Made by a program: the position numbers and the translations under genes. From assembly GCA_002786025.1 (NCBI GenBank), contig NHNW01000006.1:1107639-1171638 (forward strand): a DNA stretch of 64,000 nt, read 5' to 3'. Within the stretch, counting starts at the first letter, position 1. Every line of letters begins with the position of its first letter. This DNA is from Zasmidium citrigriseum (Eukaryota > Ascomycota > Dothideomycetes > Mycosphaerellales > Mycosphaerellaceae). Positions 1-64,000 of this stretch are shown in pieces. Below the pieces are notes generated by a model. That model saw only the letters and a list, made by a program, of their open reading frames with translations. It had not been told where the DNA came from and ran no database searches.

Positions 1-2
1 GG

Positions 3-824
3 CGACAAAATGCAAAGTACCTCGCCGTCAGAAGTTCATATGTCACGGCTTCCGATATCGAGGCAGCCAAGAAGTTACGTGCTATTGGAAAACAGGGTGT
101 TGGCCTTGACAAGATTGACGTCGATGCTTGTCAGAAGGCTGGCATCGAAGTCTTCAACACACCTGGTGTGAATTCAAAAGCAGTCGCTGAGCTGGTTCTG
201 GCCTTAACGATGTCTGTTGCTCGAGAGGTTCCATCCATAAACATGCGCCAGCGTCAAGGCGAAGTCGTTCCGAAGGAGCAATGTTCCGGTCTGCTGCTGA
301 GCGGAAAGACCTTGGGGTTGATCGGCATGGGCAACATCAGCAGATGCGTCGCCGACATCTTCAGAGGTGCCTTCAATGCTCGCATCGTAGCGTACGACCC
401 GTTCGCGCCGGCAGATGCATGGAGTGACATTCCTCATGTCCGAGCCAAGACCATCACGGATGTCATCGAGCCGGCAGATGTTGTCTCGGTTCATGTGCCA
501 TTGACCAAAGACACCAAAGATCTTATCACCCTCGTCGAGATGGAGATGATGAAGCCCACTGCTATTCTCATCAACGCTGCCCGTGGCGGCATTGTTAACG
601 AGGAAGCTCTGGCCACCGCACTGGAGAAGGGCATGATCTGGGGCGCCGGAATCGACTGCCACGAACAAGAGCCTCCGACAAAGACCAGATACGAGCGACT
701 TTGGTCAAGTGCGAGAGTTGTATCGACACCGCACATTGGCGCTGCAACATCGCAAACACAGATGGAGACGGCCATAGCTGCGATAGAAAGCGTATACCGA
801 TTCGCACAAGATTCGAGCAAGTAA
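3..824 (+). CDS. D-isomer-specific 2-hydroxyacid dehydrogenase (phosphoglycerate dehydrogenase-like), 5' truncated
   Basis: The open frame enters from the left edge of the window and ends at TAA 822-824, so about 273 C-terminal residues are visible and the N-terminus lies outside. The Rossmann motif GLIGMGNI, the nucleotide-domain run VHVPLTKDTKDLI, the substrate-binding ILINAARGGIVNEEAL (catalytic Arg), GIDCHEQEPP (catalytic Glu) and TPHIGAATSQTQ (catalytic His) occur in the family order. The family oxidises D-2-hydroxyacids with NAD(P); 3-phosphoglycerate dehydrogenases belong here. There is no C-terminal ACT domain, so it is either a short PGDH-like enzyme or a glyoxylate/hydroxypyruvate reductase-like relative. 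I see no break in the visible part. Substrate cannot be told from sequence alone. Confidence 0.85.
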   Translation, partial: RQNAKYLAVRSSYVTASDIEAAKKLRAIGKQGVGLDKIDVDACQKAGIEVFNTPGVNSKAVAELVLALTMSVAREVPSINMRQRQGEVVPKEQCSGLLLSGKTLGLIGMGNISRCVADIFRGAFNARIVAYDPFAPADAWSDIPHVRAKTITDVIEPADVVSVHVPLTKDTKDLITLVEMEMMKPTAILINAARGGIVNEEALATALEKGMIWGAGIDCHEQEPPTKTRYERLWSSARVVSTPHIGAATSQTQMETAIAAIESVYRFAQDSSK

Positions 825-899
825 TGGAGCTGTGAAAGGCTCTTGTTGGTTTGGGTTGGATAGCCAGGATGACGAAGAGCTTGCAGATGCACTGTCCAT

Positions 900-3062
900 T
901 TAGCCAAATCCGTCAGAAATATCAGGCTGTACGTTCCATGAAGAAGGATCCAGTAAAGCGTCCGTCGAGAAGTCTCCGGTCGCGAATTGATTGACGTAGG
1001 CTTCCACGTCTGCGAACATTTGTCCTGGGGAGTATGTCCAGTCTGATGGCAGTGAGTCTGGGTATGCAAAGTCGTTCATATGTAGTGAGGTGTCGTGAGC
1101 ATTCCAGTAGTCCTGCGTGTCGATATTGAATAGGCCCTCAAGATTTGTGGACATCTGTGGGAGCGATATCTGGTCGCCGACGGCAGAAGCTTGTATGCTC
1201 TCGGGGTTCATTGAGGGCTCGCTCTGACTCTTCCACCCTGGAAAGGCTGTCTCGTAGATCAAGTCGAATACCGTGGCATAGGGGCGAGCATCAAGCATCT
1301 CTGTGGCCAGACCATGTAAAGTCTTGCTACAGGCTGCGAGCGTCCGCTTTGTCTCGGTTTTGTCAGACGCAGCCCCATGCCGTGCCGTGGAGGGACCGTT
1401 CGAAGTGAAGTATGCCAAGAACAAGCCGGCAGTCAGAAGTATTTGAAAGTAGTGCCTCGTGCAGTTGATCTGCCTTGCCCAGTACATCTCGGAGTACAGG
1501 GATATTACAGCTACGGCGCACTCGCTACACATGCGGCACAAATCCTTTGGTGGGCTTTTGTTGCTGGTGGAGGCTGCGTTGATCATGGCTCGAATCAGGA
1601 ATAATCTTTCTTTTTGGCAGAGGAACTCATACCACCGTGGACGGTGGTACAGAGATTGCGGTTCTGCCTGATCGAAGCAAGGCACCGAGTTGCGCCATGC
1701 ATCCAGCTCGTCAAGGAGCTCTTGGAATCTTCCATATAGGTCGCCCAGTCCGGCGAGCTGTTTGCTCGATAGTGGAATTCCTGTGGCTTTCTTGGCTCTG
1801 GTGAAGAACGTTGTGTGAATCCGAGATGTGATCTGCCGCAGTCTCACGAAGCAGTTGAACACAGCCATAGGCGAAGGTACGGATGTCGACGGTCGACTAT
1901 CCATGTCCAACGTGCCCATGAGTTTGGTCGCAACTTCGGCATCTGAGAGCTCCACGGGCAACGGAACCTGAATGTCTTCATCAGCAATGGCAAATGGTCT
2001 CCCCAGGATCATGGATGTATGTCGATCGAGAACATATGACTCCCAAAACACCCGCCGTCGCTTCTGCTCTTCGATCGCAGGAACTGGCTGCAAAGGTTTA
2101 AGCTGCAATTCCAGGCTGACACAGATTGACATGCAAACACGGCCAATCTCCCATGTGGATGCACCTGTACGTTGTCAGAAGTTGTTACAGAGCCAAGACT
2201 TCGAATTTTGGTTACCAGTGTGGAAGTAGACACCGAATCGAGCAAGTAGTAGCAGGCTTTGGGTAGCTTCTATGCCCGATAGAATGTTGATCCGGTCTGC
2301 CTGTGCCCGGGCCGTGAGAAAAAAGCCATAAGGATGTTCGTGAATATGACCGCGGCGCCGTAGAGGGACAGCCGACGTTGCGCATATCAGGTAGAAATTG
2401 AAGAGATCCTCGGCGGAGTTTTCGTCTTCGCTCTGATGGGAATAGACTCTCTCGAGGAGGGAAAGGACGTCCTGCTCCATCAGGAACGGCTTCTGTACGT
2501 GGGATTCATGTAGACTGCAAGCAATCAGTACACACACCCGAGCGAAATTTACACTCACTGACTATGTGGTGAACAAGAAGCGTGCGGTATCGATGGATGG
2601 GAGCGGAGCAGGAGCAACCCGTGGCTGTTGAATGCACGGACGAGCCAGGAGGTGTTTCAGCAACTGAGGCTGGAATCGTGGGTTGGAGAAGATCGTCTCA
2701 ATAACATTAATGCCGCTGCCCTCACCAATGTATGATTCGTTGGCTGCATGATGCGGCTCCTGGTTCAAGACTGGTAGTTCAGCTCGTGCTTCCGGTTCAG
2801 TGCCATTTTCGACAGCATTTCGAAGATCCGCCTCAAGCTTTTCCAAGTCCGCAATAGATCTATGAGCCCGTATCAGCCACAATCACCACACAGCGAGACA
2901 GGGGTCATACTGGCGGGAGTATTCTTCTCCTGTTGCTGGGTCCAAGAAGAGGCAATCAACATTCGATTTATCGCATGGCGAGCATCGCGGAACGGCTTTG
3001 TCGCATTTCTGCTTGCGCGTGCGGCATCGCCGGCATGCATGTAATTGATTTGGGTCGGCCAT
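900..3062 (-). CDS. Zn2Cys6 transcription factor with Fungal_trans domain
   Basis: Spliced gene of four exons on the minus strand: 3062-2911, 2859-2563, 2514-2216 and 2164-900, separated by introns of 51, 48 and 51 nt; the product is 670 aa. Exon 1 holds the binuclear zinc cluster CRRCRTRKQKC...CSPC...C directly after the start MADPNQ. The splice into YSRQSIADLEKLEADLR gives the usual linker and short coiled coil. Exon 4 carries the Fungal_trans core, seen in RRRVFWESYVLDRHTSMILG and GRPFAIADEDIQVPLP. It acts in the nucleus as a DNA-binding regulator. The ATG lies 822 bp from the divergent WSC-GH3 gene, so local regulation of that gene is possible but not shown. Intron 2 uses a non-ideal GTCAGT donor, chosen because the better GTGAGT next to it would leave an in-frame TAG. 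Confidence 0.85.
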
Positions 3063-3883
3063 TTTCAAGTCCCATCGTGATCAATGTCGCGTTAATGTTG
3101 AGGAGAGAATGGTCGACGCGACGTGGAGTTGAGGCAGAGCAAGCACTGACAGGGTTCTTAATCAAAATTTAGAGGATGTCAATCAAAACGTAGCGGCTTC
3201 GCCCGCGCGTTCCGTAGCGCCCAGCCACCTCTACTTCGACCTCACCTCATCCACGTCAACGTTGCTCTTCACAGCCCGCACCATCACTTGATTGAACCGC
3301 AGTAGCTGTCTTCCAGCGTCATACCGATTGCGACTTGCCTGACGAGCGTTGATATGAATTGATTGACCTTGTGGCCTTCTGCATTGGGTCCGTTCAATAC
3401 GCGCCGTGTTCTGCCAACCGAGACTGCCACAATATGAGACGGCAATGGCCTATATACCCGGCTCGGCTCAGCCCCACACTTCAAACTGTCGAGATGGATT
3501 GCTTGCGCCGTTCAGGAAACCGCAGATGCCTTCTTCGGTCAATATCAGATTCTGGATAGATCGTCGGATTGCAGCACTGTTCCTGTACATGCCCCGCCCC
3601 ACAAGCACGACCTCGTATTGCTCCTGCATACATGCGGATCACAATGATTTTGCCTAAATGCAAGATAGCCAACTTCAAGGGTGCCACGACATGGATCTAT
3701 ACGAAAGGTTTGTGGAGGCTCGTCATGTTCAAGTCGCCAGCATGACGGGATCGTTTGGTCACTGACCAGCAGCGGTTTTGAATTCAGCCTGTTTATGGTT
3801 GGGCCTGGGGATACTTAAGATGGATTAGACACGGGCTTTCAAGTCAACACACTTCCCTCGAAGCCACCGAGAACTCCTCCACG
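3063..3883. promoter_or_regulatory. Divergent intergenic promoter region between regulator and beta-xylosidase
   Basis: This 821-bp stretch separates two genes that point away from each other, so it must hold both promoters. I find no convincing coding exon in it. A CTGGGG hexamer at 3815-3820 fits the carbon-catabolite repressor consensus SYGGRG; one such site is weak evidence because it occurs often by chance. Confidence 0.4.
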
Positions 3884-6806
3884 ATGCTCTGGACTTGGGG
3901 TATTGCTCTTGGGCTGGAGCTGTTACTCGCAGCTCGTGCTAATGCGCAAACCTTCGTATGCTCCGGCTCGAATGGCACACAGTACAATGCCAGCACTTTG
4001 TATCTGGGTTGCTACACGGACAACACACCACGGACTCTGGATGGACCGATGACAAGCTCTTCACTTAACACTCCGCAGTCGTGTGCGAATCACTGCGGCA
4101 ACCTTGGATACAATTACAGTGGTGTGGAATACACAACGTGAGTCTGAACGTCGCTTGAGCCCACGATCAGGCAAGACTGATACATCCGGCCCAGACAATG
4201 TTTCTGTGGAACCGCCATTAACGCCGCGGCCAACAAGTCCGATGAGAGCGCTTGTTCGTCTGCCTGTCCTGGAGATTCTTCAAAGATGTGCGGTGCATCG
4301 TACTTGTTAGTCGAATGATCCCTCTACAGTTTGCGGTACTGACTGTCTCTCAGCATGAATCTGTATGAGATCAGTAACCCGAATCCTGATGCACCAATCC
4401 AGAAAGGCCGAACACCTGTCTGTTTGACAAGCCCATTCTGCTCTCAGAAGGCTTGTGACAAGTCTCTTTCCATATCCGATCGAGTGGCTGCACTTTTAGA
4501 AGTCCTCACATTGGATGAAAAGATTTCCAACGTTGTCAGTACCGCCGCTGGCGTCCCAAGAATTGGACTCCCTCCATACCAATGGTGGAACGAAGCACTA
4601 CATGGGGTTGCCGACAGTCCAGGCGTTGGATTCAGACAGCCCAATGGATCTGACTTTTCCTACGCGACCAGCTTCCCCAATCCCATCCTCATGGGCGCCG
4701 CCTTTGATGATGCCCTAATCCGTGAGGTAGCATCAGTCATTGGCAAGGAAGCGAGAGCGTTCGCCAACTATGAACAAGCTGGCTTGGACTTCTGGACACC
4801 CAACATCAACACGTTCTTGGATCCAAGATGGGGCCGAGGACTAGAAGTTGCCAGTGAAGATGTGTTTCACATGCAGAGCTATGTGATGCAGCTGATTCCA
4901 GGCCTTCAAGGTGGCATGACTGGAGATTCGAAACAGATCATTGCCACTTGCAAGCACTACGCCGTCTACGATGTGGAAACAAGAAGGACTTCACAGAACT
5001 ACAATCCAACCCAGCAGGAGTAAGTTTACTGTCATCAACATCTGTCACATCTGCTGATATTCTATCCTTATAGCCTGAGCGAGTACTATCTCCAGCCATT
5101 TAAGACTTGTGTGAGAGATGCCGGCGTCGGAAGTATCATGTACGGATCTCAACCATACTTTCTTGTCAATGCCATTGACATGCTTCCAGGTGTGCCTACA
5201 ACGCCATCGATGGCGTGCCGGCCTGTGCCAACGAATATCTGATGACAACTCTCCTTCGAGAGGACTATAGCTTCGATGAACCATACCACTACGTGGCGTC
5301 CGACTGCGACGCCGTCAGCGACATCTTTGAGAATCATGAATTCGTCGACAGCGCATCGGCTGCTTCAGCAGTCGCTCTCAATGCTGGGACTGACGTTGAC
5401 TGTGGAGACACCTACTTGAATCTCAACGAGTCGATTGCGAATAATTGGACGACTGAAGCCACTCTTGATAAGTCTTTGGCTCGATTGTACCAAGCACTTT
5501 TCACGGTGGGATACTTCGATGAGCAACCAGAATACGATGGCCTTTCGTGGAGCGATGTCAGTACTGGAAGCGCGCAGTCCCTTGCCTACCAAGCTGCTTG
5601 GGAAGGCATGACGCTCTTGAAGAATGACGGTCTTTTGCCGCTGGAATCCTCTTATGGGAGGGTTGCCCTGATCGGCCCATGGGCCAATGCAACCACTCAG
5701 ATGCAAGGCAACTATGAAGGAACGGCTCCATATCTCAAAAGCCCCTTGGAAGCCGCGCAAGCACACTTCGACGATGCTCAATACGCCATGGGCACGTACA
5801 TCGCATCTGAGAATACGACCGGCTTCTCCGAAGCCATCGCTGCAGCCGAGGAAGCCGACCTGATCATCTACATGGGCGGTATTGATCTCAGCGTAGAAGC
5901 CGAAAGTAACGATCGCGAGACCATCACCTGGCCGAGCAATCAGCTTGATCTGATTGAGCAATTGGCCCAGCTGGGTAAACCGCTTGCAGTTGTGCAATTT
6001 GGCGGTGGACAGGTGGATGATACTGCCCTGATGCAGAATGACAACGTCAATTCGATTTTGTGGGGCGGGTATCCTGGGCAGGATGGAGGGTATGCTGTGT
6101 TGGACATTCTCACGGGAAAGAAGGCACCCGCTGGACGCTTGACTACGACGCAGTATCCTGGTGATTATGGTGAGTCTTGCCTCTGACCAGTTTTTCAAAA
6201 TAATGGCTAACATCGTGCCTCACAGTCGACCAAGTCAGCCTCTTCGACCCAGACCTTCGCCCCGGACCTAACAATCCCGGCCGAACCTACAAGTGGTACA
6301 CCGGAGAGCCCGTGCTCCCCTTTGGATATGGACTTCACTACACGAACTTCACCCTGGAATGGGACACTACCACGGAAGACTCTTACGACATCGCTGAGCT
6401 TGTTGGCTCTTCGGTAAACAGTGTCTCTCCCTTCACCACCGTCAGTGCCAGCGTCAGCAACACAGGCGAACGAACATCCGACTACGTTGGCCTCCTCTTC
6501 CTCAACACATCCAACGCCGGACCTCAGCCATACCCCAACAAATGGCTCGCTTCCTACACCAGAGCTCATGACATCGCTCCAGGAGCTTCGGAGACTCTCG
6601 AGCTGCCTCTCAATTTGGGCGCTCTGGCTAGGGCCAATGAAGATGGTGATCTTGTGATTTACCCGGGCGATTATGAGATGATGCTGGACATTGAGCCACG
6701 GTTGAGATACGCATTTCAGTTAACAGGGTCGGAGACTGTGCTGGAAATGCTCCCGAGGCAGGCTGCGGAGTATAATTATACTGTACCGGTGCATCCAGCT
6801 CAGTGA
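3884..6806 (+). CDS. Secreted WSC-domain glycoside hydrolase family 3 beta-xylosidase
   Basis: Six exons (3884-4137, 4195-4305, 4354-5019, 5074-5139, 5190-6169, 6226-6806) give 885 aa; all five introns are 48-57 nt and keep the frame. Residues 1-22 are a signal peptide ending near ANAQ. A WSC domain follows (about residues 40-120: LGCYTDN, SCANHCGNLGY, CFCGTAIN, CPGDSSKMCGASY). The rest is a full GH3 enzyme: PYQWWNEALHGVA, the conserved DFWTPNINTFLDPRWGRGLE block, CAYNAIDGVPACAN, the nucleophile in YVASDCDAV (about Asp404), the VEAESNDRE loop, and the C-terminal fibronectin-III-like domain. Family members remove xylose from the non-reducing end of xylo-oligosaccharides outside the cell. WSC domains bind carbohydrate and may hold the enzyme at a wall. 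Arabinofuranosidase activity is an alternative within this GH3 clade. Confidence 0.88.
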
Positions 6807-7337
6807 GCAAGACGATAAAGCAGAGGGAAAGATATGTGCATGAAATGAGGGGCAGTACGAGTACGTTCGCTCAACGATCCACGATCGTTACTGAGGTCTT
6901 CCCGAATCAACAATCATTTCATTTCCCCAATGTTACCTCCACGTCCTCACCAAGCACATGCACCACCGCCTCACCCTGTGGCTGAGCACCGCCACATCAA
7001 GCACGAAATGACATCACGATCTCCTGAAAGTGAATGTCCCACCGATCAAGCAACATTGTGGGTGGTTCTCATGATGCCAAGTGAAGCCAAGTGACGTGAA
7101 ACAAGTTTCGAAGAAGTTCGATCGCTTGGCCATGATGTGGCAGGCGCTTTTTGATGGTGGCTGAGCGCCATTGCTCTTGCTGCTTTGTTCAACAGTGCAA
7201 GAAGAAGAAGAGTATAAGAAGTCGACATCCACCATTGCGACCACTGCATTTGCAAAAGACTGCAACAGTCGAGCGGAGACACAGTCAATCAAACCACAGC
7301 AGATCTACCTACCTGCTACGAGCAAGACCTCACCATC
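6807..7337. other. Intergenic, no gene seen
   Basis: Downstream region of the beta-xylosidase and upstream region of the small spliced gene at 7338. Only short frames without recognisable motifs are present. Confidence 0.5.
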
Positions 7338-7520
7338 ATGCCTTTGATCTGGACCAAGGTAGATCTTCACCGCCCACCTGCCACAAATCCTACTTGGTAC
7401 TGATCTCTTTCATAGAACTGGGGCGGCAGACACTTCGGCGGCGGCGTTCGCGCAGACAAGAGCGGCGTCCATCGCAACCCCTTCCGATGCTCCTTCTGCG
7501 GACTTTCGTGCTTCAAGTAG
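7338..7520 (+). CDS. Small spliced 41-aa cysteine-containing protein (hypothetical)
   Basis: Two exons, 7338-7358 and 7416-7520, flank a 57-nt intron with GTAGAT donor, a CTGAT branch point and a TTTCATAG acceptor. The product is 41 residues: it starts MPLIWTK, continues NWGGRHFGGGVRADKSGVHR and ends with a compact CSFCGLSCFK tail before TAG. The CxxCxxxC tail could bind a metal or form disulfides. There is no signal peptide. Support comes from the clean splice signals, the ATG in a C-rich context (ACCATCATGC) and the protein-like, non-repetitive composition. I do not recognise a family, and it is too short for standard gene callers. Without splicing the frame would stop after 21 codons. Confidence 0.45.
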
Positions 7521-8537
7521 ACTAGCAAGCTATCGCCAGCCGACCCCACGATCACCTCTGATGTTACAACGAGAGATACTAGAGCGGGGAGGACAGAAGG
7601 ATGGAGGACAGAAGGAGAGTGACGAGCATGAGCATGGAGTTTTGAGATACCATTATGAGCGAGTTGCTTTACGATGGGCATGAAGCAGATCAGCAGTGCA
7701 TGCTAGGTCTGCCTGAATGGTGAAGGATGATACCGTGCTATTGACAAACAGCACATGCTCTTTCAATGGAATGAGATACCCACAGATCCACAGTCATGTG
7801 GCTACGAGTCTCAACCCATCAGCGATGTCATTGAACGACTAGATGAGATACGTCCTTCGCTCTTCTCCAATGTCTCACGATGATCTACTGGTCCAGCCTA
7901 GTAGGCGGGCAGCAATTGCAGCAACAGGAAAAACACAAGTCATGTATCTGTACGCAGAGTCCATAGGGACCAGTCGAAGTGGCTTTCTTGGGCGCTCGCC
8001 AAGCGAGGCAAGTCCTCGACTGCATCTCCTCCCAGAAAGCGACACCAACGAAATAGAATGGCACTCTTTTGCGAGAACATGCCCGCTCAAGGCTCCAGGC
8101 ATGCAGATGATTCATATCAGCTCCTGATGAGAGGCGCCAATCGGTTTGATGAGCTTCCAAGCTGCTAGCACCAGATCCGTCCAAGATGAGAACAGATTCG
8201 GCCACCGCAATCCAAATTTCTGCCATCAGCATCTCAGGGATCCCCATCGTTTCGTACTCCTCTTAGCTTGAGATCAGGAGCAGCTGAAAAAGACACACTT
8301 CTGTCCTCTCGTATGCTGATGCAGTCATGTTAAGGTTGTCCCCGAAGGTGTGAGCCATTGGTTCAATTGGATCATCACCGAACGAACCCGAGCACCGCAC
8401 TTCTTCCAGAGAATTGAGACCTTGGCCTTCGACCATCTCATCTCCTCCTCGACGGCGAGATTTTGGTCTGGCCCGGCCATGGCCATACGCCGCACTGCAG
8501 GCTTACATCGACATTGCCACTCCGCTCGTCCGCCAAC
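7521..8537. other. Intergenic, no gene seen
   Basis: About 1 kb between the small gene and the membrane protein. Short frames on both strands (for example 7843-8127 and 7885-8247) show no family motif, no repeats and no splice-linked partners, so I leave it unassigned. Confidence 0.45.
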
Positions 8538-10328
8538 ATGACCAACACCACCAACTGCGGAATTCTGCTCGACAATGGCGCCATCACGAAGCCCGACCCG
8601 GACATCTCTGGTATCGGCGTTATTATCGCCTTCATCTTCAGCGCCTGCGTCACATTGGTAGCCACGCTGGGCGCCTACGTCTCTGGAATGGTCGACGAAG
8701 GTCTCCTACGCCCTGTGGACCGCCTCGTCCTACGCGTGCCCTCCCGTGCAGCAAAACACGTTGGAACTCACGTCGCTCTACGAAAAGCCATCCTCGCACT
8801 CAGCGATCAGCAAATCGTCACAGGAATTGCTATCCTGGCCTCTGGATTCAATGGACTACGACTAGGGACCATCTCAGTCTACCACTTCCACATTGTCATC
8901 TACCTCGCTTGGATGTCGAGCAGCGTCCATCTCTCCGCCCTCACCATCCTCCGGCCTTTTCTGCACTTCCACCAAGGCGTCATGGTCTGGCGCGTCATCG
9001 GCATGATGGTCCTCTTCGTGATGCTCATCATTGCGCTGGTGCCCACCGTTAGCAACGAATGGGGGGTTGTCACGACGCAGTTTGATGGCAATCGGCCGAT
9101 TCTCAACTTCCCACTCTCTATCTTTGGAGTGCCGGCGAATTGCTATTGGGGCAGACTTTGGGGAACTGGTGTGAATCCCGACTCGATCCTATCCTTCATA
9201 GTGCTCTTCATCAGCTACCTCTGGAAAATGGGCGGCATGTTCCAACCTTTCCGACGGAAGTTCTCTCGCTGGATACGATGCCCTATCGATCGACTACTCG
9301 AGAAGATGTTGCATGGGTGTGCGAAGGGTTACGAGAGAAATGGTGGGAAACTCTGGCTCTGGACGTTCCGAACATCACTAGCTATCTACCTTCCATTGGA
9401 GGCAGCTCTCGAAGTGATGGGCTCCTTCTCTGCTGCGCTCTGGCTCTCGGTCCTGGGCCTCATCTATGGCATCATGCAGATTCTCATCCCGCGCAATTAC
9501 ATGCTCTCAATCGATCCGAGTGTGGCCGAGTCGGAAAGCAACCTTGGATTCGGACAGCTGATGCCCCTTATCCTACTGGTACAACCGCTTGGTGCCGTGA
9601 CGGAGCATATTTGGCTGAAGAAAGAGTCCGACGAAGCACTATATACCGACTACGGCGGTGCAGATCCTTACAGTGCTACGCTCGGGCACTATCAAGAAGG
9701 CAGAAACCTGATCGGACTCCCCGATAAACCACTACTGCAGTACATGGCATCGTACGAACTGCCACCCTGGAAGGAGCAAGCTCCGCAGAGAATTCAGTTG
9801 AAAGCCTTGCTGTACACATCGAAGGTGTTCCACCTCATGGTTCTCATCACCCAAGCCGCCGTCGCAGGCACAGCTGGCGTAGTCTTCTGGGCCGACTACC
9901 TCACCATTGGCGTCGTTCCCGCCAGCAATTGGTACTACATTGCCTTCGGCGCTGCAGGATGGGCTGGCCTCTGCCCTCTTGCGACGCTCTGCATTGCACC
10001 GTGGAGTCGACTTGGCAAGTACTATAAGCGCGAAAGAAGGTCTTCTTCCACCGGCCGTCGACACAGTCGTCCGGCTCCGCCGAAGCTGCAGCTCAATACA
10101 TGTACTTTCTCGCAGGAGACTGGACCGGAGGAGAAGAGCGGTCTCTCGCCGAACAGAGTGGAGTTAGGGCCAACGATCACCGGCGAGGTGACGGAAGTGT
10201 GGTCATCAGAATGGAGAAGAGCGTCGGTGCAGCATCCGCCTAAGAGTCCGGTGTCGCCTTCGCAGCCTCCTAGATCGCCTGTCTCGCCTTCACATTCTTC
10301 GAGGCCACCCATATCTCCGTCCAAATAG
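8538..10328 (+). CDS. Polytopic membrane protein, fungal family of unknown function
   Basis: Intronless 596-aa protein. I place the start at ATG 8538 (MTNTTNCG) because the upstream part of the frame has no ATG. About ten hydrophobic segments are visible, e.g. GVIIAFIFSACVTLVATLGA, VIGMMVLFVMLIIALVP, SILSFIVLFISYLW, FSAALWLSVLGLIYGIMQIL, HLMVLITQAAVAGTAGVVFW and NWYYIAFGAAGWAGLCPLAT. The cytosolic-looking C-terminus is rich in Pro/Ser with an imperfect SPVSPSQPPRSPVSPSH repeat. This arrangement is common in ascomycete integral membrane proteins of unknown role. No transporter signature is evident, so I do not assign a function. Confidence 0.75.
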   Translation: MTNTTNCGILLDNGAITKPDPDISGIGVIIAFIFSACVTLVATLGAYVSGMVDEGLLRPVDRLVLRVPSRAAKHVGTHVALRKAILALSDQQIVTGIAILASGFNGLRLGTISVYHFHIVIYLAWMSSSVHLSALTILRPFLHFHQGVMVWRVIGMMVLFVMLIIALVPTVSNEWGVVTTQFDGNRPILNFPLSIFGVPANCYWGRLWGTGVNPDSILSFIVLFISYLWKMGGMFQPFRRKFSRWIRCPIDRLLEKMLHGCAKGYERNGGKLWLWTFRTSLAIYLPLEAALEVMGSFSAALWLSVLGLIYGIMQILIPRNYMLSIDPSVAESESNLGFGQLMPLILLVQPLGAVTEHIWLKKESDEALYTDYGGADPYSATLGHYQEGRNLIGLPDKPLLQYMASYELPPWKEQAPQRIQLKALLYTSKVFHLMVLITQAAVAGTAGVVFWADYLTIGVVPASNWYYIAFGAAGWAGLCPLATLCIAPWSRLGKYYKRERRSSSTGRRHSRPAPPKLQLNTCTFSQETGPEEKSGLSPNRVELGPTITGEVTEVWSSEWRRASVQHPPKSPVSPSQPPRSPVSPSHSSRPPISPSK

Positions 10329-10358
10329 AGCGCTCAAACGAAGCATTGAGTGACTCTT

Positions 10359-11012
10359 TCATTGTTCATTCCTCGCCACAAATTCATCAACCCCCCTCGC
10401 AGCCCTAACCTCCACACACTCCCACTCCCCCTCAACGCCCTCCCGCCTCCACTCCACAATCCCCACAATCATCCTCACAACTCCCGGCGGATTCCCCGTA
10501 TTCTCCATCGTCAGAGTAACCTCCCCCTTCGTCACACCCCTTGACAAGACTTTCAAGTCCGTGGAAACATCCTTCACCTCCAGCTTATACTCCGGACTGA
10601 TCGCCGTAAGCCAGCGATACTGAGCAATATAGTCCTCGCGGTTTAAGCGTCGAGGATTCTTCATGCAGACGGATCGCACGTCGGAGAGGAAGTGCTCGGA
10701 CATGTTGGACCAGGCTGGGGTTGTGAGGTCGAAATTTCGGGTGTTGATTGCGTTGATGTGGGCGATTGTTGAGGTTTCTAGGTGGTGGATTATGGAGAGC
10801 TGTTCGGGAGTTCGAGAGGGTTCTTCATTGGGCCGTTCTGAGAGAGGAATGTTGTGAGGGGAGTTGAAGAGGAGGTAGATGTCTTTGAGGCGGGATGAGG
10901 GGGCTTCTTGGGTACGGTTTTTGATGGGGTATAAAGGAGGATTGGGTACAGGAGAGTGTTCGTCTGAGGAGAGGGGTGGAGGGGGGATGTGGTCGGGGCA
11001 TTGGAGGAGCAT
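10359..11012 (-). CDS. NTF2/SnoaL-like protein
   Basis: Intronless 217-aa protein starting at ATG 11012. From about residue 70 it has the small alpha+beta fold pattern of NTF2-like proteins: a first helix IIHHLETSTIAHINAINTRN, then WSNMSEHFL, a middle helix, and alternating strands (KGEVTLTMENTG, VVRMIVGIVEWRR). It resembles the 56,844-57,338 protein in its first helix (HHLE...NTxNF...W) and overall length of the domain. Members include small cyclases, isomerases and ligand-binding proteins; no catalytic residues can be assigned. The first 65 residues are Pro/Ser-rich and may be disordered. The coding strand is C-rich in its first half and G-rich in its second half, with an abrupt change near 10,640. 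Confidence 0.6.
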   Translation of the reverse strand: MLLQCPDHIPPPPLSSDEHSPVPNPPLYPIKNRTQEAPSSRLKDIYLLFNSPHNIPLSERPNEEPSRTPEQLSIIHHLETSTIAHINAINTRNFDLTTPAWSNMSEHFLSDVRSVCMKNPRRLNREDYIAQYRWLTAISPEYKLEVKDVSTDLKVLSRGVTKGEVTLTMENTGNPPGVVRMIVGIVEWRREGVEGEWECVEVRAARGVDEFVARNEQ

Positions 11013-11447
11013 TTTGGAAAACTTTCGAGAGATGTTGTAAGGGAGAGAAAGCTGTTGAAAGAATGTCTAGATTGATGCTGGGTATATAGGTGAGCTGAAT
11101 AATTGAGTTGTTCGAGAGGTCGAATCCTTCTGGAAGCCAGGTACCACCGCTCGGCGTTGTCACAAGCGATTGCCGACGTCAGAGCGGGCGATTTCCGTCG
11201 CGGCTTCTGGTTCGCGGCGAGGTGCAGGTCGAGAAGGAGAGGTTGGACTGGAGCTTTCACTCACTGACTTCTACTCACACCTCCACGAAAGAACAAGACC
11301 ACGACATCTCGGCAACAACCAGCTCTACCCATTAATCCACCGAGATCATGACCATGCGCTTGCTGGAGTGACGACGCCCTCTTTTTCCCCAGCTTGCACA
11401 CCCTCGACCAGCGCGTCGCAGAGCCACGCACCGACACGCCTGCCACC
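11013..11447. promoter_or_regulatory. Divergent promoter region, NTF2-like gene / ING-family gene
   Basis: 435 bp between two divergent start codons. A TATATAGG run near 11,080-11,090 lies upstream of the minus-strand gene. No exon is supported here. Confidence 0.35.
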
Positions 11448-13931
11448 ATGCCGCCCACCTCCAATATGCGCAAGGCGTCTGCCCAGAATATGACGACCGG
11501 CGATCCGAATGCCCATTCTGCCGGCGCACGAAATGGCGTCCAACCTCGCCGCACCGCCCGAGCCAATACCACCCGACCTGCGAACTACTACGCCCGTCCA
11601 TTCGGCTCCTTCAGCATCGACAACGACAATGACGCTGCAGATGCGACCAACTCACAGCAAGCAGGCTTCTTCCCAGCCTTGCAGTACTTCACCGACGCCA
11701 TCACCGCCCTACCGAAAGAGGTGCAGAAGCAGATCACGCTCGTGAAAGAGGTAGAGGCCAAAGTGCATGGACCGAACGAAAAGATCGGCGAGCTGCTGGA
11801 TACATTATTAGCAGCCCCTGTACCCATGCGCAAGCAGAATGCTGGTGCTGGATCAGGGAACGCGACCACTGCTGGGCTCTTGACGTTGACCGCGAATAAC
11901 AGCACGAATGGTAGTGCCAATGTGAGCATGGTAAATGGCGCGACAGGACGGCATAGTGCGCAGCCATCGCTTCAGGGCTCTGTGAATGGCGACGACTCGA
12001 CCGACGCCGAGTCTGAAAGAGCGAGACGACAGTTATATCATAACCTACGTATGGTCACGGCAAGTCTGTTACCAAATCTCGACGAGAAGAATGTGGTGCT
12101 CACCGAAGCGACCCGAGTTTTGGCCTTGCAACAGACCCGTCTGGACTCTGTTTGGCCACACGTCGAGAATGAGTTGAGTGAAGAAGCCAGGATGGGCAGC
12201 ATGACACACTGGGCATACAGCGATAACCGGCAAAAGACCAAAGCTGCTGCGTCGGGTGCGCAGAATAGGCGAGACGTCGCCGCGACTAACAGCCTGGCGG
12301 CCGCAGCTAACATGCTGCATGAGACGGAGATTGCTCAGGCGAGAAGAGAAGCAGGAAGGGAAGCGACTCGCGAAAAGACGAAGGGCAAGCGGGCAGAACA
12401 ACCTGGAGATTCCGACTTTGACGACAAGCCTAGGAAAGCTCCAAAAGTCAGCAAAAAGGCGGCTGCTGCGGCGGCGGCGAATGCTGCGGCGGCCGGGTTG
12501 GGTATTTCGACGAATGGAGAGCCCGTGACGAAGAGGAAGAAGGTCGCGGACAAGGGCCTCGGTGGAGCTGGTATGGAGAGGACCGTGTCAGCCACTGGTA
12601 AAGCTGCCAAAGCCAGCAAAGAGACGCCCAGGAGTACACCCAATGCAGAGCCGACGGTTAAGAAGACGAAAGGCAAGCCTGGACCTCCTCCCAAGAAGAA
12701 GGTGCCGAACTCTGCGCAGAACAGCCCAATGCTCGCGAGCAGTCCGCTGGTTGCGTCTGTAAACCCAATCTTGGAACCGCCTAATGGACGACCGCAAAGC
12801 TCTCGAGCGAGACAAAACAGCACAGCAACGAATTTGAGGCACGAGAAGCTGCAAGATGAAGAAGCAGTCACAAGCAGACCGACGTCAGCGTCTGGTAAGA
12901 GCAATGGCAATGCGGAGAGGTCAAATGGAAGGAGAAAGATACAGGAAACGACAGAAGAGCATGATGATAACACTGGAGACGAGCGCGCCCACAAGCAGCT
13001 CCGCGACGCGGCAGAGAAACTTAAGAGGGAAGACACAGAGATGCCGGATGCTGGAGCAGAGGGCGCGGTGATGTCGAGGTCCGGATCGAACAGTCGCAAG
13101 AACAGCGGTCGTAACTCGAAAGTTGGAACCCCCAGAACGGACTCTTTCCCGGATGCCCCAGGAATGTCTAGGACACGAAGCACCAGGAGCAAGCCGAATG
13201 CCAGAGGGGAGGGTGATGATTCTGATTCAGTGGAGCCTCCGCTTGCTGGAAGCGGGACTGGAAAGCATCGGCGCCATCAATCGAATAGTCACCTTGTTAA
13301 ACAATTGGCGCCATTCAATAAAAGTCCCGACTTGGATCGACACAGAAACCGCGATGATATGGACGACGATCTTGATTCCCTGGAGGATAAGAACCTTGGA
13401 GAGGATGAAGGTGAGCATGAAGAGGAGGCGCCAGTTCTGGACATGGAGACTCGTCGCTCGAGTACTAGGAGACCGGTTTCTAGGCGGAACACGGTCAACA
13501 ATCTACGTTCTTCGCCGGCGCCGATGTCGAGGGAGTCCAGCGCACCAGCGTCGCCGCCGCCAACGACCACACGCGGGTCTGGTAGGTCCAGCTCTCGACG
13601 AGAGGCGGAAGCGGAAGCAGCGCGTCTTGAAGCAGAAGCGGTCGAAGCCGAAGAGGCTGCTGAAGCTGAGCCAGAAGATGAGGACGAAGAATCTGAGCAT
13701 GACCCCGACGATCCGAATGAGCCGAAATACTGCTACTGCAATCGTGGCTCATATGGCGAGATGGTGGCTTGTGATAATGAGAATTGTCCTCGCGAGTGGT
13801 TCCATTTGGGATGCACGGAACTGCGGGAGGCGCCTAGCGAGGAGGAGAAGTGGTATTGCAGTGAGTGTCGACCGCTGTTTGGACAGAAAGTCGGGAGGAA
13901 GGGAAAGACTGGGAGAGGGAGGGGAGGCTGA
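11448..13931 (+). CDS. ING-family PHD-finger chromatin protein
   Basis: Intronless 827-aa protein. ATG 11448 has a strong context (CTGCCACCATGCC), and no other ATG lies upstream in frame. An ING N-terminal helical region is split over residues about 74-120 (FFPALQYFTDAITALPKEVQ, VKEVEAKVHGPNEKIGELLD) and about 190-230 (LYHNLRMVTASLLPNLDEKN). A long, low-complexity Lys/Ser/Glu-rich middle follows. The C-terminus is a PHD finger (residues 762-807) with all eight zinc ligands: CYC, C-DNENC, H-LGC and C-SEC. It includes the SYGEMVACDNENCPREWFHL surface that in this family binds histone H3 trimethylated on K4. Fungal ING proteins are subunits of NuA4/NuA3 acetyltransferase or Rpd3 deacetylase complexes; which complex applies here is not decidable. 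Confidence 0.88.
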   Translation: MPPTSNMRKASAQNMTTGDPNAHSAGARNGVQPRRTARANTTRPANYYARPFGSFSIDNDNDAADATNSQQAGFFPALQYFTDAITALPKEVQKQITLVKEVEAKVHGPNEKIGELLDTLLAAPVPMRKQNAGAGSGNATTAGLLTLTANNSTNGSANVSMVNGATGRHSAQPSLQGSVNGDDSTDAESERARRQLYHNLRMVTASLLPNLDEKNVVLTEATRVLALQQTRLDSVWPHVENELSEEARMGSMTHWAYSDNRQKTKAAASGAQNRRDVAATNSLAAAANMLHETEIAQARREAGREATREKTKGKRAEQPGDSDFDDKPRKAPKVSKKAAAAAAANAAAAGLGISTNGEPVTKRKKVADKGLGGAGMERTVSATGKAAKASKETPRSTPNAEPTVKKTKGKPGPPPKKKVPNSAQNSPMLASSPLVASVNPILEPPNGRPQSSRARQNSTATNLRHEKLQDEEAVTSRPTSASGKSNGNAERSNGRRKIQETTEEHDDNTGDERAHKQLRDAAEKLKREDTEMPDAGAEGAVMSRSGSNSRKNSGRNSKVGTPRTDSFPDAPGMSRTRSTRSKPNARGEGDDSDSVEPPLAGSGTGKHRRHQSNSHLVKQLAPFNKSPDLDRHRNRDDMDDDLDSLEDKNLGEDEGEHEEEAPVLDMETRRSSTRRPVSRRNTVNNLRSSPAPMSRESSAPASPPPTTTRGSGRSSSRREAEAEAARLEAEAVEAEEAAEAEPEDEDEESEHDPDDPNEPKYCYCNRGSYGEMVACDNENCPREWFHLGCTELREAPSEEEKWYCSECRPLFGQKVGRKGKTGRGRGG

Positions 13932-14256
13932 TGTCGAGGAGGGAGATAGATATTGTTAGATAGTCGAATGAAGTCAAGTCAAATCACTTGGATGAACAGT
14001 TCACTTTGATGGAGCACATGCTACTGCTGAACTGGTGGGAAAGAGCAGGACGGCTCCTTCCGCGAAATCGTGCCAAGACGCCCGAGCTCCGGGTCAAAGC
14101 TCCCGCGAAAATTACCTCGCGACTTCAACTTCGTCTCTTCCACCACCACGACACCATCAACCTCCACAACATCGCCGCCTCCTCGAGTCCACCGCCGGAC
14201 AGAAGTGCGCTCACGTCGATATGGGCTGAAGCAACACCGGCTGCCCGCCATCCATG
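13932..14256 (+). other. Probable promoter and first exon of the snoRNA host transcript
   Basis: Stretch between the ING gene stop and the first snoRNA-bearing intron, whose GTGAGT donor starts at 14257. It is CT-rich near 14,130-14,180, as fungal leaders often are. No conserved protein is read from it. The transcription start cannot be placed from sequence. Confidence 0.35.
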
Positions 14257-14285
14257 GTGAGTTCCCCCACTCCATTCTCTGCTGC

Positions 14286-14355
14286 CTTCTGTGATGAAAT
14301 GGCAAAAACCGCAAACTAGAGTCTTTGACTTCCCCACAAGGGAGGACTGAAACTT
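14286..14355 (+). ncRNA. snR78: Box C/D snoRNA, snR78 homologue (LSU Um2421 guide)
   Basis: Lies in an intron 14257-14369 (GTGAGT...CAG). Box C is GTGATGA at 14291-14297 and box D is CTGA at 14347-14350. The antisense element CAAACTAGAGTC (14312-14323) is perfectly complementary over 12 nt to yeast 25S positions 2418-2429 and is followed, after one base, by a D'-like TTGA at 14325-14328. The fifth base upstream of D' (A14320) pairs with U2421, exactly the yeast snR78 target. The terminal stem is weak, so the ends are approximate. rRNA numbering is from memory of the yeast sequence. Confidence 0.85.
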
Positions 14356-14552
14356 CATTGCTACGTCAGTCTGATCTTGACTGCTACACCCGTCTTCACT
14401 GTCTTGGATGCGATGGGGATGAGAGCTGACGAGATGATAGGCGCGGCTTTGAACTTCATCCACCAAGCACATACACCGCGTGTCGCTTTACTCGCTGGAG
14501 ACATCTCTCACAAGGTCAGTTTGATATTCTTTTCTGTTTCCTGCTGCTGCTT

Positions 14553-14651
14553 TTCGAAATGATGATCCACACAAAACAAAATGGAATTACCGGCCGAGAC
14601 CTTTACTCGGGTCGCTGGCGAGGAAATTGGCTAATACGCCTGATTTTCGAA
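14553..14651 (+). ncRNA. snR77: Box C/D snoRNA, snR77 homologue (SSU Um578 guide)
   Basis: Lies in an intron 14515-14710 (GTCAGT donor, CTGAC branch). Box C is ATGATGA at 14559-14565 and box D is CTGA at 14640-14643. A terminal stem forms between TTCGAA at 14553-14558 and TTCGAA at 14646-14651. The antisense TGGAATTACCG (14582-14592) is complementary to the universal 530-loop sequence CGGUAAUUCCA of SSU rRNA. With D'-like CCGA at 14594-14597, the fifth upstream base (A14589) pairs with the U after GG, i.e. yeast U578, the snR77 target. Confidence 0.87.
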
Positions 14652-14710
14652 CTTGACTTTTGCATATGCTGCGATGAGGTGTTTGAGAAGCATGTGCTGA
14701 CACGAATCAG

Positions 14711-15363
14711 ATGCAGATGTCTCGGCTCAGTTGAAGGATGAGTCGCTTGAGACGCGACCACTCCACCGACACTACCCGGCGCTGACGAGCACCGCGGCGA
14801 CAAGCTCGAGACATTCCTTTCGAGCTCGCACATACCGCCTTCGCACATCCCTTTGTTATTGGCCTTTCACCACACCCAAGCAATCGGAGCCACTACCGCC
14901 TTCGCGCTCACCGCCGATCCAGATGCAGACCTGGTCAGCATCGAGCCAAGCTGACTGCACTGGCCTCACTCGCTGCGACTCTGCCGTCGGCATCGACTAG
15001 ACTTGCGAGCGAATGAGACCACTCCCGCCAGCATGGCTACCGACGCACTGACAGACGAGTTCCGAGCCTTCCTCGAGGGCTGCACCCAACGAGCCGTGCG
15101 TGGAGAGACACCAAGCGCAGCGCATCCTCCGGCATGACAGGTTCAGCTGCAGCGAAGACCACCAAACATGTCCATTCGAGTCGCACCAAGGAGACGGCCA
15201 GTCAAATCATCAACACGCTGCTGCAAGCAGGAAGAGACACCAAGCCCCTGCGCTGCGGCGAAGACCAGCAACAGACAGCGCGAGAAGCAGAAAGCTGAAG
15301 TCGCCGTGGTCCTCCATGTGCCGGTCGGGCCACTGAGACCGCTCAACTCCTGGTCAAGCTCAG
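14711..15363 (+). other. Long exon of the snoRNA host transcript
   Basis: 653-nt interval between two snoRNA introns, much longer than the neighbouring host exons (145, 66, 53 and 60 nt). Frames are short: one beginning MATDALTDEFRAFLEG near 15,033 stops after about 34 codons. No seventh box C/D pair is evident. An unrecognised intron may be hidden here. Confidence 0.35.
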
Positions 15364-15395
15364 GTAAGCCTCCTTTCCCCTGGACGCTCCTTCTT

Positions 15396-15482
15396 CAAAT
15401 GATGAATCGGCACTGGGCTCCGAATACACATGAGCCGATACGCCATTTTGTGACAGGCCTAGAAAACCTCGTCCCCTGATTG
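15396..15482 (+). ncRNA. snR76: Box C/D snoRNA, snR76 homologue (LSU Cm2197 guide)
   Basis: Lies in an intron 15364-15544 (GTAAGC donor, CTGAT branch, CAG acceptor). Box C is ATGATGA at 15399-15405 and box D is CTGA at 15476-15479; a short CAA/TTG stem closes the ends. The antisense GCACTGGGC (15410-15418) matches LSU GCCCAGUGC, followed by one base and D'-like CCGA at 15420-15423. The fifth upstream base (G15415) pairs with yeast C2197, the snR76 target. Confidence 0.85.
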
Positions 15483-15643
15483 CATTCAACATTCAAAGAT
15501 TTATTATGCGAGATCTTGAAGCAGAATGCTGATTTCTCCAGCAGGAAATGTGCATAGCCGCCGCGGACATTCGAGCAGTCGTCTCAAGTCGGTGCACGTC
15601 CACTATGAAGGTCAGTCCCCACTACTTCCTGTCCGCCTACCCT

Positions 15644-15731
15644 TCTTGTGATGATTCTTGATGACGAGTCTCATTCGGTCTTGCCGATGCAGACAACAAC
15701 ATACCTTACCATTCATGCATTACCTGATCTC
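15644..15731 (+). ncRNA. snR75: Box C/D snoRNA, snR75 homologue (LSU Gm2288 guide)
   Basis: Lies in an intron 15611-15796 (GTCAGT donor, CTGAC branch). Box C is GTGATGA at 15648-15654 and box D is CTGA at 15724-15727. The antisense GATGACGAG (15660-15668) is complementary to LSU CUCGUCAUC, with D'-like CTCA at 15670-15673. The fifth upstream base (C15665) pairs with yeast G2288, the snR75 target. A second 10-nt stretch, CCATTCATGC just before box D, is complementary to LSU GCAUGAAUGG about 20 nt further on. Confidence 0.83.
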
Positions 15732-15879
15732 AAGCCCTTGGCTATTCTCACGTTGCTCAGTCGCAGCATTTGTTCCGAGACTGACATTGTGTACAGACAC
15801 TGGCACTCCACCATCACGACGAACTTCCACCTGATGTGGACTAGTCGAGGTAGGCTTTCCCCAATACCAGCACACTCAG

Positions 15880-15969
15880 TCATCTGATGATCCAAACAAC
15901 AAATGACAAGCATATGTCCAAGCCGCTGTGACAGGCGGCGCAGACGAGAAAGTTGCAAGCCTGATTGCA
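15880..15969 (+). ncRNA. snR74: Box C/D snoRNA, snR74 homologue (SSU Am28 guide)
   Basis: Lies in an intron starting at 15850 (GTAGGC) and ending at CAG 16037, or at CAG 16026. Box C reads CTGATGA (15884-15890), with a C where R is usual; box D is CTGA at 15961-15964. The antisense GACAAGCATATG (15905-15916) is perfectly complementary over 12 nt to the 5' end of SSU rRNA (CAUAUGCUUGUC). Counting from a degenerate D' (CCAA, 15918-15921), the fifth base (T15913) pairs with yeast A28, the snR74 target. Confidence 0.83.
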
Positions 15970-16131
15970 TGCCCGCGGCTTTGCCTGAAACTCGATCGAC
16001 ATCGTTTTGAGAGCTGCCGCTGACAGATTTCGGACAGACCGCGTCACAAAGACGACTCATTCGCCATCACCATGGAAGCAATCCATGCCAACCAAAGGTA
16101 TGCAATTTTCTCATCATCTCGTCTTCACTCT

Positions 16132-16226
16132 CTTCAATGATGATTCAATTCATATCTCACGACGGTCGACATAGCAGTCAAAGACTGCATTGCTGAGATG
16201 GCCTCTGACCAGGCCTTTGAAACTGA
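16132..16226 (+). ncRNA. snR73: Box C/D snoRNA, snR73 homologue (LSU Cm2959 guide)
   Basis: Lies in an intron 16098-16293 (GTATGC donor, CTAAC branch, TACAG acceptor). Box C is ATGATGA at 16137-16143. Two CTGA boxes could be box D (16204-16207 or 16223-16226), so the 3' end is uncertain. The antisense TCACGACGGTC (16157-16167) is complementary to LSU GACCGUCGUGA. The base pairing with yeast C2959 (G16165) stands five bases before a degenerate CATA, consistent with the snR73 target. Confidence 0.83.
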
Positions 16227-16536
16227 TACACCTTCAACCGTTACCTTTCTTCAAGATCCAAAGCTTGATGGAATTGAAGCTAACCGTCTACAGTGTACGC
16301 TCAGATGCCTCCAATCGATGTACAGGAGCCACCACCGCCCGAGAGGCGGTGCGTGATGCTGAGCTCCTCGCTCGTCTAGAGCGTACACGCCGCTTGCGTT
16401 CGGCGAGCTGCTGAACTTGAGCTGGAATGAATTCGTCAACCAGTAGGCCTTCTGGCTGATCGCACTCCCGCCTCGACTCCCACGCCAAAGTCAAGGACAT
16501 GTACCCTGGGATACATAGCAACGACGATGCAGCACT

Positions 16537-16980
16537 GTGCGCGGTGACCGCGAGAAAAGCGACGTTCCGCTTGACGCATTCTTCGCCATCTGCGCACCAC
16601 TCATCGGCGTCATTCCGCCAGAGGAGCATGTTTTGGGGCCGTCTGCCCTCGACTCATCTCCCTCTTCGGCTTCCTGTATCGTTGGTCTTGCCACCGACGA
16701 GCAGACTTCCACGTCAGATGCCTTCGCTGAGCAGCATCGCCAAGATCAGCTTGAAGCACACGGCGCTGATATGTGGCGCGACGCGTCGCCAGAAGAAAAA
16801 GTCAAGTACAAGAAGAAAGCTGAGGAATGCCGCGGTCAGCATGCGATCGACCATCTGGGCTACAAGTACCAGCCACGCAAGCCATCCGAGATGAAGAAGC
16901 GCATGGGAAATGCGAGCTCATCGCCGCAGATCGTGTCAAATATGCTGTCAGCAACAGCATCAAGCAGGGAACTAGTGTAG
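16537..16980 (+). pseudogene. HMG-box protein remnant, mating-type-like
   Basis: One frame contains DMWRDASPEEKVKYKKKAEE followed by YKYQPRKPSEMKKR, which is the third helix and basic tail of an HMG box of the kind seen in MAT1-2-1 and related fungal regulators. The start of the box (compare VPLDAFFAI near 16,552) is separated from this part by more sequence than a normal box allows, and the first helices cannot be read in one frame. No clear ATG or intron restores a full domain. I therefore read it as a decayed HMG gene; a spliced functional gene with unrecognised introns remains possible. Confidence 0.4.
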
Positions 16981-17666
16981 ACAACAACAAATCGACTTTC
17001 CAGAACATCAACTCCCGCAGACCAGCCTCATTCGCACCTTTCGACCAATCGCAGCTACCGACTCTGGAGCGTCCGGCCGAACCGCAAGGTCAAGAGTCCC
17101 GGCCGCATTGAAACTTACGGTCATCACTTTGGCGTTCAGCAATCTCATCGGGGTCGATTGAGTGTAGTATCTGTTCTTTTCAATTTAATCTCTGAAACGT
17201 CATTACGGCCGCTGCGTGTCAAGCCTTCGGACAGGAATCGACATGGCTACCACACGACGAGGAGCGCGACTACACCTGGTGTCCAGAGCGCTTGCTGCCG
17301 CAACGGGTCGCCACGCGGAAGTTGAAAACGGCAATGCAAGAGGAATACCGCCACTTGGAGCAGATCAGGGCGTTCGCAGACATGGATCGGCGAAGATTGC
17401 CAAGAAGGAGACGTGCTCGGAGAGCGTTGACACGCGCACAACGCACCTGGAGCAACAGATCGACAGGGCCTGGTTCATGGAGTCAGATGCGATTTGGAAG
17501 TCTTCGACGTGTATGAGCGCCTGTATGCGGATCTAGGAGCCAGCATCGAGCCAGTCGCGGTCTCTGCAAGCATGCCCAGCACCGAGGACGCTACGGGAAA
17601 GACGACGATGGTTCACTCCTTCATCAGACACTTGACAGCCACCGAAACTTTCACGACCTCTCAAAC
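16981..17666 (+). other. Unassigned region between two decayed genes
   Basis: Protein-like fragments appear in different frames, for example an E/R-rich helix (QEEYRHLEQIRAFADMD, about 17,340) and YERLYADLGASIEPVAVSAS (about 17,515). They do not join into one frame with plausible splice sites. This could be debris of the flanking pseudogenes. Confidence 0.3.
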
Positions 17667-18900
17667 ATGGTCATCGAGATGATACAACTGTGTTTCCGCT
17701 CCTACGGCCGCATCTCCACTCAACCTGGCAATACGACGCGCTTGGTGCTCTCCGCCGCTCGCTTCACTGTCTACTGGCTGCTCGCGCTATTCGTCCTGAC
17801 CGCTCGAAGGACCGCCTCGCCGCGAGAGAAGGCCGCCGAATACGTCCGCAAGAAGGCTCAGGAGGGGAAGCCTGGTCGCCGCCACGCTTTTCGTTCGCAA
17901 CGCCTCATCCAGAGCTTCGGGCTCTTGGTGCTTCAACCCCAAAGTCGCGTACAAGCCGGAATACAGCGCCGTCCCAGTACAGCGTTGTGCGCCTGCGACA
18001 AGCCGAACGATTCATTGCGACACACACGACGACGACGCCCGTTCACGACTAGGACAACACCCCGGGGATTTGCATTGCGAAGTTGCGAGACACGGCGCGA
18101 GCTATCTGAGCGCGACGATGGACTCTCTGTTGGCGGAATTGACGGGAGAAGAAAGAAAGAGATGGCGTCGAGTTGATGGTGATGCTGGCCCATATCAACC
18201 TGACGATCCGCCCAGCCTACCACGAATACACTTATTTACGAGACATGGCTGTGGGACCTCGCGGATGGGGTCTTGCTGTACAATCTCTCCCGCGAAGAAC
18301 TCGAATACGGCCAATTGCTCAAGCACGCAGGTGCAGAGCATTGCGTCGGAGCGAATGTCCTACTACTACGACGACACTGACCCCATGAAAGCCTGCTACG
18401 GTCTGATCGCTCGAGCGCGAGGATTTAGAGCATCGTACCAAAGGTCTCTACGACTACACCTACCTTCTGGAAGCCTGCCACGCCACAGGAACGCCATATA
18501 TCGCCATGGTCACGATCGAGGACGACGTGATTGCCATGGACGGCTGGTATCATCGCATCGTCGAGGGCGTCCTGCAAGCAGAGAGATCTGGGGGCCTGGC
18601 GATTTCCTGTGCCTCCGCATGTTCTACACGGAGGCGTGTCGCCCTCGCCATCTTCACCCAACCGAGCACAAACACGGCACGCCAGACATGCAAGGCGACA
18701 TGCTCGTGCAGAAACGCTGTATCTGCCACCGCTGCCAGCCGTCGCCGCCATGAAGGTCACGATGCAGGGCTACAAGGCCGTCGCCGAGTGGAAGTGGAAC
18801 TTGCCTCCAGGGAGGAGTTGCTCGGCTGGGACAGCGAGTACTGGTACATGTACGCCTTCTGCTCAATCGCGGTCATGGTCTGGTCTGATGCCCGGTCTAT
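17667..18900 (+). pseudogene. Broken membrane glycosyltransferase, PGAP4/GT109-like
   Basis: Pieces of one protein lie in order but in different frames. A hydrophobic N-terminal segment (RFTVYWLLALFVLTA) comes first, then SLLAELTGEERKR (18,121), VELMVMLAHINLTIRPAYHE (about 18,170), WDLADGVLLYNLSREELEYG (18,252), then GLYDYTYLLEACHATGTPYI with IEDDVIAMDGWYHRIVEG (18,437 on), DFLCLRMFYTEA (18,601) and LLGWDSEYWYMYAFCSIAVM (18,818). The EDDV metal-binding motif and the FYTEAF/GWNSEYW-like blocks resemble fungal PGAP4-type GPI-modifying glycosyltransferases. At least four frame changes in 700 bp, next to error-free genes, make this a pseudogene rather than sequencing error. The exact family assignment is moderately sure. 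Confidence 0.6.
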
Positions 18901-19223
18901 TATTTGATTGCGGTCTCCTGCCATTGAAGACGGCTAGAGACTCACCCATTCTATTTGCCTTCAGAGGGAGACCTTGGACGTCTGACTGGGTCGTGTAGGC
19001 AGTCGAGTAATGAAACTTTGAATTCAACTGCTGTCATGACATGTCACATGTAATTCTTTTCAAGCCTTTCTGATACTCATGCCCTTTTGTAACGCCATCG
19101 CTGTCGTGAAGAGGTATCCCTACCGTAATGCATCCGATCCATCCAACACCTTGCTTTGATTCAACACTGCCCTCCGAACAAGACAACTCTACCCATGCAT
19201 CCTCTGCCCAAGAACTCAACGAT
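18901..19223. other. Intergenic, no gene seen
   Basis: About 320 bp between the broken glycosyltransferase and the 3' end of the centrin gene. Nothing recognisable. Confidence 0.45.
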
Positions 19224-20024
19224 TCAATCCCCCAAACAAATCCCAATAAACTCCTCCCTCGAAATACCCCCCTCCCCTCTAACATCAAACTCCTCAATCA
19301 TAGCCTGCAACTCCTCCTCCTGCAACCCCTCGCCCAACTCCCTCGCCACCCTCCTCAAATCCTGCAAATCAATCCTCCCCTTTCCCTCCTGATCGAAAAG
19401 ATCAAACGCCCGCAGAATCTCCTCTCGCGGATCCCGGGCGAGGATCCTTTGCGCCGCGATGGTCACGAAGGCGGAGTGTGGGAGGAGGAGACGGCTGGGG
19501 CCGGAGAAGGTGGGTTGGACGGGCGGTTGCTGGTTCGGGGATTGATGGTGGAGAGTTGAGGCGGGGATTCCGTGGGTTTGGAGGATGGAGACGAGGTCGG
19601 GTTTGGGCAGGTCGAAACCTAGGGCTTTGAGGGCGACTTTTAGTTCGTGGTAGTCGATGTGGGAGTCTTTGTCTAGGTCGAAGAGGGAGAACTGTCACAA
19701 TACCCTCTGATCAGCACTTCATCCTGTGTGTCTTGGGAATGTGGTGGAACTTACGGCTTCATTTATCTCCTCCCTCTGCTCCTCACTCAATGACTCGAGC
19801 GCATTCCGTTCTTCTGCTTCCCTTCTCTCGCGTTCTTGTCGTTCTAATCTTTCCCTTTCCAATCGCTGCGCTTCGCGTTGCTGTGGTGTGGGACCTGTCG
19901 CGCCTCCCGTGGGGTTTTGCTGCGGTGCAGCGTAGGGTGTTTGGCCGGCGAAGGGCGTGTTCGAGGCGCGTCCGAGGCCTGAGGTGTAGGGCCGGGAAGG
20001 GAAGGGCTGGTGCGAGGCCGCCAT
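19224..20024 (-). CDS. cdc31: Centrin / cell division control protein 31
   Basis: Two exons, 20024-19755 and 19691-19224, with a 63-nt intron (GTAAGT...GACAG) give 245 aa. After a Pro/Gln- and Arg/Glu-rich N-terminal extension, LSEEQREEINEAFSLFDLDK starts the first EF-hand with a good calcium loop (DLDKDSHIDYHE), and DYHELKVALKALGFDLPK is the centrin-typical exit. The later hands are degenerate: AFDLFDQEGKGRIDLQDL and EEFDVRGEGGISREEFIG. Centrin binds Sfi1 at the spindle pole body and also works in nucleotide-excision repair and mRNA export. The protein is longer than the usual 160-180 aa because of the N-terminal extension of about 75 residues and a Pro/Gln insert between hands 2 and 3. Confidence 0.88.
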
Positions 20025-20951
20025 TGTTGCGAGTCTTGGTTGCCGGGATGTCTTGGTGGAGGTGAGGTGGGTTTTGGCGGTGAAAGAGGTGATGGCGGGG
20101 CGGAATGTTTGTTGGCGCAAAGGTGAGGTGTTGCGGGAGGACGTGTTGGCGACGCGTTAAGGTTTGGGCGGTTGCGACTGCCGAGGATTTGCCGGGTGAC
20201 CTCACTTCTTCTTTCACGGCGTGTCTTTCACACCACAAACATGAGCACAAAGATGTCAGCAATTGTTGTCTATGCATACATCGGATCTGATTGACAGCTA
20301 AGTATCTAAGGCGAGGGAATGAGAAGTCCTGAACTTGAGTATTAATCCTATTGATACAACTCCAAAGTCACCTCCTATTCACAACTCTCTCTATTAGATA
20401 TACTCGACTACGAGCCTTGACTGACACTATATATACCAGCGTTTTCGACTGTATCTCTTTCCGGCGGTCTCTTCTCCCTGACATTCCAACTCGACCTTCA
20501 GCATGAATGATTGGCGCTGCTACTTGGATCATCAGCTGTTCTCCCGTGGCTTCAGTGCGGAAGAGCATCATCCGAACGACCTCTTCTCAGGATAGGAAGT
20601 GAAGTCGTTCTACGAGGACGGAGGGCAGCCTGATGACGAGTATCCGAAGGAGCTCTTCCCACAACAGGAAGTAGAATTCCTTTGCCTAGGCATGTCACGC
20701 ACGACTCATCTGTCGCCCGTAAAGGCTCGCGATCAATTTCTCGCAAGTGAATTGCCCTGGATAATCAGCGTGAATGCTCGAGAGCATAGCATCAGCGAGT
20801 CACGACCTCGCGTCGAGGCGCCTTGTGAATCCAAGAATTATAAATCGCCCGACCTCCGTCTGCGACCGCTCTCCTGCCTCAAACACCTCCGAACTTGAAA
20901 CCGCGCTCGACTTTAGCCTCGAAACCAACTTCATCTGACAAATTCAACACC
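20025..20951. promoter_or_regulatory. Divergent promoter region, centrin / first 2EXR gene
   Basis: About 930 bp without a supported gene. A TATAAAT box at 20,839-20,845 lies 113 nt before the ATG of the 2EXR gene, a distance similar to those of its two downstream paralogues. Confidence 0.45.
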
Positions 20952-22402
20952 ATGGCACGCCGTCAGACCGTGCCCGATCGGCGGAATGCCCTGACTGACT
21001 TCTTCAAGCCGGCCAAGACGAAGAAGAAGGGCAAGGCATCAAACCCCAACCCGACGACCAACAGCGGACTCGAGTCTTCATCATCCGCGCAGATCAATTC
21101 TTCCGTGTCTCCGCCTTCCAAGTTCGATGCGCTTGATCCTTCGGACTACTATGGCAATACAAGCGCCATGATCCTCGACTTTCATCGCACTCACTACGGA
21201 GTCGTTGATTCCAGATCTTTGGCTACGCCGGCAGAATCGGTGTCGGGGCGGTGGTACCAGATCTGGCTCGAGGAGAAGCAGAGGTAAGCTTGTCCACTGA
21301 TCATGCTCGGTCGATGCTAACACAAGACAGGCGCGCCTCCGCATACACTGCTATGCTCGAAACCGATGACTACACTCCTACATTGCCAGCTACTTGTCAG
21401 CCAGCTCACGAAGCTCTTGCGGCGTACCGTGACTACCCACAGCTCTACAACGAGCGCAAGTGTGCCGGTGGATATCAGCCTTACCGCGCTACTTCCAACT
21501 CGAAGACACCAACAGGCTTTCTCCATCTTCCGGCAGAACTTCGAAATGACATCTACAAGAAGTTGCTCGTATTTGAACAGCCTTTCGAGTTCGATCTCGA
21601 ACCAATCAAGCAGGGGCGAGGATGGACATGGAGTGCAGGCAATTCATCGGAGATCGCGTACAAGAACAGCGCACCAGCGAGAAGAATCCTACGACTGAAC
21701 AAGCAGATCAACAAGGCGGCCAGCGAGGTTTTCTATGGTGAGAATGAATTCGAGATCAGTAGTGAGCTGGGCTGGTCACTACTGGCCGGTTTCATGAACA
21801 CCATCGGCCTCAAGAACGCAGCCCGCTTGCGAAGAGTCACGGTGCAAGTACACTGGCCTGGCTTCGACAGCGACCTGAGCGACTCCCCCTTGTCGAGACA
21901 CGGCCGGCACCTGCAGGCCAGCATTGATCAGGATTCGCGCTCCTGTCTGCCGCTTGATAAATACCGCAACCCGGCTGTCGCGCACCAAGAATGCATGAAG
22001 ATCTTCCACGAAGGCGGCATGCTGGCAGAGCTGAATCTGGTTCTCCCTTACACTTACCAAGTTGACAACATCTGGGATCTCAATCTCAAATCGGAAAAGT
22101 TCGAGCATAAGGTCGCCATCAAGCTTATCCATCTGGACAGCCGTTGGCGTTATGGCTCCACAGATCCGCTTCACTCCACCCAGAAGCCCCTGCGCAAGAT
22201 CACAGCGCCGCGCAAGACCTTACGTGGCGAAAAGACGGCAGGACCGAGCTTCGAACAGGAGTTCAAGACCGCGAAAGCATATGCCAAGTCTCAGCAATGG
22301 GATTATGCGAGAATGGCAACCGATTTCTCAGGCAATTACGTTCCGCGAGAGCCGCATCCGAACGACGATCCAGAGGAGGATGATGAGGGGGAGGAGTCGT
22401 GA
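20952..22402 (+). CDS. 2EXR/F-box-like protein, tandem paralogue 1
   Basis: Two exons (20952-21283, 21331-22402) give 467 aa; the 47-nt intron has a GTAAGC donor and a CTAAC branch point and splits an Arg codon after EEKQ. The N-terminus is basic and Ser-rich. The recognisable core is PTGFLHLPAELRNDIYKKLL, followed by LRLNKQINKAASEVFYGENE, the arrangement of the fungal 2EXR/F-box-like family. These proteins are numerous in dothideomycetes and mostly unstudied; a substrate-adaptor role is only an analogy. This copy, 23,075 and 25,347 are adjacent, co-oriented and share the intron site, so they arose by tandem duplication. Confidence 0.75.
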
Positions 22403-22931
22403 TGTGACAGTGGAGGAATTACAAGACATTGGGCGCCGGGTTGTGTTCTTATCTCTTTCTTCTCTCGTTTCTGTTCTGCCACCGAGTTGCTCTACACGTT
22501 ACCGAAGACGCCCCAAACTAGTGGAGTTTCTCGCCGCAGAAAATTTCCCGATGTCGAACGAATACCAGAATTCTTACGAAGTAGCCCCGAAAATAGCGAA
22601 AGCATCGACTGGAACTCATCGAGGTGTCCGTCCACTCGCCAACGCCTCCGCTTGCTCTCCACGAGATGCGAACAGACACGAATTCCTGAGAGATTGATAA
22701 CCACGCATGGGATCCTACTCCCGAAACCCGACCTCTGTGTAAGATAGGACTTTTCAAGCTTCGAGACATATGAATGCTCGTAAGGTTGAGCTTGTAGCGG
22801 GGACACTGCAGGTGAATGACTTTACCCGCTTCTGAACGGCTATGAAAGCTTGTTAGCAAGGTCTTCTTCTAAAGCCTATCTGGATATTCACCGACCGGTT
22901 CGTCACAAGCTTAGAATCGGCCCAATAAGGG
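22403..22931. other. Spacer between paralogues 1 and 2, no gene seen
   Basis: Downstream region of paralogue 1. No exon or repeat with clear boundaries. Confidence 0.4.
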
Positions 22932-22975
22932 AGGAGGTGAACGCACGGATCATCTTCCCTTGGAACGTATAAATA
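22932..22975 (+). promoter_or_regulatory. Shared upstream element plus TATA box, paralogue 2
   Basis: GGAGGTGAACGCACGGATCA, preceded by A (22932-22952), is followed after 15 nt by TATAAATA (22968-22975), which lies 107 nt before the ATG at 23,075. The same 21-mer occurs at 25,167-25,187 with the identical 15-nt spacing to TATAAATA. The conserved block is far longer than a typical core-promoter match. Confidence 0.7.
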
Positions 22976-23074
22976 GTCGTCGCCCTCAAGCCCTCGAATC
23001 CGGACTCTGCCTCGAATTCTGCCGTATGCCAGACCTCGACCTATCCAAACCATCCGCCACGCACCAATGACAAG

Positions 23075-24616
23075 ATGTCTGGCCAACCGATAGATCTTAC
23101 GGCCTTCATCAAGCTACCAAAGGCCAACCGCAAGGCGAAGCGAGCCACGTCTACCGACGACGAATCCAACACTGCCCTCGAGTCGTACTCTAGCATGGAT
23201 GTCAAGACGCAAGCGTCCCTTAACAGGTTCGCGCCCTTCATTCAGATGCAAACCCGCTTCAGAAACACTCTTGCTGTGATTCAAGACTCATACCGTGATG
23301 TCGATGGAACGGTCAAGAAGTACAGCGACTTGCCAATCCCGAGGGCAGACGTGATGGCGCGCAAAGGCCATACGGCATGGCTAGAGGAGAAGCAGAGGTA
23401 AGCTTGCCAGATCGGCTGCTCTATTAACATGTGCTGATTTTGGTGCAGACGAGTCACTCGGTACAGCCGTCTGCTTGAGAGAGACGACTACCAGGCCAGT
23501 GCTCCAGCTTCCTGCGAGCCAGCCGATGTCGCCCTTGCGAAATACGTCCCATACAGCATTCTCTTCGGCGAGCGCAAGGACTCAGCCGAGTACCCCTTCA
23601 AGTCAAGCTCTTCTGAGAAGCCTACTGGCTTCATGGACCTCCCTGCCGAGATACGGAATCGTATCTACCGAATGGCGCTCGTCTTCGACTTTCCGTTCGA
23701 GTTTCTTCCTAAGACAGGCGAATCTCGCAAGGAAGCTCTGGATCGCGCGCACGAGACTGCCAAGAAGGACTATGCCAAGACGCTTACCGCGCGGAAGATG
23801 CTGCGTCTGAACAAGCAAGTCTGCAAGGAAGCAAGCGAAATCTTCTACGGAGAGAATGAGTTTCGCTTTACGGCTACACTAGGTTGGGCCTGGCTTCGGG
23901 GCTTCATGGAGACTATTGGTAGAGACAACGCCGGACGCCTACGCAACATCACCGTGCACATCCACTGGCCCGGTCGCAGCTTTCAGAATGACCGGAGATG
24001 GGTCGAGTACTGCATCAAGTCGGACCTGGAACATGATTGGGGCCCAGAGGGTGACTGGATTCTGAAGCACTACCAGAACTTCTACAAGCCCCTCGATAAG
24101 TTCCGGTCCACCAAGGAAGCGCTTCAAGAATGTATCGACATCTTCGAGGAGGCGGGCAATCTCTCGTCACTCAAACTCGTCCTTCCTCTCCGCTTCAACG
24201 TCGAGAACATCACCGATCTGAACCTCGACCAATCCAGATTCAAAGGTCCAGTCGCCATCAAGATCATCCACCTCGAAACCTCAAATTCGTGGTATCCTGA
24301 TAAGTCCCAGACCCCTCTCCGCAAGCTCGCCTCATCGAACCGGATGCCTGATTCAGCGACGCAGCGTTGTCAGCAGCGCGAGGACACGGACACAGATCCC
24401 ACGGTTGTTGAAGAGTACGAGACGGTCAAGGCCTACGCAGACGCCAAGGGCTGGGCTTACGAGCCGGTCTTCTGCAACAAAGAGGGCCGCTTCGTTTCTG
24501 CTACCGAATACTACACGACGCATGAGTTTCCCGAGTGGATCACTGACCAGAGCATAGCTAATGCCCTAGCGGATCTTCTGGACAGAGAGCATCAGCGCCG
24601 AGAACGTTTGCTTTGA
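23075..24616 (+). CDS. 2EXR/F-box-like protein, tandem paralogue 2
   Basis: Exons 23075-23397 and 23449-24616 with a 51-nt intron give 496 aa. The intron splits the Arg codon after EEKQ exactly as in the flanking paralogues. The core is KPTGFMDLPAEIRNRIYRMA, followed by MLRLNKQVCKEASEIFYGEN. A charged tail (EWITDQSIANALADLLDREH) makes it about 30 residues longer than its neighbours. Function unknown; see paralogue 1 for the family. Confidence 0.75.
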
Positions 24617-25166
24617 TAATAGATGGACAGGCGTTGGTTTGAGTTGGGTTTGAATGGCGTTAGTTCTGGGCGGAGAGTTTGCTAGAGCATGTCTCACAAC
24701 GTAGCAAACAGCCCACGCTAGCTACTTTAATATAGAACTTAGCTAGCACGTCTCAGGAATCGACTTTGTTCCAAACTTGTATTTGATCCCCTCGAACTAC
24801 TAATGTTGTTGCGCTCGCTCGGATTTTGGCCTTGTGTTCTCTCGCTATAAGAACTTTTTGGATGTGGAAGGGCTTAGGTAGTGGCAAAGCCTAGGACAAA
24901 ACGTCCTAAGATAACCCCGTCAATACTACTGGCCCTGTCCATCTTTTCCTACGACTATATACGACATACGACCCGGCAATCGAACGGAATCGGTGGCGGA
25001 GCGATACCAAGCCTAAACGATAAGGCATATATTCGACTCAACGCATGTGAGTCTCTCTATCTTCTTGTGAAGGCTTATGAAAGAAGATCGCATATAATAT
25101 TAACTGCTCGAGCAGTCACGAGCTGGAAACTCACGTGCGCTAGTCCAAAATTTGTCCTAAAATGGC
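24617..25166. other. Spacer between paralogues 2 and 3, no gene seen
   Basis: AT-richer than its surroundings, with several CTAGCTA-type runs around 24,715-24,750. No gene is supported. Confidence 0.4.
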
Positions 25167-25210
25167 AGGAGGTGAACGCACGGATCACCTTTCCTGCAAA
25201 CCTATAAATA
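25167..25210 (+). promoter_or_regulatory. Shared upstream element plus TATA box, paralogue 3
   Basis: Second copy of the 21-mer (25167-25187), again 15 nt before TATAAATA (25203-25210). The ATG is 144 nt from the start of the TATA box here against 107 nt in paralogue 2, so the promoter block is conserved while the leader has diverged. Confidence 0.7.
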
Positions 25211-25346
25211 CTCCAACCTTCGCCTGCTTCTGACCTCTTCTCCAATCTCTCGACAACTTGCCTCGATCGGGAACTCGACTCCAACATCGACGTCGACGTC
25301 GACTTCGATCTCAAACTCGAACTCGTCAAAGTCCGCACCTGCCACC

Positions 25347-26796
25347 ATGGCATCTCAAGATGCCTCCCTCGTCGACTACCTGAAGCCGTCGAAGGCCGCC
25401 CGGAAGGCGATGCGCGCTCAGTCTCATGCAAAGTCCCAGCCCACCCTCGAGGTCTCGGTCAATTCGTCCACATCTACCCCGACCGACTCAACCACTTCCG
25501 AGATCGCCCTCATCAACTCACACACGGCCGACCAGCTGTACCGCTTCGCTCCTCCCATCCATAAGTTGATGCATTACGGCAACACGCAGGCGAGGATCCA
25601 AGACGCCTTTGTCGGCAATCACGGCGCTGTCAAGCGCTATGGCGACATGCCCATTCTGCGATCCGATGTCATCGCCGGCAAGGGGCACCAGGAATGGTTG
25701 CGTGAGAAGCAGAGGTAAGTATCAAATAATCATTGTGGACTCGAGTCTCACGAAGTGTAGGCGTGTGAAGGCCCTCACTAAGATGCTCGAGAAGGATGAT
25801 TACACGAGCAAGTCTCCTGCATCTTGCCAGACGGCGAACGATGCCCTCGTCAGATACTCCAAGTTACCCAGGTTGTTCGGCGAACGCAAGTACGCCAAGG
25901 ACTACGCCCCATACTCCTCGAACGGCCCGGCTCCCTCTTCTCTGAACGGAACTCGCTACAAGAAGCCAACGGGATTCCTCGACTTACCTCCAGAACTCAG
26001 GAATCGCATCTACAACAAAGTCCTGATCTTCGACCAAGCCTTCGAGCTCCACTCGATCTCCAACACCTACAGACGCTCGCGGCCAGGAAAGTGTCTGGCT
26101 GCCATCATCGATTTCTCGAAGCGAACTTCTGCTGCTCGAAAATTCCTCCGCACCTGCAAGACTGTCAACCAAGAAGCCAGTGAAATCTTCTACGGAGACA
26201 ACGAGTTCCGCTTCACTGGCATGCTCGGCATGTCGTTCTTCCGCGGTTTCCTTACCACCATCGGCAAGAAGAACTTGTCGCTCCTCCGCAAGGTCAGCGT
26301 CCATGTCCCTTGGCATGGCTACGACAAGTGCAGTCCTTGGGACTTCGGCAACATCCCACGCCTACACGAGGACCTTGAGAAAGGCGATTCTATGCTCAAG
26401 CCTCTTGACAAGATGCGCGAACCCATCAACGCTGCCCTTGAGGCGATCAAGCTTCTGGAGAACGCCGGCAACTTGGTTGAGCTCAACCTCACGGTCACCC
26501 ATCGCTACAACGGTTTCGACGACGTCACGGACTTTGACATCAACGTGAAGAAGTTCAAGAAAGGCCTCGAAATCAAATTGGTCCACCTTGTGCCGGAGGG
26601 ATCGGAGGTGACGGCTGACCGCGAGGACATGACGCTTGAGAAGAAGATCAATCACAAGTTCACCTGCGGTCGAGTCGTCCGTAGCACGAAGGAGACGCAT
26701 GTGCTCAAAGGTGGATTGAAAGCGTACGCTGCTGCTCGTGGCTGGAAGTATGCTGTGGTCGGTGTGAGTGATACGGGCAAATACACCCTCAACTAA
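25347..26796 (+). CDS. 2EXR/F-box-like protein, tandem paralogue 3
   Basis: Exons 25347-25714 and 25761-26796 with a 46-nt intron at the same split Arg codon (REKQ/R) give 467 aa. The core reads KKPTGFLDLPPELRNRIYNK, followed by FLRTCKTVNQEASEIFYGDN. The N-terminal segment (MASQDASLVDYLKPSKAARK) resembles MSGQPIDLTAFIKLPKANRK of paralogue 2 and places these two copies closest. The start ATG has a good CCACCATGG context. Function unknown. Confidence 0.75.
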
Positions 26797-27001
26797 GTCG
26801 AGCACGGAACGACGGGATGGCGACAAGGGAATACACAAGCAAGTTGCGTTGCTCTTCGAATCAGTGGCCAGAGAAGGCGCAGCGTCCCAGACTGAGGTAC
26901 TAGGGGCAGGCTTTAGCAGACGAATTGTACTTTCACTTTGTTTCTCATTTCAAACTCTACACAGTGTCTAGTGCATGAATGCTGTTCTGGCTGGTGGCAC
27001 T

Positions 27002-28455
27002 CTAGAAGACCGCCAAAGCCAATCCAGCCGCCACGAGCATGCCCAGAGCCGGCGAGTTTGTCCCTGCGGCGCCAGTGTATGGCTCGACACTCGTGGCTGC
27101 GGCAGGCAGAGGAATGGTGCTCGTGGCCGATGGCAGGCCCTCTGTCAATGCCAGCGAAGACACTGGTTGAGCATTCTCGTATTGGACGGTTCCTGCCTCT
27201 CTGTCTTCCGGGATTCCGGTCGTCACGTTGTTGGGATTGAGGACCCTACACAGACGATTGTTAGCTCATAAAACGACCACATCAACGAGATTTCCGCCAC
27301 TTACTGGTCGATGCCATGGATAACGCCCAAGTTCGTAACAATGTTTGGAGCCACCACCTTTGCTCCCTCAATGAAGATCGCCGGCGCTCCAGTATCGTCC
27401 TCACCGATCGTCACGGTTGGAAAGCCTCCTTCCAGAGAACCTATCAATTCTCCATCCTTGAGATCGTCGGCGTACAATGGACCGAGAGGGATGACGTGGA
27501 AACTCAGAATGTCCGTAAGGTCGGCCGCGCTAATGTCCTGCAAGGCCGAGCCAATGTCGAGGAACGCCTGGTTGACCGGGGCGAACAGGGTCAAGCTCGA
27601 ATTGCCTCCGGTCAGTGCCTGCGCATCGTTGATATCGATGTTTGATGCCTCCAAAGCACCCAATAGAGCTTGGAAATTGCCTGCGAGCAGGGTGTCTTCG
27701 AGACTTCCGGGCAGTGTCAGAACTCGGTCGATGATGTGGGCGTAGCCTTGGTCGAATTGGATGTCCTGCGAGATCTCTGTCAGTCCATGCCCGAACATGC
27801 TGCTTCTGTCTTTACTTACCGCTTGTTGGACAGTCGAGTTGAGAAGAAAGCCACTAATGAAGAAGACATCACCGTCACTCTTGACCGCTCCAACACCTCG
27901 TCCGCTGCTTGAGATATCACTCTCGTTGAAGATGTACAACGATGGAGTCCACCTGGATTGGAGGATACCACCTTCGGGGATGAGGTCGGAGGTAATGGGA
28001 ATGCCACCGTTAAGAGCATGGTATGAAAGGACGTTGCGAGCGAATTCCGGGTCTGTTTGGAATCTTTGACCATCGTCCGTCTGGAGGTAGTCTTCCAACG
28101 CCTGGTTACTTGGTGCCAGGAAAGTGTAATTGATAAAGCGATTCAAGTTGTTGAGGGTCTCGGAGAATGTCTCATTTCTCAGGATCGTGTTGAGCATGCT
28201 CAGCTCCGGTTCGGATGACAGCAGCTCAGTGAAGCTTTGCTGGCCAGGGAATGCAGTGAAGCCACCAGGGGCGCCAGAGTCGGTAGAGCTCGCAACTCCA
28301 CTAGCAGCGGCGGTGGCTGTAGCAAAGCCGGTTGTTGATACAATCTCTTTGGTGTTTGTGAGAGTCGTGAGCGCCGGAGAGCCCAATGAGGTATCCTCAT
28401 CCTGGGCAGATGCCCCGAGGATTGCAAAGCAAATGGAGAGAAGCGCTGAGTTCAT
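27002..28455 (-). CDS. GPI-anchored protein with two fasciclin (FAS1) domains
   Basis: Exons 28455-27305 and 27245-27002 with a 59-nt intron give 464 aa. There is a signal peptide (MNSALLSICFAILGASAQ), a Ser/Thr-rich linker, and two FAS1 domains: NRFINYTFLAPSNQALEDYL with NVLSYHALNGG, and SSLTLFAPVNQAFLDIGS with DILSFHVIPLG. The second domain closes with AKVVAPNIVTNLGVIHGIDQ, the family H2 region. The tail GAAGTNSPALGMLVAAGLAL looks like a GPI-attachment signal. FAS1 proteins act at the cell surface in adhesion and wall biology. Confidence 0.87.
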
Positions 28456-29005
28456 CTTGCTGTCTTTGCGATGGAGAGACCAGTCGTTACTAATTCCTCA
28501 CTCCGGAACTTGTGTCTCTTTATACAATACTTGCTCCGCGGACACTGAAGGTGTGAAAATGCCGACGTCATCGTCGTTCCTCACCGTGGAAATAGATCAG
28601 AGCATTCCACCGATCGGCATGAGACGATTGTTCGAAAGTCGTAAGTGCTGGGAACGGTTTCTGCAATAGTGCTGCTTCGAGCCATCCATTCGGAGAGAGC
28701 GAAGTTGTCCGCGGCGAGTTCAGCACAGCCATCGCCGGACCCACGCCTTGCTTCTATCCAGACAAGCACCAATAGGTTAGCCAGAGACAACGAAATACCA
28801 AGTATTGATGTTCATGTTTAGTCTTGGCACACGCCTTGACTCCCCCGATCGGGCTTTCCGGCCACGTGAAGTCTGCATGGCGAATCCTTCCCGCGTGGCA
28901 TGCTCCGCGGGGCGGCAATACCAGATCTATGACTTCAAACGTTACATCTCCCAAGACGTCGATCACATTTTGATAGGCCTTCGGTCGATTTGATGGCTCA
29001 GATCT
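28456..29005. other. Intergenic, promoter of the fasciclin gene; otherwise nothing seen
   Basis: Upstream of the minus-strand fasciclin gene and downstream of a minus-strand regulator. Fragments lack protein motifs. Confidence 0.4.
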
Positions 29006-31085
29006 CTACGGATTGGGAGGGATGGTGCCAAACCAGTCGAAGGTATTGTCTATAAAAGCATCATTGGTCCACCACGCGAGCAAGTCTTCCAGGCTTGGGT
29101 CGAACTCGAAGTCCGGAGCTCTGTCCGATGTGGTTGGAGGGCCCAGCAATGTCTCATTCTGGTCTGCTGATTCCCCACATGCATTGATGTGTTGGTTATT
29201 GACAGACGCACCTGGTCCTTGTGTCTGTTCCCAACTTGGCTTCTCCTTCGAATGGGTCTTATCCTCGGAATAAAGCACAGCCTCAGCATGACCAAGAAAC
29301 CTGGACGCCAGATCTTCAAGTCTCCTGACAAGCGAGTTGCGACTTTTCTCCGCCAAGGCATTCAAGTATGGGAGGAGTTTGCTCATCGAGTGAAGAGACT
29401 GTTCATTCTGCTCGTAGTATGACCTGCTCTTACTCGTCATCAAAACGTAGCCGAGAAGACTTTGGAATGCCGCGAAGGGGCAAAAAAGCAGCTGCCAGAT
29501 GGAAGGCTGATTTGAGAACGAAAGTCGAATTGGATTTTGTGAAGGCAGCCGAGTAAGTCCTCGGCCAACTGTCGTCCGTGCGATCCAGGAGTTTTGCAGC
29601 CTCGAACCAGAAGCATTCGCAGATGACAGTAGAGGAACTGAACATTGACTAGCCCTTGCTCAATCTTTGTTTGGCCTTCTGCAGGAAGGAGGGGTTTCTC
29701 GGTCAGCGCTGCTGCTTGAAGGACCTGTGAAGTTGGGTAAGCCGTTATCTTTGACTTTCAGAGCATGCTGACCTCTTTAGCTTGTTCATGCCACTTATCT
29801 AGCCGCTGATGCATTGAAGAAATCGCATCGTGATCACTCGTATGCGGGGCGTGCATACTCAGCCAGTTAGCCACATCGCCCATTATGTCTGCTAGTCGAT
29901 AAATCTGATGAGTGTAGTGGGCTTCAAAGACCTTTGGGTCGTCGGCGTCAGGTCGTGGGTTTACGATTTGATCAACCGTTGGCATCGGAACCATGGCTAC
30001 TGCGTCTCTGGAGAGTGTTGGTGGGGTCATCAGGCTCAAAGCAAGCGACTTGTCCAACATGTTCAGTTGCCAGAACAGCCTGGTATATGAGCTCTGTTGA
30101 ATAGAGTTTTGAGGACCTCGCCGTGTGTGTCCAAGTGCCTGGGTCATTGTGCATGCTTTGGAGATCAGCATCCGGGCGACCAATGGTGTGATGTATTCTT
30201 CCACTCGGGTAGCAAGTATGATCAAAGCGTGTGCGTTCAATGTGCTTGCTTCAATGTGCAGCCTCACATCGTTGAACGCAAGCCAGAGGTTGCTTTTCAA
30301 TTTGCTTTTCATTGACATGCTGTGTGTTTCATGCGTGCTTTCGAGGCTCAAGGCGACGCAGTAGAACATCACAAGCCAAGCGCGCTCTGGCGCAGGCTGC
30401 AAATGTGAGCGGGCTAAACGCTGCAACATGTCGTGATCAGTACATGCGAGAGGCAATCTACGCTTCCGTAAAATGGCGGACAAAGCTAGAATATTCAACA
30501 TTAGCCCAGCGGGTACTCGTAAGAGGATTTACTTACCCTCAGCCCACCTCATGTAGGATCCATCGTCGAACGAATAATACTCCGTAACGGCATTATCACT
30601 CAGTTTGTTGAAGACAGACGAGTCCTGTGCAACGCTGAAATACTCATCAAAGAGCGGAGCCAGGACCTTGAGAGAAGCATGATCTCTTCCCGCAAGCTTT
30701 CTCAACCTCTCATGAGTAGTGGAATCATCACATATAACCCCTGGCGCTGGGTATCGAGATGGATGCAAATCGTTTTGTCGTTGAGGCTGAGGTGATTTTG
30801 ATCCGCTTGGAGCGCTTTTGGGCTGTTTCTTCTTCCGAGTGCGACGGATCACCCCAGAGCGCGAGTAAACGCAGGTGTGGCCTTCCAGCACACATCTTTG
30901 GCATTGCGGTTGATGGCGCGAACAGCTCACCTGTGAATAGTCAGTCGAGTGTCCTGATCCGTGGGCTGATTCTCACCTTACGCGTGCGGCATTGGTCGCA
31001 CTTGGAACTGTCTTGTCAGTCGCGTCTCCATGCCGTCGGAAGGCACCACGCAGCTTACAGAGTACTGCGCCAGTTCGCCCTCCAT
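29006..31085 (-). CDS. Zn2Cys6 transcription factor with Fungal_trans domain (exon ends partly uncertain)
   Basis: The zinc cluster is assembled by splicing: CDQCRTRKVSC spans exon 2 (31007-30977) and exon 3 (30930-30537), continuing QCQRCVLEGHTC. A short first exon probably begins at ATG 31085 (MEGELA). Exon 4 (30485 to about 29,773) carries the Fungal_trans core with LARSHLQPAPERAWLVMFYC and VARMLISKACTMTQALGHTR. Further exons follow, with WQLLFCPFAAFQSLLGYVLM near 29,470. The frame ends at 29006 after an acidic, Trp-rich tail (LEDLLAWWTNDAFIDNTFDW) that may be an activation domain. The intron between about 29,640 and 29,540 is not resolved. Divergent from the FAD monooxygenase with 355 bp between starts, so it is a candidate local regulator. 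Confidence 0.75.
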
Positions 31086-31370
31086 GCTGCAAATGAGATG
31101 ATATGGAGATTGATGATGAGGAGAGGGAAGCGACGTAGAAGGAAGACGTCGGAAGTTGTGTCGCAGCTTACGGGAGTTAGAGGGGATGAAAGCAGGGTCT
31201 CGCCTTCCTTCTTGGCGAGAGGAAGGGTGTACTTGCCTATAGCAGGATAGCGCAGCCTTGCCTTCAGCTGCCGGGGAGATAGAACAATCCGATGCGGGCT
31301 TGGAGAAGTCCGTCTAGCGATGTTGTTGTGACCAAGAGCTCGGTCTCGAATATAGTCCGTGAGCGCATCG

Positions 31371-31377
31371 TATAAAT
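31371..31377 (+). promoter_or_regulatory. TATA box of the FAD monooxygenase gene
   Basis: TATAAAT lies 64 nt before the ATG at 31,441, within the 355-bp region shared with the divergent regulator gene. Confidence 0.5.
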
Positions 31378-31440
31378 GTTCTCAGCTTTCCCTTCCTGGG
31401 CGTCATATATTCCAACATATCAAAACTCCAAATATCCACT

Positions 31441-32693
31441 ATGTCCCCAATGCCTACTCCACCAATCGCAATCCTTGGCGCTGGTCCTTCCGGCCTCGTC
31501 CTTGCTCGTCTACTTGAAAATCAAGGAATCGACTACATAATCTTTGAAAGAGACACAGACGGCTCAGTTGTCAATCAAGGCGGCTCTCTCGACATCCACA
31601 CTGGCTCTGGTCAACTATCCCTCGAACAAGCCGGTCTCCTCGACAATTTCAAAAAGCATGCTCGTTGGGATTGTGTTACGACTTTGGCGGACAAGCATGG
31701 CAATGTAGCTATGAGTATGGCTCAGGAGAGCAGCCGTCCTGAGATCGATCGCAAGGCTTTGAGACAACTTCTTCTTGATTCGATACCCGATCATCGGGTA
31801 CGATGGAATAGTAAAGTTGCAAGCATTACCAAGGACCGGGTTGGGAAGATGTCTGTGGAGCTCACGAATGGGAGCGTGTACTCTGGCTTTCGATTAGTCG
31901 TTGGTGCCGATGGAGCCTGGTCCAAAGCACGAAGTCTGGTAAGTCAGCCAGGGATGATCACTCTGCAGCATGACTGACCTGCGATAGGTAACGTCAGCCA
32001 AGCCAAAATACTCCGGGAAGTGCTACCTGACGACTCATATCCATCCTGGCAACCCACAGTACTCCGCCCTCGAATCGCTCGCAGGCAACGGCAGCTACAT
32101 GGGCCTGGGAGACGAAAAGTTTCTGTTCGCCCAGTACATTGGAGATGGCTCTTTCGCTATCGGCTTCGGCCTCTACCTTCCAGAGCAGTGGAGCGAGGAA
32201 GATCGATTGATCAATGACCATGAAGCGATGAAAGAGTGGATCCTGACCGAGCAGATACCAGACTGGCCGGAGATGCACCAAGATTTCATCAAGCATGCAG
32301 AGCCTGGCTGGCGAAGGTGGCCCTTGTATGCACTGCCAACGGAAGCACTGTCATGGAAGACCGTACCCGGAGTAGCCTTGGTCGGGGATGCCGCACATGT
32401 AACGTGAGTCCACAGCTTCGATCGATGTTGCGACCCTGCTGACAGTCATCTGTAGTACACCGTTTCAAGGCGAGGGCGTGAATTGTGCGATGCATGACAG
32501 CGTTCAGCTTGCGCAGCAAATCATGAAACACGGCCTGGAGCATCTCGACCAAGCAGTAGCAGAGTACGAAGAGTTGATGCTACCCCGTGGCATTGATCTG
32601 ATCGAGAGGAGCGAGAATAGCGGGAATTTTCTCTTCGCGAAAGATGCACCGTACGGATGGATGAAGAACGTCGCTGGACAAGAAGATTCGTGA
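31441..32693 (+). CDS. FAD-dependent monooxygenase (salicylate hydroxylase/TetX-like group)
   Basis: Three exons (31441-31938, 31988-32403, 32456-32693; introns 49 and 52 nt) give 383 aa. The FAD-binding GXGXXG is in AILGAGPSGLVLARLLE, followed by the acidic end of beta-2 (YIIFERD). The DG motif is LVVGADGAWSKARSL, and the second FAD motif is VALVGDAAHVTTPFQGEGVN, re-formed only after splicing of the last intron. These class A flavoproteins insert one oxygen atom using NAD(P)H. The best matches in memory are small fungal and bacterial TetX-like enzymes. It sits between a divergent regulator and a convergent transporter, as in small metabolic clusters. Substrate unknown. Confidence 0.85.
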
Positions 32694-32771
32694 TCCGGGA
32701 TTGATGTACTATGAATTAGGTTAGCTTGTAGAATACCCAATATAGCTCCTCACTCCATGCAAAATAACCAT

Positions 32772-34202
32772 TCACACTTTCTGAGGCGACAAGAGCCCTC
32801 TCGGGGTCAGCCATATCTGATCGTGTTTCCTCGGTGATCCAACTGGGATGGGGCATCGACCCTCCCGCTCCCTCTGCTTATCCTCATCCATCTCTCGAAC
32901 TTTCCAAGATCTCAAACCCCAGATGCAGGCAGCTCCAGCAAAATACATCAGGCCGACGAATACCTGAGCGGTCAAATATCCAGAAGTCGAAACCAGCTCC
33001 AAAGCAATGCCTTCCGCGAAAGTGGTCGGCAGCACTAGCGGCACGCAGATCATACCGAATGCCAGCGGCAATCTTTGAATGCCAACAATCTCAGCAGTGA
33101 CCGGTACTACTGTCGCCCAGAAAGTTCCGGTGACTGTTCCAGCGAAGAGAGCAAAGACCAGCAGGACCGCATAAGATTTAGCCGGAACCCAAATTGCAAG
33201 ACAAAAGACGCCGCAAAGTGCAGTCATAATCATCGCCATGTTAATTCTGCCAAATCGGTCAGAGCAGTATCCGACTGGTGGACGACCCAGTGCAAGGCCC
33301 AAATTGAGCACAGCCCCAACGATCGAACCTTGCTGCGCCGTCAAGCCGATTGACTGTGCGTAATTCGGCAGAGAGTACAGCAACGTGATGTATCCAAGCT
33401 CAGTGAGCCATCCCCAGCAGATAATGAGCAGTGTCGAGACGTGCGTGAGCTCTCGAAGATCAAAGCTGCGCTTGGACGGCTGGACCAGCTTGTTGCGATC
33501 TTTTAGGAGAACAGCACAAGTGAGGTTGACCACGAGTGTGCTGATGGCCAGGACGATGTATGTCCAGCGCCAACCAATACTTGCGAGGCCTGCTCCGGCG
33601 CCCAGATTGTAGGCCAGACCACCAATACCGGCTCCGGAGGAAGCTATCCCGACAGCCAGACTTCGTCGCTTCGAGAACCACTGCGGGAGAACGGCAGAAG
33701 CGGTGATGTAGAGAAAGCCCATCCCATAGCCGAAGCAGGCTCCTTGACTAAGGAACAGATGCCAGGTCTGCGTGGCAAATGACGATGCCAGCATGGAGAC
33801 AGAGACCAGAATCGTTCCGAAAAGCAGGCTCATTCGGGTGCCCAATTTCTCATTCGTCATGGAGACCAGCGGGGAAATCAGTAATGATTGAGAGATCGAA
33901 AGTCCACCGATCAAGGCGTATTGGAGGTGTGAGGCATTTCGGAAAGTCGTTTCGGAGAGGAAGTGGGCCAGAAGGACGCCCCAAGCGGCGTTGACTCCCC
34001 AGGTGTGGGCGTTGATCAGAAACACACAAGCCGTGACAATCCATCCATAGCCGCCGTCTGGAGGTACATCTTCTCTTTCTGCGACATTGACTTGTGGTCC
34101 GGTGAGTTGCTCCAATTCGACCTCTCTGCTCGGTGCTGCACTTTCTTGTCGTGGCGTTTCTGCCTGAACTTGGACTTCGGTTTGCTCGTCGCCTCGAGCC
34201 AT
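32772..34202 (-). CDS. MFS transporter, monocarboxylate-transporter-like
   Basis: Intronless, 476 aa, start ATG 34202. The diagnostic PPDGGYGWIVTACVFLINAH opens the first membrane helix, as in the fungal MCT family. Twelve hydrophobic segments follow, including a GxxxGxGxG-type helix (AVGIASSGAGIGGLAYNLGA) and the loop GRPPVGYCSDRFGRINMAMI. These plasma-membrane carriers move monocarboxylates or related acids, and many fungal members lie in secondary-metabolism clusters. It converges on the monooxygenase with only 78 bp between stops. Direction and substrate cannot be read from sequence. Confidence 0.88.
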   Translation of the reverse strand: MARGDEQTEVQVQAETPRQESAAPSREVELEQLTGPQVNVAEREDVPPDGGYGWIVTACVFLINAHTWGVNAAWGVLLAHFLSETTFRNASHLQYALIGGLSISQSLLISPLVSMTNEKLGTRMSLLFGTILVSVSMLASSFATQTWHLFLSQGACFGYGMGFLYITASAVLPQWFSKRRSLAVGIASSGAGIGGLAYNLGAGAGLASIGWRWTYIVLAISTLVVNLTCAVLLKDRNKLVQPSKRSFDLRELTHVSTLLIICWGWLTELGYITLLYSLPNYAQSIGLTAQQGSIVGAVLNLGLALGRPPVGYCSDRFGRINMAMIMTALCGVFCLAIWVPAKSYAVLLVFALFAGTVTGTFWATVVPVTAEIVGIQRLPLAFGMICVPLVLPTTFAEGIALELVSTSGYLTAQVFVGLMYFAGAACIWGLRSWKVREMDEDKQREREGRCPIPVGSPRKHDQIWLTPRGLLSPQKV

Positions 34203-34729
34203 TTTACCGCCGAATGAGAAGTTGCTCTGCTATTCTGGCGATAGAATCGATACTTCTCTTATATCGATGTCGATACAGTCATAGGGCGTCATGGAACATG
34301 CTCGGGCTAAATTTTCACACCAAGCATGCCCCTAGCCATATGAGGAAGTTAGCTAGATGCCCTTAGGTAACTGCAGCCCACCACCCAGGGACTTTCCTTC
34401 CTCTTTCAACATGATGTCTTAGTGGCGTCTCTCAACATTGTTGGATTTGCTCAATGCATTGACATTGACCTGACATTGACCGCAAACTCACGGCTATCGT
34501 TTCAATGAAGATGTTGTGTGCAAGTGCGAGTGCCGAAAGTCAACCCACTCATTTGCACATGCAAGAACGACAGAGTGGAAACAGGGGCAAATTGGGTCTG
34601 TCGTTAAGCCATGAAATACTTTCAAGCCTATGACTTCGTTGTCAAGAAGTATTTGGACGAGATGCCCTCGCCAACGGAACTGCAAAGACGCCAGCATCCT
34701 CACAGTCCGCATAGGTCCATCTCAATTGA
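34203..34729. other. Intergenic, no gene seen
   Basis: Promoter side of the transporter gene. A TTATATCG run near 34,259 could serve as its TATA region. Nothing else recognised. Confidence 0.35.
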
Positions 34730-35308
34730 TCACTTCCGACCTTTACCACAACGTCGCTGGAGAATCATTCGAACGGGCTTGAAGCGATCCTCTCGAGTCC
34801 TTTCACGAAGCGGCACGATCGATAGCGCCTGCGGATCAGTCTGGACTTTCGGAACAGCAGGTCGTCTCCACCCCGTCAGTATCCGCCTGGTGATCAAGAA
34901 CTCTTCCACCTGCTCATGGGCCTTGATCGCCTCCTCGAGCTGCCTGAGATATTCCACAACTTGTTCCATCCCCGAATTCGCGCGCCGGAGAGCCCACTCG
35001 ACGTTGTTGTAGTTCCCTTCGTTAAGGCTGAGCGCGGCGAAGTTCGCGACACCTTTGAGACTGGCGAGGACCGTAGGCGCGTAGCTTGTGTCGCCGTGTG
35101 CGAAGGCGAAGGTGCAAGTCATCCGGTATTGGAACTTGACCAGGTGGTTGCCGACTACTCTTGACTCGAGGGCTACGAAGCGCTCCATGAGGTGGCAATA
35201 GGCTGCTTCGGCATTGTTGATGGCTTGGAAGAGTGCATTTTGCCGGCCATAGAGGCGAGCCAGATCTGCCTCGAAAGCGTCGAACGACGGCCATTGGAAT
35301 TGGTACAT
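34730..35308 (-). CDS. Hypothetical helical protein
   Basis: From ATG 35308 (MYQFQWPSFDAFEADLARLY) the frame gives 192 aa. It is rich in predicted helix (NALFQAINNAEAAYCHLMER, EYLRQLEEAIKAHEQVEEFL) and has a basic C-terminus. The frame stays open upstream to 35,614, but without an ATG; an apparent intron end (CTAAC...CAG) at 35,329-35,340 suggests an upstream exon that I cannot join in frame. No family recognised. It lies head to tail with the SnoaL-like gene and could be a cluster member. Confidence 0.45.
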   Translation of the reverse strand: MYQFQWPSFDAFEADLARLYGRQNALFQAINNAEAAYCHLMERFVALESRVVGNHLVKFQYRMTCTFAFAHGDTSYAPTVLASLKGVANFAALSLNEGNYNNVEWALRRANSGMEQVVEYLRQLEEAIKAHEQVEEFLITRRILTGWRRPAVPKVQTDPQALSIVPLRERTREDRFKPVRMILQRRCGKGRK

Positions 35309-36027
35309 GGCCGATGAGCGAACAAGGTCTGGATGGTTAGTGTCAGTAAGTGGAGTCTGTAAAGAGCTGCGGCCAGCCCAGATATGGTCACTTACAATCT
35401 TATGAGAGGTTTCTGGCGTGCTAACTCGACAGCATATCCCTTCAGCATATGTCGCCGACGCCGCGAAGTCTTGCGCCTTTGTTGAAATGGCCGGCGTCGA
35501 GGTCGTGATCTTTCTTAAGTCTCGCACGACAAAGATGTCACGCAAGAACGATGTCCTCCAAGCGACGAGCACAAAGGCGATTCGAGTACAATTGCCGGGT
35601 GGTCTGGTTGTCAAGTCGACTTAGCTGGAGAAGCGGAGCACGAAAAGCTGCCGCCGTCGAAATCGGCATGTGATCAGGGGTCAAGCCAAGCTTGGACATC
35701 TCCCTTCTCAGGCGCTTCAGAGATCCTGTGTGGTCGAGCATACCTACCAAAGGGGCCTATATTTGATATAAAGCATTTGAAAGCCGGTTTTTCAAAGACA
35801 TACTAGAGACAATCCATATGTAAACTTAGCACTCAATCGCTCGGTTCGCGAAGACGACAGAGTTCTGTATATGCAGTGCCTATCTGCTTGCTGTCGTTTG
35901 CTATCCTTAAAGGGGTATTGGAAGAACGATGCAAGATGAACTTAAGCGACGTTCCCATTATCTACATGTGCCTGGAGTAAGAAGGAAGGATTTCGATCAT
36001 ACACACACCTTTCCGGACAGCTTCATA
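35309..36027. other. Unassigned; possible upstream exon of the hypothetical gene
   Basis: Open stretches on the minus strand (35,538-35,750, and the extension to 35,614) have protein-like composition but no motif. The rest is non-coding as far as I can see. Confidence 0.3.
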
Positions 36028-36507
36028 TCAAGTATCCTTCTTTTTGCCCTTCGCTTCCACGTTCATTGCATCCAAAACCTCCCTCGCCAAAAGCGAATCC
36101 GCAAACTGCAAAACCTCTCTCACCCGCTTCCCATCCTCCGTCATCCACAACGTATTCATCTGCGTAATCTCAAGCTCCCTTCCATCCTTATACATCGCAT
36201 GTCTCATCGTATGCAGAACGACCTTACACTGCTTCTCATCGACCGTCATATCCAGAATCCGATTGTTGTAGACGTCATGAGCGGCGATGTTGGCACCTTC
36301 TAGCTGTTCAAATTCTGAGACTGAAAGGCCGTTGGCGAGAGAGGGGAGAAGTCTGGTGAAGGATGGAGGGGCGAAAGTTCGTTTGCAGTCGGGTGTGAGG
36401 GTTTGTGAGAGGCGTGTTGGGTCTTGTGTGGCAAAGGCTTGGTTGTAGGATTCTATCCAGGCCCGGGCTGTGGTTTCGAGTTGGTCGTACAGAGATGTTG
36501 ATACCAT
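36028..36507 (-). CDS. SnoaL/NTF2-like protein
   Basis: Intronless 159-aa protein, ATG 36507. Helix LETTARAWIESYNQAFATQD, then LTPDCKRTFAPPSF, a long VYNNRILDMTVDEKQCKVVL strand region, and ITQMNTLWMTEDGKRVREVL at the back of the fold: a typical NTF2-like layout. Fungal members in secondary-metabolite clusters act as small cyclases, isomerases or hydratases, often paired with epoxide-forming or hydrolysing enzymes. Here the next gene is an epoxide hydrolase in the same orientation. Catalytic residues are not assignable. Confidence 0.72.
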   Translation of the reverse strand: MVSTSLYDQLETTARAWIESYNQAFATQDPTRLSQTLTPDCKRTFAPPSFTRLLPSLANGLSVSEFEQLEGANIAAHDVYNNRILDMTVDEKQCKVVLHTMRHAMYKDGRELEITQMNTLWMTEDGKRVREVLQFADSLLAREVLDAMNVEAKGKKKDT

Positions 36508-36745
36508 TGTCGTTTAAAACATTCGGGCCTCAGAGAGTAGACTTGGGCCATTTGATATACTTGAGAGGTGCCTAGGCTAAATAGCAGACATATATCGCAA
36601 AGCAGTCTCATCTGCCCCTGCTAGATGGCAGTTGACCAGCTGATCATTTTGGTAGGCATTGCGACCCAGCCACTCAGCGGAGGTATCACTGCATCAGCTC
36701 CAAATGACCAAATGCACGTCTTGCCGCTGGCGCTATCGAAGGCAG

Positions 36746-37894
36746 TCATCTCACATGCTCAAACGTCTCCCTAACCTCCCTCACAAACAAATCCGGTACT
36801 TCCCAAGCAGCGAAATGACCTCCCCTCTCCACATCTCTCCAGTGCACAATATTCTTATAGTACCGCTCGCCCCAGCTCCGTGGTGAATAGTTCGTATCCC
36901 CAGGAAAGACACTAACACCCACAGGAATCTCAATCGGCAGGGCAGTATTGTCCTCGTCCTCCCAGTAGTGCTTCGCAGACGAACCACCGGAATTGCTGAG
37001 CCAGTACACCATAATGTTGTCGAGGACTTCGTCTTTCGTTAGGACGTCATGCAGATTGCCGGAGTGTTGGGTCCATGCGTAGAGCTTTTCATAAATCCAT
37101 GCTGCTTGGCCGATGGGCGAGTCTGCCAGGGCGTAGGAGACGGTTTGGGGACGAGTCGCTTGTAATTTGAAGTAGCCGCTCTCGGAGTCCCTGAAATTCG
37201 TATGCTTCTTCAATGCAAGCTCTTCGCCAGGACCGGACGGTTTGCCGTTAATCTCTTTAAAGGCGTCGAAGAAGGCGGTGTTCATATGGGCTCCGATGAG
37301 CGATTCTGGTGGATTTTCGCTCGCCATCATTGCAACGATATCGGCACCCCAGTCGCCGCCTTGAGCGACCCATCTGTCGTAGCCAAGGCCCTCCATCAGT
37401 TTGGAGAATGCGTTGCCCATACGTTTGCGGTTCCAGCCAGCTGTCGTTGGTTTCCCAGACCATCCGTAGCCGGGTAATGACGGAATGACCAGATGGAATG
37501 CTTGCTTTGAAGTACCTCCATGAGCCTCGGGATTGATCAGTGGATCGATGACTTTGCGGAATTCGAGAATGGAACCTGGCCACCCATGGATCAGCAACAT
37601 CGGCAAAGCATCCTTGGCCGAAGATCTGATGTGCAAGAAATGTATGTCTAGTCCATCGATCCCGACGGTGTACTGAGGATGGCTGTTGAACCACCTCTCG
37701 CACGGCCTCCAATCGTAGTCATTCAGCCAGTATTCGTGAAGAGCTTGGATAGCATTGACGGGGACACCCTGCTTCCAGCCTGGCACGGTCTCAGTGGATG
37801 GCCATCGAACAGCAGCGAGCCGAGATTTGAGATGTGTTAGCTGGCTTTGAGGTATCGAGAGCTTGAGCGGTTGAATCAAGATGTTCTCTTCCAT
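36746..37894 (-). CDS. Microsomal-type epoxide hydrolase (alpha/beta hydrolase)
   Basis: Intronless 382-aa enzyme with the EHN N-terminal region (WPSTETVPGWKQGVPVNAIQ, EYWLNDYDWRPCERWFN). The oxyanion motif is HGWPGS (103-108), the nucleophile is Asp181 in QGGDWGADIV, and the catalytic His360 sits in GGHFAAWE. The lid region contains SGYFKLQATRPQTVSYALAD. Such enzymes open epoxides to diols through a covalent alkyl-enzyme; fungal members detoxify lipophilic epoxides or work in biosynthesis. All three core motifs are intact. It is co-oriented with the SnoaL-like gene. Confidence 0.9.
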   Translation of the reverse strand: MEENILIQPLKLSIPQSQLTHLKSRLAAVRWPSTETVPGWKQGVPVNAIQALHEYWLNDYDWRPCERWFNSHPQYTVGIDGLDIHFLHIRSSAKDALPMLLIHGWPGSILEFRKVIDPLINPEAHGGTSKQAFHLVIPSLPGYGWSGKPTTAGWNRKRMGNAFSKLMEGLGYDRWVAQGGDWGADIVAMMASENPPESLIGAHMNTAFFDAFKEINGKPSGPGEELALKKHTNFRDSESGYFKLQATRPQTVSYALADSPIGQAAWIYEKLYAWTQHSGNLHDVLTKDEVLDNIMVYWLSNSGGSSAKHYWEDEDNTALPIEIPVGVSVFPGDTNYSPRSWGERYYKNIVHWRDVERGGHFAAWEVPDLFVREVRETFEHVR

Positions 37895-38094
37895 GATATC
37901 TGCTATACAGACGATAAGAGTCGGCGGTCACAACCTGGCAGGGCGTGAATGAGTGAGCAGCACGATTAAATCCAGTGTGAAGTCCATCTTGAGGTAGGGC
38001 GACGACTTATAGTCTCGATGACACAGCCATAATGTAGACACCGTCAGTCTTGATCGAGAAGACATAGGCTATTGCCTCAGAACTCCACAGCTTA

Positions 38095-40879
38095 TTACTC
38101 AGCAGTGGACCAGCTTGAGCTTAAGTTAGTAGAAGCGGAATCGTTCATGAGGATCATGCTTCGACATTCTTGCAACCGTTTCGACGCCTCAATCAGTAGC
38201 TCCGGGTCCGCATTCGAGAAATTTTGCGAAAGCACTGCCAGCACCGAAGCGCAGCCTTGCACAGTCAGGATCTGCGAGAGCTGTCCAGAATCATCGATTG
38301 CGGCGCAGAGTGTCAAGTATTGGCAGCACCTGGCTTGGTCGTCTAAACCATCATTCGCCCATTGCTGCTGAGCCAGTGCTGATGCAGAATGAGTAATATA
38401 CAGTCTTCTTGCGTGCTGATATGAGAAGACAATCAGTGCGGAAAGGTAAAGGCCCCAAGGTCGGTAGAAGAGTGGGTCTGTTCGAGTGTTGTACTTGATA
38501 GCCTTGGTGGCGTGCTCAATCGGTCGAGAAGTCCTCAAGTTGGGTTTCAGAAGTGACTCGTGTAGCAACTTCATGGCGTGCAAGACTGCGTGGCGTGCGA
38601 CTGGTGTAGCAGCCCATGACTTCACACGCTGGACGACATTGAGATAGTCCTGACGCAAGTTAGCAAGATAGATAAGGATGTTGTGCCACACATACTTTTC
38701 TTGAGACTTTGCGGCCGAGCAGTCGTTTCGATCCTGAGTAGATCTGAATATCAATGATATCGGCATGCATCGTCATATGGGCGAGGTGGAAGAGCACCGC
38801 GGGGGCAGCGGCGTTCATGTCTGGGCTTTGAGCTCCATCGCCATCGCCAGTCTTTGCACCAGCAGCCTGTTCGAAGCTCGTTCTCCAATGGCCGAAAGCG
38901 TATAGCAGCAAAGATCTCCACCGGCCTTGTTCTCGCATAGATGGGACTGTCTCCAAGAATTGTAGATGCTTCTCCCGGCGACTGATATGCCAGCCAACGC
39001 TCAGCAGCCCTGCCATTAGGAGAATGCGAGCAGGTGCGTGAGTGTGGACTTCGTGGGCGTGAAGACTTCTTTTGAGTCCATCAAGAAAGTTGACCGGCCG
39101 AATGCCATACATTTTCATGTTCGCTTCGAGGCGTTGGACTTCTGCCGCACTTGTCGCTTTCCACAGCGAATCGTCGCAAGGCATGCATAGTCGTATTTCG
39201 TTCGCAGCCATGTCTGTCGATGTCAGCACAGTCAGACTGTAGTCCTCAATATGGATGGTTCCCACCAGCAGCATGCCCAAACATGACGGCATGCAAAGTA
39301 TCCATCTGGAAAGCAGTAAAGACGACTCTGTTGAAACTCTCATTTCTCACCCAGTGTATCCACCAAGAATTTTCGTGCGAGCTGGTATGCCGCTGAAAGG
39401 TCTCACCGTTGTTGACTGGGCTACCGTATCTGGTTGGCATCTCACTCGACGGGCTCTCGCTACCTGAGCGTCCAACAAGCGGGCTGCCGCGCCGCAGTAG
39501 AGTGAGAGTGGATGCATGGTGGATGTGCGCCCGCTCATGCAGCTTTCGTGTGGAACACTGCTTCTCGTAGAATTCGACCAGGAGCAGAGCTTGAGCCGCC
39601 CAGAGTTGGACAGGTGGCTGGGCATCGTTGTCGGTCTGTAACAGCTTGTCAGATGTTGCCAACGGAAAATATTCTGACGAATCTCAGCAATACTCACGAA
39701 GATTTCCCATCGCAGATTGGTAATGATCAAGTCGCCCAGCTCTTTGAATTCATACAAGCTCCCCTTTGGTTTCGAGCGAGCAAGACCTGATGTACCAAGT
39801 GCTATCATTGCCAGAAGAAGTAGGACATTGCAGGAATTGTTAGAGAAGGTAGGCTGATGGATGAAAGGCACTTGCCTGGAGCCCAACCAGAAGTTTGCCA
39901 TTAGGTTGTCCAGAACAGCTGCGGTCAGGTTGGGGAAGTTTTGTCCGTCGCCGCTGAAAAGAACATGGTTGGTGTCTTGAGTGAAAGTGCCTCTCTGTCC
40001 TCGCTGCTTCCAGAGGAAGAGCGATATCAGTGATGTTATTTCAGCATGCCGCTGCTCCGAAATGGCTCCACGATCGTGGGAGGCGTCCGAGCCGGGTGTA
40101 ACACCGCTTACAGACTGAGCGTTAGGTCGACTCGCGGATCCAGACTGATCGTTGTTGAACGCTGGGGCGTCCAAATTCCAAGTATCCTTTGGCGAGTATT
40201 CCAGTCCAAAGTCAAGAAATGAGAGGTTCGTGAGGTTGAAGTCATCGTAATGCGAGCCCGGGCTTTCGAACAGCCAAGCGGCGAAATTATCGTTCGTTTG
40301 CCCGGCATCATCACTCACGAAAGCGGCGCCAGCACTTTGCAGCTGGGGCGAGTCTGAATTCTGTGTGTCAAGGCTGCCGAGAGTCATTGATAGAGACTCT
40401 CCGGGACGATTGGCTGCGGCGGTGGTGGAAATATTAGTGGGCGGCACATTCGATGCACTTCTTGCCCGGTCTCCAACATCCGCGCGAGCTGGTCCATCGT
40501 TCTTGTTGGCAGCATGTTCTCCATGTGCAGAGTCAATGGCACCATCGGACGCGGCGATATGATCTGACGGGCGCGTGGACAATAACGCTTCATGTCGTGC
40601 TTTGTGCCTCGCAAATAGATCCGGCCGAACGAAAGTATGGCCGCAGTGAGGTTCTTCACATCGGAAGACCTCTTTTGGTTTGTGGTTAAGCTCGTGTCGG
40701 TGCAGATGTTCGGCTCGGCTTGGGGGTAATTAGTGGGGGAATGCAAATGGGACAGTCGGGGCAGCCTACGAGTAGCGTTTGCCGCATCCATCATGCTGGC
40801 ACTCGAAGCGTTTGGCCTGGCCGGCCCTGCTTGCCCGCTGTCGCTTTGCTGGCCTCTCCGTTGTGGATTCATCATCCAT
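38095..40879 (-). CDS. C2H2 zinc-finger plus Fungal_trans transcription factor
   Basis: Five exons (40879-40770, 40718-39698, 39635-39266, 39213-38696, 38649-38095; introns 46-62 nt) join in frame to 857 aa. The first C2H2 finger is split by intron 1 (KRFECQHDGCGKRYS / RAEHLHRHELNH). A second follows: FRCEEPHCGHTFVRPDLFAR HKARH. After a disordered acidic stretch comes the Fungal_trans domain: FWLGSRQVPFIHQPTF, LWAAQALLLVEFYEKQCSTR, the RWVHWIxxES-like block (WWIHWVRNESFNRVVFTAFQ), and NEIRLCMPCDDSLW. This two-finger plus Fungal_trans layout is typical of ascomycete nuclear regulators, some in secondary-metabolite or stress control. It closes the accessory block. Confidence 0.87.
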
Positions 40880-42710
40880 CTTGGCAGGTCATCGCCGTGG
40901 GAGGCTCGTGGGGGTCACTCGGGCGGAGCTGGACTCTCAACAACCCTTTCTCAGTGAGACTCTGCTCGAGGGTATTTTTCATGCGCTTGAAGAAGTGGGC
41001 ATTGAGATTCGCTCTTGTCTCATGTTGCCATGGGTTGGTGTAAGAGGTGCATGTCGATGGCGAGGAGGTGAAGTTGGATGGCGCCCCCACTGTTTCCCCG
41101 CCACGGGCTGGGATTTAAATATAGAACTAGCTTCTCTGACGCCTGCGACTTCATCTCCTTTTCATCCACCATCAAGATCAACGACACCATGGATGTCAAC
41201 CACATCCCTACGTTGGACAAAACTGCGACCATGAAAAATGTTGCACGAGCGTGGCTCATCGGGCCATATGACCCTCAAGGCAACGTATGCGTGAGAACAG
41301 TCTTCTTCTGCCATGATTGATGCTACGCGATCCAATGTACAACCCGCCGGAAAGGGTTTCATGGGCGTCGTGGTTGTCTGTGGCCGGCTTATGGAAATAC
41401 TTGCGCCATGTAGGCTCGCTTCCTAGTCGAGCCCATGTGGCGTCGACGAATTTGTTCCATTGAATATGCTAAAGCCAAGCTTTTGGCCACAGACAGACGA
41501 ATCCGGCGCCAACAGACAGACTGGCCACAGATAAACAACTGGCTATATTCGGAAGATTACGAGGACTGCGAAACGCCGGGAAACCCGAGTCCCTCAGGCG
41601 CCATACACAAGGAGAAAGGCCTCTCCAACGCCATGGCACACGAGCTGGCTGCAGACCACTTTCTTCTCAGGTGCTCCGGGAATAGACTGGCTACCTATCG
41701 ACAGTCTGTATTTGAAGGTGTGAAAGTCCGCTGGTGGGCATCCAAGTCACGACCTCCTAAGCAACCGGCTTCCGTGACAGCGCGGTCTGATGTTGGATAT
41801 CGGCCGCAGACTGCCTCCTGGTACCAGACGCCTCACAAGCAGCTAACCAGCCTTTCCACCTGCTGCGAAGCGAATTCAAGCACCGACTACGGCCAATTCT
41901 TGTCAAAGCGGATCTGCTAGCCGGAAATCGGCTGCCAAAAATGCTTGGCACGCACATGCTGCTACGGCTGCATTCACTCAAAGACTATCCCGCCAAGGAT
42001 CTCGTGTCTTGGTTCTTTTGGAGCTGACGTCATGTTTCTCAAGTGAAGCATTGGAAGACTGCTCCTTTACTGACACTGATTGGTCGGTGTTCAATTGAAA
42101 CTGCCCGTATGCCTGCGCACGGCCCCTCTTCAGCACATGCTCTGCCCTGACCTTCAAGAGGAAACCAATTCCAAGTGGCCACAGACATACCTCCAACATT
42201 TGATACCACTCTTCAGACATCGAGGCACATACTTGGTACGTAAGACACTAATGCCAGACCTACATTGTGGCTTGAGACAATTCAAGAACCATCGACCTTG
42301 GCGGAGGTTCAATAAGGACAACAGGGCTTCATTGCGAAGACATTGTGCTAATTATCACATGCAGATTCAGCCACAGCTCTTCACTGCGTCGGTGGCTGCG
42401 ACATCTGACTGGTTCGCACTTCCTCCGCTGCCACAGTCATTTAAGATCGCTTCTACTGCGGCTGCCTACCATCTTTCGACCTTTCAACTTCGTCACACTG
42501 CAACATCTTCGACGATATCAAGCAGAACAACTGCATTCATCCACTGACTGAGGCGCGGCCTTCATCAGTGAGCATTGCCATCGCGCTCGGCACACTCAGC
42601 GACGCCGTCCGCAGCCACGACAACAGCTTCACGCGCAGCATCACCACCGCCACTTGCTCGTCAAAACAACGCCGGACAACATCACCTCATCATTACCAGC
42701 CTTGGAAACC
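40880..42710. other. Long unassigned stretch, promoter side of regulator and of GTPase
   Basis: 1.8 kb with no supported gene. A 43-codon frame at 41,189 has a good ATG context behind a TTTAAATATAG run and might be a first exon (possible donor GTATGC near 41,286). A 161-codon frame at 41,435-41,920 is Ser/Arg-rich with no motif. Neither has a partner exon that I can join. Confidence 0.35.
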
Positions 42711-45410
42711 ATGGCTGACGAACAGGCATCCGTCTCCATGGAGCATGGCGACGGTATTGAAGTGGTTGAAATCATGGACGACAATCAAGATGCCGGAATT
42801 CCAGGTTACAAAGAAAACGACGAACCCCTACCAAAGGCAGCAGCGTGGCACAAGGACTTCCCGATTGTCCGGGAGAAGATCACTGACGTGGTCAACGGAC
42901 TCATCACTGTCATCCCGGAAGAGTTGCGCCAGACGCCTCTCTTCAAGCACCTCATCGAGAACGCCGAACTCCATTCAAAAGGCTTTCCCACCGGCTCTAA
43001 GCAATGCATCAACATCGTCGGCTCTTCAGGCTCTGGCAAAAGCTCCTTGATCAATAGTCTGCTTGGTCTTGTGGATCTCGCCAAGTCAGGAGCTGCGTCT
43101 CAGGCCTGTACGCATGTGCCTACATCGTACCAGAGCAACTTCTCGGGCCAGACGAAGCCGTTCGCTGCTCAAATTGAGTTCTTCAGCGTCGACAAGATCA
43201 GAGGTATGATGGAAGGCATGGTGACAGACTACTATTCCTGGACACAGGCAGACAATTCCCTCTCCAAGGAGGAGAAAGATGAGCTGAGGACCGCGGCACA
43301 AACAGCACTCGATGCCTTCTATGCGCTGTTCCGCGAGAAGAAGGAATGGAAGTCACAGCAGACGAGAAAGGCGTCAAAGCAAGCGGGAGAGTCATATCTC
43401 AAGCGCTTGGGCGCTCAGCAGTCTGTGGTCATTGACCAATTTGTCACGTGGTCCTTGGAGCTTATTGGCAACGCGGACCTACATGCCACATTCGAAGAGT
43501 TTGACGAGCAGGAGACAATGACGAGTTTTCTGGGACCCTTCTCGTTCGCGACACTAAGCGGTAGCAAAGCATCTCTGTGGCCGCTGGTCAAGAACATCAC
43601 GCTGGGTTTGCGTGGCATTCGCATCCTCGACTACACCACGCTCACCGACTGGCCCGGATCTGACGACACCAACAAAATCCGGGCTTCCGCCTCTGCAGAG
43701 CGCATCTACGACTGTGACGAGATCTGGATCGTGTCGCGTGTTGACCGCATAGCCAGCGACCCGATCGTTAAGACGAACTTGGACAGATACAGCGATGATG
43801 TCCCTTGCACGGTCATCTGCACATGCATCGAGACGAACCTCAACGAGGGCCTGGCCAAAGACATAAAGGAACATGGCCATCAGATGGGAGACTACGAGAC
43901 TGCCCTACACCAGGAGAAGATGCTGGAGCAAGATGTTGAGAAGTATGAGAGAGAGATTGCTGAGCTTCGGCAAGCAGAGACTGGGAACATCGTGCGGCAA
44001 GGCAACAAGCGCCTCAGACTGAACGAGGAGGCCCGTTCCCAGTGGTTGGCAAAGATACCTGGCCGGGTGCTGCAGAGAGAGCGTGTCCAGGAAGACTTTC
44101 GTGCCGCTAAGCGCAAGCGCCGGCAGTGCTTGGTCGACATTCGCAAACACTACATCGCAGGGCTGATACACAAATTGGTCTTCGCTGAGCGACAAAGTGG
44201 TCGCTTCAGACTCTTCTGCGTCTCCAACGAAGACTACAAGCAGCAGAAGAGCGGCAAACCTGACGATACCAGCCTCCCGATCGAGACAACTGGCATTCCC
44301 AGCGTCCGTCGGTACATCTGTGAGGCAGCAGCGGACCGCATCGTCGAAGATGTCAAGGGTTACATCAACACCGAGATCAACGTTCTGCTGACTGGGGCTG
44401 CCGGAATTGCTAGTCGGGACGGCCTCGAGGGCAACAAGAAGCCGCTCCAGATGATCAACGACAAGCGAGGCCATCTTTCGACGATAATCAACCAGTATCT
44501 TGCCTCGATCAACTCAGTCGCAAGCTCCCGATTGGTGATGCCACTCCTGGAGAAGCAAGGTGATTTTGCGCGGAGTGCAAAGGGTGTCCTGGAAGAGAAG
44601 AAGAAGTGGAACGCATCTTCAATTCGAGCGTTCATGAACCGTGAGGGCTGCCACGCGACCCGCAAGGTCGAGCAGGAGTCTTGGAACGAGCAGTTCATGG
44701 CGGCACTGGTTCTGGACTTGCTCGGCTCGAATAAGAACGACGGACGTTGGGCATATTTCGAGAAGGCAGAGAAGGCCGTCTTCGAGAACTTGCAAGCTCG
44801 CTTGGCCAGTAAGTGCGAGGAGATCTCCACGGTTCTACATGGAGCCTCGGCCGAGACGGAAGGTCGTGAGCTGCGCGACTTCATCGACGCCCAGGTCGTC
44901 AGCATCAAGGGTATTTGTGATCAGTCCAACGGCACTTTCTTCCGATCTCTCCGAGACATCAAGTACGAGTCTTCGCAGGCGGATGGCGACTCTCCAGATT
45001 TGTACTTCAACGTCGCCATGAGGAAGGCATACCAGGCATGCTCAAACGAGAAAGGCAATGGTTGCACGAAGCGCATGATGTCTATCCTCGAGCGCCATCT
45101 CACCCTTAAAGGCGACGACTCCCCATTCGCAATGCACAACAGCGCCATGAAGTCGGACATCGGCTACCAGGCACAGAGGCATCTTGAGATCTTGCTCGGC
45201 CAGGTTCAAAACGTCTTCGACGACATCTACAAGTGGCTCGAGGCCATGTTCCAGGACAAGCAGAAGAACTGGTACAACTTCTTTCGGACGGACAAGGAGG
45301 CGCTCGTAGTTGCCAAGCTCAAGGCATATGTCCAGGAAGCTAAGGGAACGGTTGAGACTGTCAAAGCTTTCATCGCGGCTCTCGAGGAGGAGTGCAAGGC
45401 CAAGGAGTGA
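42711..45410 (+). CDS. Large P-loop GTPase, dynamin-like/SLIP-GC type
   Basis: Intronless 899-aa protein; ATG 42711 (CCATGG context) is the first in the frame. A P-loop NIVGSSGSGKSSLINSLLGL starts near residue 101. A G3-like DYTTLTDWPGSDDTN lies near residues 308-322, and VSRVDRIASD stands where the G4 [N/T]KxD motif is expected. A long helical middle (residues about 400-480) is rich in Glu/Arg. The C-terminal half (RHLEILLGQVQNVFDDIYKW) is helical. This matches the fungal group annotated as nuclear GTPase SLIP-GC-like. Members are thought to bind GTP and remodel or scaffold; the exact function is unknown. The degenerate G4 is the main oddity. Confidence 0.75.
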   Translation: MADEQASVSMEHGDGIEVVEIMDDNQDAGIPGYKENDEPLPKAAAWHKDFPIVREKITDVVNGLITVIPEELRQTPLFKHLIENAELHSKGFPTGSKQCINIVGSSGSGKSSLINSLLGLVDLAKSGAASQACTHVPTSYQSNFSGQTKPFAAQIEFFSVDKIRGMMEGMVTDYYSWTQADNSLSKEEKDELRTAAQTALDAFYALFREKKEWKSQQTRKASKQAGESYLKRLGAQQSVVIDQFVTWSLELIGNADLHATFEEFDEQETMTSFLGPFSFATLSGSKASLWPLVKNITLGLRGIRILDYTTLTDWPGSDDTNKIRASASAERIYDCDEIWIVSRVDRIASDPIVKTNLDRYSDDVPCTVICTCIETNLNEGLAKDIKEHGHQMGDYETALHQEKMLEQDVEKYEREIAELRQAETGNIVRQGNKRLRLNEEARSQWLAKIPGRVLQRERVQEDFRAAKRKRRQCLVDIRKHYIAGLIHKLVFAERQSGRFRLFCVSNEDYKQQKSGKPDDTSLPIETTGIPSVRRYICEAAADRIVEDVKGYINTEINVLLTGAAGIASRDGLEGNKKPLQMINDKRGHLSTIINQYLASINSVASSRLVMPLLEKQGDFARSAKGVLEEKKKWNASSIRAFMNREGCHATRKVEQESWNEQFMAALVLDLLGSNKNDGRWAYFEKAEKAVFENLQARLASKCEEISTVLHGASAETEGRELRDFIDAQVVSIKGICDQSNGTFFRSLRDIKYESSQADGDSPDLYFNVAMRKAYQACSNEKGNGCTKRMMSILERHLTLKGDDSPFAMHNSAMKSDIGYQAQRHLEILLGQVQNVFDDIYKWLEAMFQDKQKNWYNFFRTDKEALVVAKLKAYVQEAKGTVETVKAFIAALEEECKAKE

Positions 45411-46280
45411 CCGAAGAGCTTCTATGGCTTCTCAGAGACCGTCGAGTGCTACACTGCGAGAGTCAAGAGCCAGGATGCACCCCTGCTTGATATGTTGCAT
45501 TGTTATTCCTCATTTGTCTCGGTCAGAAAGAGAGCGAGGCTTCGAGGAGCTGGAGCCTTCGAAGAGCTGGGGCCTTCATTCTAGGCTATTCTCTCAACAT
45601 CAAATTATCAATATAAAACAGCATGTCGTATACCCCCACCTGATTATACCCAAGTTGTGTTAAGAGAGGCAGTCGACGATCACGTGGCATTCACCTCGCT
45701 TGGAAGCCGTCGCGCACGTCCCTGTTTCTTCGCTCCTCCTCTGACATCACCCCATCCACCATCGTCAAGTCCCACACATCCTCCTCTCCCAATCCCCCCA
45801 AAACACCTCAAGCTTGCGCGTTCCTTCAGATAAACGAGCTCTCCAGCTGAAGATCGTCGGCCCGTCCGATCATGCCATCGCCTCCTCGCCACTAAACGAC
45901 TCGCGACCAACCGCATCCAGCTCGAAGCTCCCTGCGCCTGCGTTCCAGAAGCTCTCGATGCAGGTTTTCCAGCTCAAACAGCAACCACCCGTTCCTCATG
46001 ACGAGCTTGGGCGCGAGATCGTGCGCACGTGGCTGTTTTCTGAGGGACGATGGTCTCTTTGAGCGGGAAAGCAGGTGTGAGGGAGTGACGCCATTTGGGT
46101 AGCTCTCGACCGGTTGCCAGCTGGGAAGTTGGCAGAGGTGCGAATCCAAATAGATTGGACGGACGGACTGCGGTTGGTATAAATGAGTAGGTGCCAGGTT
46201 TGACTTTCTATTTTCCTTTCCTGTTTATCTTTTCATCTGAACGCCAAGTATCCGCATTATCGTCGAAGAAGCAAACCAAG
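45411..46280. other. Intergenic, no gene seen
   Basis: 3' region of the GTPase and promoter of the Ddr48-like gene, with a GGTATAAATG TATA box near 46,176 about 100 nt before its ATG. The 45,720-45,800 part is strongly C-rich on the plus strand and 46,000-46,100 G-rich. Confidence 0.4.
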
Positions 46281-47377
46281 ATGTCGTACGACCGTGACCA
46301 ATCCGATTCTTACGGTATGCATGAATCTTCAACAAGACAAGGTCTTGTATACCCCTTATCTGACAGTCTACAGGCAGTGGCCGTGACAACTTTGATAGCA
46401 GCAACCGAGCTGGTGGCTATGGAGACGTGTGTCGATTTCCCGTCCCTCATTGGCTGAGAACATATCCTTATCTATCAGCAGGACTCTGGCCGTCTTGGCG
46501 ACGGTATGAGCGGCGGCAATCTCGATCGTGATCGAGACAACTTCTCATCGGGAGGACGAGACACCCTGGACAGTGGCATCTCTGGTGGCCGTGGCAACGA
46601 TTCATATGGAGGAAACGACAATAGCTATGGAAGCTCACGCACCGATGATTCTTCCTTTGGTGGAGGCAACTCGGGCCGCCGAGACAACGATAACTTTGGC
46701 TCGAACACGGACAGCTATAGCAGCTCGGGAGCAGGAGGTTTAGGATCTTCCAGGAACGATGACAGCTATGGCTCGACCGGTGGATCTGGATTTGGTTCTT
46801 CGAGAGCTGATGACAACTTCGGCTCGAGCACCACTGGCATGAGTTCTTCGCGCAAGGATAATGATAACAGCTTTGGTGGAGGATCTACGTCTGGCTACGG
46901 TGGCTCATCAGGCCGTGATGACTATGGCGTAAGTTCGCATCATTTTTGGTTGCTTTTGAGAGCATACATATCTATGCTCTCGAATGCCTCACCACTTGAC
47001 TTCCTCTTGCTAACTTGATCCCAGAGTGGCAGATCCAACGACGACAGTATGTCTCATCCACTCTCGGGCACCGCAAGCGGCCCTGGTGACATAGCCTTCC
47101 CACAACACATTGATATACAAATGCTGACCCCCATTAAGGTTACGGCAACAAGACGTCTTCGCAGTATGACAACGACAACAAGAAAGACTCCACCATGGGC
47201 AAGCTCATGGAGAAGGCTGGAGGCATGATGAACAATGAAAAGATGGCTGAGAAAGGTCGCGAGAAGCGTGAGGCTGCCGGTGGATATGGCGGTAGCGATT
47301 CGTATGGCTCTGGTGGCGATTCTTATGCCGGTTCCTCAGGAAACTATGGAGATTCAGACCGCCGCGACAACTACTAG
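46281..47377 (+). CDS. Gly/Ser/Asp/Tyr-rich low-complexity protein, Ddr48-like
   Basis: Five exons (46281-46314, 46374-46426, 46482-46928, 47025-47046, 47139-47377) join in frame to 264 aa. The sequence is built of imperfect repeats of the type SYGSSRxDDSFGGGxSGRxD, rich in Gly, Ser, Asp, Asn and Tyr. The last exon has a charged, helix-prone segment (MGKLMEKAGGMMNNEKMAEK) before a Gly/Tyr-rich tail. Composition and repeats resemble yeast Ddr48 and related stress-induced hydrophilic proteins; a prion-like or phase-separating behaviour is plausible from composition only. No signal peptide or membrane segment. Two tiny exons (53 and 22 nt) could easily be missed by annotation. Confidence 0.75.
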
Positions 47378-47645
47378 GAGAGAAGGAAAGGAACTGTAAC
47401 GTATTGATGTTCACGTTGACAGGATCGAACGAACTACTTCAGTCTCTGTCCTGAATTTCTACCTTCTGGAACGAACTTTTTGCTACGATCTCAGAAATGC
47501 TAGGTAACTTTCATCGGCTCATCATACCACTGGTTGGCAGTGCTCGTTCAAATGTCACCGAGATGGCTACGCATTACCGTCAAGGCCTGTCCCACTCGGG
47601 ACCGCCTTCGACAGAAGCTACTATAGTTTCCGTGTGGTGGCTTAG

Positions 47646-48356
47646 ATGTATCTGGAGACCACCGAATATCTTGTCTACGACATCTACTGCATAATGAAAG
47701 ACATTGTCGACAGCGATGGCAATAGGCTTCCAGGAGACGGACCATTTCAAGACTGCCCGGCGCAGGACATCCTCATGATTATTACGAAGGAGATTTGCTT
47801 GCTTGCAATCGAAAACGCGAATCGACATACGATATACTAGACCAAAGTTGTGGATGCTTGGTTCAATGCCGCGTTTGGTGGCTTGGCTATGAAGGGCGCA
47901 TATCAAGATCATCTCGAGTTCATGGGCCGCTATGCCTCGTCAGAGAGGCTTCAACAGAACCTGGACATCATGCTCGACGTACACAAAGCCGCTGGTGCCA
48001 GGATCGGCGTTGTGTTCATGAGATGTTTGATCAATCGACGCAAGCAAAGCAAGCCCGCCGTAGACGGCTCTCACAACGATAGCTATCAACTTCTCGGCAA
48101 GGGGACGTTGGTGGCAATGTTTCCCGGTCTGACAAGGTATATTTTCTGCCATCGTAAAGCTCTTCGCAGCCACGGACTCATGCGTGCGCTAGATCTCGAA
48201 CACGCCGTCAGCCACTCCGCCACCACCGGAATTCGAGGAGCGTAGAAGGACATTCTCAACCAGTGGTTGCGTGAGAAACTTGACGAGGAGTCCGCTCGGA
48301 AGTACGCTAAAGATCCCATGGCCGCTGTTCGGAATGTGCTCGACAAGTCGAGGTAA
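47646..48356 (+). pseudogene. Possible broken gene with in-frame TAG codons
   Basis: A single frame reads protein-like sequence (YLETTEYLVYDIYCIMKDIV, WFNAAFGGLAMKGAYQDHLE, LQQNLDIMLDVHKAAGARIG, WLREKLDEESARKYAKDPMA). It is interrupted by TAG at 47,838 and at 48,243, and no intron removes either stop. Both stops could derive from CAG. No family recognised; it may instead be a chance frame. Confidence 0.35.
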
Positions 48357-48949
48357 AGGTAGGTTGAGGTTGAGAGTAAAGCCAGGAATGAAGGGAAAGA
48401 TGCCGCGAAGTGAGCTGAACCGTAGAGATAATGAAGTCAGAAATGAAGTTAGACTATGCCTAAAGTAAAGATTAATCGAGCTCGATGTGAAGGTAGGAAT
48501 GAAGTCAAAGGTCCTGTTAAAGTGAGCTAATGTAGACGGATCTGGCTTCAGAAGTGAACTTCTGTAGATACAAAAGTGATGGGGGCTGGGTTCTTGCCCT
48601 TGCCATTGTTGGCAGTGTTGTTGATGTTGGTAGACATGTTGATGGAGTTTTGTTTGGGTATTGGTGGTAGTGTGGGTCGCAGGGGTTTTGTAGAAAAGAG
48701 GGTGGAAAGGGATATTGAATAGCCGCGATCCAACTTTCACGCTAAGCATGTGATATGCGAACTGAAGCTGAAGACTCACTTTGGCCTTAGTTGGGACGTA
48801 TAGTGATAGTGGACGTAAAGAATTGCTTATGTTACTTACTTCCAACACGCACATTTTCCTAAGCGAAGTAAACTCAATACAGACAGATCTGACTCCAGAA
48901 GAAAGTCACCTGTTACAGAAGTAAGGTCGACCAATCCTTTGGTTGAACA
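48357..48949. repeat. Purine-rich stretch with degenerate short repeats
   Basis: Imperfect repeats of AGGAATGAAG/AGAAATGAAG type recur between about 48,385 and 48,510. Two copies of a GATCTGRCTYCAGAAG-like unit occur at about 48,538 and 48,886. No gene is supported in this stretch. Confidence 0.4.
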
Positions 48950-49853
48950 TCAAGCCTTTGGCTTCAAGACCTCCTTCCGAATCTCATCCTCCAATCCCGC
49001 CACCTTCTGGTCGATAATTTCCCTATAGAACTGAACAGTGCGCTCATGTCCCTCATAAGACTGGACCAGGCTGAACTCCGACAATCCTCGAACTTGCTTA
49101 AGATCCTCCATCATCTTCTCCCATTCCTCGAGATGGGCTCGGCGGTCTTCCCCAAAATTCAAGTCCCTCATACCCTCATACTCAATCTGGCTGCACTGAA
49201 CGACAACGCTACGGAGTTTCTTGCAGTCGTTGATCGCCGAGGCCACGAGCACGGGAGATGCTTTTCCGATGTTGATTGAGCGCTCGCGGACGTAGCCGAA
49301 GTTCTGCATTACGGGCGGTACGTCGTCGGGGAGCGGGATGTGGTAGTCGAAGGTGATGGACTCGATGTGCGCCTTCGCGATGGTCGGCTTGAGGAACTGC
49401 ACGACTTCGCGGGTGTCTCCCAGGTGGAAGGTGTTCTTGCGCAGGTAGATCGGGTAGGCCTCGAGGAACCAGTTGTTGGAGATGAGGAATGGACAGACAC
49501 CCTCTTGGTTGAAGACGGACATTTTCTGAGTTGTGTTAGCGGCGGGNNNNNNNNNNNNNNNNNNNNNNNNNNNNNNNNNNNNNNNNNNNNNNNNNNNNNN
49601 NNNNNNNNNNNNNNNNNNNNNNNNNNNNNNNNNNNNNNNNNNNNNNNNNNNNNNNNNNNNNNNNNCCACGAGCCACAATTTTGCGAATATGGCGCCGCCG
49701 AGACACGAGCTTGACGGGGGCCGCCGAGACGTACGCGAGCTCGTAGATCTCGTCGCGCATCTCTCGAGGAAGACGGAAGAAATGGCAGGTGCCATCGGCT
49801 GATGGGATGGCTGGGTCGGACATTGCTTGGGCGGGAATGGTTGGGTCGGACAT
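48950..49853 (-). CDS. 2EXR-like protein interrupted by assembly gap
   Basis: The N-terminal part (49853-49666) starts at ATG 49853 and shows FFRLPREMRDEIYELAYVSA, the 2EXR signature. The C-terminal part (49546-48950) continues FLISNNWFLEAYPIYLRKNT and ends at TAG 48950. Between them lie 119 N (49547-49665). The two parts are in different frames, so either the gap length is wrong or an intron lies in the gap. A distant relative of the tandem trio at 21-27 kb. Function unknown. Confidence 0.65.
49547..49665. other. Assembly gap (119 N)
   Basis: Run of 119 undetermined bases inside the 2EXR-like gene. Confidence 0.99.
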
Positions 49854-50134
49854 TGCGGTTGTCGACTCGTGGGATGAGCGTAGGCAGAGTGGTCGAGAAT
49901 TGGCAAGCTGTGTGGGCGGGTCGCGGATTTTTGAATCCAGGCCAAGCGCGCAAATGACGTAATTAACCGACCAGGCAAGTGAATGTTCAAGCCGACGGAA
50001 TCCCCAAAGCGCTCTTCAGGTTCGATCCCTTTTGGCAGCGTCTTTGCTCCTCGATCGCAGATGGAAAAATGGGGATGAGATCTCGTACTCTTCTTGAACT
50101 GCCCTGATGTGCATTCTTTACACCAATATCCGTT

Positions 50135-50893
50135 CTACCGCACGTACTTATCCATAAACCGCCGGTGGAAGTCACTCCTTAGCAAATCATTCACGAATCG
50201 CTTCTCCTTTCCTCTCTCCTCCGTGCCCCTCGCCTGATTCTTGAACACCACATCATCATCCCACCGCCGCTTGACCCCAAAGTCATCCTTCTTGGGGTTC
50301 AGTAGCGGATTACCCAATGCGATGTCCTTCTCCCGTTGCTCCTCGTCCTTTTTGGCCTGCTCCGCCGCCGCTTTCGCCGCCGCCTCTGCACGCTCTGCTT
50401 TGATCTTGGCGAGCTCGCGCATCAGCTCTGCCGACTCGTCTTCCTCATCGTCTTCGCTTTCTGATTCTGAGGAGTCGGAGGAATCTGAATCTGCATCGAT
50501 GTCCTTCGTCTCTTCCAGTACCCGCCGCTTCTTCGCCTCATAGTCCTCTTCCAGTTCGCCATCCGCGTCTTGGCCTCCCGCATCATCCAACTTCCGCTTT
50601 ACGCCGCCACTCGCGCCCTCGCCTTCCTCAATCTGCAGCGGCTCCCGTGTCTCGGGCTCGTCTTCATCCTCGTCTGCGATCTCGCGGCCCTCCTTCTTGG
50701 CGTAGTACTTCGACTCTTTCCTCAGCAGCTCGGCTTTCAGATCGCGCTTCGCCTGCTCTGATGGCGCGCCTTGGGTGGCTTGTCGGAACTTGAGAGTCTT
50801 GTGTGCGGGCAGCAGACGCTGGTGGTAGGCTTCGCCACGGGCGGCTTCTTTGCCTCGCGCTGGGTCGAAGGTCGGTCTGTGGGCGGTCGTCAT
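50135..50893 (-). CDS. cwc15: Pre-mRNA-splicing factor Cwc15 (Cwf15 family)
   Basis: Intronless 252-aa protein. It starts with the family signature MTTAHRPTFDPARGKEA, continues with an acidic/Ser-rich middle (DIDADSDSSDSSESESEDDE) and an Ala/Lys/Glu helix (ELMRELAKIKAERAEAAAKA), and ends with the conserved GNPLLNP...FGVKRRWDDDVVFKNQAR and FVNDLLRSDFHRRFMDKYVR. Cwc15 is a small subunit of the Prp19-associated (NTC-related) complex in the active spliceosome. Length is normal. It is divergent from RRP45 with 180 bp between starts. Confidence 0.95.
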   Translation of the reverse strand: MTTAHRPTFDPARGKEAARGEAYHQRLLPAHKTLKFRQATQGAPSEQAKRDLKAELLRKESKYYAKKEGREIADEDEDEPETREPLQIEEGEGASGGVKRKLDDAGGQDADGELEEDYEAKKRRVLEETKDIDADSDSSDSSESESEDDEEDESAELMRELAKIKAERAEAAAKAAAEQAKKDEEQREKDIALGNPLLNPKKDDFGVKRRWDDDVVFKNQARGTEERGKEKRFVNDLLRSDFHRRFMDKYVR

Positions 50894-51072
50894 TTTGGTG
50901 AGATATTGTGGTGTTGTGGTGTGGAGTGGTGGGAGACCGTCGAGAAGTGAGGTCGCGTCAAAATTTAGTTAAGAAGCGGGAGCAGCCGGCGCGAACTTCA
51001 CATGCCAAAGTTCAAACCAACGACACTTCTTCCTCGCACCACCAACGACCACAACATGCGGTGACGAGCACA

Positions 51073-52014
51073 ATGCCACGCGAAGCCGAACCGTCGAACA
51101 ACGAGCGCGAGTTCGTCCTCTCCGCCCTCCGCGAAAATGTCCGTCTCGATGGCCGCGCCTTCGACCAGTTCCGCGATGTAGATCTGGCATTTGGAGAAGA
51201 GTATGGCGTCGCTGATGTGCGCATGGGCAAGACGAGGGTCATGGTGAAGATATCCGCCGAGGTAGTCACTCCATATGCGGACAGAAAGTTCGACGGCGTC
51301 TTCACGATCTCCACCGAATTGAGTCCCATCGCAAGTCCTTCGTTCGAAGTGGGGAGGTAGGACATTGTTCGTTGAAGCAAGAGACGGGGATGGACTGACT
51401 GATATCATAGACAAGACCAGACTGAGGTCCTGCTCTCGCGCCTCCTTGAAAAGACTATCCGCCGCTCAGGTGCTTTGGACACCGAGAGCTTATGCATCAT
51501 TGCTGGCCAGAAATGCTTTCACATTAGAGCAGACATCCACGTTCTGGACTACGATGGGAACATAGTAGACGCTAGCTGTGCTGCACTCGTAGCGGCTCTC
51601 ATGCACTTCCGGCGGCCAGACGTGGAGGTCCGTGGGGAGGAGGTCACTGTGTTTGATATCAGGGAGAGGGAGCCAATCAAGCTGCAAATGCAGCACCAGC
51701 CATTCTGCATTACCACGAGCTACGTCGATGGAGGAGCGATCATGCTGCATGATGCTACGCTACTTGAGGAGCAGTGTCGAGAGGGCGAGATCATCATTTC
51801 CATCAATCGCTTTGGTGAGGTATGCCAGATCTCGAAGTATGGCGGACCACCAGTAGACGGGCTCAGCATCTTGACCTGTACCAACATGGCGCTGGAGAAG
51901 GCTAAGATGCTGGACAAGCTGGTCAAAGCGAAGCTTGAGGAGGATGAAAAGAAGAGAGACAAGGGAGGGCTGATGGCGGAGTTGAGGGCAGACAATGAGC
52001 GAGAACAGGGATGA
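51073..52014 (+). CDS. RRP45: Exosome complex component Rrp45 (RNase PH-like)
   Basis: Two exons (51073-51356, 51411-52014; 54-nt intron) give 295 aa. The RNase PH fold is clear: LRENVRLDGRAFDQFRDVDL, VRMGKTRVMVKISAEVVTPY, then LLEKTIRRSGALDTESLCII AGQKCF, DIHVLDYDGNIVDASCAALV and a second PH-like half ending HDATLLEEQCREGEIIISIN. Rrp45 is one of six catalytically inactive ring subunits of the nuclear and cytoplasmic RNA exosome. Length fits the fungal family (about 300 aa). The start is the only ATG before the conserved REFVLSALRENVRLDGR. Confidence 0.95.
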
Positions 52015-52886
52015 AGATGAGAGAGTGCCGTGAAGATGAACTCTAATGAGAACGTGCCGTATACATAAGGAGGGCCCTGGGCGATACCGACGATATGGAC
52101 GGCGTGCACCAGCAACCGCTCTCCGCGACTGAACGAAGGCCGCTCGTCTCGCCGAACACCAAATACCTTGGACTGGCCCGACGAGAAAGTGAGTACGTTC
52201 TCACTGAGGAGGTAGACCCTTAAGACCAGCTCTCACATGCTATCGCAGCCGCTTCGGGCCGGCGCCTGGCGCTCTATAAGATGGCTCTTCTTCGTTCCGT
52301 TTCTTCTTCCCCTCAACACCACCAAACCACCACCAACTTCCAACTTCCACCTCTACCAACCTCAAGACAGTCCATACCCAAGGCATATCAAGCTGTCACA
52401 ACTCTTCGGGTCGTCCCTCCGCTCTCACTTCACAAGCGGCGACTGGAAACGACCAAACCGTCGTGCCATCTCGAAGGCACCTTGACACCCACGCATTGAC
52501 AATCACTCCCAGACCACGACCACGACCTCCAGTTCTTGAAGTGAACCAAAGGGCGAGAGATTCACAACTGAAGTTCATCTTCAAAATCATACACCCAGTG
52601 GACATTCAGCAACTGCCTCCTCGTCTGGTCTTGACCCTGTCCCGCTCAACACCTTCCCAACACCTTGGATCGACCTGACTTCGGCATCAGACAACCGACA
52701 ACACATGCTCAAAGACATGGACGCCAAGACTGCGATTGCTCCAGTGACCTCAGCTTCTCACATGTAAACGGCGCCTGAAGCATCAGTATAACAGGAGACA
52801 TTGGCCGACGTCTCCACCTTCACCTTCACACACACCTCCAACCTCCGACTTCTAACAACATACCAAACTTCTCCAAGCCGCTGGCA
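52015..52886. promoter_or_regulatory. Promoter and long CT-rich leader of the coiled-coil gene
   Basis: A CTATAAGA TATA-like box near 52,274 is followed by about 600 bp of C/T/A-rich sequence (ACCACCAAACCACCACCAAC-like), typical of a fungal 5' leader. Several upstream ATGs occur (e.g. 52,281, 52,704), so the leader either contains an intron or uORFs. Confidence 0.4.
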
Positions 52887-55800
52887 ATGAGTCTGACGAC
52901 CGGCCTGTCCTCCCTCGTCCACTCCAATTGGAATTGGTACCAAGTGGATCGTGACGAGTCTCCAGTTGAGACTTTCCCGGCGCCGGGTCAGAAGCGGCGC
53001 CTTGAACATTCTACTGACACTGCCGACAGCAGTGCTAAGCGGCCTCGACCTCAGCATTCACCCCCAAATTCTGCTCGTTCAAGTCGAGCCCCAGACACCA
53101 CGCCTTTCACGATGAGATCGCCCAGACCCTCACCTTCGACACGAGTCGACTCTTTCCAATTCAGTGGCAACCGACCCGTCGCCAAGCCTGCGCCGCCCAA
53201 ATCGAACAATATGTTCGGCTCAAAGAGCATGCCATTTCAAATCGACTCGGACGATTCCGACGACGAAATGGACATCTCGGCTCCGCCAGCCTTCCAGAAA
53301 CCCAGCCCGCCACAGCAAAAGTCTGATTCAAGCAGGTTTCCAAATCTTCCACCCGACGTGGCGCATCAACAGCGTCTGGAAAGCCTTAGGTTGCGCGAAG
53401 AGGCGAAGAAGCGTGCGGCAGCAAAGGAGAAAACGACTGGAAGCTTCAACAGTTCGTCAACGATGGGCCGGAGCAAAGAATCGATCTCGCCGCCGCCATT
53501 GAGGAAAGAAGAGTCAGTTACCCACGAAGATCGGGGTATTGCGTCTTTTGGAAATAACGGGAACGCGTTCAAGAAATCACCAACAGCAGAAGGCTTCTCA
53601 TTCTTGCACCGTGAGAGATCAACAAACGCTTCGAATGCTGCGCCACGGACTCTCACCAAATTCGACAATGCGTACGCTTCTCCGGCCCCTCGCAACACAC
53701 CAGCTCAGAGCGTAGTCATTGACTTGAGCGGTGACGACGAAGATGAAGTTGCGCAGCCGGCCATCACCCACCAGGCCAATCGAACGCATTCTGGACTGCA
53801 TCAACCCTCACGAAAGCTCGACTTCCTCGAGAAGAGACAAGCTGGGGCGAAAGAAGCGGCTGCAAGACAGCAGGCGGTTCAGGAGAGCAGGGATGAGTCA
53901 AGACAGAAGGCTGAGCGAGAGCGAGCAGAGAACATTGCAGCGCAGAGGCAGAAAGAAGCCGAGAAGAAGGCAGCCGACGCTGCTGAGGAAGATCGTCAGC
54001 GGAAACTCCGTCAAGCAGCTGCACTTCGACAGCGGCAAGAACAGGAGCACGCTCAGAGACGTCGGACTACGGAACTTGACTTCCAAGGACATCTTCAGCA
54101 ACAAGATCGAGCACGTGAAGATGAACAGAGGAGGAATGAAGATAACAGACTTCAGCAGCACCAGCAGCGTCAGGAAGCTCTTAGAATCCAGGCTCAGAAG
54201 GAGCGTGAGGAGCGAGAAGAGCGAGAAGAGCGAGATCGGGCTAATCAACGGGCAATAGCACAGCAATGGGCCGATCACAACGCCAGAAAGAAACGTGAGG
54301 AACAACACTTCAGACAGCAGCAGGACGCCCGACTCCAACAGTACAAGCAGCGTCAGGAACAGGATCGAATCAAAGCTGAGGAGGAGCGTAAGCAGCGAGA
54401 GGAGGAAGCCAAGGCTCATCAACGGGAGATGAGTGAGCAATGGGCCGACTTCAACGCGCGGAAGGCTGAAGCGGACCGCAAGCAAGACGAGAAGAAGAAA
54501 GCTGCGGAAGCCCAAGCTCGGCGAGAGGAAGAGAAGAAGAAACTTGAGAGGGAGAAGCGGAAGCGAGAAGCCTTCAAGCCGATTTCCGAACAAGAGCGTG
54601 CCCGGATGCAGCGTATCCAGAAGCAGCAGGCGAGGAATGCTCAAAATCGGTGCCATGACGACGACGACGACGAAGATGATGGCCTCATCGTGGACGAAGA
54701 CCCTAATCCACAGACTTACCGGCCCATGTCGATGAACACCTTGGCCAAGCAAGAGCAGCGCCAGCAGACAGCTTCTGGATCAGGAAACTCCTTCACGCCA
54801 GCGATGTTTGGGACTGGAGCCCGGAATGCAACCTTTTCCCTACCGAGCCATCAGTCGCGACCCTCTACGATTCAAGAAGACGACAACGAAAAGCTCAGAT
54901 TCCGTGAAATTACCCAGGATGACACGAAGCTGCTGCTCTGGAAGTCGCCGGAGTGGAATCACACCTGGGGCACGATCTCGGAGCTTTTCGAGAAGCGACT
55001 CCTCAAGAAGCGAGCTCCAGACTATCCGAGAAAGCGACACGGCGAGTTGATGACACTTCTGAAGAAGGCCAACGTCGATGAGGACACCATGGAAGAGCTC
55101 TATCGCGGCGGGGAGGAAATCCTGGATCGGGTTAACAGGATGGTCGACCACGTGAGATATACACCACTGTATCCTGAGACTAGGGAGCAGCGTCGACAGG
55201 AGCAGCAGGTCAAGAAGCAGCAGAATGCACCTGCCCGGCAGCCTGCTGCTCAGAAGACTGGTCCTTTGGACGATATCCTTTCGAAGATGAAGCCCAAGCC
55301 GTCGAATACGTTCAGCAAGATCAAGACTGGTGGTGCACAGAACAAGGAAATCGAAGCGCCGCGCGTGGCTGCTCCTCGGCCTCAAACTCTCTCTCTACCT
55401 CAGCGCACAGCCGAGCGGCCGACAACTGGTGGCAAGACTCTCTCTTGGGAGGTCATGCAGCAGTACTTGGCCGACTCAGCAGAAGTATGGCAGGACATGG
55501 AGGCCGCGGCTGAAGAGTCTGAGGACGACAATCTGGAGCCAGAAGACTACGTCTACAACATCTACCATGTGTATCGCCGCGAGTGGACTCTGGAGGACAT
55601 CGAGCGTTGCAAGCATCCCGGCGAAGAAGAGCCAGAGTGGATGCGACGTGGAGGTGAATACGAGAAGTATTGGCAGGCAAATCGCGCTGCCGGCAGTGAA
55701 ATCTACCAAAACCTTGAAGGACACCCGGAATTTGCGAATCTCGAGCAAGGCTTCTCGACGAAAAGCAAACCGTTGCCCGGCCGCTTGCAGCATCACGAGC

Positions 55801-56252
55801 TCCGGAACGATTTTGTTGGCAAGGTGGAAGCAATGGTGCAGAGGACTCGTCGCGACTACTCAGATCGCATTCCTCCCCAGAGCAAAGACCACTGGATCGA
55901 CAAGGAAGTGTACGGGATCAAGCAACGCATCACCAAGAAGATCGTGGACGAGATCTTGGACGAGACCAAGGAAGAAATCGAGACCAGCGACGTCAACGAC
56001 CACATCTACACCGATCTCGACCAGGCGAACGAGATGGCAGCAAAGCAGTACATCCATCTGACTCCCAAGAACTCCACCTCCATCAACCTGCACGTTCGCG
56101 ATCTGGAGAAGCAAGAGCGGCTCGAGTACATTCTGAGCTTGTTGCCCGAAGGTCAGCTGTTCGACATTGACAGCAAAGATGAAGACGACGGAGGCGACAA
56201 GCAAGTGAAGGTCTGGGTGGTTGAGAAGGTCTTGAAGGGACCCCGGAATTGA
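52887..56252 (+). CDS. 1,121-aa coiled-coil protein of unknown function
   Basis: Intronless. Residues 1-250 are disordered, Ser/Pro-rich and basic, with an acidic patch (QIDSDDSDDEMDISAPP) and a second acidic, SIM-like motif (SVVIDLSGDDEDE). Residues about 300-600 form a long charged helix of the single-alpha-helix type (EERKQREEEAKAHQREMSEQ, KKLEREKRKREAFKPISEQE) with two related repeats around AQQWADHNARKKREEQ and SEQWADFNARKAEADR. The C-terminal 400 residues look folded (DYVYNIYHVYRREWTLEDIE, IKQRITKKIVDEILDETKEE, YIHLTPKNSTSINLHVRDLE). No catalytic family recognised. The putative SUMO-interaction motif and basic patches suggest a nuclear role (inference). Confidence 0.8.
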   Translation: MSLTTGLSSLVHSNWNWYQVDRDESPVETFPAPGQKRRLEHSTDTADSSAKRPRPQHSPPNSARSSRAPDTTPFTMRSPRPSPSTRVDSFQFSGNRPVAKPAPPKSNNMFGSKSMPFQIDSDDSDDEMDISAPPAFQKPSPPQQKSDSSRFPNLPPDVAHQQRLESLRLREEAKKRAAAKEKTTGSFNSSSTMGRSKESISPPPLRKEESVTHEDRGIASFGNNGNAFKKSPTAEGFSFLHRERSTNASNAAPRTLTKFDNAYASPAPRNTPAQSVVIDLSGDDEDEVAQPAITHQANRTHSGLHQPSRKLDFLEKRQAGAKEAAARQQAVQESRDESRQKAERERAENIAAQRQKEAEKKAADAAEEDRQRKLRQAAALRQRQEQEHAQRRRTTELDFQGHLQQQDRAREDEQRRNEDNRLQQHQQRQEALRIQAQKEREEREEREERDRANQRAIAQQWADHNARKKREEQHFRQQQDARLQQYKQRQEQDRIKAEEERKQREEEAKAHQREMSEQWADFNARKAEADRKQDEKKKAAEAQARREEEKKKLEREKRKREAFKPISEQERARMQRIQKQQARNAQNRCHDDDDDEDDGLIVDEDPNPQTYRPMSMNTLAKQEQRQQTASGSGNSFTPAMFGTGARNATFSLPSHQSRPSTIQEDDNEKLRFREITQDDTKLLLWKSPEWNHTWGTISELFEKRLLKKRAPDYPRKRHGELMTLLKKANVDEDTMEELYRGGEEILDRVNRMVDHVRYTPLYPETREQRRQEQQVKKQQNAPARQPAAQKTGPLDDILSKMKPKPSNTFSKIKTGGAQNKEIEAPRVAAPRPQTLSLPQRTAERPTTGGKTLSWEVMQQYLADSAEVWQDMEAAAEESEDDNLEPEDYVYNIYHVYRREWTLEDIERCKHPGEEEPEWMRRGGEYEKYWQANRAAGSEIYQNLEGHPEFANLEQGFSTKSKPLPGRLQHHELRNDFVGKVEAMVQRTRRDYSDRIPPQSKDHWIDKEVYGIKQRITKKIVDEILDETKEEIETSDVNDHIYTDLDQANEMAAKQYIHLTPKNSTSINLHVRDLEKQERLEYILSLLPEGQLFDIDSKDEDDGGDKQVKVWVVEKVLKGPRN

Positions 56253-56843
56253 CGACATATTCGACTTTCATAACACGGCGATGACGATTCCCAACGGGAT
56301 TCTTACCCTCTACTTACTGACGAGCGACACGACGACAACGGCACCTACGTCGGTGCGATGGAGCAAGCGACACGACTCACACACAAGCACATACACATGT
56401 GAATTCATTTTTCTTGGCAATATTCTATTTGCTCCAACAAAGGTTTTCAGCCATCGCTGGTTTGAGGACTGGAGGGGAGCAAAGGGATACATTTTGGTTT
56501 CAGATAGTGTAGTATACATACAATAAAAGTGATTCACAAAAAGAACCTCTCCGAAGGCTGGTGGAGTGAATGTTTACCATTTCTCATCTACCGGATATTT
56601 GAGGGCTATCCTGGGTCCCTCTTTTTCGCTTGATGACTGCAACGCTTCTCCCGGAATCCACACTGCACTATGCAATTGAATACATGATTAAAAGTCCAGA
56701 CCAACTGCGACTCTTTCGAGATTCGTCGAGGCAATTACTTGTCGCCACTATGGCTGACACTTCTCCCTCATTTCAGCACGCATCCCCTTAGTAGCAACAG
56801 GACCACTCTCCTTCTCTTTCGCCCATTTCCCTCCCGATTCCTC
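56253..56843. other. Convergent intergenic region
   Basis: 3' regions of two converging genes. An ATACAATAAAAG signal near 56,520 may be a polyadenylation element for the plus-strand gene. No further gene. Confidence 0.4.
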
Positions 56844-57338
56844 TCACTCAGGAACATACTCAATCCCCGGCAACGTCCTCTGCCTCACACAAAGCCACTC
56901 CCTCCCCACCCTCCTAAACTCAAAAACACTAACACTAGGCCTCTTAACCCCCGCCGGAATCCCCTCACTCACCGCATGAACCAGCACACTCCCCTCCCCT
57001 TTCTCCAAATCCAGCTCCGTGGTCGTCATGTCCACAATGATCGTTTGATACTCCGGACAGGTTGTGTAGAGGGTCTCGAAGAAGGCGAGCATGTTTTGGA
57101 GATTTGTGGCGCTGGTGTTGGAGAGCTCGGGGTAAGAGTCGTAGGTGCTGAGGTTTGGAGCGGGGCCGTTTGGTTCGTTGCGGAAGGACTTGGAGAAGTG
57201 TGTCCAGGGGGGTGTGCTGGTGTTGAAATTTTGGGTGTTGAGGGCGTGGAAGGAGGCGCGGACTATGGATTCGAGGTGGTGGGTTATGAGGGTGTGGGTT
57301 TTGGCTGTTTTGGCTTGTTCATCTTCTTGATCCGTCAT
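56844..57338 (-). CDS. NTF2/SnoaL-like protein
   Basis: Intronless 164-aa protein, ATG 57338. First helix LITHHLESIVRASFHALNTQ, then STPPWTHFSKSF, middle helix NLQNMLAFFETLYTTCPEYQ, and strands TIIVDMTTTELDLEKGEGSV and SVSVFEFRRVGREWLCVRQR, the NTF2-like order. Resembles the 10,359-11,012 protein in the first helix and the PEYK/PEYQ position. Small fungal NTF2-like proteins bind ligands or act as cyclases/isomerases; role unknown. Like the other two it shows a sharp switch from C-rich to G-rich coding strand (near 57,050). Confidence 0.65.
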   Translation of the reverse strand: MTDQEDEQAKTAKTHTLITHHLESIVRASFHALNTQNFNTSTPPWTHFSKSFRNEPNGPAPNLSTYDSYPELSNTSATNLQNMLAFFETLYTTCPEYQTIIVDMTTTELDLEKGEGSVLVHAVSEGIPAGVKRPSVSVFEFRRVGREWLCVRQRTLPGIEYVPE

Positions 57339-57767
57339 TCTTGCTTTGGTGCTGTGTTTTTGGATTTATCTGTGTCGATGGCGCAAGTTTGATGAAGTGA
57401 AGTTGATCCTTCTCGTCCAAATGCAAGGTTGTGAATCCTGCCTTCCTCGGGTTCAGCTCGTGTGGGTCCTCGTCGTTCAGCTACCCTTGTATTTCAATTC
57501 TCATCAAGATGAAGATAACATTGTGATACTGATCCTTTATACATCGATGGAATTGATTTCGCTTGTTCAGCTTGCTTTCAAGAGAAGTCGCGAACGAATC
57601 CCAAACAGGAAGGTGCCTTAACGGGGTTAGGAGCAGGGAGAGCGGCTGAAGCGATTGTTGGTCGGACTCAGAGTGGCACTCTCTGCGCGAGAGATGTCAC
57701 TGGGCCGGACGGCTATGTCGGAAATACATATTCCCTCTTTCATGGGAGAAGAGATATAGGACCATCT
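57339..57767. other. Flank between last gene and repeat
   Basis: Promoter side of the NTF2-like gene. CpA and TpG are normal here, so RIP has not affected it. Confidence 0.45.
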
Positions 57768-57895
57768 TGTTGAAATGGCCCATTAGGGGAGCCATTACTA
57801 ATCCCCAGCCACTTACTTACCTCTTATATAAGTAGCTAGTTACTCCCTAGATAGCTCCTTTGTTCAATCAATTACTTTGCTAAGATACACTTTCA
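57768..57895 (+). repeat. Candidate 5' LTR of a copia-type element
   Basis: 128 bp beginning TGTTGAAATGG and ending ACTTTCA, the TG...CA ends of LTRs, placed directly before a primer-binding-like site. It still contains many CA and TG dinucleotides, unlike the internal region. No second copy is visible in the window, so the assignment rests on ends and position. Confidence 0.5.
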
Positions 57896-60800
57896 ATAGG
57901 TTATAAGCCTAGAGGGGCGCTACTTAAGCTAAGTTATTACTACTACTCCGCTAATAGGAATTACTATCGCTAACTTAGCTTTTGTCCTCCTTAAATAGAC
58001 TATAGAAAGGTGTCCTTTTAACACCCTCTTATACCCTATCCTCTCCTACTTTCTACTACCTAGAAATAGCGGTAGCTAGTAATTCGCCGAGAGGAGGCTA
58101 GTAAAACGCCGAGGGGGCTAGAAATAATATAGGAGGCTAGGAAATTAATTTATCTTAGAAAAGTAGATTAAACTAGCGCTTAGTAGTAGAGAAGATTTAA
58201 AAACAATCTCCTAGCCGCCTACTAGCTACTCTCTTTTCTACTAATAACTAGCCGCTAAGATACCCCTATACGCTAAGCTAGAGTATATAAATAAAGCTAC
58301 TAACCCTTAGAGTAATAGAGAGGAGCGACCTTTATCTATACTATTACTACTAACGGACTACGAGTTACCTACGCTTCGTTAACGCCTACTAAGGCTACCT
58401 ACTACCTCTCGGAACTTTAACCCTTAGGACTTCCCTCTCTTTTATAAGGCCTAGTACGACTACGTCTTTATAATAGGTAAGGATACTACCTACGAACCTT
58501 CGGAAATCTACTCTACGTCCTTAAACGATACTAATACCTTCTCGGTCGTATCGCTACCTCTACTAGTTACTAACGACGACGAACTCTTCGGTTTAGAACC
58601 TAAGAACCTAGAGTATAACTCCTTAGAACAACTAACTAAGAAATCCTATTAAACGTCCGAGCTAAGTACCCCTACTTCTACCTCTCTAAAGAAGCGTAAG
58701 AGAGTACTAGATTACGAGTTAAGAAAGGATAAGAAGTAGAAACTAGACGAGGACGAAATACTCCTTCGAGTACTTAACGAAGAAGGACTTAGCGTAAAGT
58801 AAGTCGCTAATAAGTACTTTCTATATAGGATAGGCTATAGCGTTAGAGTAAGAAAGAAGGCTCTAGTCGATAAATATATCCGAAGATAATAAGACCTTCT
58901 CTAGAGGTATCTTACTCGGATCTATCGATAAGCTCTCTAAGAGTATATAATAGGTCTTATAGAAGGAAGCCGTTACTAACTATATTAATATAGCTAGCTA
59001 CGACGAAGTCCTTAACTAAGGCCTCTAAGATACCTACGTAGTACCTAACCCGCTAGCTAGCGACGCCCTCTAGAAATAGAAGAAGAAGTAAACCCGTTAC
59101 CTTACTACGCTAAGATATATATATAGCTATCGAGTAAGGAAACTTACTAAGGAATTAACGACCGTCTTAGGTACTCTCGCTACCTTAGAAGAGTACTATA
59201 GAGACGGCGGTACGGGTCTATTTATAGAACTTATAAGATAGTTCTACGATATTACGATAAGCGATTATAAAGGAGTCTTAGACTATAGCGATAAGGTTAT
59301 AGAAATAAGGGATAGGTTAACCTAAATCTATACCGACCTTATACTACTAGAGCCTATCGCCGTATAGAAGTTCCTTAACGGCCTCGGCCCTATATTTAAT
59401 ACCTTCTAGACTACCTTTAGTTAAACTTATCGGATATTACTACTAAAAGCCGTTAGAAACTATACTAAATCTACTAGCGCTACCCTAGAAGATACTATCC
59501 GAGAAGCCTATAAGGTCGAAACCGAGATAAACGGAGAGTACGTTAGACTACTAGCTAAACGGGCTAGATAGTTAACTACGCCGTTATATACCCTTACCGC
59601 TATCGGAGAATTCTAACCTTCTAGAAACCCTAATACTCGACTACTTACTATAAAGTAGTATAACTTCTATTAAAAGGCTTACTACTATAAAAACGACTAC
59701 TTCCTTAAGGATCCTTCTAAGAAGAAGCCGAAGGGCGAAAAGTAAGATAAGAGTAGATAGGGGAAGAAACGAAAGGTTACCGCTATAGCGTTAAAACGTA
59801 AAGATCGACTAAACCTCGATAAGGTCTAGATCTTTAATACTAGTTATATAAACTATTTTACTAGCGATAAGAGCGTATTTATAAAGTTCGTTAAATCTTA
59901 AGCTACGGATATAGACGGTATTAGCGGTACTAAACTAAGAATCGAGGGGAGAGGTACGATCGAACTCCTAGTAAACGTTAATAGGGAAATAATTACTTTA
60001 GAGTTACGAGACGTATATTATAGCCCTAACGTAGGATATAACCTTATCTCTCTTTCTTAGATCTACTAGAACGTTAAACTAATGCTCTAATTCGGGGAAC
60101 GCGGTTTTACTATTAATATTAATAGTATACCTTTCCTAGCTACGGCTAAGGGAGGTCTCTACCTTCTCGATATCTAGAATAAGCTAGCGAACGACCTACC
60201 CTCGAATATCGCCGCTAAAGGTATTATTAACCCTAAACTCTAACTCTAGTACGAACGACTAGTACACCTAGGTAAATAAAATATTAAAAAGCTTATAAAG
60301 CTTATTACTAGAATAGATAAATACGAGCTAGAGTACGTATACGAAGCGTATACCCTTAGAAAGATAGCTAAATAACCTTACTCTAGTACGCTTCGTATAA
60401 GTAATAAGGCGCTATAAGTGCTCTACTCCGATATCTAGGGACTAACTAAGGCTAGACTTAACGGCGAGCGCTACTTTCTAATAATACTCGATACCGCTAC
60501 CTAAAAGGCCGAAGCTATACTAATTAAGTATAAAAGTAAGGCCTTTAGGGAGATACGAGACTACGTTACGAAGTACGAGAAGTTAGGTAAAAGGAAATAC
60601 GAGTATATCTACCTTAATAATACTAGAGAAAACCGCTCTACCGAATTTACTACCTAGGCGAAAGAACGAGGAATTTAAATAGAGTACTCTATAGTAGAGT
60701 AGTACTAATAGAACGGCGCCGCTAAATCGCTAAATAGAGTCCTTATTAATAAGCTCTATCCGACTATAATCGCTTCTAGACTTCTAAAGAAACTCTAGCT

Positions 60801-61015
60801 AGAAGTCCTTAAGACTATCGTCTACCTCCGTAACGTATCGCTAATATCTAAATTTACCGACAAAACGCCTAAGGAAGCGTAGACTAGCTAAAAGCTAGAC
60901 CTTCGTTATCTAAGAATCCTTAGGTATAAAGCCTTTACGCTAAAGACGTTAAATAAGCGTAAGAAGCTTATCGATAAAAAGGCGTAGCGTTATAGGCTAA
61001 TCTATAAGGATATTA
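57896..61015 (+). mobile_element. RIP-mutated Ty1/copia retrotransposon, internal region
   Basis: No open frame survives, but conceptual reading with stops shows the order gag, zinc knuckle, integrase. At 59,640-59,720 a CCHC-like knuckle has Tyr where Cys is expected (TGY to TAY). At 60,250-60,275 the integrase HHCC-region YERLVHLGK is seen. At 60,420-60,520 LYSDI-GLTKA...RYFLIILDTAT marks the integrase core, and at 60,700-60,960 NGAAKSLNRVLINKL and the copia-typical TPKEA...LRYLRIL follow. Stops are nearly all TAG/TAA where Trp or Gln is expected. RT/RNase H is missing: the reading breaks at about 61,013. The element is inactive. Confidence 0.75.
57899..57912 (+). other. Candidate primer-binding site (initiator tRNA-Met type)
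   Basis: GGTTATAAGCCTAG stands three bases after the LTR end. Allowing for RIP changes (TG to TA, CA to TA) it corresponds to the anticodon-loop segment of initiator tRNA-Met that primes Drosophila copia and related elements by an internal tRNA fragment. Confidence 0.5.
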
Positions 61016-64000
61016 TAACCCGGCGCCCGTAGTCTAACCCTACTATAGGTGCCGAGTAGTAAAATAGAGCTAAAGGTAGGTTACAGGTAGTCGGTTCGTA
61101 TAGGTAGTATAATATAGCTCTATTCGTCTTAAGCTAAAAACGATTCGATAGGTAGCTACGTCGGTTTAGCGGCTATAATAAGTAGAAAAGAGGAGAACGA
61201 GAGGTTTAGTATATAGGATTTTACTATATCTGTCTATATCTAAAAAGTAGTATATATATATCTAATAAAGAGAAGAAGAGAAGCCGCTCTCGTCTTAAAA
61301 GAGACGCCCGGCCGGTAGGTGCCGGCGCTAGTAGCTAGTAGCCTCGGTAGCTAATATAGCCTACCCTTAACTAGCCTATATTTCCTCCCTTACTTTTAAG
61401 TCTAACCCGTAGACTTAATATATCGCTATCGCAAAGTTAAGAACTAAAACGCCTTGTAAATAAAAGAAACTATCTATATATCGTTTATGCCTTATAGTAT
61501 TACCCTTTAAGTTCGTACCCCGGTAGGGTATAAACTGCCTAGCTAGTTATCCTAGCGTGGAACCGTGTTACTAGCGCCGTCTATAAAGTTCTCCTTAAGA
61601 AAAGAGACCTCCTCGCCCTCCTCGCCTTCGATAAACTTAGTCTCGTCCTTAGGTAGAAGCTTACTAAAGTCGCCGCTATTCTTAAAGAAGCTCTTCTACT
61701 TACCGAAGATTCTCTTTTCAAGGAGCTGTACTATACTCTAACGAGTAAAGAATTCGCTAGCGGCGCTATTTCGATAGCCCTTAAGGAAGTCGGTAAAGCT
61801 AGTATTCGTACTATCCTTATTTTCCCTAGATCTATACTAGTTAACGACACGCTATATTATATTCCTCTAAGTAGTAATAACCTAAGGATCGCTCTATATT
61901 ATCTAATAGGTTAGAGCCTTACTAATATCCTAATTAGCTCGTATCTTAATAGTAGCTAGGAACTTAAAAGGGATTCGGCTATATCGATTAGGGTAGCTAG
62001 ATAGAGTTCTCGGCGGGGCGGTAAGCTTACGGTAGGACCGACTTATCTCGTCCTAGCTACTAGTACTATTAATCTCTAGTACTCTAGTCTATAGGTTAAC
62101 TTTAATGTACTAGGGAAAGAGGTTAGTACGATCGACGTTCGGAGGCTTAACGCTAGGCGCTCTATATAGAAGGGTTAGCTTAGATATACGGATATCTAGC
62201 CTCTTCTTATAGGGGATAGGCTTCTAGTCGTATCTAGTATTCGCCGTATCCTCTAGAGTCTACATAGTGTTGTCGATAGTCTAAACTCTACTACCTACTA
62301 TCTCTAGTATATCCCTATCGAGGCGAGCTATCTATTTATTCTAAAGCTTAGGCTAATAAAGTCTAGGTATTAGCTCGGTATAGTTTAGCGCCTTCTTAGC
62401 GAGTAAGGAGAGCGAGCCTTGAATTATAAACTCTCCTCCGCTAATAGCTTTTATCTTCTTAATATTACTATCTATATAGCGAAAGCCGGTATCGGAGTAG
62501 TTAGTAGGCTTCTTCCTATTCCCTATCTCCCTATACTAATCCTTAATATAGTAGGGATAGGGGTTAAGAAAGGGGGTCTTGTCGCGGCGAAGTAGTATAT
62601 AGAGTATATAGTATATAGGGTCTAGACGTATAAGCTATTAGGCGAGAGAAAAGAGCTAGGTACGTCCCTAGCTAAAGTTACTTCGGCCGCAAATCTTCCG
62701 GGTATACTAGCGGTATATCCGAACTTCTTTAAGGATAATATTATAGATAGACTTACTATCTTTATTCTTATACTCGTGCTACTAGTCGAAGATACCGCTA
62801 ACGATAATATTGCCCTCTCTCTTCCAAGTATTTAGTATTAATAGATTAAGGCCGAGAGCTCTAGTAAGGGTATCGCGGAGTTTCGGGTTAAAGGTCTCCT
62901 AGTTACTAGGAATAATATAGCCGTTATACTAAGTACCTATCTTAAAGCGATAGGGGCCGAGGGCGTCCGAAGGGACCGTATTTATTCCGTCGCTTCTAAA
63001 GAAAGTCGGATTCTCTTACCGAAAGCGATAGAGATTACCGCGGCTACCGTATATCTTCTATAAGATATTATATAGTCTACCGTACTTAGTCTATATACCT
63101 ATAAGGCTAGCGAGTAGCTTCCTATACTTAGGATATAGGACCTTATTACCGTCTCTAGCCTTTACGTATTTATCCTAGTATAACTCTAGTATCTTAATCT
63201 TCTAGTCGTCTAGTAGGATCGATTAGAGTTTAAGATCGGTATTACTATCGATAAGGGCGATAAAGGAGGTATATATAGTATCGCTATAGTACTCGTAAAA
63301 CTTAAGTATACTATTAAGGCGACTCGAGCTATCTAAAACTTATAAACCTTCGCGTATAGACTACTAAGAATAGGCGGACTAATTAGACTATCTCGAATAG
63401 GGCGTCTACTAGGGAGTAGCTTTATAGGAGCGCTATAGCGTACTAGGTAGTAGCGGGTTCGACTTCTTAGAACTAATCGAATTATTCCGAGGGCGGGACT
63501 AGTTAGGAAGCGGCTTAGGATCTAACGGTACTAGAGGAGGATTAAGGCGGCCGCTTCGGCGGGGAGGCTAAGGGATATTCGGGTCGGCCGGCTTAGGGCC
63601 TAGCTTAGGAGCCGGCTTAGGATCCGAAAGTATAGGCTTTAGCTTATCCTAGTCCTTTCTCGAAGGTACTAGTAGAGGTAGGCCTTAGCTCGTCTTTAGC
63701 TAAAGGAACTTAGATAAGGTAAACTCCTAACCCTATAAGTTAACGAACTATCTAACCTATAGGGAGTCGAGATTAATAGCGTTAATCTCGTTAATACGAT
63801 CTATTCTCTACTCGCGAGTTAGGGTGTAGAGGTTAGAGTTTATAAGCTTAAATTCCTTATTAAGACCTTCTTTGCCCTTCCGATTAATAGTACGCTAGAT
63901 AATAGCCTTTAAAATTAGAGGGGCTACTTCCTTCTATATATTAAACCTAGCGATAAAGGATTAGAGGTACTTCTATCTATCTTCTAGAGCGGCGGTATTA
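61016..64000 (-). mobile_element. Second RIP-mutated repeat, unrecognised minus-strand reading frame
   Basis: From about 64,000 down to 61,560 the minus strand reads long protein-like runs broken only by TAG/TAA, for example KKPTNYSDTGFRYIDSNIKK and ISGGEFIIQGSLSLLAKKAL (62,530-62,400), TFNPKLRDTLTRALGLNLLI (about 62,880) and EGEEGEEVSFLKENFIDGAS near its end (about 61,590). A Pro-rich linker (DPKPAPKLGPKPADPNIP) lies near 63,600. Between 61,016 and 61,560 is a non-coding stretch that may be an LTR or terminal region. I do not recognise the protein. It continues beyond the window. Confidence 0.55.

Follow-up and report, generated by a model that had tools for sequence, protein, structure and literature searches.

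Introduction

The snR78-snR72 polycistron of Saccharomyces cerevisiae is cut by Rnt1. An analysis of this array across fungi, in which it is termed cluster I (snR78-77-76-75-74-73-72), described it as intronic in every Euascomycete covered, the snR78 and snR72 guides being joined in one snoRNA, and as derived from unspliced transcripts in S. cerevisiae and its close relatives (Luo et al., 2013; PMC3596301). The text of that paper states that the intron-free yeast form presumably arose by splice-site degeneration and credits the proposal to Mitrovich et al. (2010). Tabulated data from Neurospora crassa list CD5, which carries the snR78 and snR72 guides, CD24 (snR77), CD12 (snR76), CD7 (snR75), CD21 (snR74) and CD31 (snR73), all six of them intronic and all on chromosome VI; the same study reported five snoRNA clusters conserved between yeast and N. 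crassa, with RT-PCR support for the N. crassa clusters (Liu, 2009; PMC2780460). A literature query naming Zymoseptoria, snoRNA and intron gave no title on this cluster among the matches listed.

Here we describe a locus within a 64,000-nucleotide stretch of Zasmidium citrigriseum DNA (the window) that is almost certainly the host gene of fungal snoRNA gene cluster I, predicted to give rise to a spliced host RNA and six intronic methylation-guide snoRNAs. The observed basis of this reading consists of the boxes, the guides, the splice signals, the order of the snoRNAs and the absence of a long ORF; what we say of transcription, splicing, processing and methylation is drawn from published relatives and from general knowledge of intronic snoRNAs.

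Materials and Methods

Both strands of the window were scanned for TGATGA and CTGA boxes accompanied by a guide placed according to the D+5 rule, using the seven sites of snR72-snR78 as targets. Watson-Crick pairs scored 1 and G-U pairs 0.5; a loose D' box was accepted with two of the four letters of CTGA, a threshold picked after the boxes had been seen. Stretches from a working version of the S. cerevisiae rRNA, used in place of the host's own, served as guide targets. When numbered from its 3' end, the 3' part of this 25S rRNA had the right base at all 46 modified positions listed in PMC8307265, among them 2197, 2288, 2421 and 2959; the check covered the 25S letters, the 18S targets being two short stretches. 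The 2102-2426, 2592-2659 and A876 stretches of the 25S version used aligned at 87-95% with L002, a contig carrying the LSU of a divergent eukaryote. This contig came from seven MAG contigs with an LSU pattern, three of which (L002, L003 and L004) scored above the Rfam gathering score (GA) for LSU and only the first of which was long enough to use; a search for eukaryotic rRNA patterns in viral contigs gave no match. In the splice test, the C box had to be preceded at 20-60 nt by a 5' site, and a branch site and an acceptor had to lie past the D box.

Results

The locus occupies positions 14257-16293 of the + strand, where six consecutive introns of 181-202 nt hold one box C/D snoRNA apiece, just as the initial annotation had proposed. 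Intron 1 (14257..14440) reads GTGAGT...CTGAC...TAG, and all of the others end in CAG: intron 2 (14515..14716, GTCAGT...CTGAC...CAG), intron 3 (15364..15544, GTAAGC...CTGAT...CAG), intron 4 (15611..15796, GTCAGT...CTGAC...CAG), intron 5 (15850..16037, GTAGGC...CTGAC...CAG) and intron 6 (16098..16293, GTATGC...CTAAC...CAG). In every one of the six, GTNNGY stands upstream of the snoRNA and CTRAY-N(4-17)-YAG downstream of it, with the YAG no more than about 20 nt past the branch site; since these thresholds were chosen after the introns had been seen, the count is a description rather than a clean test. The stricter branch site CTRAC was found in five of the six introns, intron 3 being the exception. 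Of 63400 positions tried in the window, 1.8% satisfied the looser combination, the one with CTRAY.

Both TGATGA and CTGA were present in all six introns, their starts separated by 75-85 nt. On the + strand, snoRNA 1 (snR78/72) spans 14291..14374, with box C at 14292, D' (TTGA) at 14325 and D at 14371, and its snR78 guide at 14312-14323 is directed to LSU U2421. The snR77 counterpart, snoRNA 2 (14559..14643), has a guide for SSU U578 at 14582-14592, followed by D' (CCGA) at 14594 and D at 14640, while snoRNA 3 (snR76; 15399..15479) carries a guide for LSU C2197 at 15409-15418, D' (CCGA) at 15420 and D at 15476. For snoRNA 4 (snR75; 15648..15727), the guide at 15660-15668 points to LSU G2288, with D' (CTCA) at 15670 and D at 15724. 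The last two are snoRNA 5 (snR74; 15884..15964), in which the guide at 15905-15916 for SSU A28 precedes D' (CCAA) at 15918 and D at 15961, and snoRNA 6 (snR73; 16137..16226), in which the guide at 16155-16167 for LSU C2959 precedes D' (CATA) at 16170 and D at 16223. The resulting order, snR78, 77, 76, 75, 74, 73, matches that of fungal cluster I.

Guide-length complementarity is common, and taken without the boxes it was not distinctive: for each of the six targets, pairings of 9 bp or more were found at 66-149 places in the window. Ranked in this way, the true guide came first for snR74, second for snR73, third for snR78 and fourth for snR77, and those of snR76 and snR75 were absent from the best four places per target. 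Such numbers favour the view that the antisense matches were merely drawn from random C/D-like motifs. Against it, once the box and D+5 constraints were imposed, exactly six places in the window scored at least 9 (snR73 13, snR78 12, snR74 12, snR77 11, snR76 9.5 and snR75 9), one per intron, each at the expected methylation site and in the published order, versus a mean of 0.29 such matches and a maximum of 3 over 200 rounds with shuffled targets. Chance is also refuted for introns 2-4 by the Rfam E values given below, and for the locus as a whole we consider its probability close to negligible. The snoRNA identities, order and targets that had been assigned from the sequence hold, and the published yeast targets of snR72-snR78 agree with them (PMC8307265). 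The earlier observation that the base predicted by the D+5 rule is the known methylated one holds as well: in all six snoRNAs the position counted from D or D' lies opposite the methylated base of the yeast rRNA version used, with D' boxes that are more or less degenerate, none being an exact CTGA. When the introns were paired with the divergent LSU of L002 in an untargeted scan, the five best matches of each intron did not include any of the six methylation guides expected.

A covariance-model search, which had been suggested as a check, bore out half of the array. Three matches in the whole window exceeded the Rfam gathering score, and all lie within this cluster: Afu_300 at snoRNA 2 (42.0 bits, GA 40, E 1.4e-4), Afu_513 at snoRNA 3 (72.6 bits, GA 48, E 5.5e-13) and snR75 at snoRNA 4 (61.6 bits, GA 40, E 4.2e-10). 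The Afu_300 stretch also matched snR77 below the gathering score (29.4 bits, GA 50, E 0.22), at an E value within the reach of chance. The search gave no such backing to the other three: matches at snoRNA 5 to SNORD27 (21.8 bits, GA 52, E 2.7) and at snoRNA 6 to snR73 (25.2 bits, GA 37, E 0.35) were below the gathering score and at chance level, DdR6 likewise fell short at snoRNA 6 (25.6 bits, GA 90, E 0.38), and intron 1 with snoRNA 1 had no Rfam match at E values up to 5. A table in PMC3511168 files snR74 under the SNORD27 family.

The earlier reading had missed a second, putative guide in snoRNA 1, at 14362-14369 (+) next to box D, which would be directed to LSU A876, as in the published snR78/72 double guide. 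It is weak here, comprising 8 bp including one G-U beside the 12 bp of the snR78 guide at D'. Lowering the scan threshold to 7 added this match, with a score of 7.5, to the six described above and brought in no other. Because shuffled targets yielded 1.6 matches of at least 7.5 per window scan, a score in the chance range, it is the place of the guide and not its score that speaks for it. When read by hand against the yeast LSU, an 11-bp pairing formed only with a single-base bulge. An unlikely, although conceivable, explanation is that the snR72-type guide gained one base in this lineage; LSU A876 may then be methylated less or no longer at all, or a matching change may have occurred in the rRNA.

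In snoRNA 4, an element at 15709-15718 (+) is perfectly complementary over 10 nt to the LSU slightly 3' of G2288, outside the D+5 register. It took second place for intron 4 in the scan against L002 and also falls within the Rfam snR75 consensus. Its distance from box D suggests that the element provides accessory pairing and does not act as a second methylation guide.

The internal exons of the predicted host RNA measure 74, 647, 66, 53 and 60 nt, so that exon 3 (14717..15363, +; 647 nt) stands apart from the 53-74 nt of the others. An additional snoRNA within this exon was sought and rejected, there being no exact TGATGA on the + strand and no Rfam match up to E 5. Stops interrupt every one of the three frames of the spliced RNA as predicted, and a protein-coding host was rejected on this ground; the longest ATG ORF touching exon 3 amounts to 103 aa. 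With its snoRNAs in introns bearing splice signals (six of six, splicing being predicted) and a host that is devoid of a long ORF, the locus has in these two respects the Euascomycete form of cluster I.

The 647-nt exon, the inexact D' boxes and the weakness of the snR72 guide are features that one might expect of a decayed copy, i.e. a pseudogene of a functional array situated elsewhere in the genome. Yet each of the six introns has its C and D boxes, its guide and its splice signals together, which neutral decay would not be expected to preserve, and we therefore hold decay to be highly improbable and favour an intact cluster I host gene. Self-BLAST of 14201-17600 detected no second copy of the cluster within the window, and the repeats in 14000-17700 were short ones only. 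A bacterial promoter and terminator scan, which is not applicable to fungal DNA, returned nothing.

Upstream of the cluster, a gene at 11394-13931 encodes an ING/PHD protein in which ING passed the Pfam cut-off and PHD narrowly missed it. The best match of this protein was a metagenome protein (87% identity), and the best named ones came from Zasmidium cellare (Mycosphaerellaceae; 82-83%), so that this neighbour puts the window close to Mycosphaerellaceae. Just 3' of the cluster, an ORF at 16537-16980 (+) matches an HMG box in its C-terminal part with 24.1 bits, short of the Pfam cut-off of 25.4, and a piece resembling the N-terminal part was noticed by eye in another frame at about 16480-16520; together they may represent an intron-split or decayed HMG-box gene. 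A stretch at 17142-17200 (+) matched the first third of U2 snRNA with 37.9-40.8 bits against a gathering score of 46, and a convincing 3' part was lacking; this is probably a truncated U2 pseudogene. Toward the end of the window, 58000-64000 has a GC content of 0.38-0.41 versus 0.49-0.56 elsewhere, perhaps because it is rich in repeats or has been mutated.

Discussion

By analogy with the published relatives, the host gene would be transcribed by RNA polymerase II from a start upstream of 14257 into an RNA that is spliced and probably non-coding. The six introns would be spliced out and then debranched, and exonucleases would trim each of them to a single box C/D snoRNA shielded by the snoRNP core proteins. 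The mature snoRNAs are expected to direct 2'-O-methylation by fibrillarin at LSU U2421, SSU U578, LSU C2197, LSU G2288, SSU A28 and LSU C2959 (yeast numbering), and snoRNA 1 would perhaps also serve LSU A876.

The initial annotation had taken the conserved order as support for the idea that yeast lost the introns and kept the array. This is the conclusion already published by Luo et al. (2013; PMC3596301), who cite Mitrovich et al. (2010), and for that reason the arrangement seen here is not new; both the intronic form and the intron-free form of yeast have been described, and the find is an ordinary one. The locus is an unannotated instance of cluster I in one more species, and what it adds is the putative snR72-type guide, the one-base irregularity of that guide and the long third exon. 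The gain is an annotation and no new principle.

Compared with the text of Luo et al. (2013; PMC3596301), the locus shares with the Euascomycete cluster I the same snoRNAs in the same order, their intronic position, a host without a long ORF and perhaps, given the weakness of the snR72 guide here, the fusion of the snR78 and snR72 guides; it differs in the species and in its 647-nt internal exon. The same six snoRNAs are listed as intronic in N. crassa; there, the D guide of CD5 is given as 10/0 (PMC2780460), in contrast to the 8 bp with one G-U found here against the yeast rRNA version used. The S. cerevisiae snR78-snR72 polycistron has the same guides in the same order, whereas it is unspliced (PMC3596301) and its snR72 and snR78 are separate (PMC2780460). 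The locus adds an instance from a Mycosphaerellaceae-like fungus to the published picture, in which introns encode the array in filamentous ascomycetes and yeast retains an intron-free remnant of it as the polycistron.
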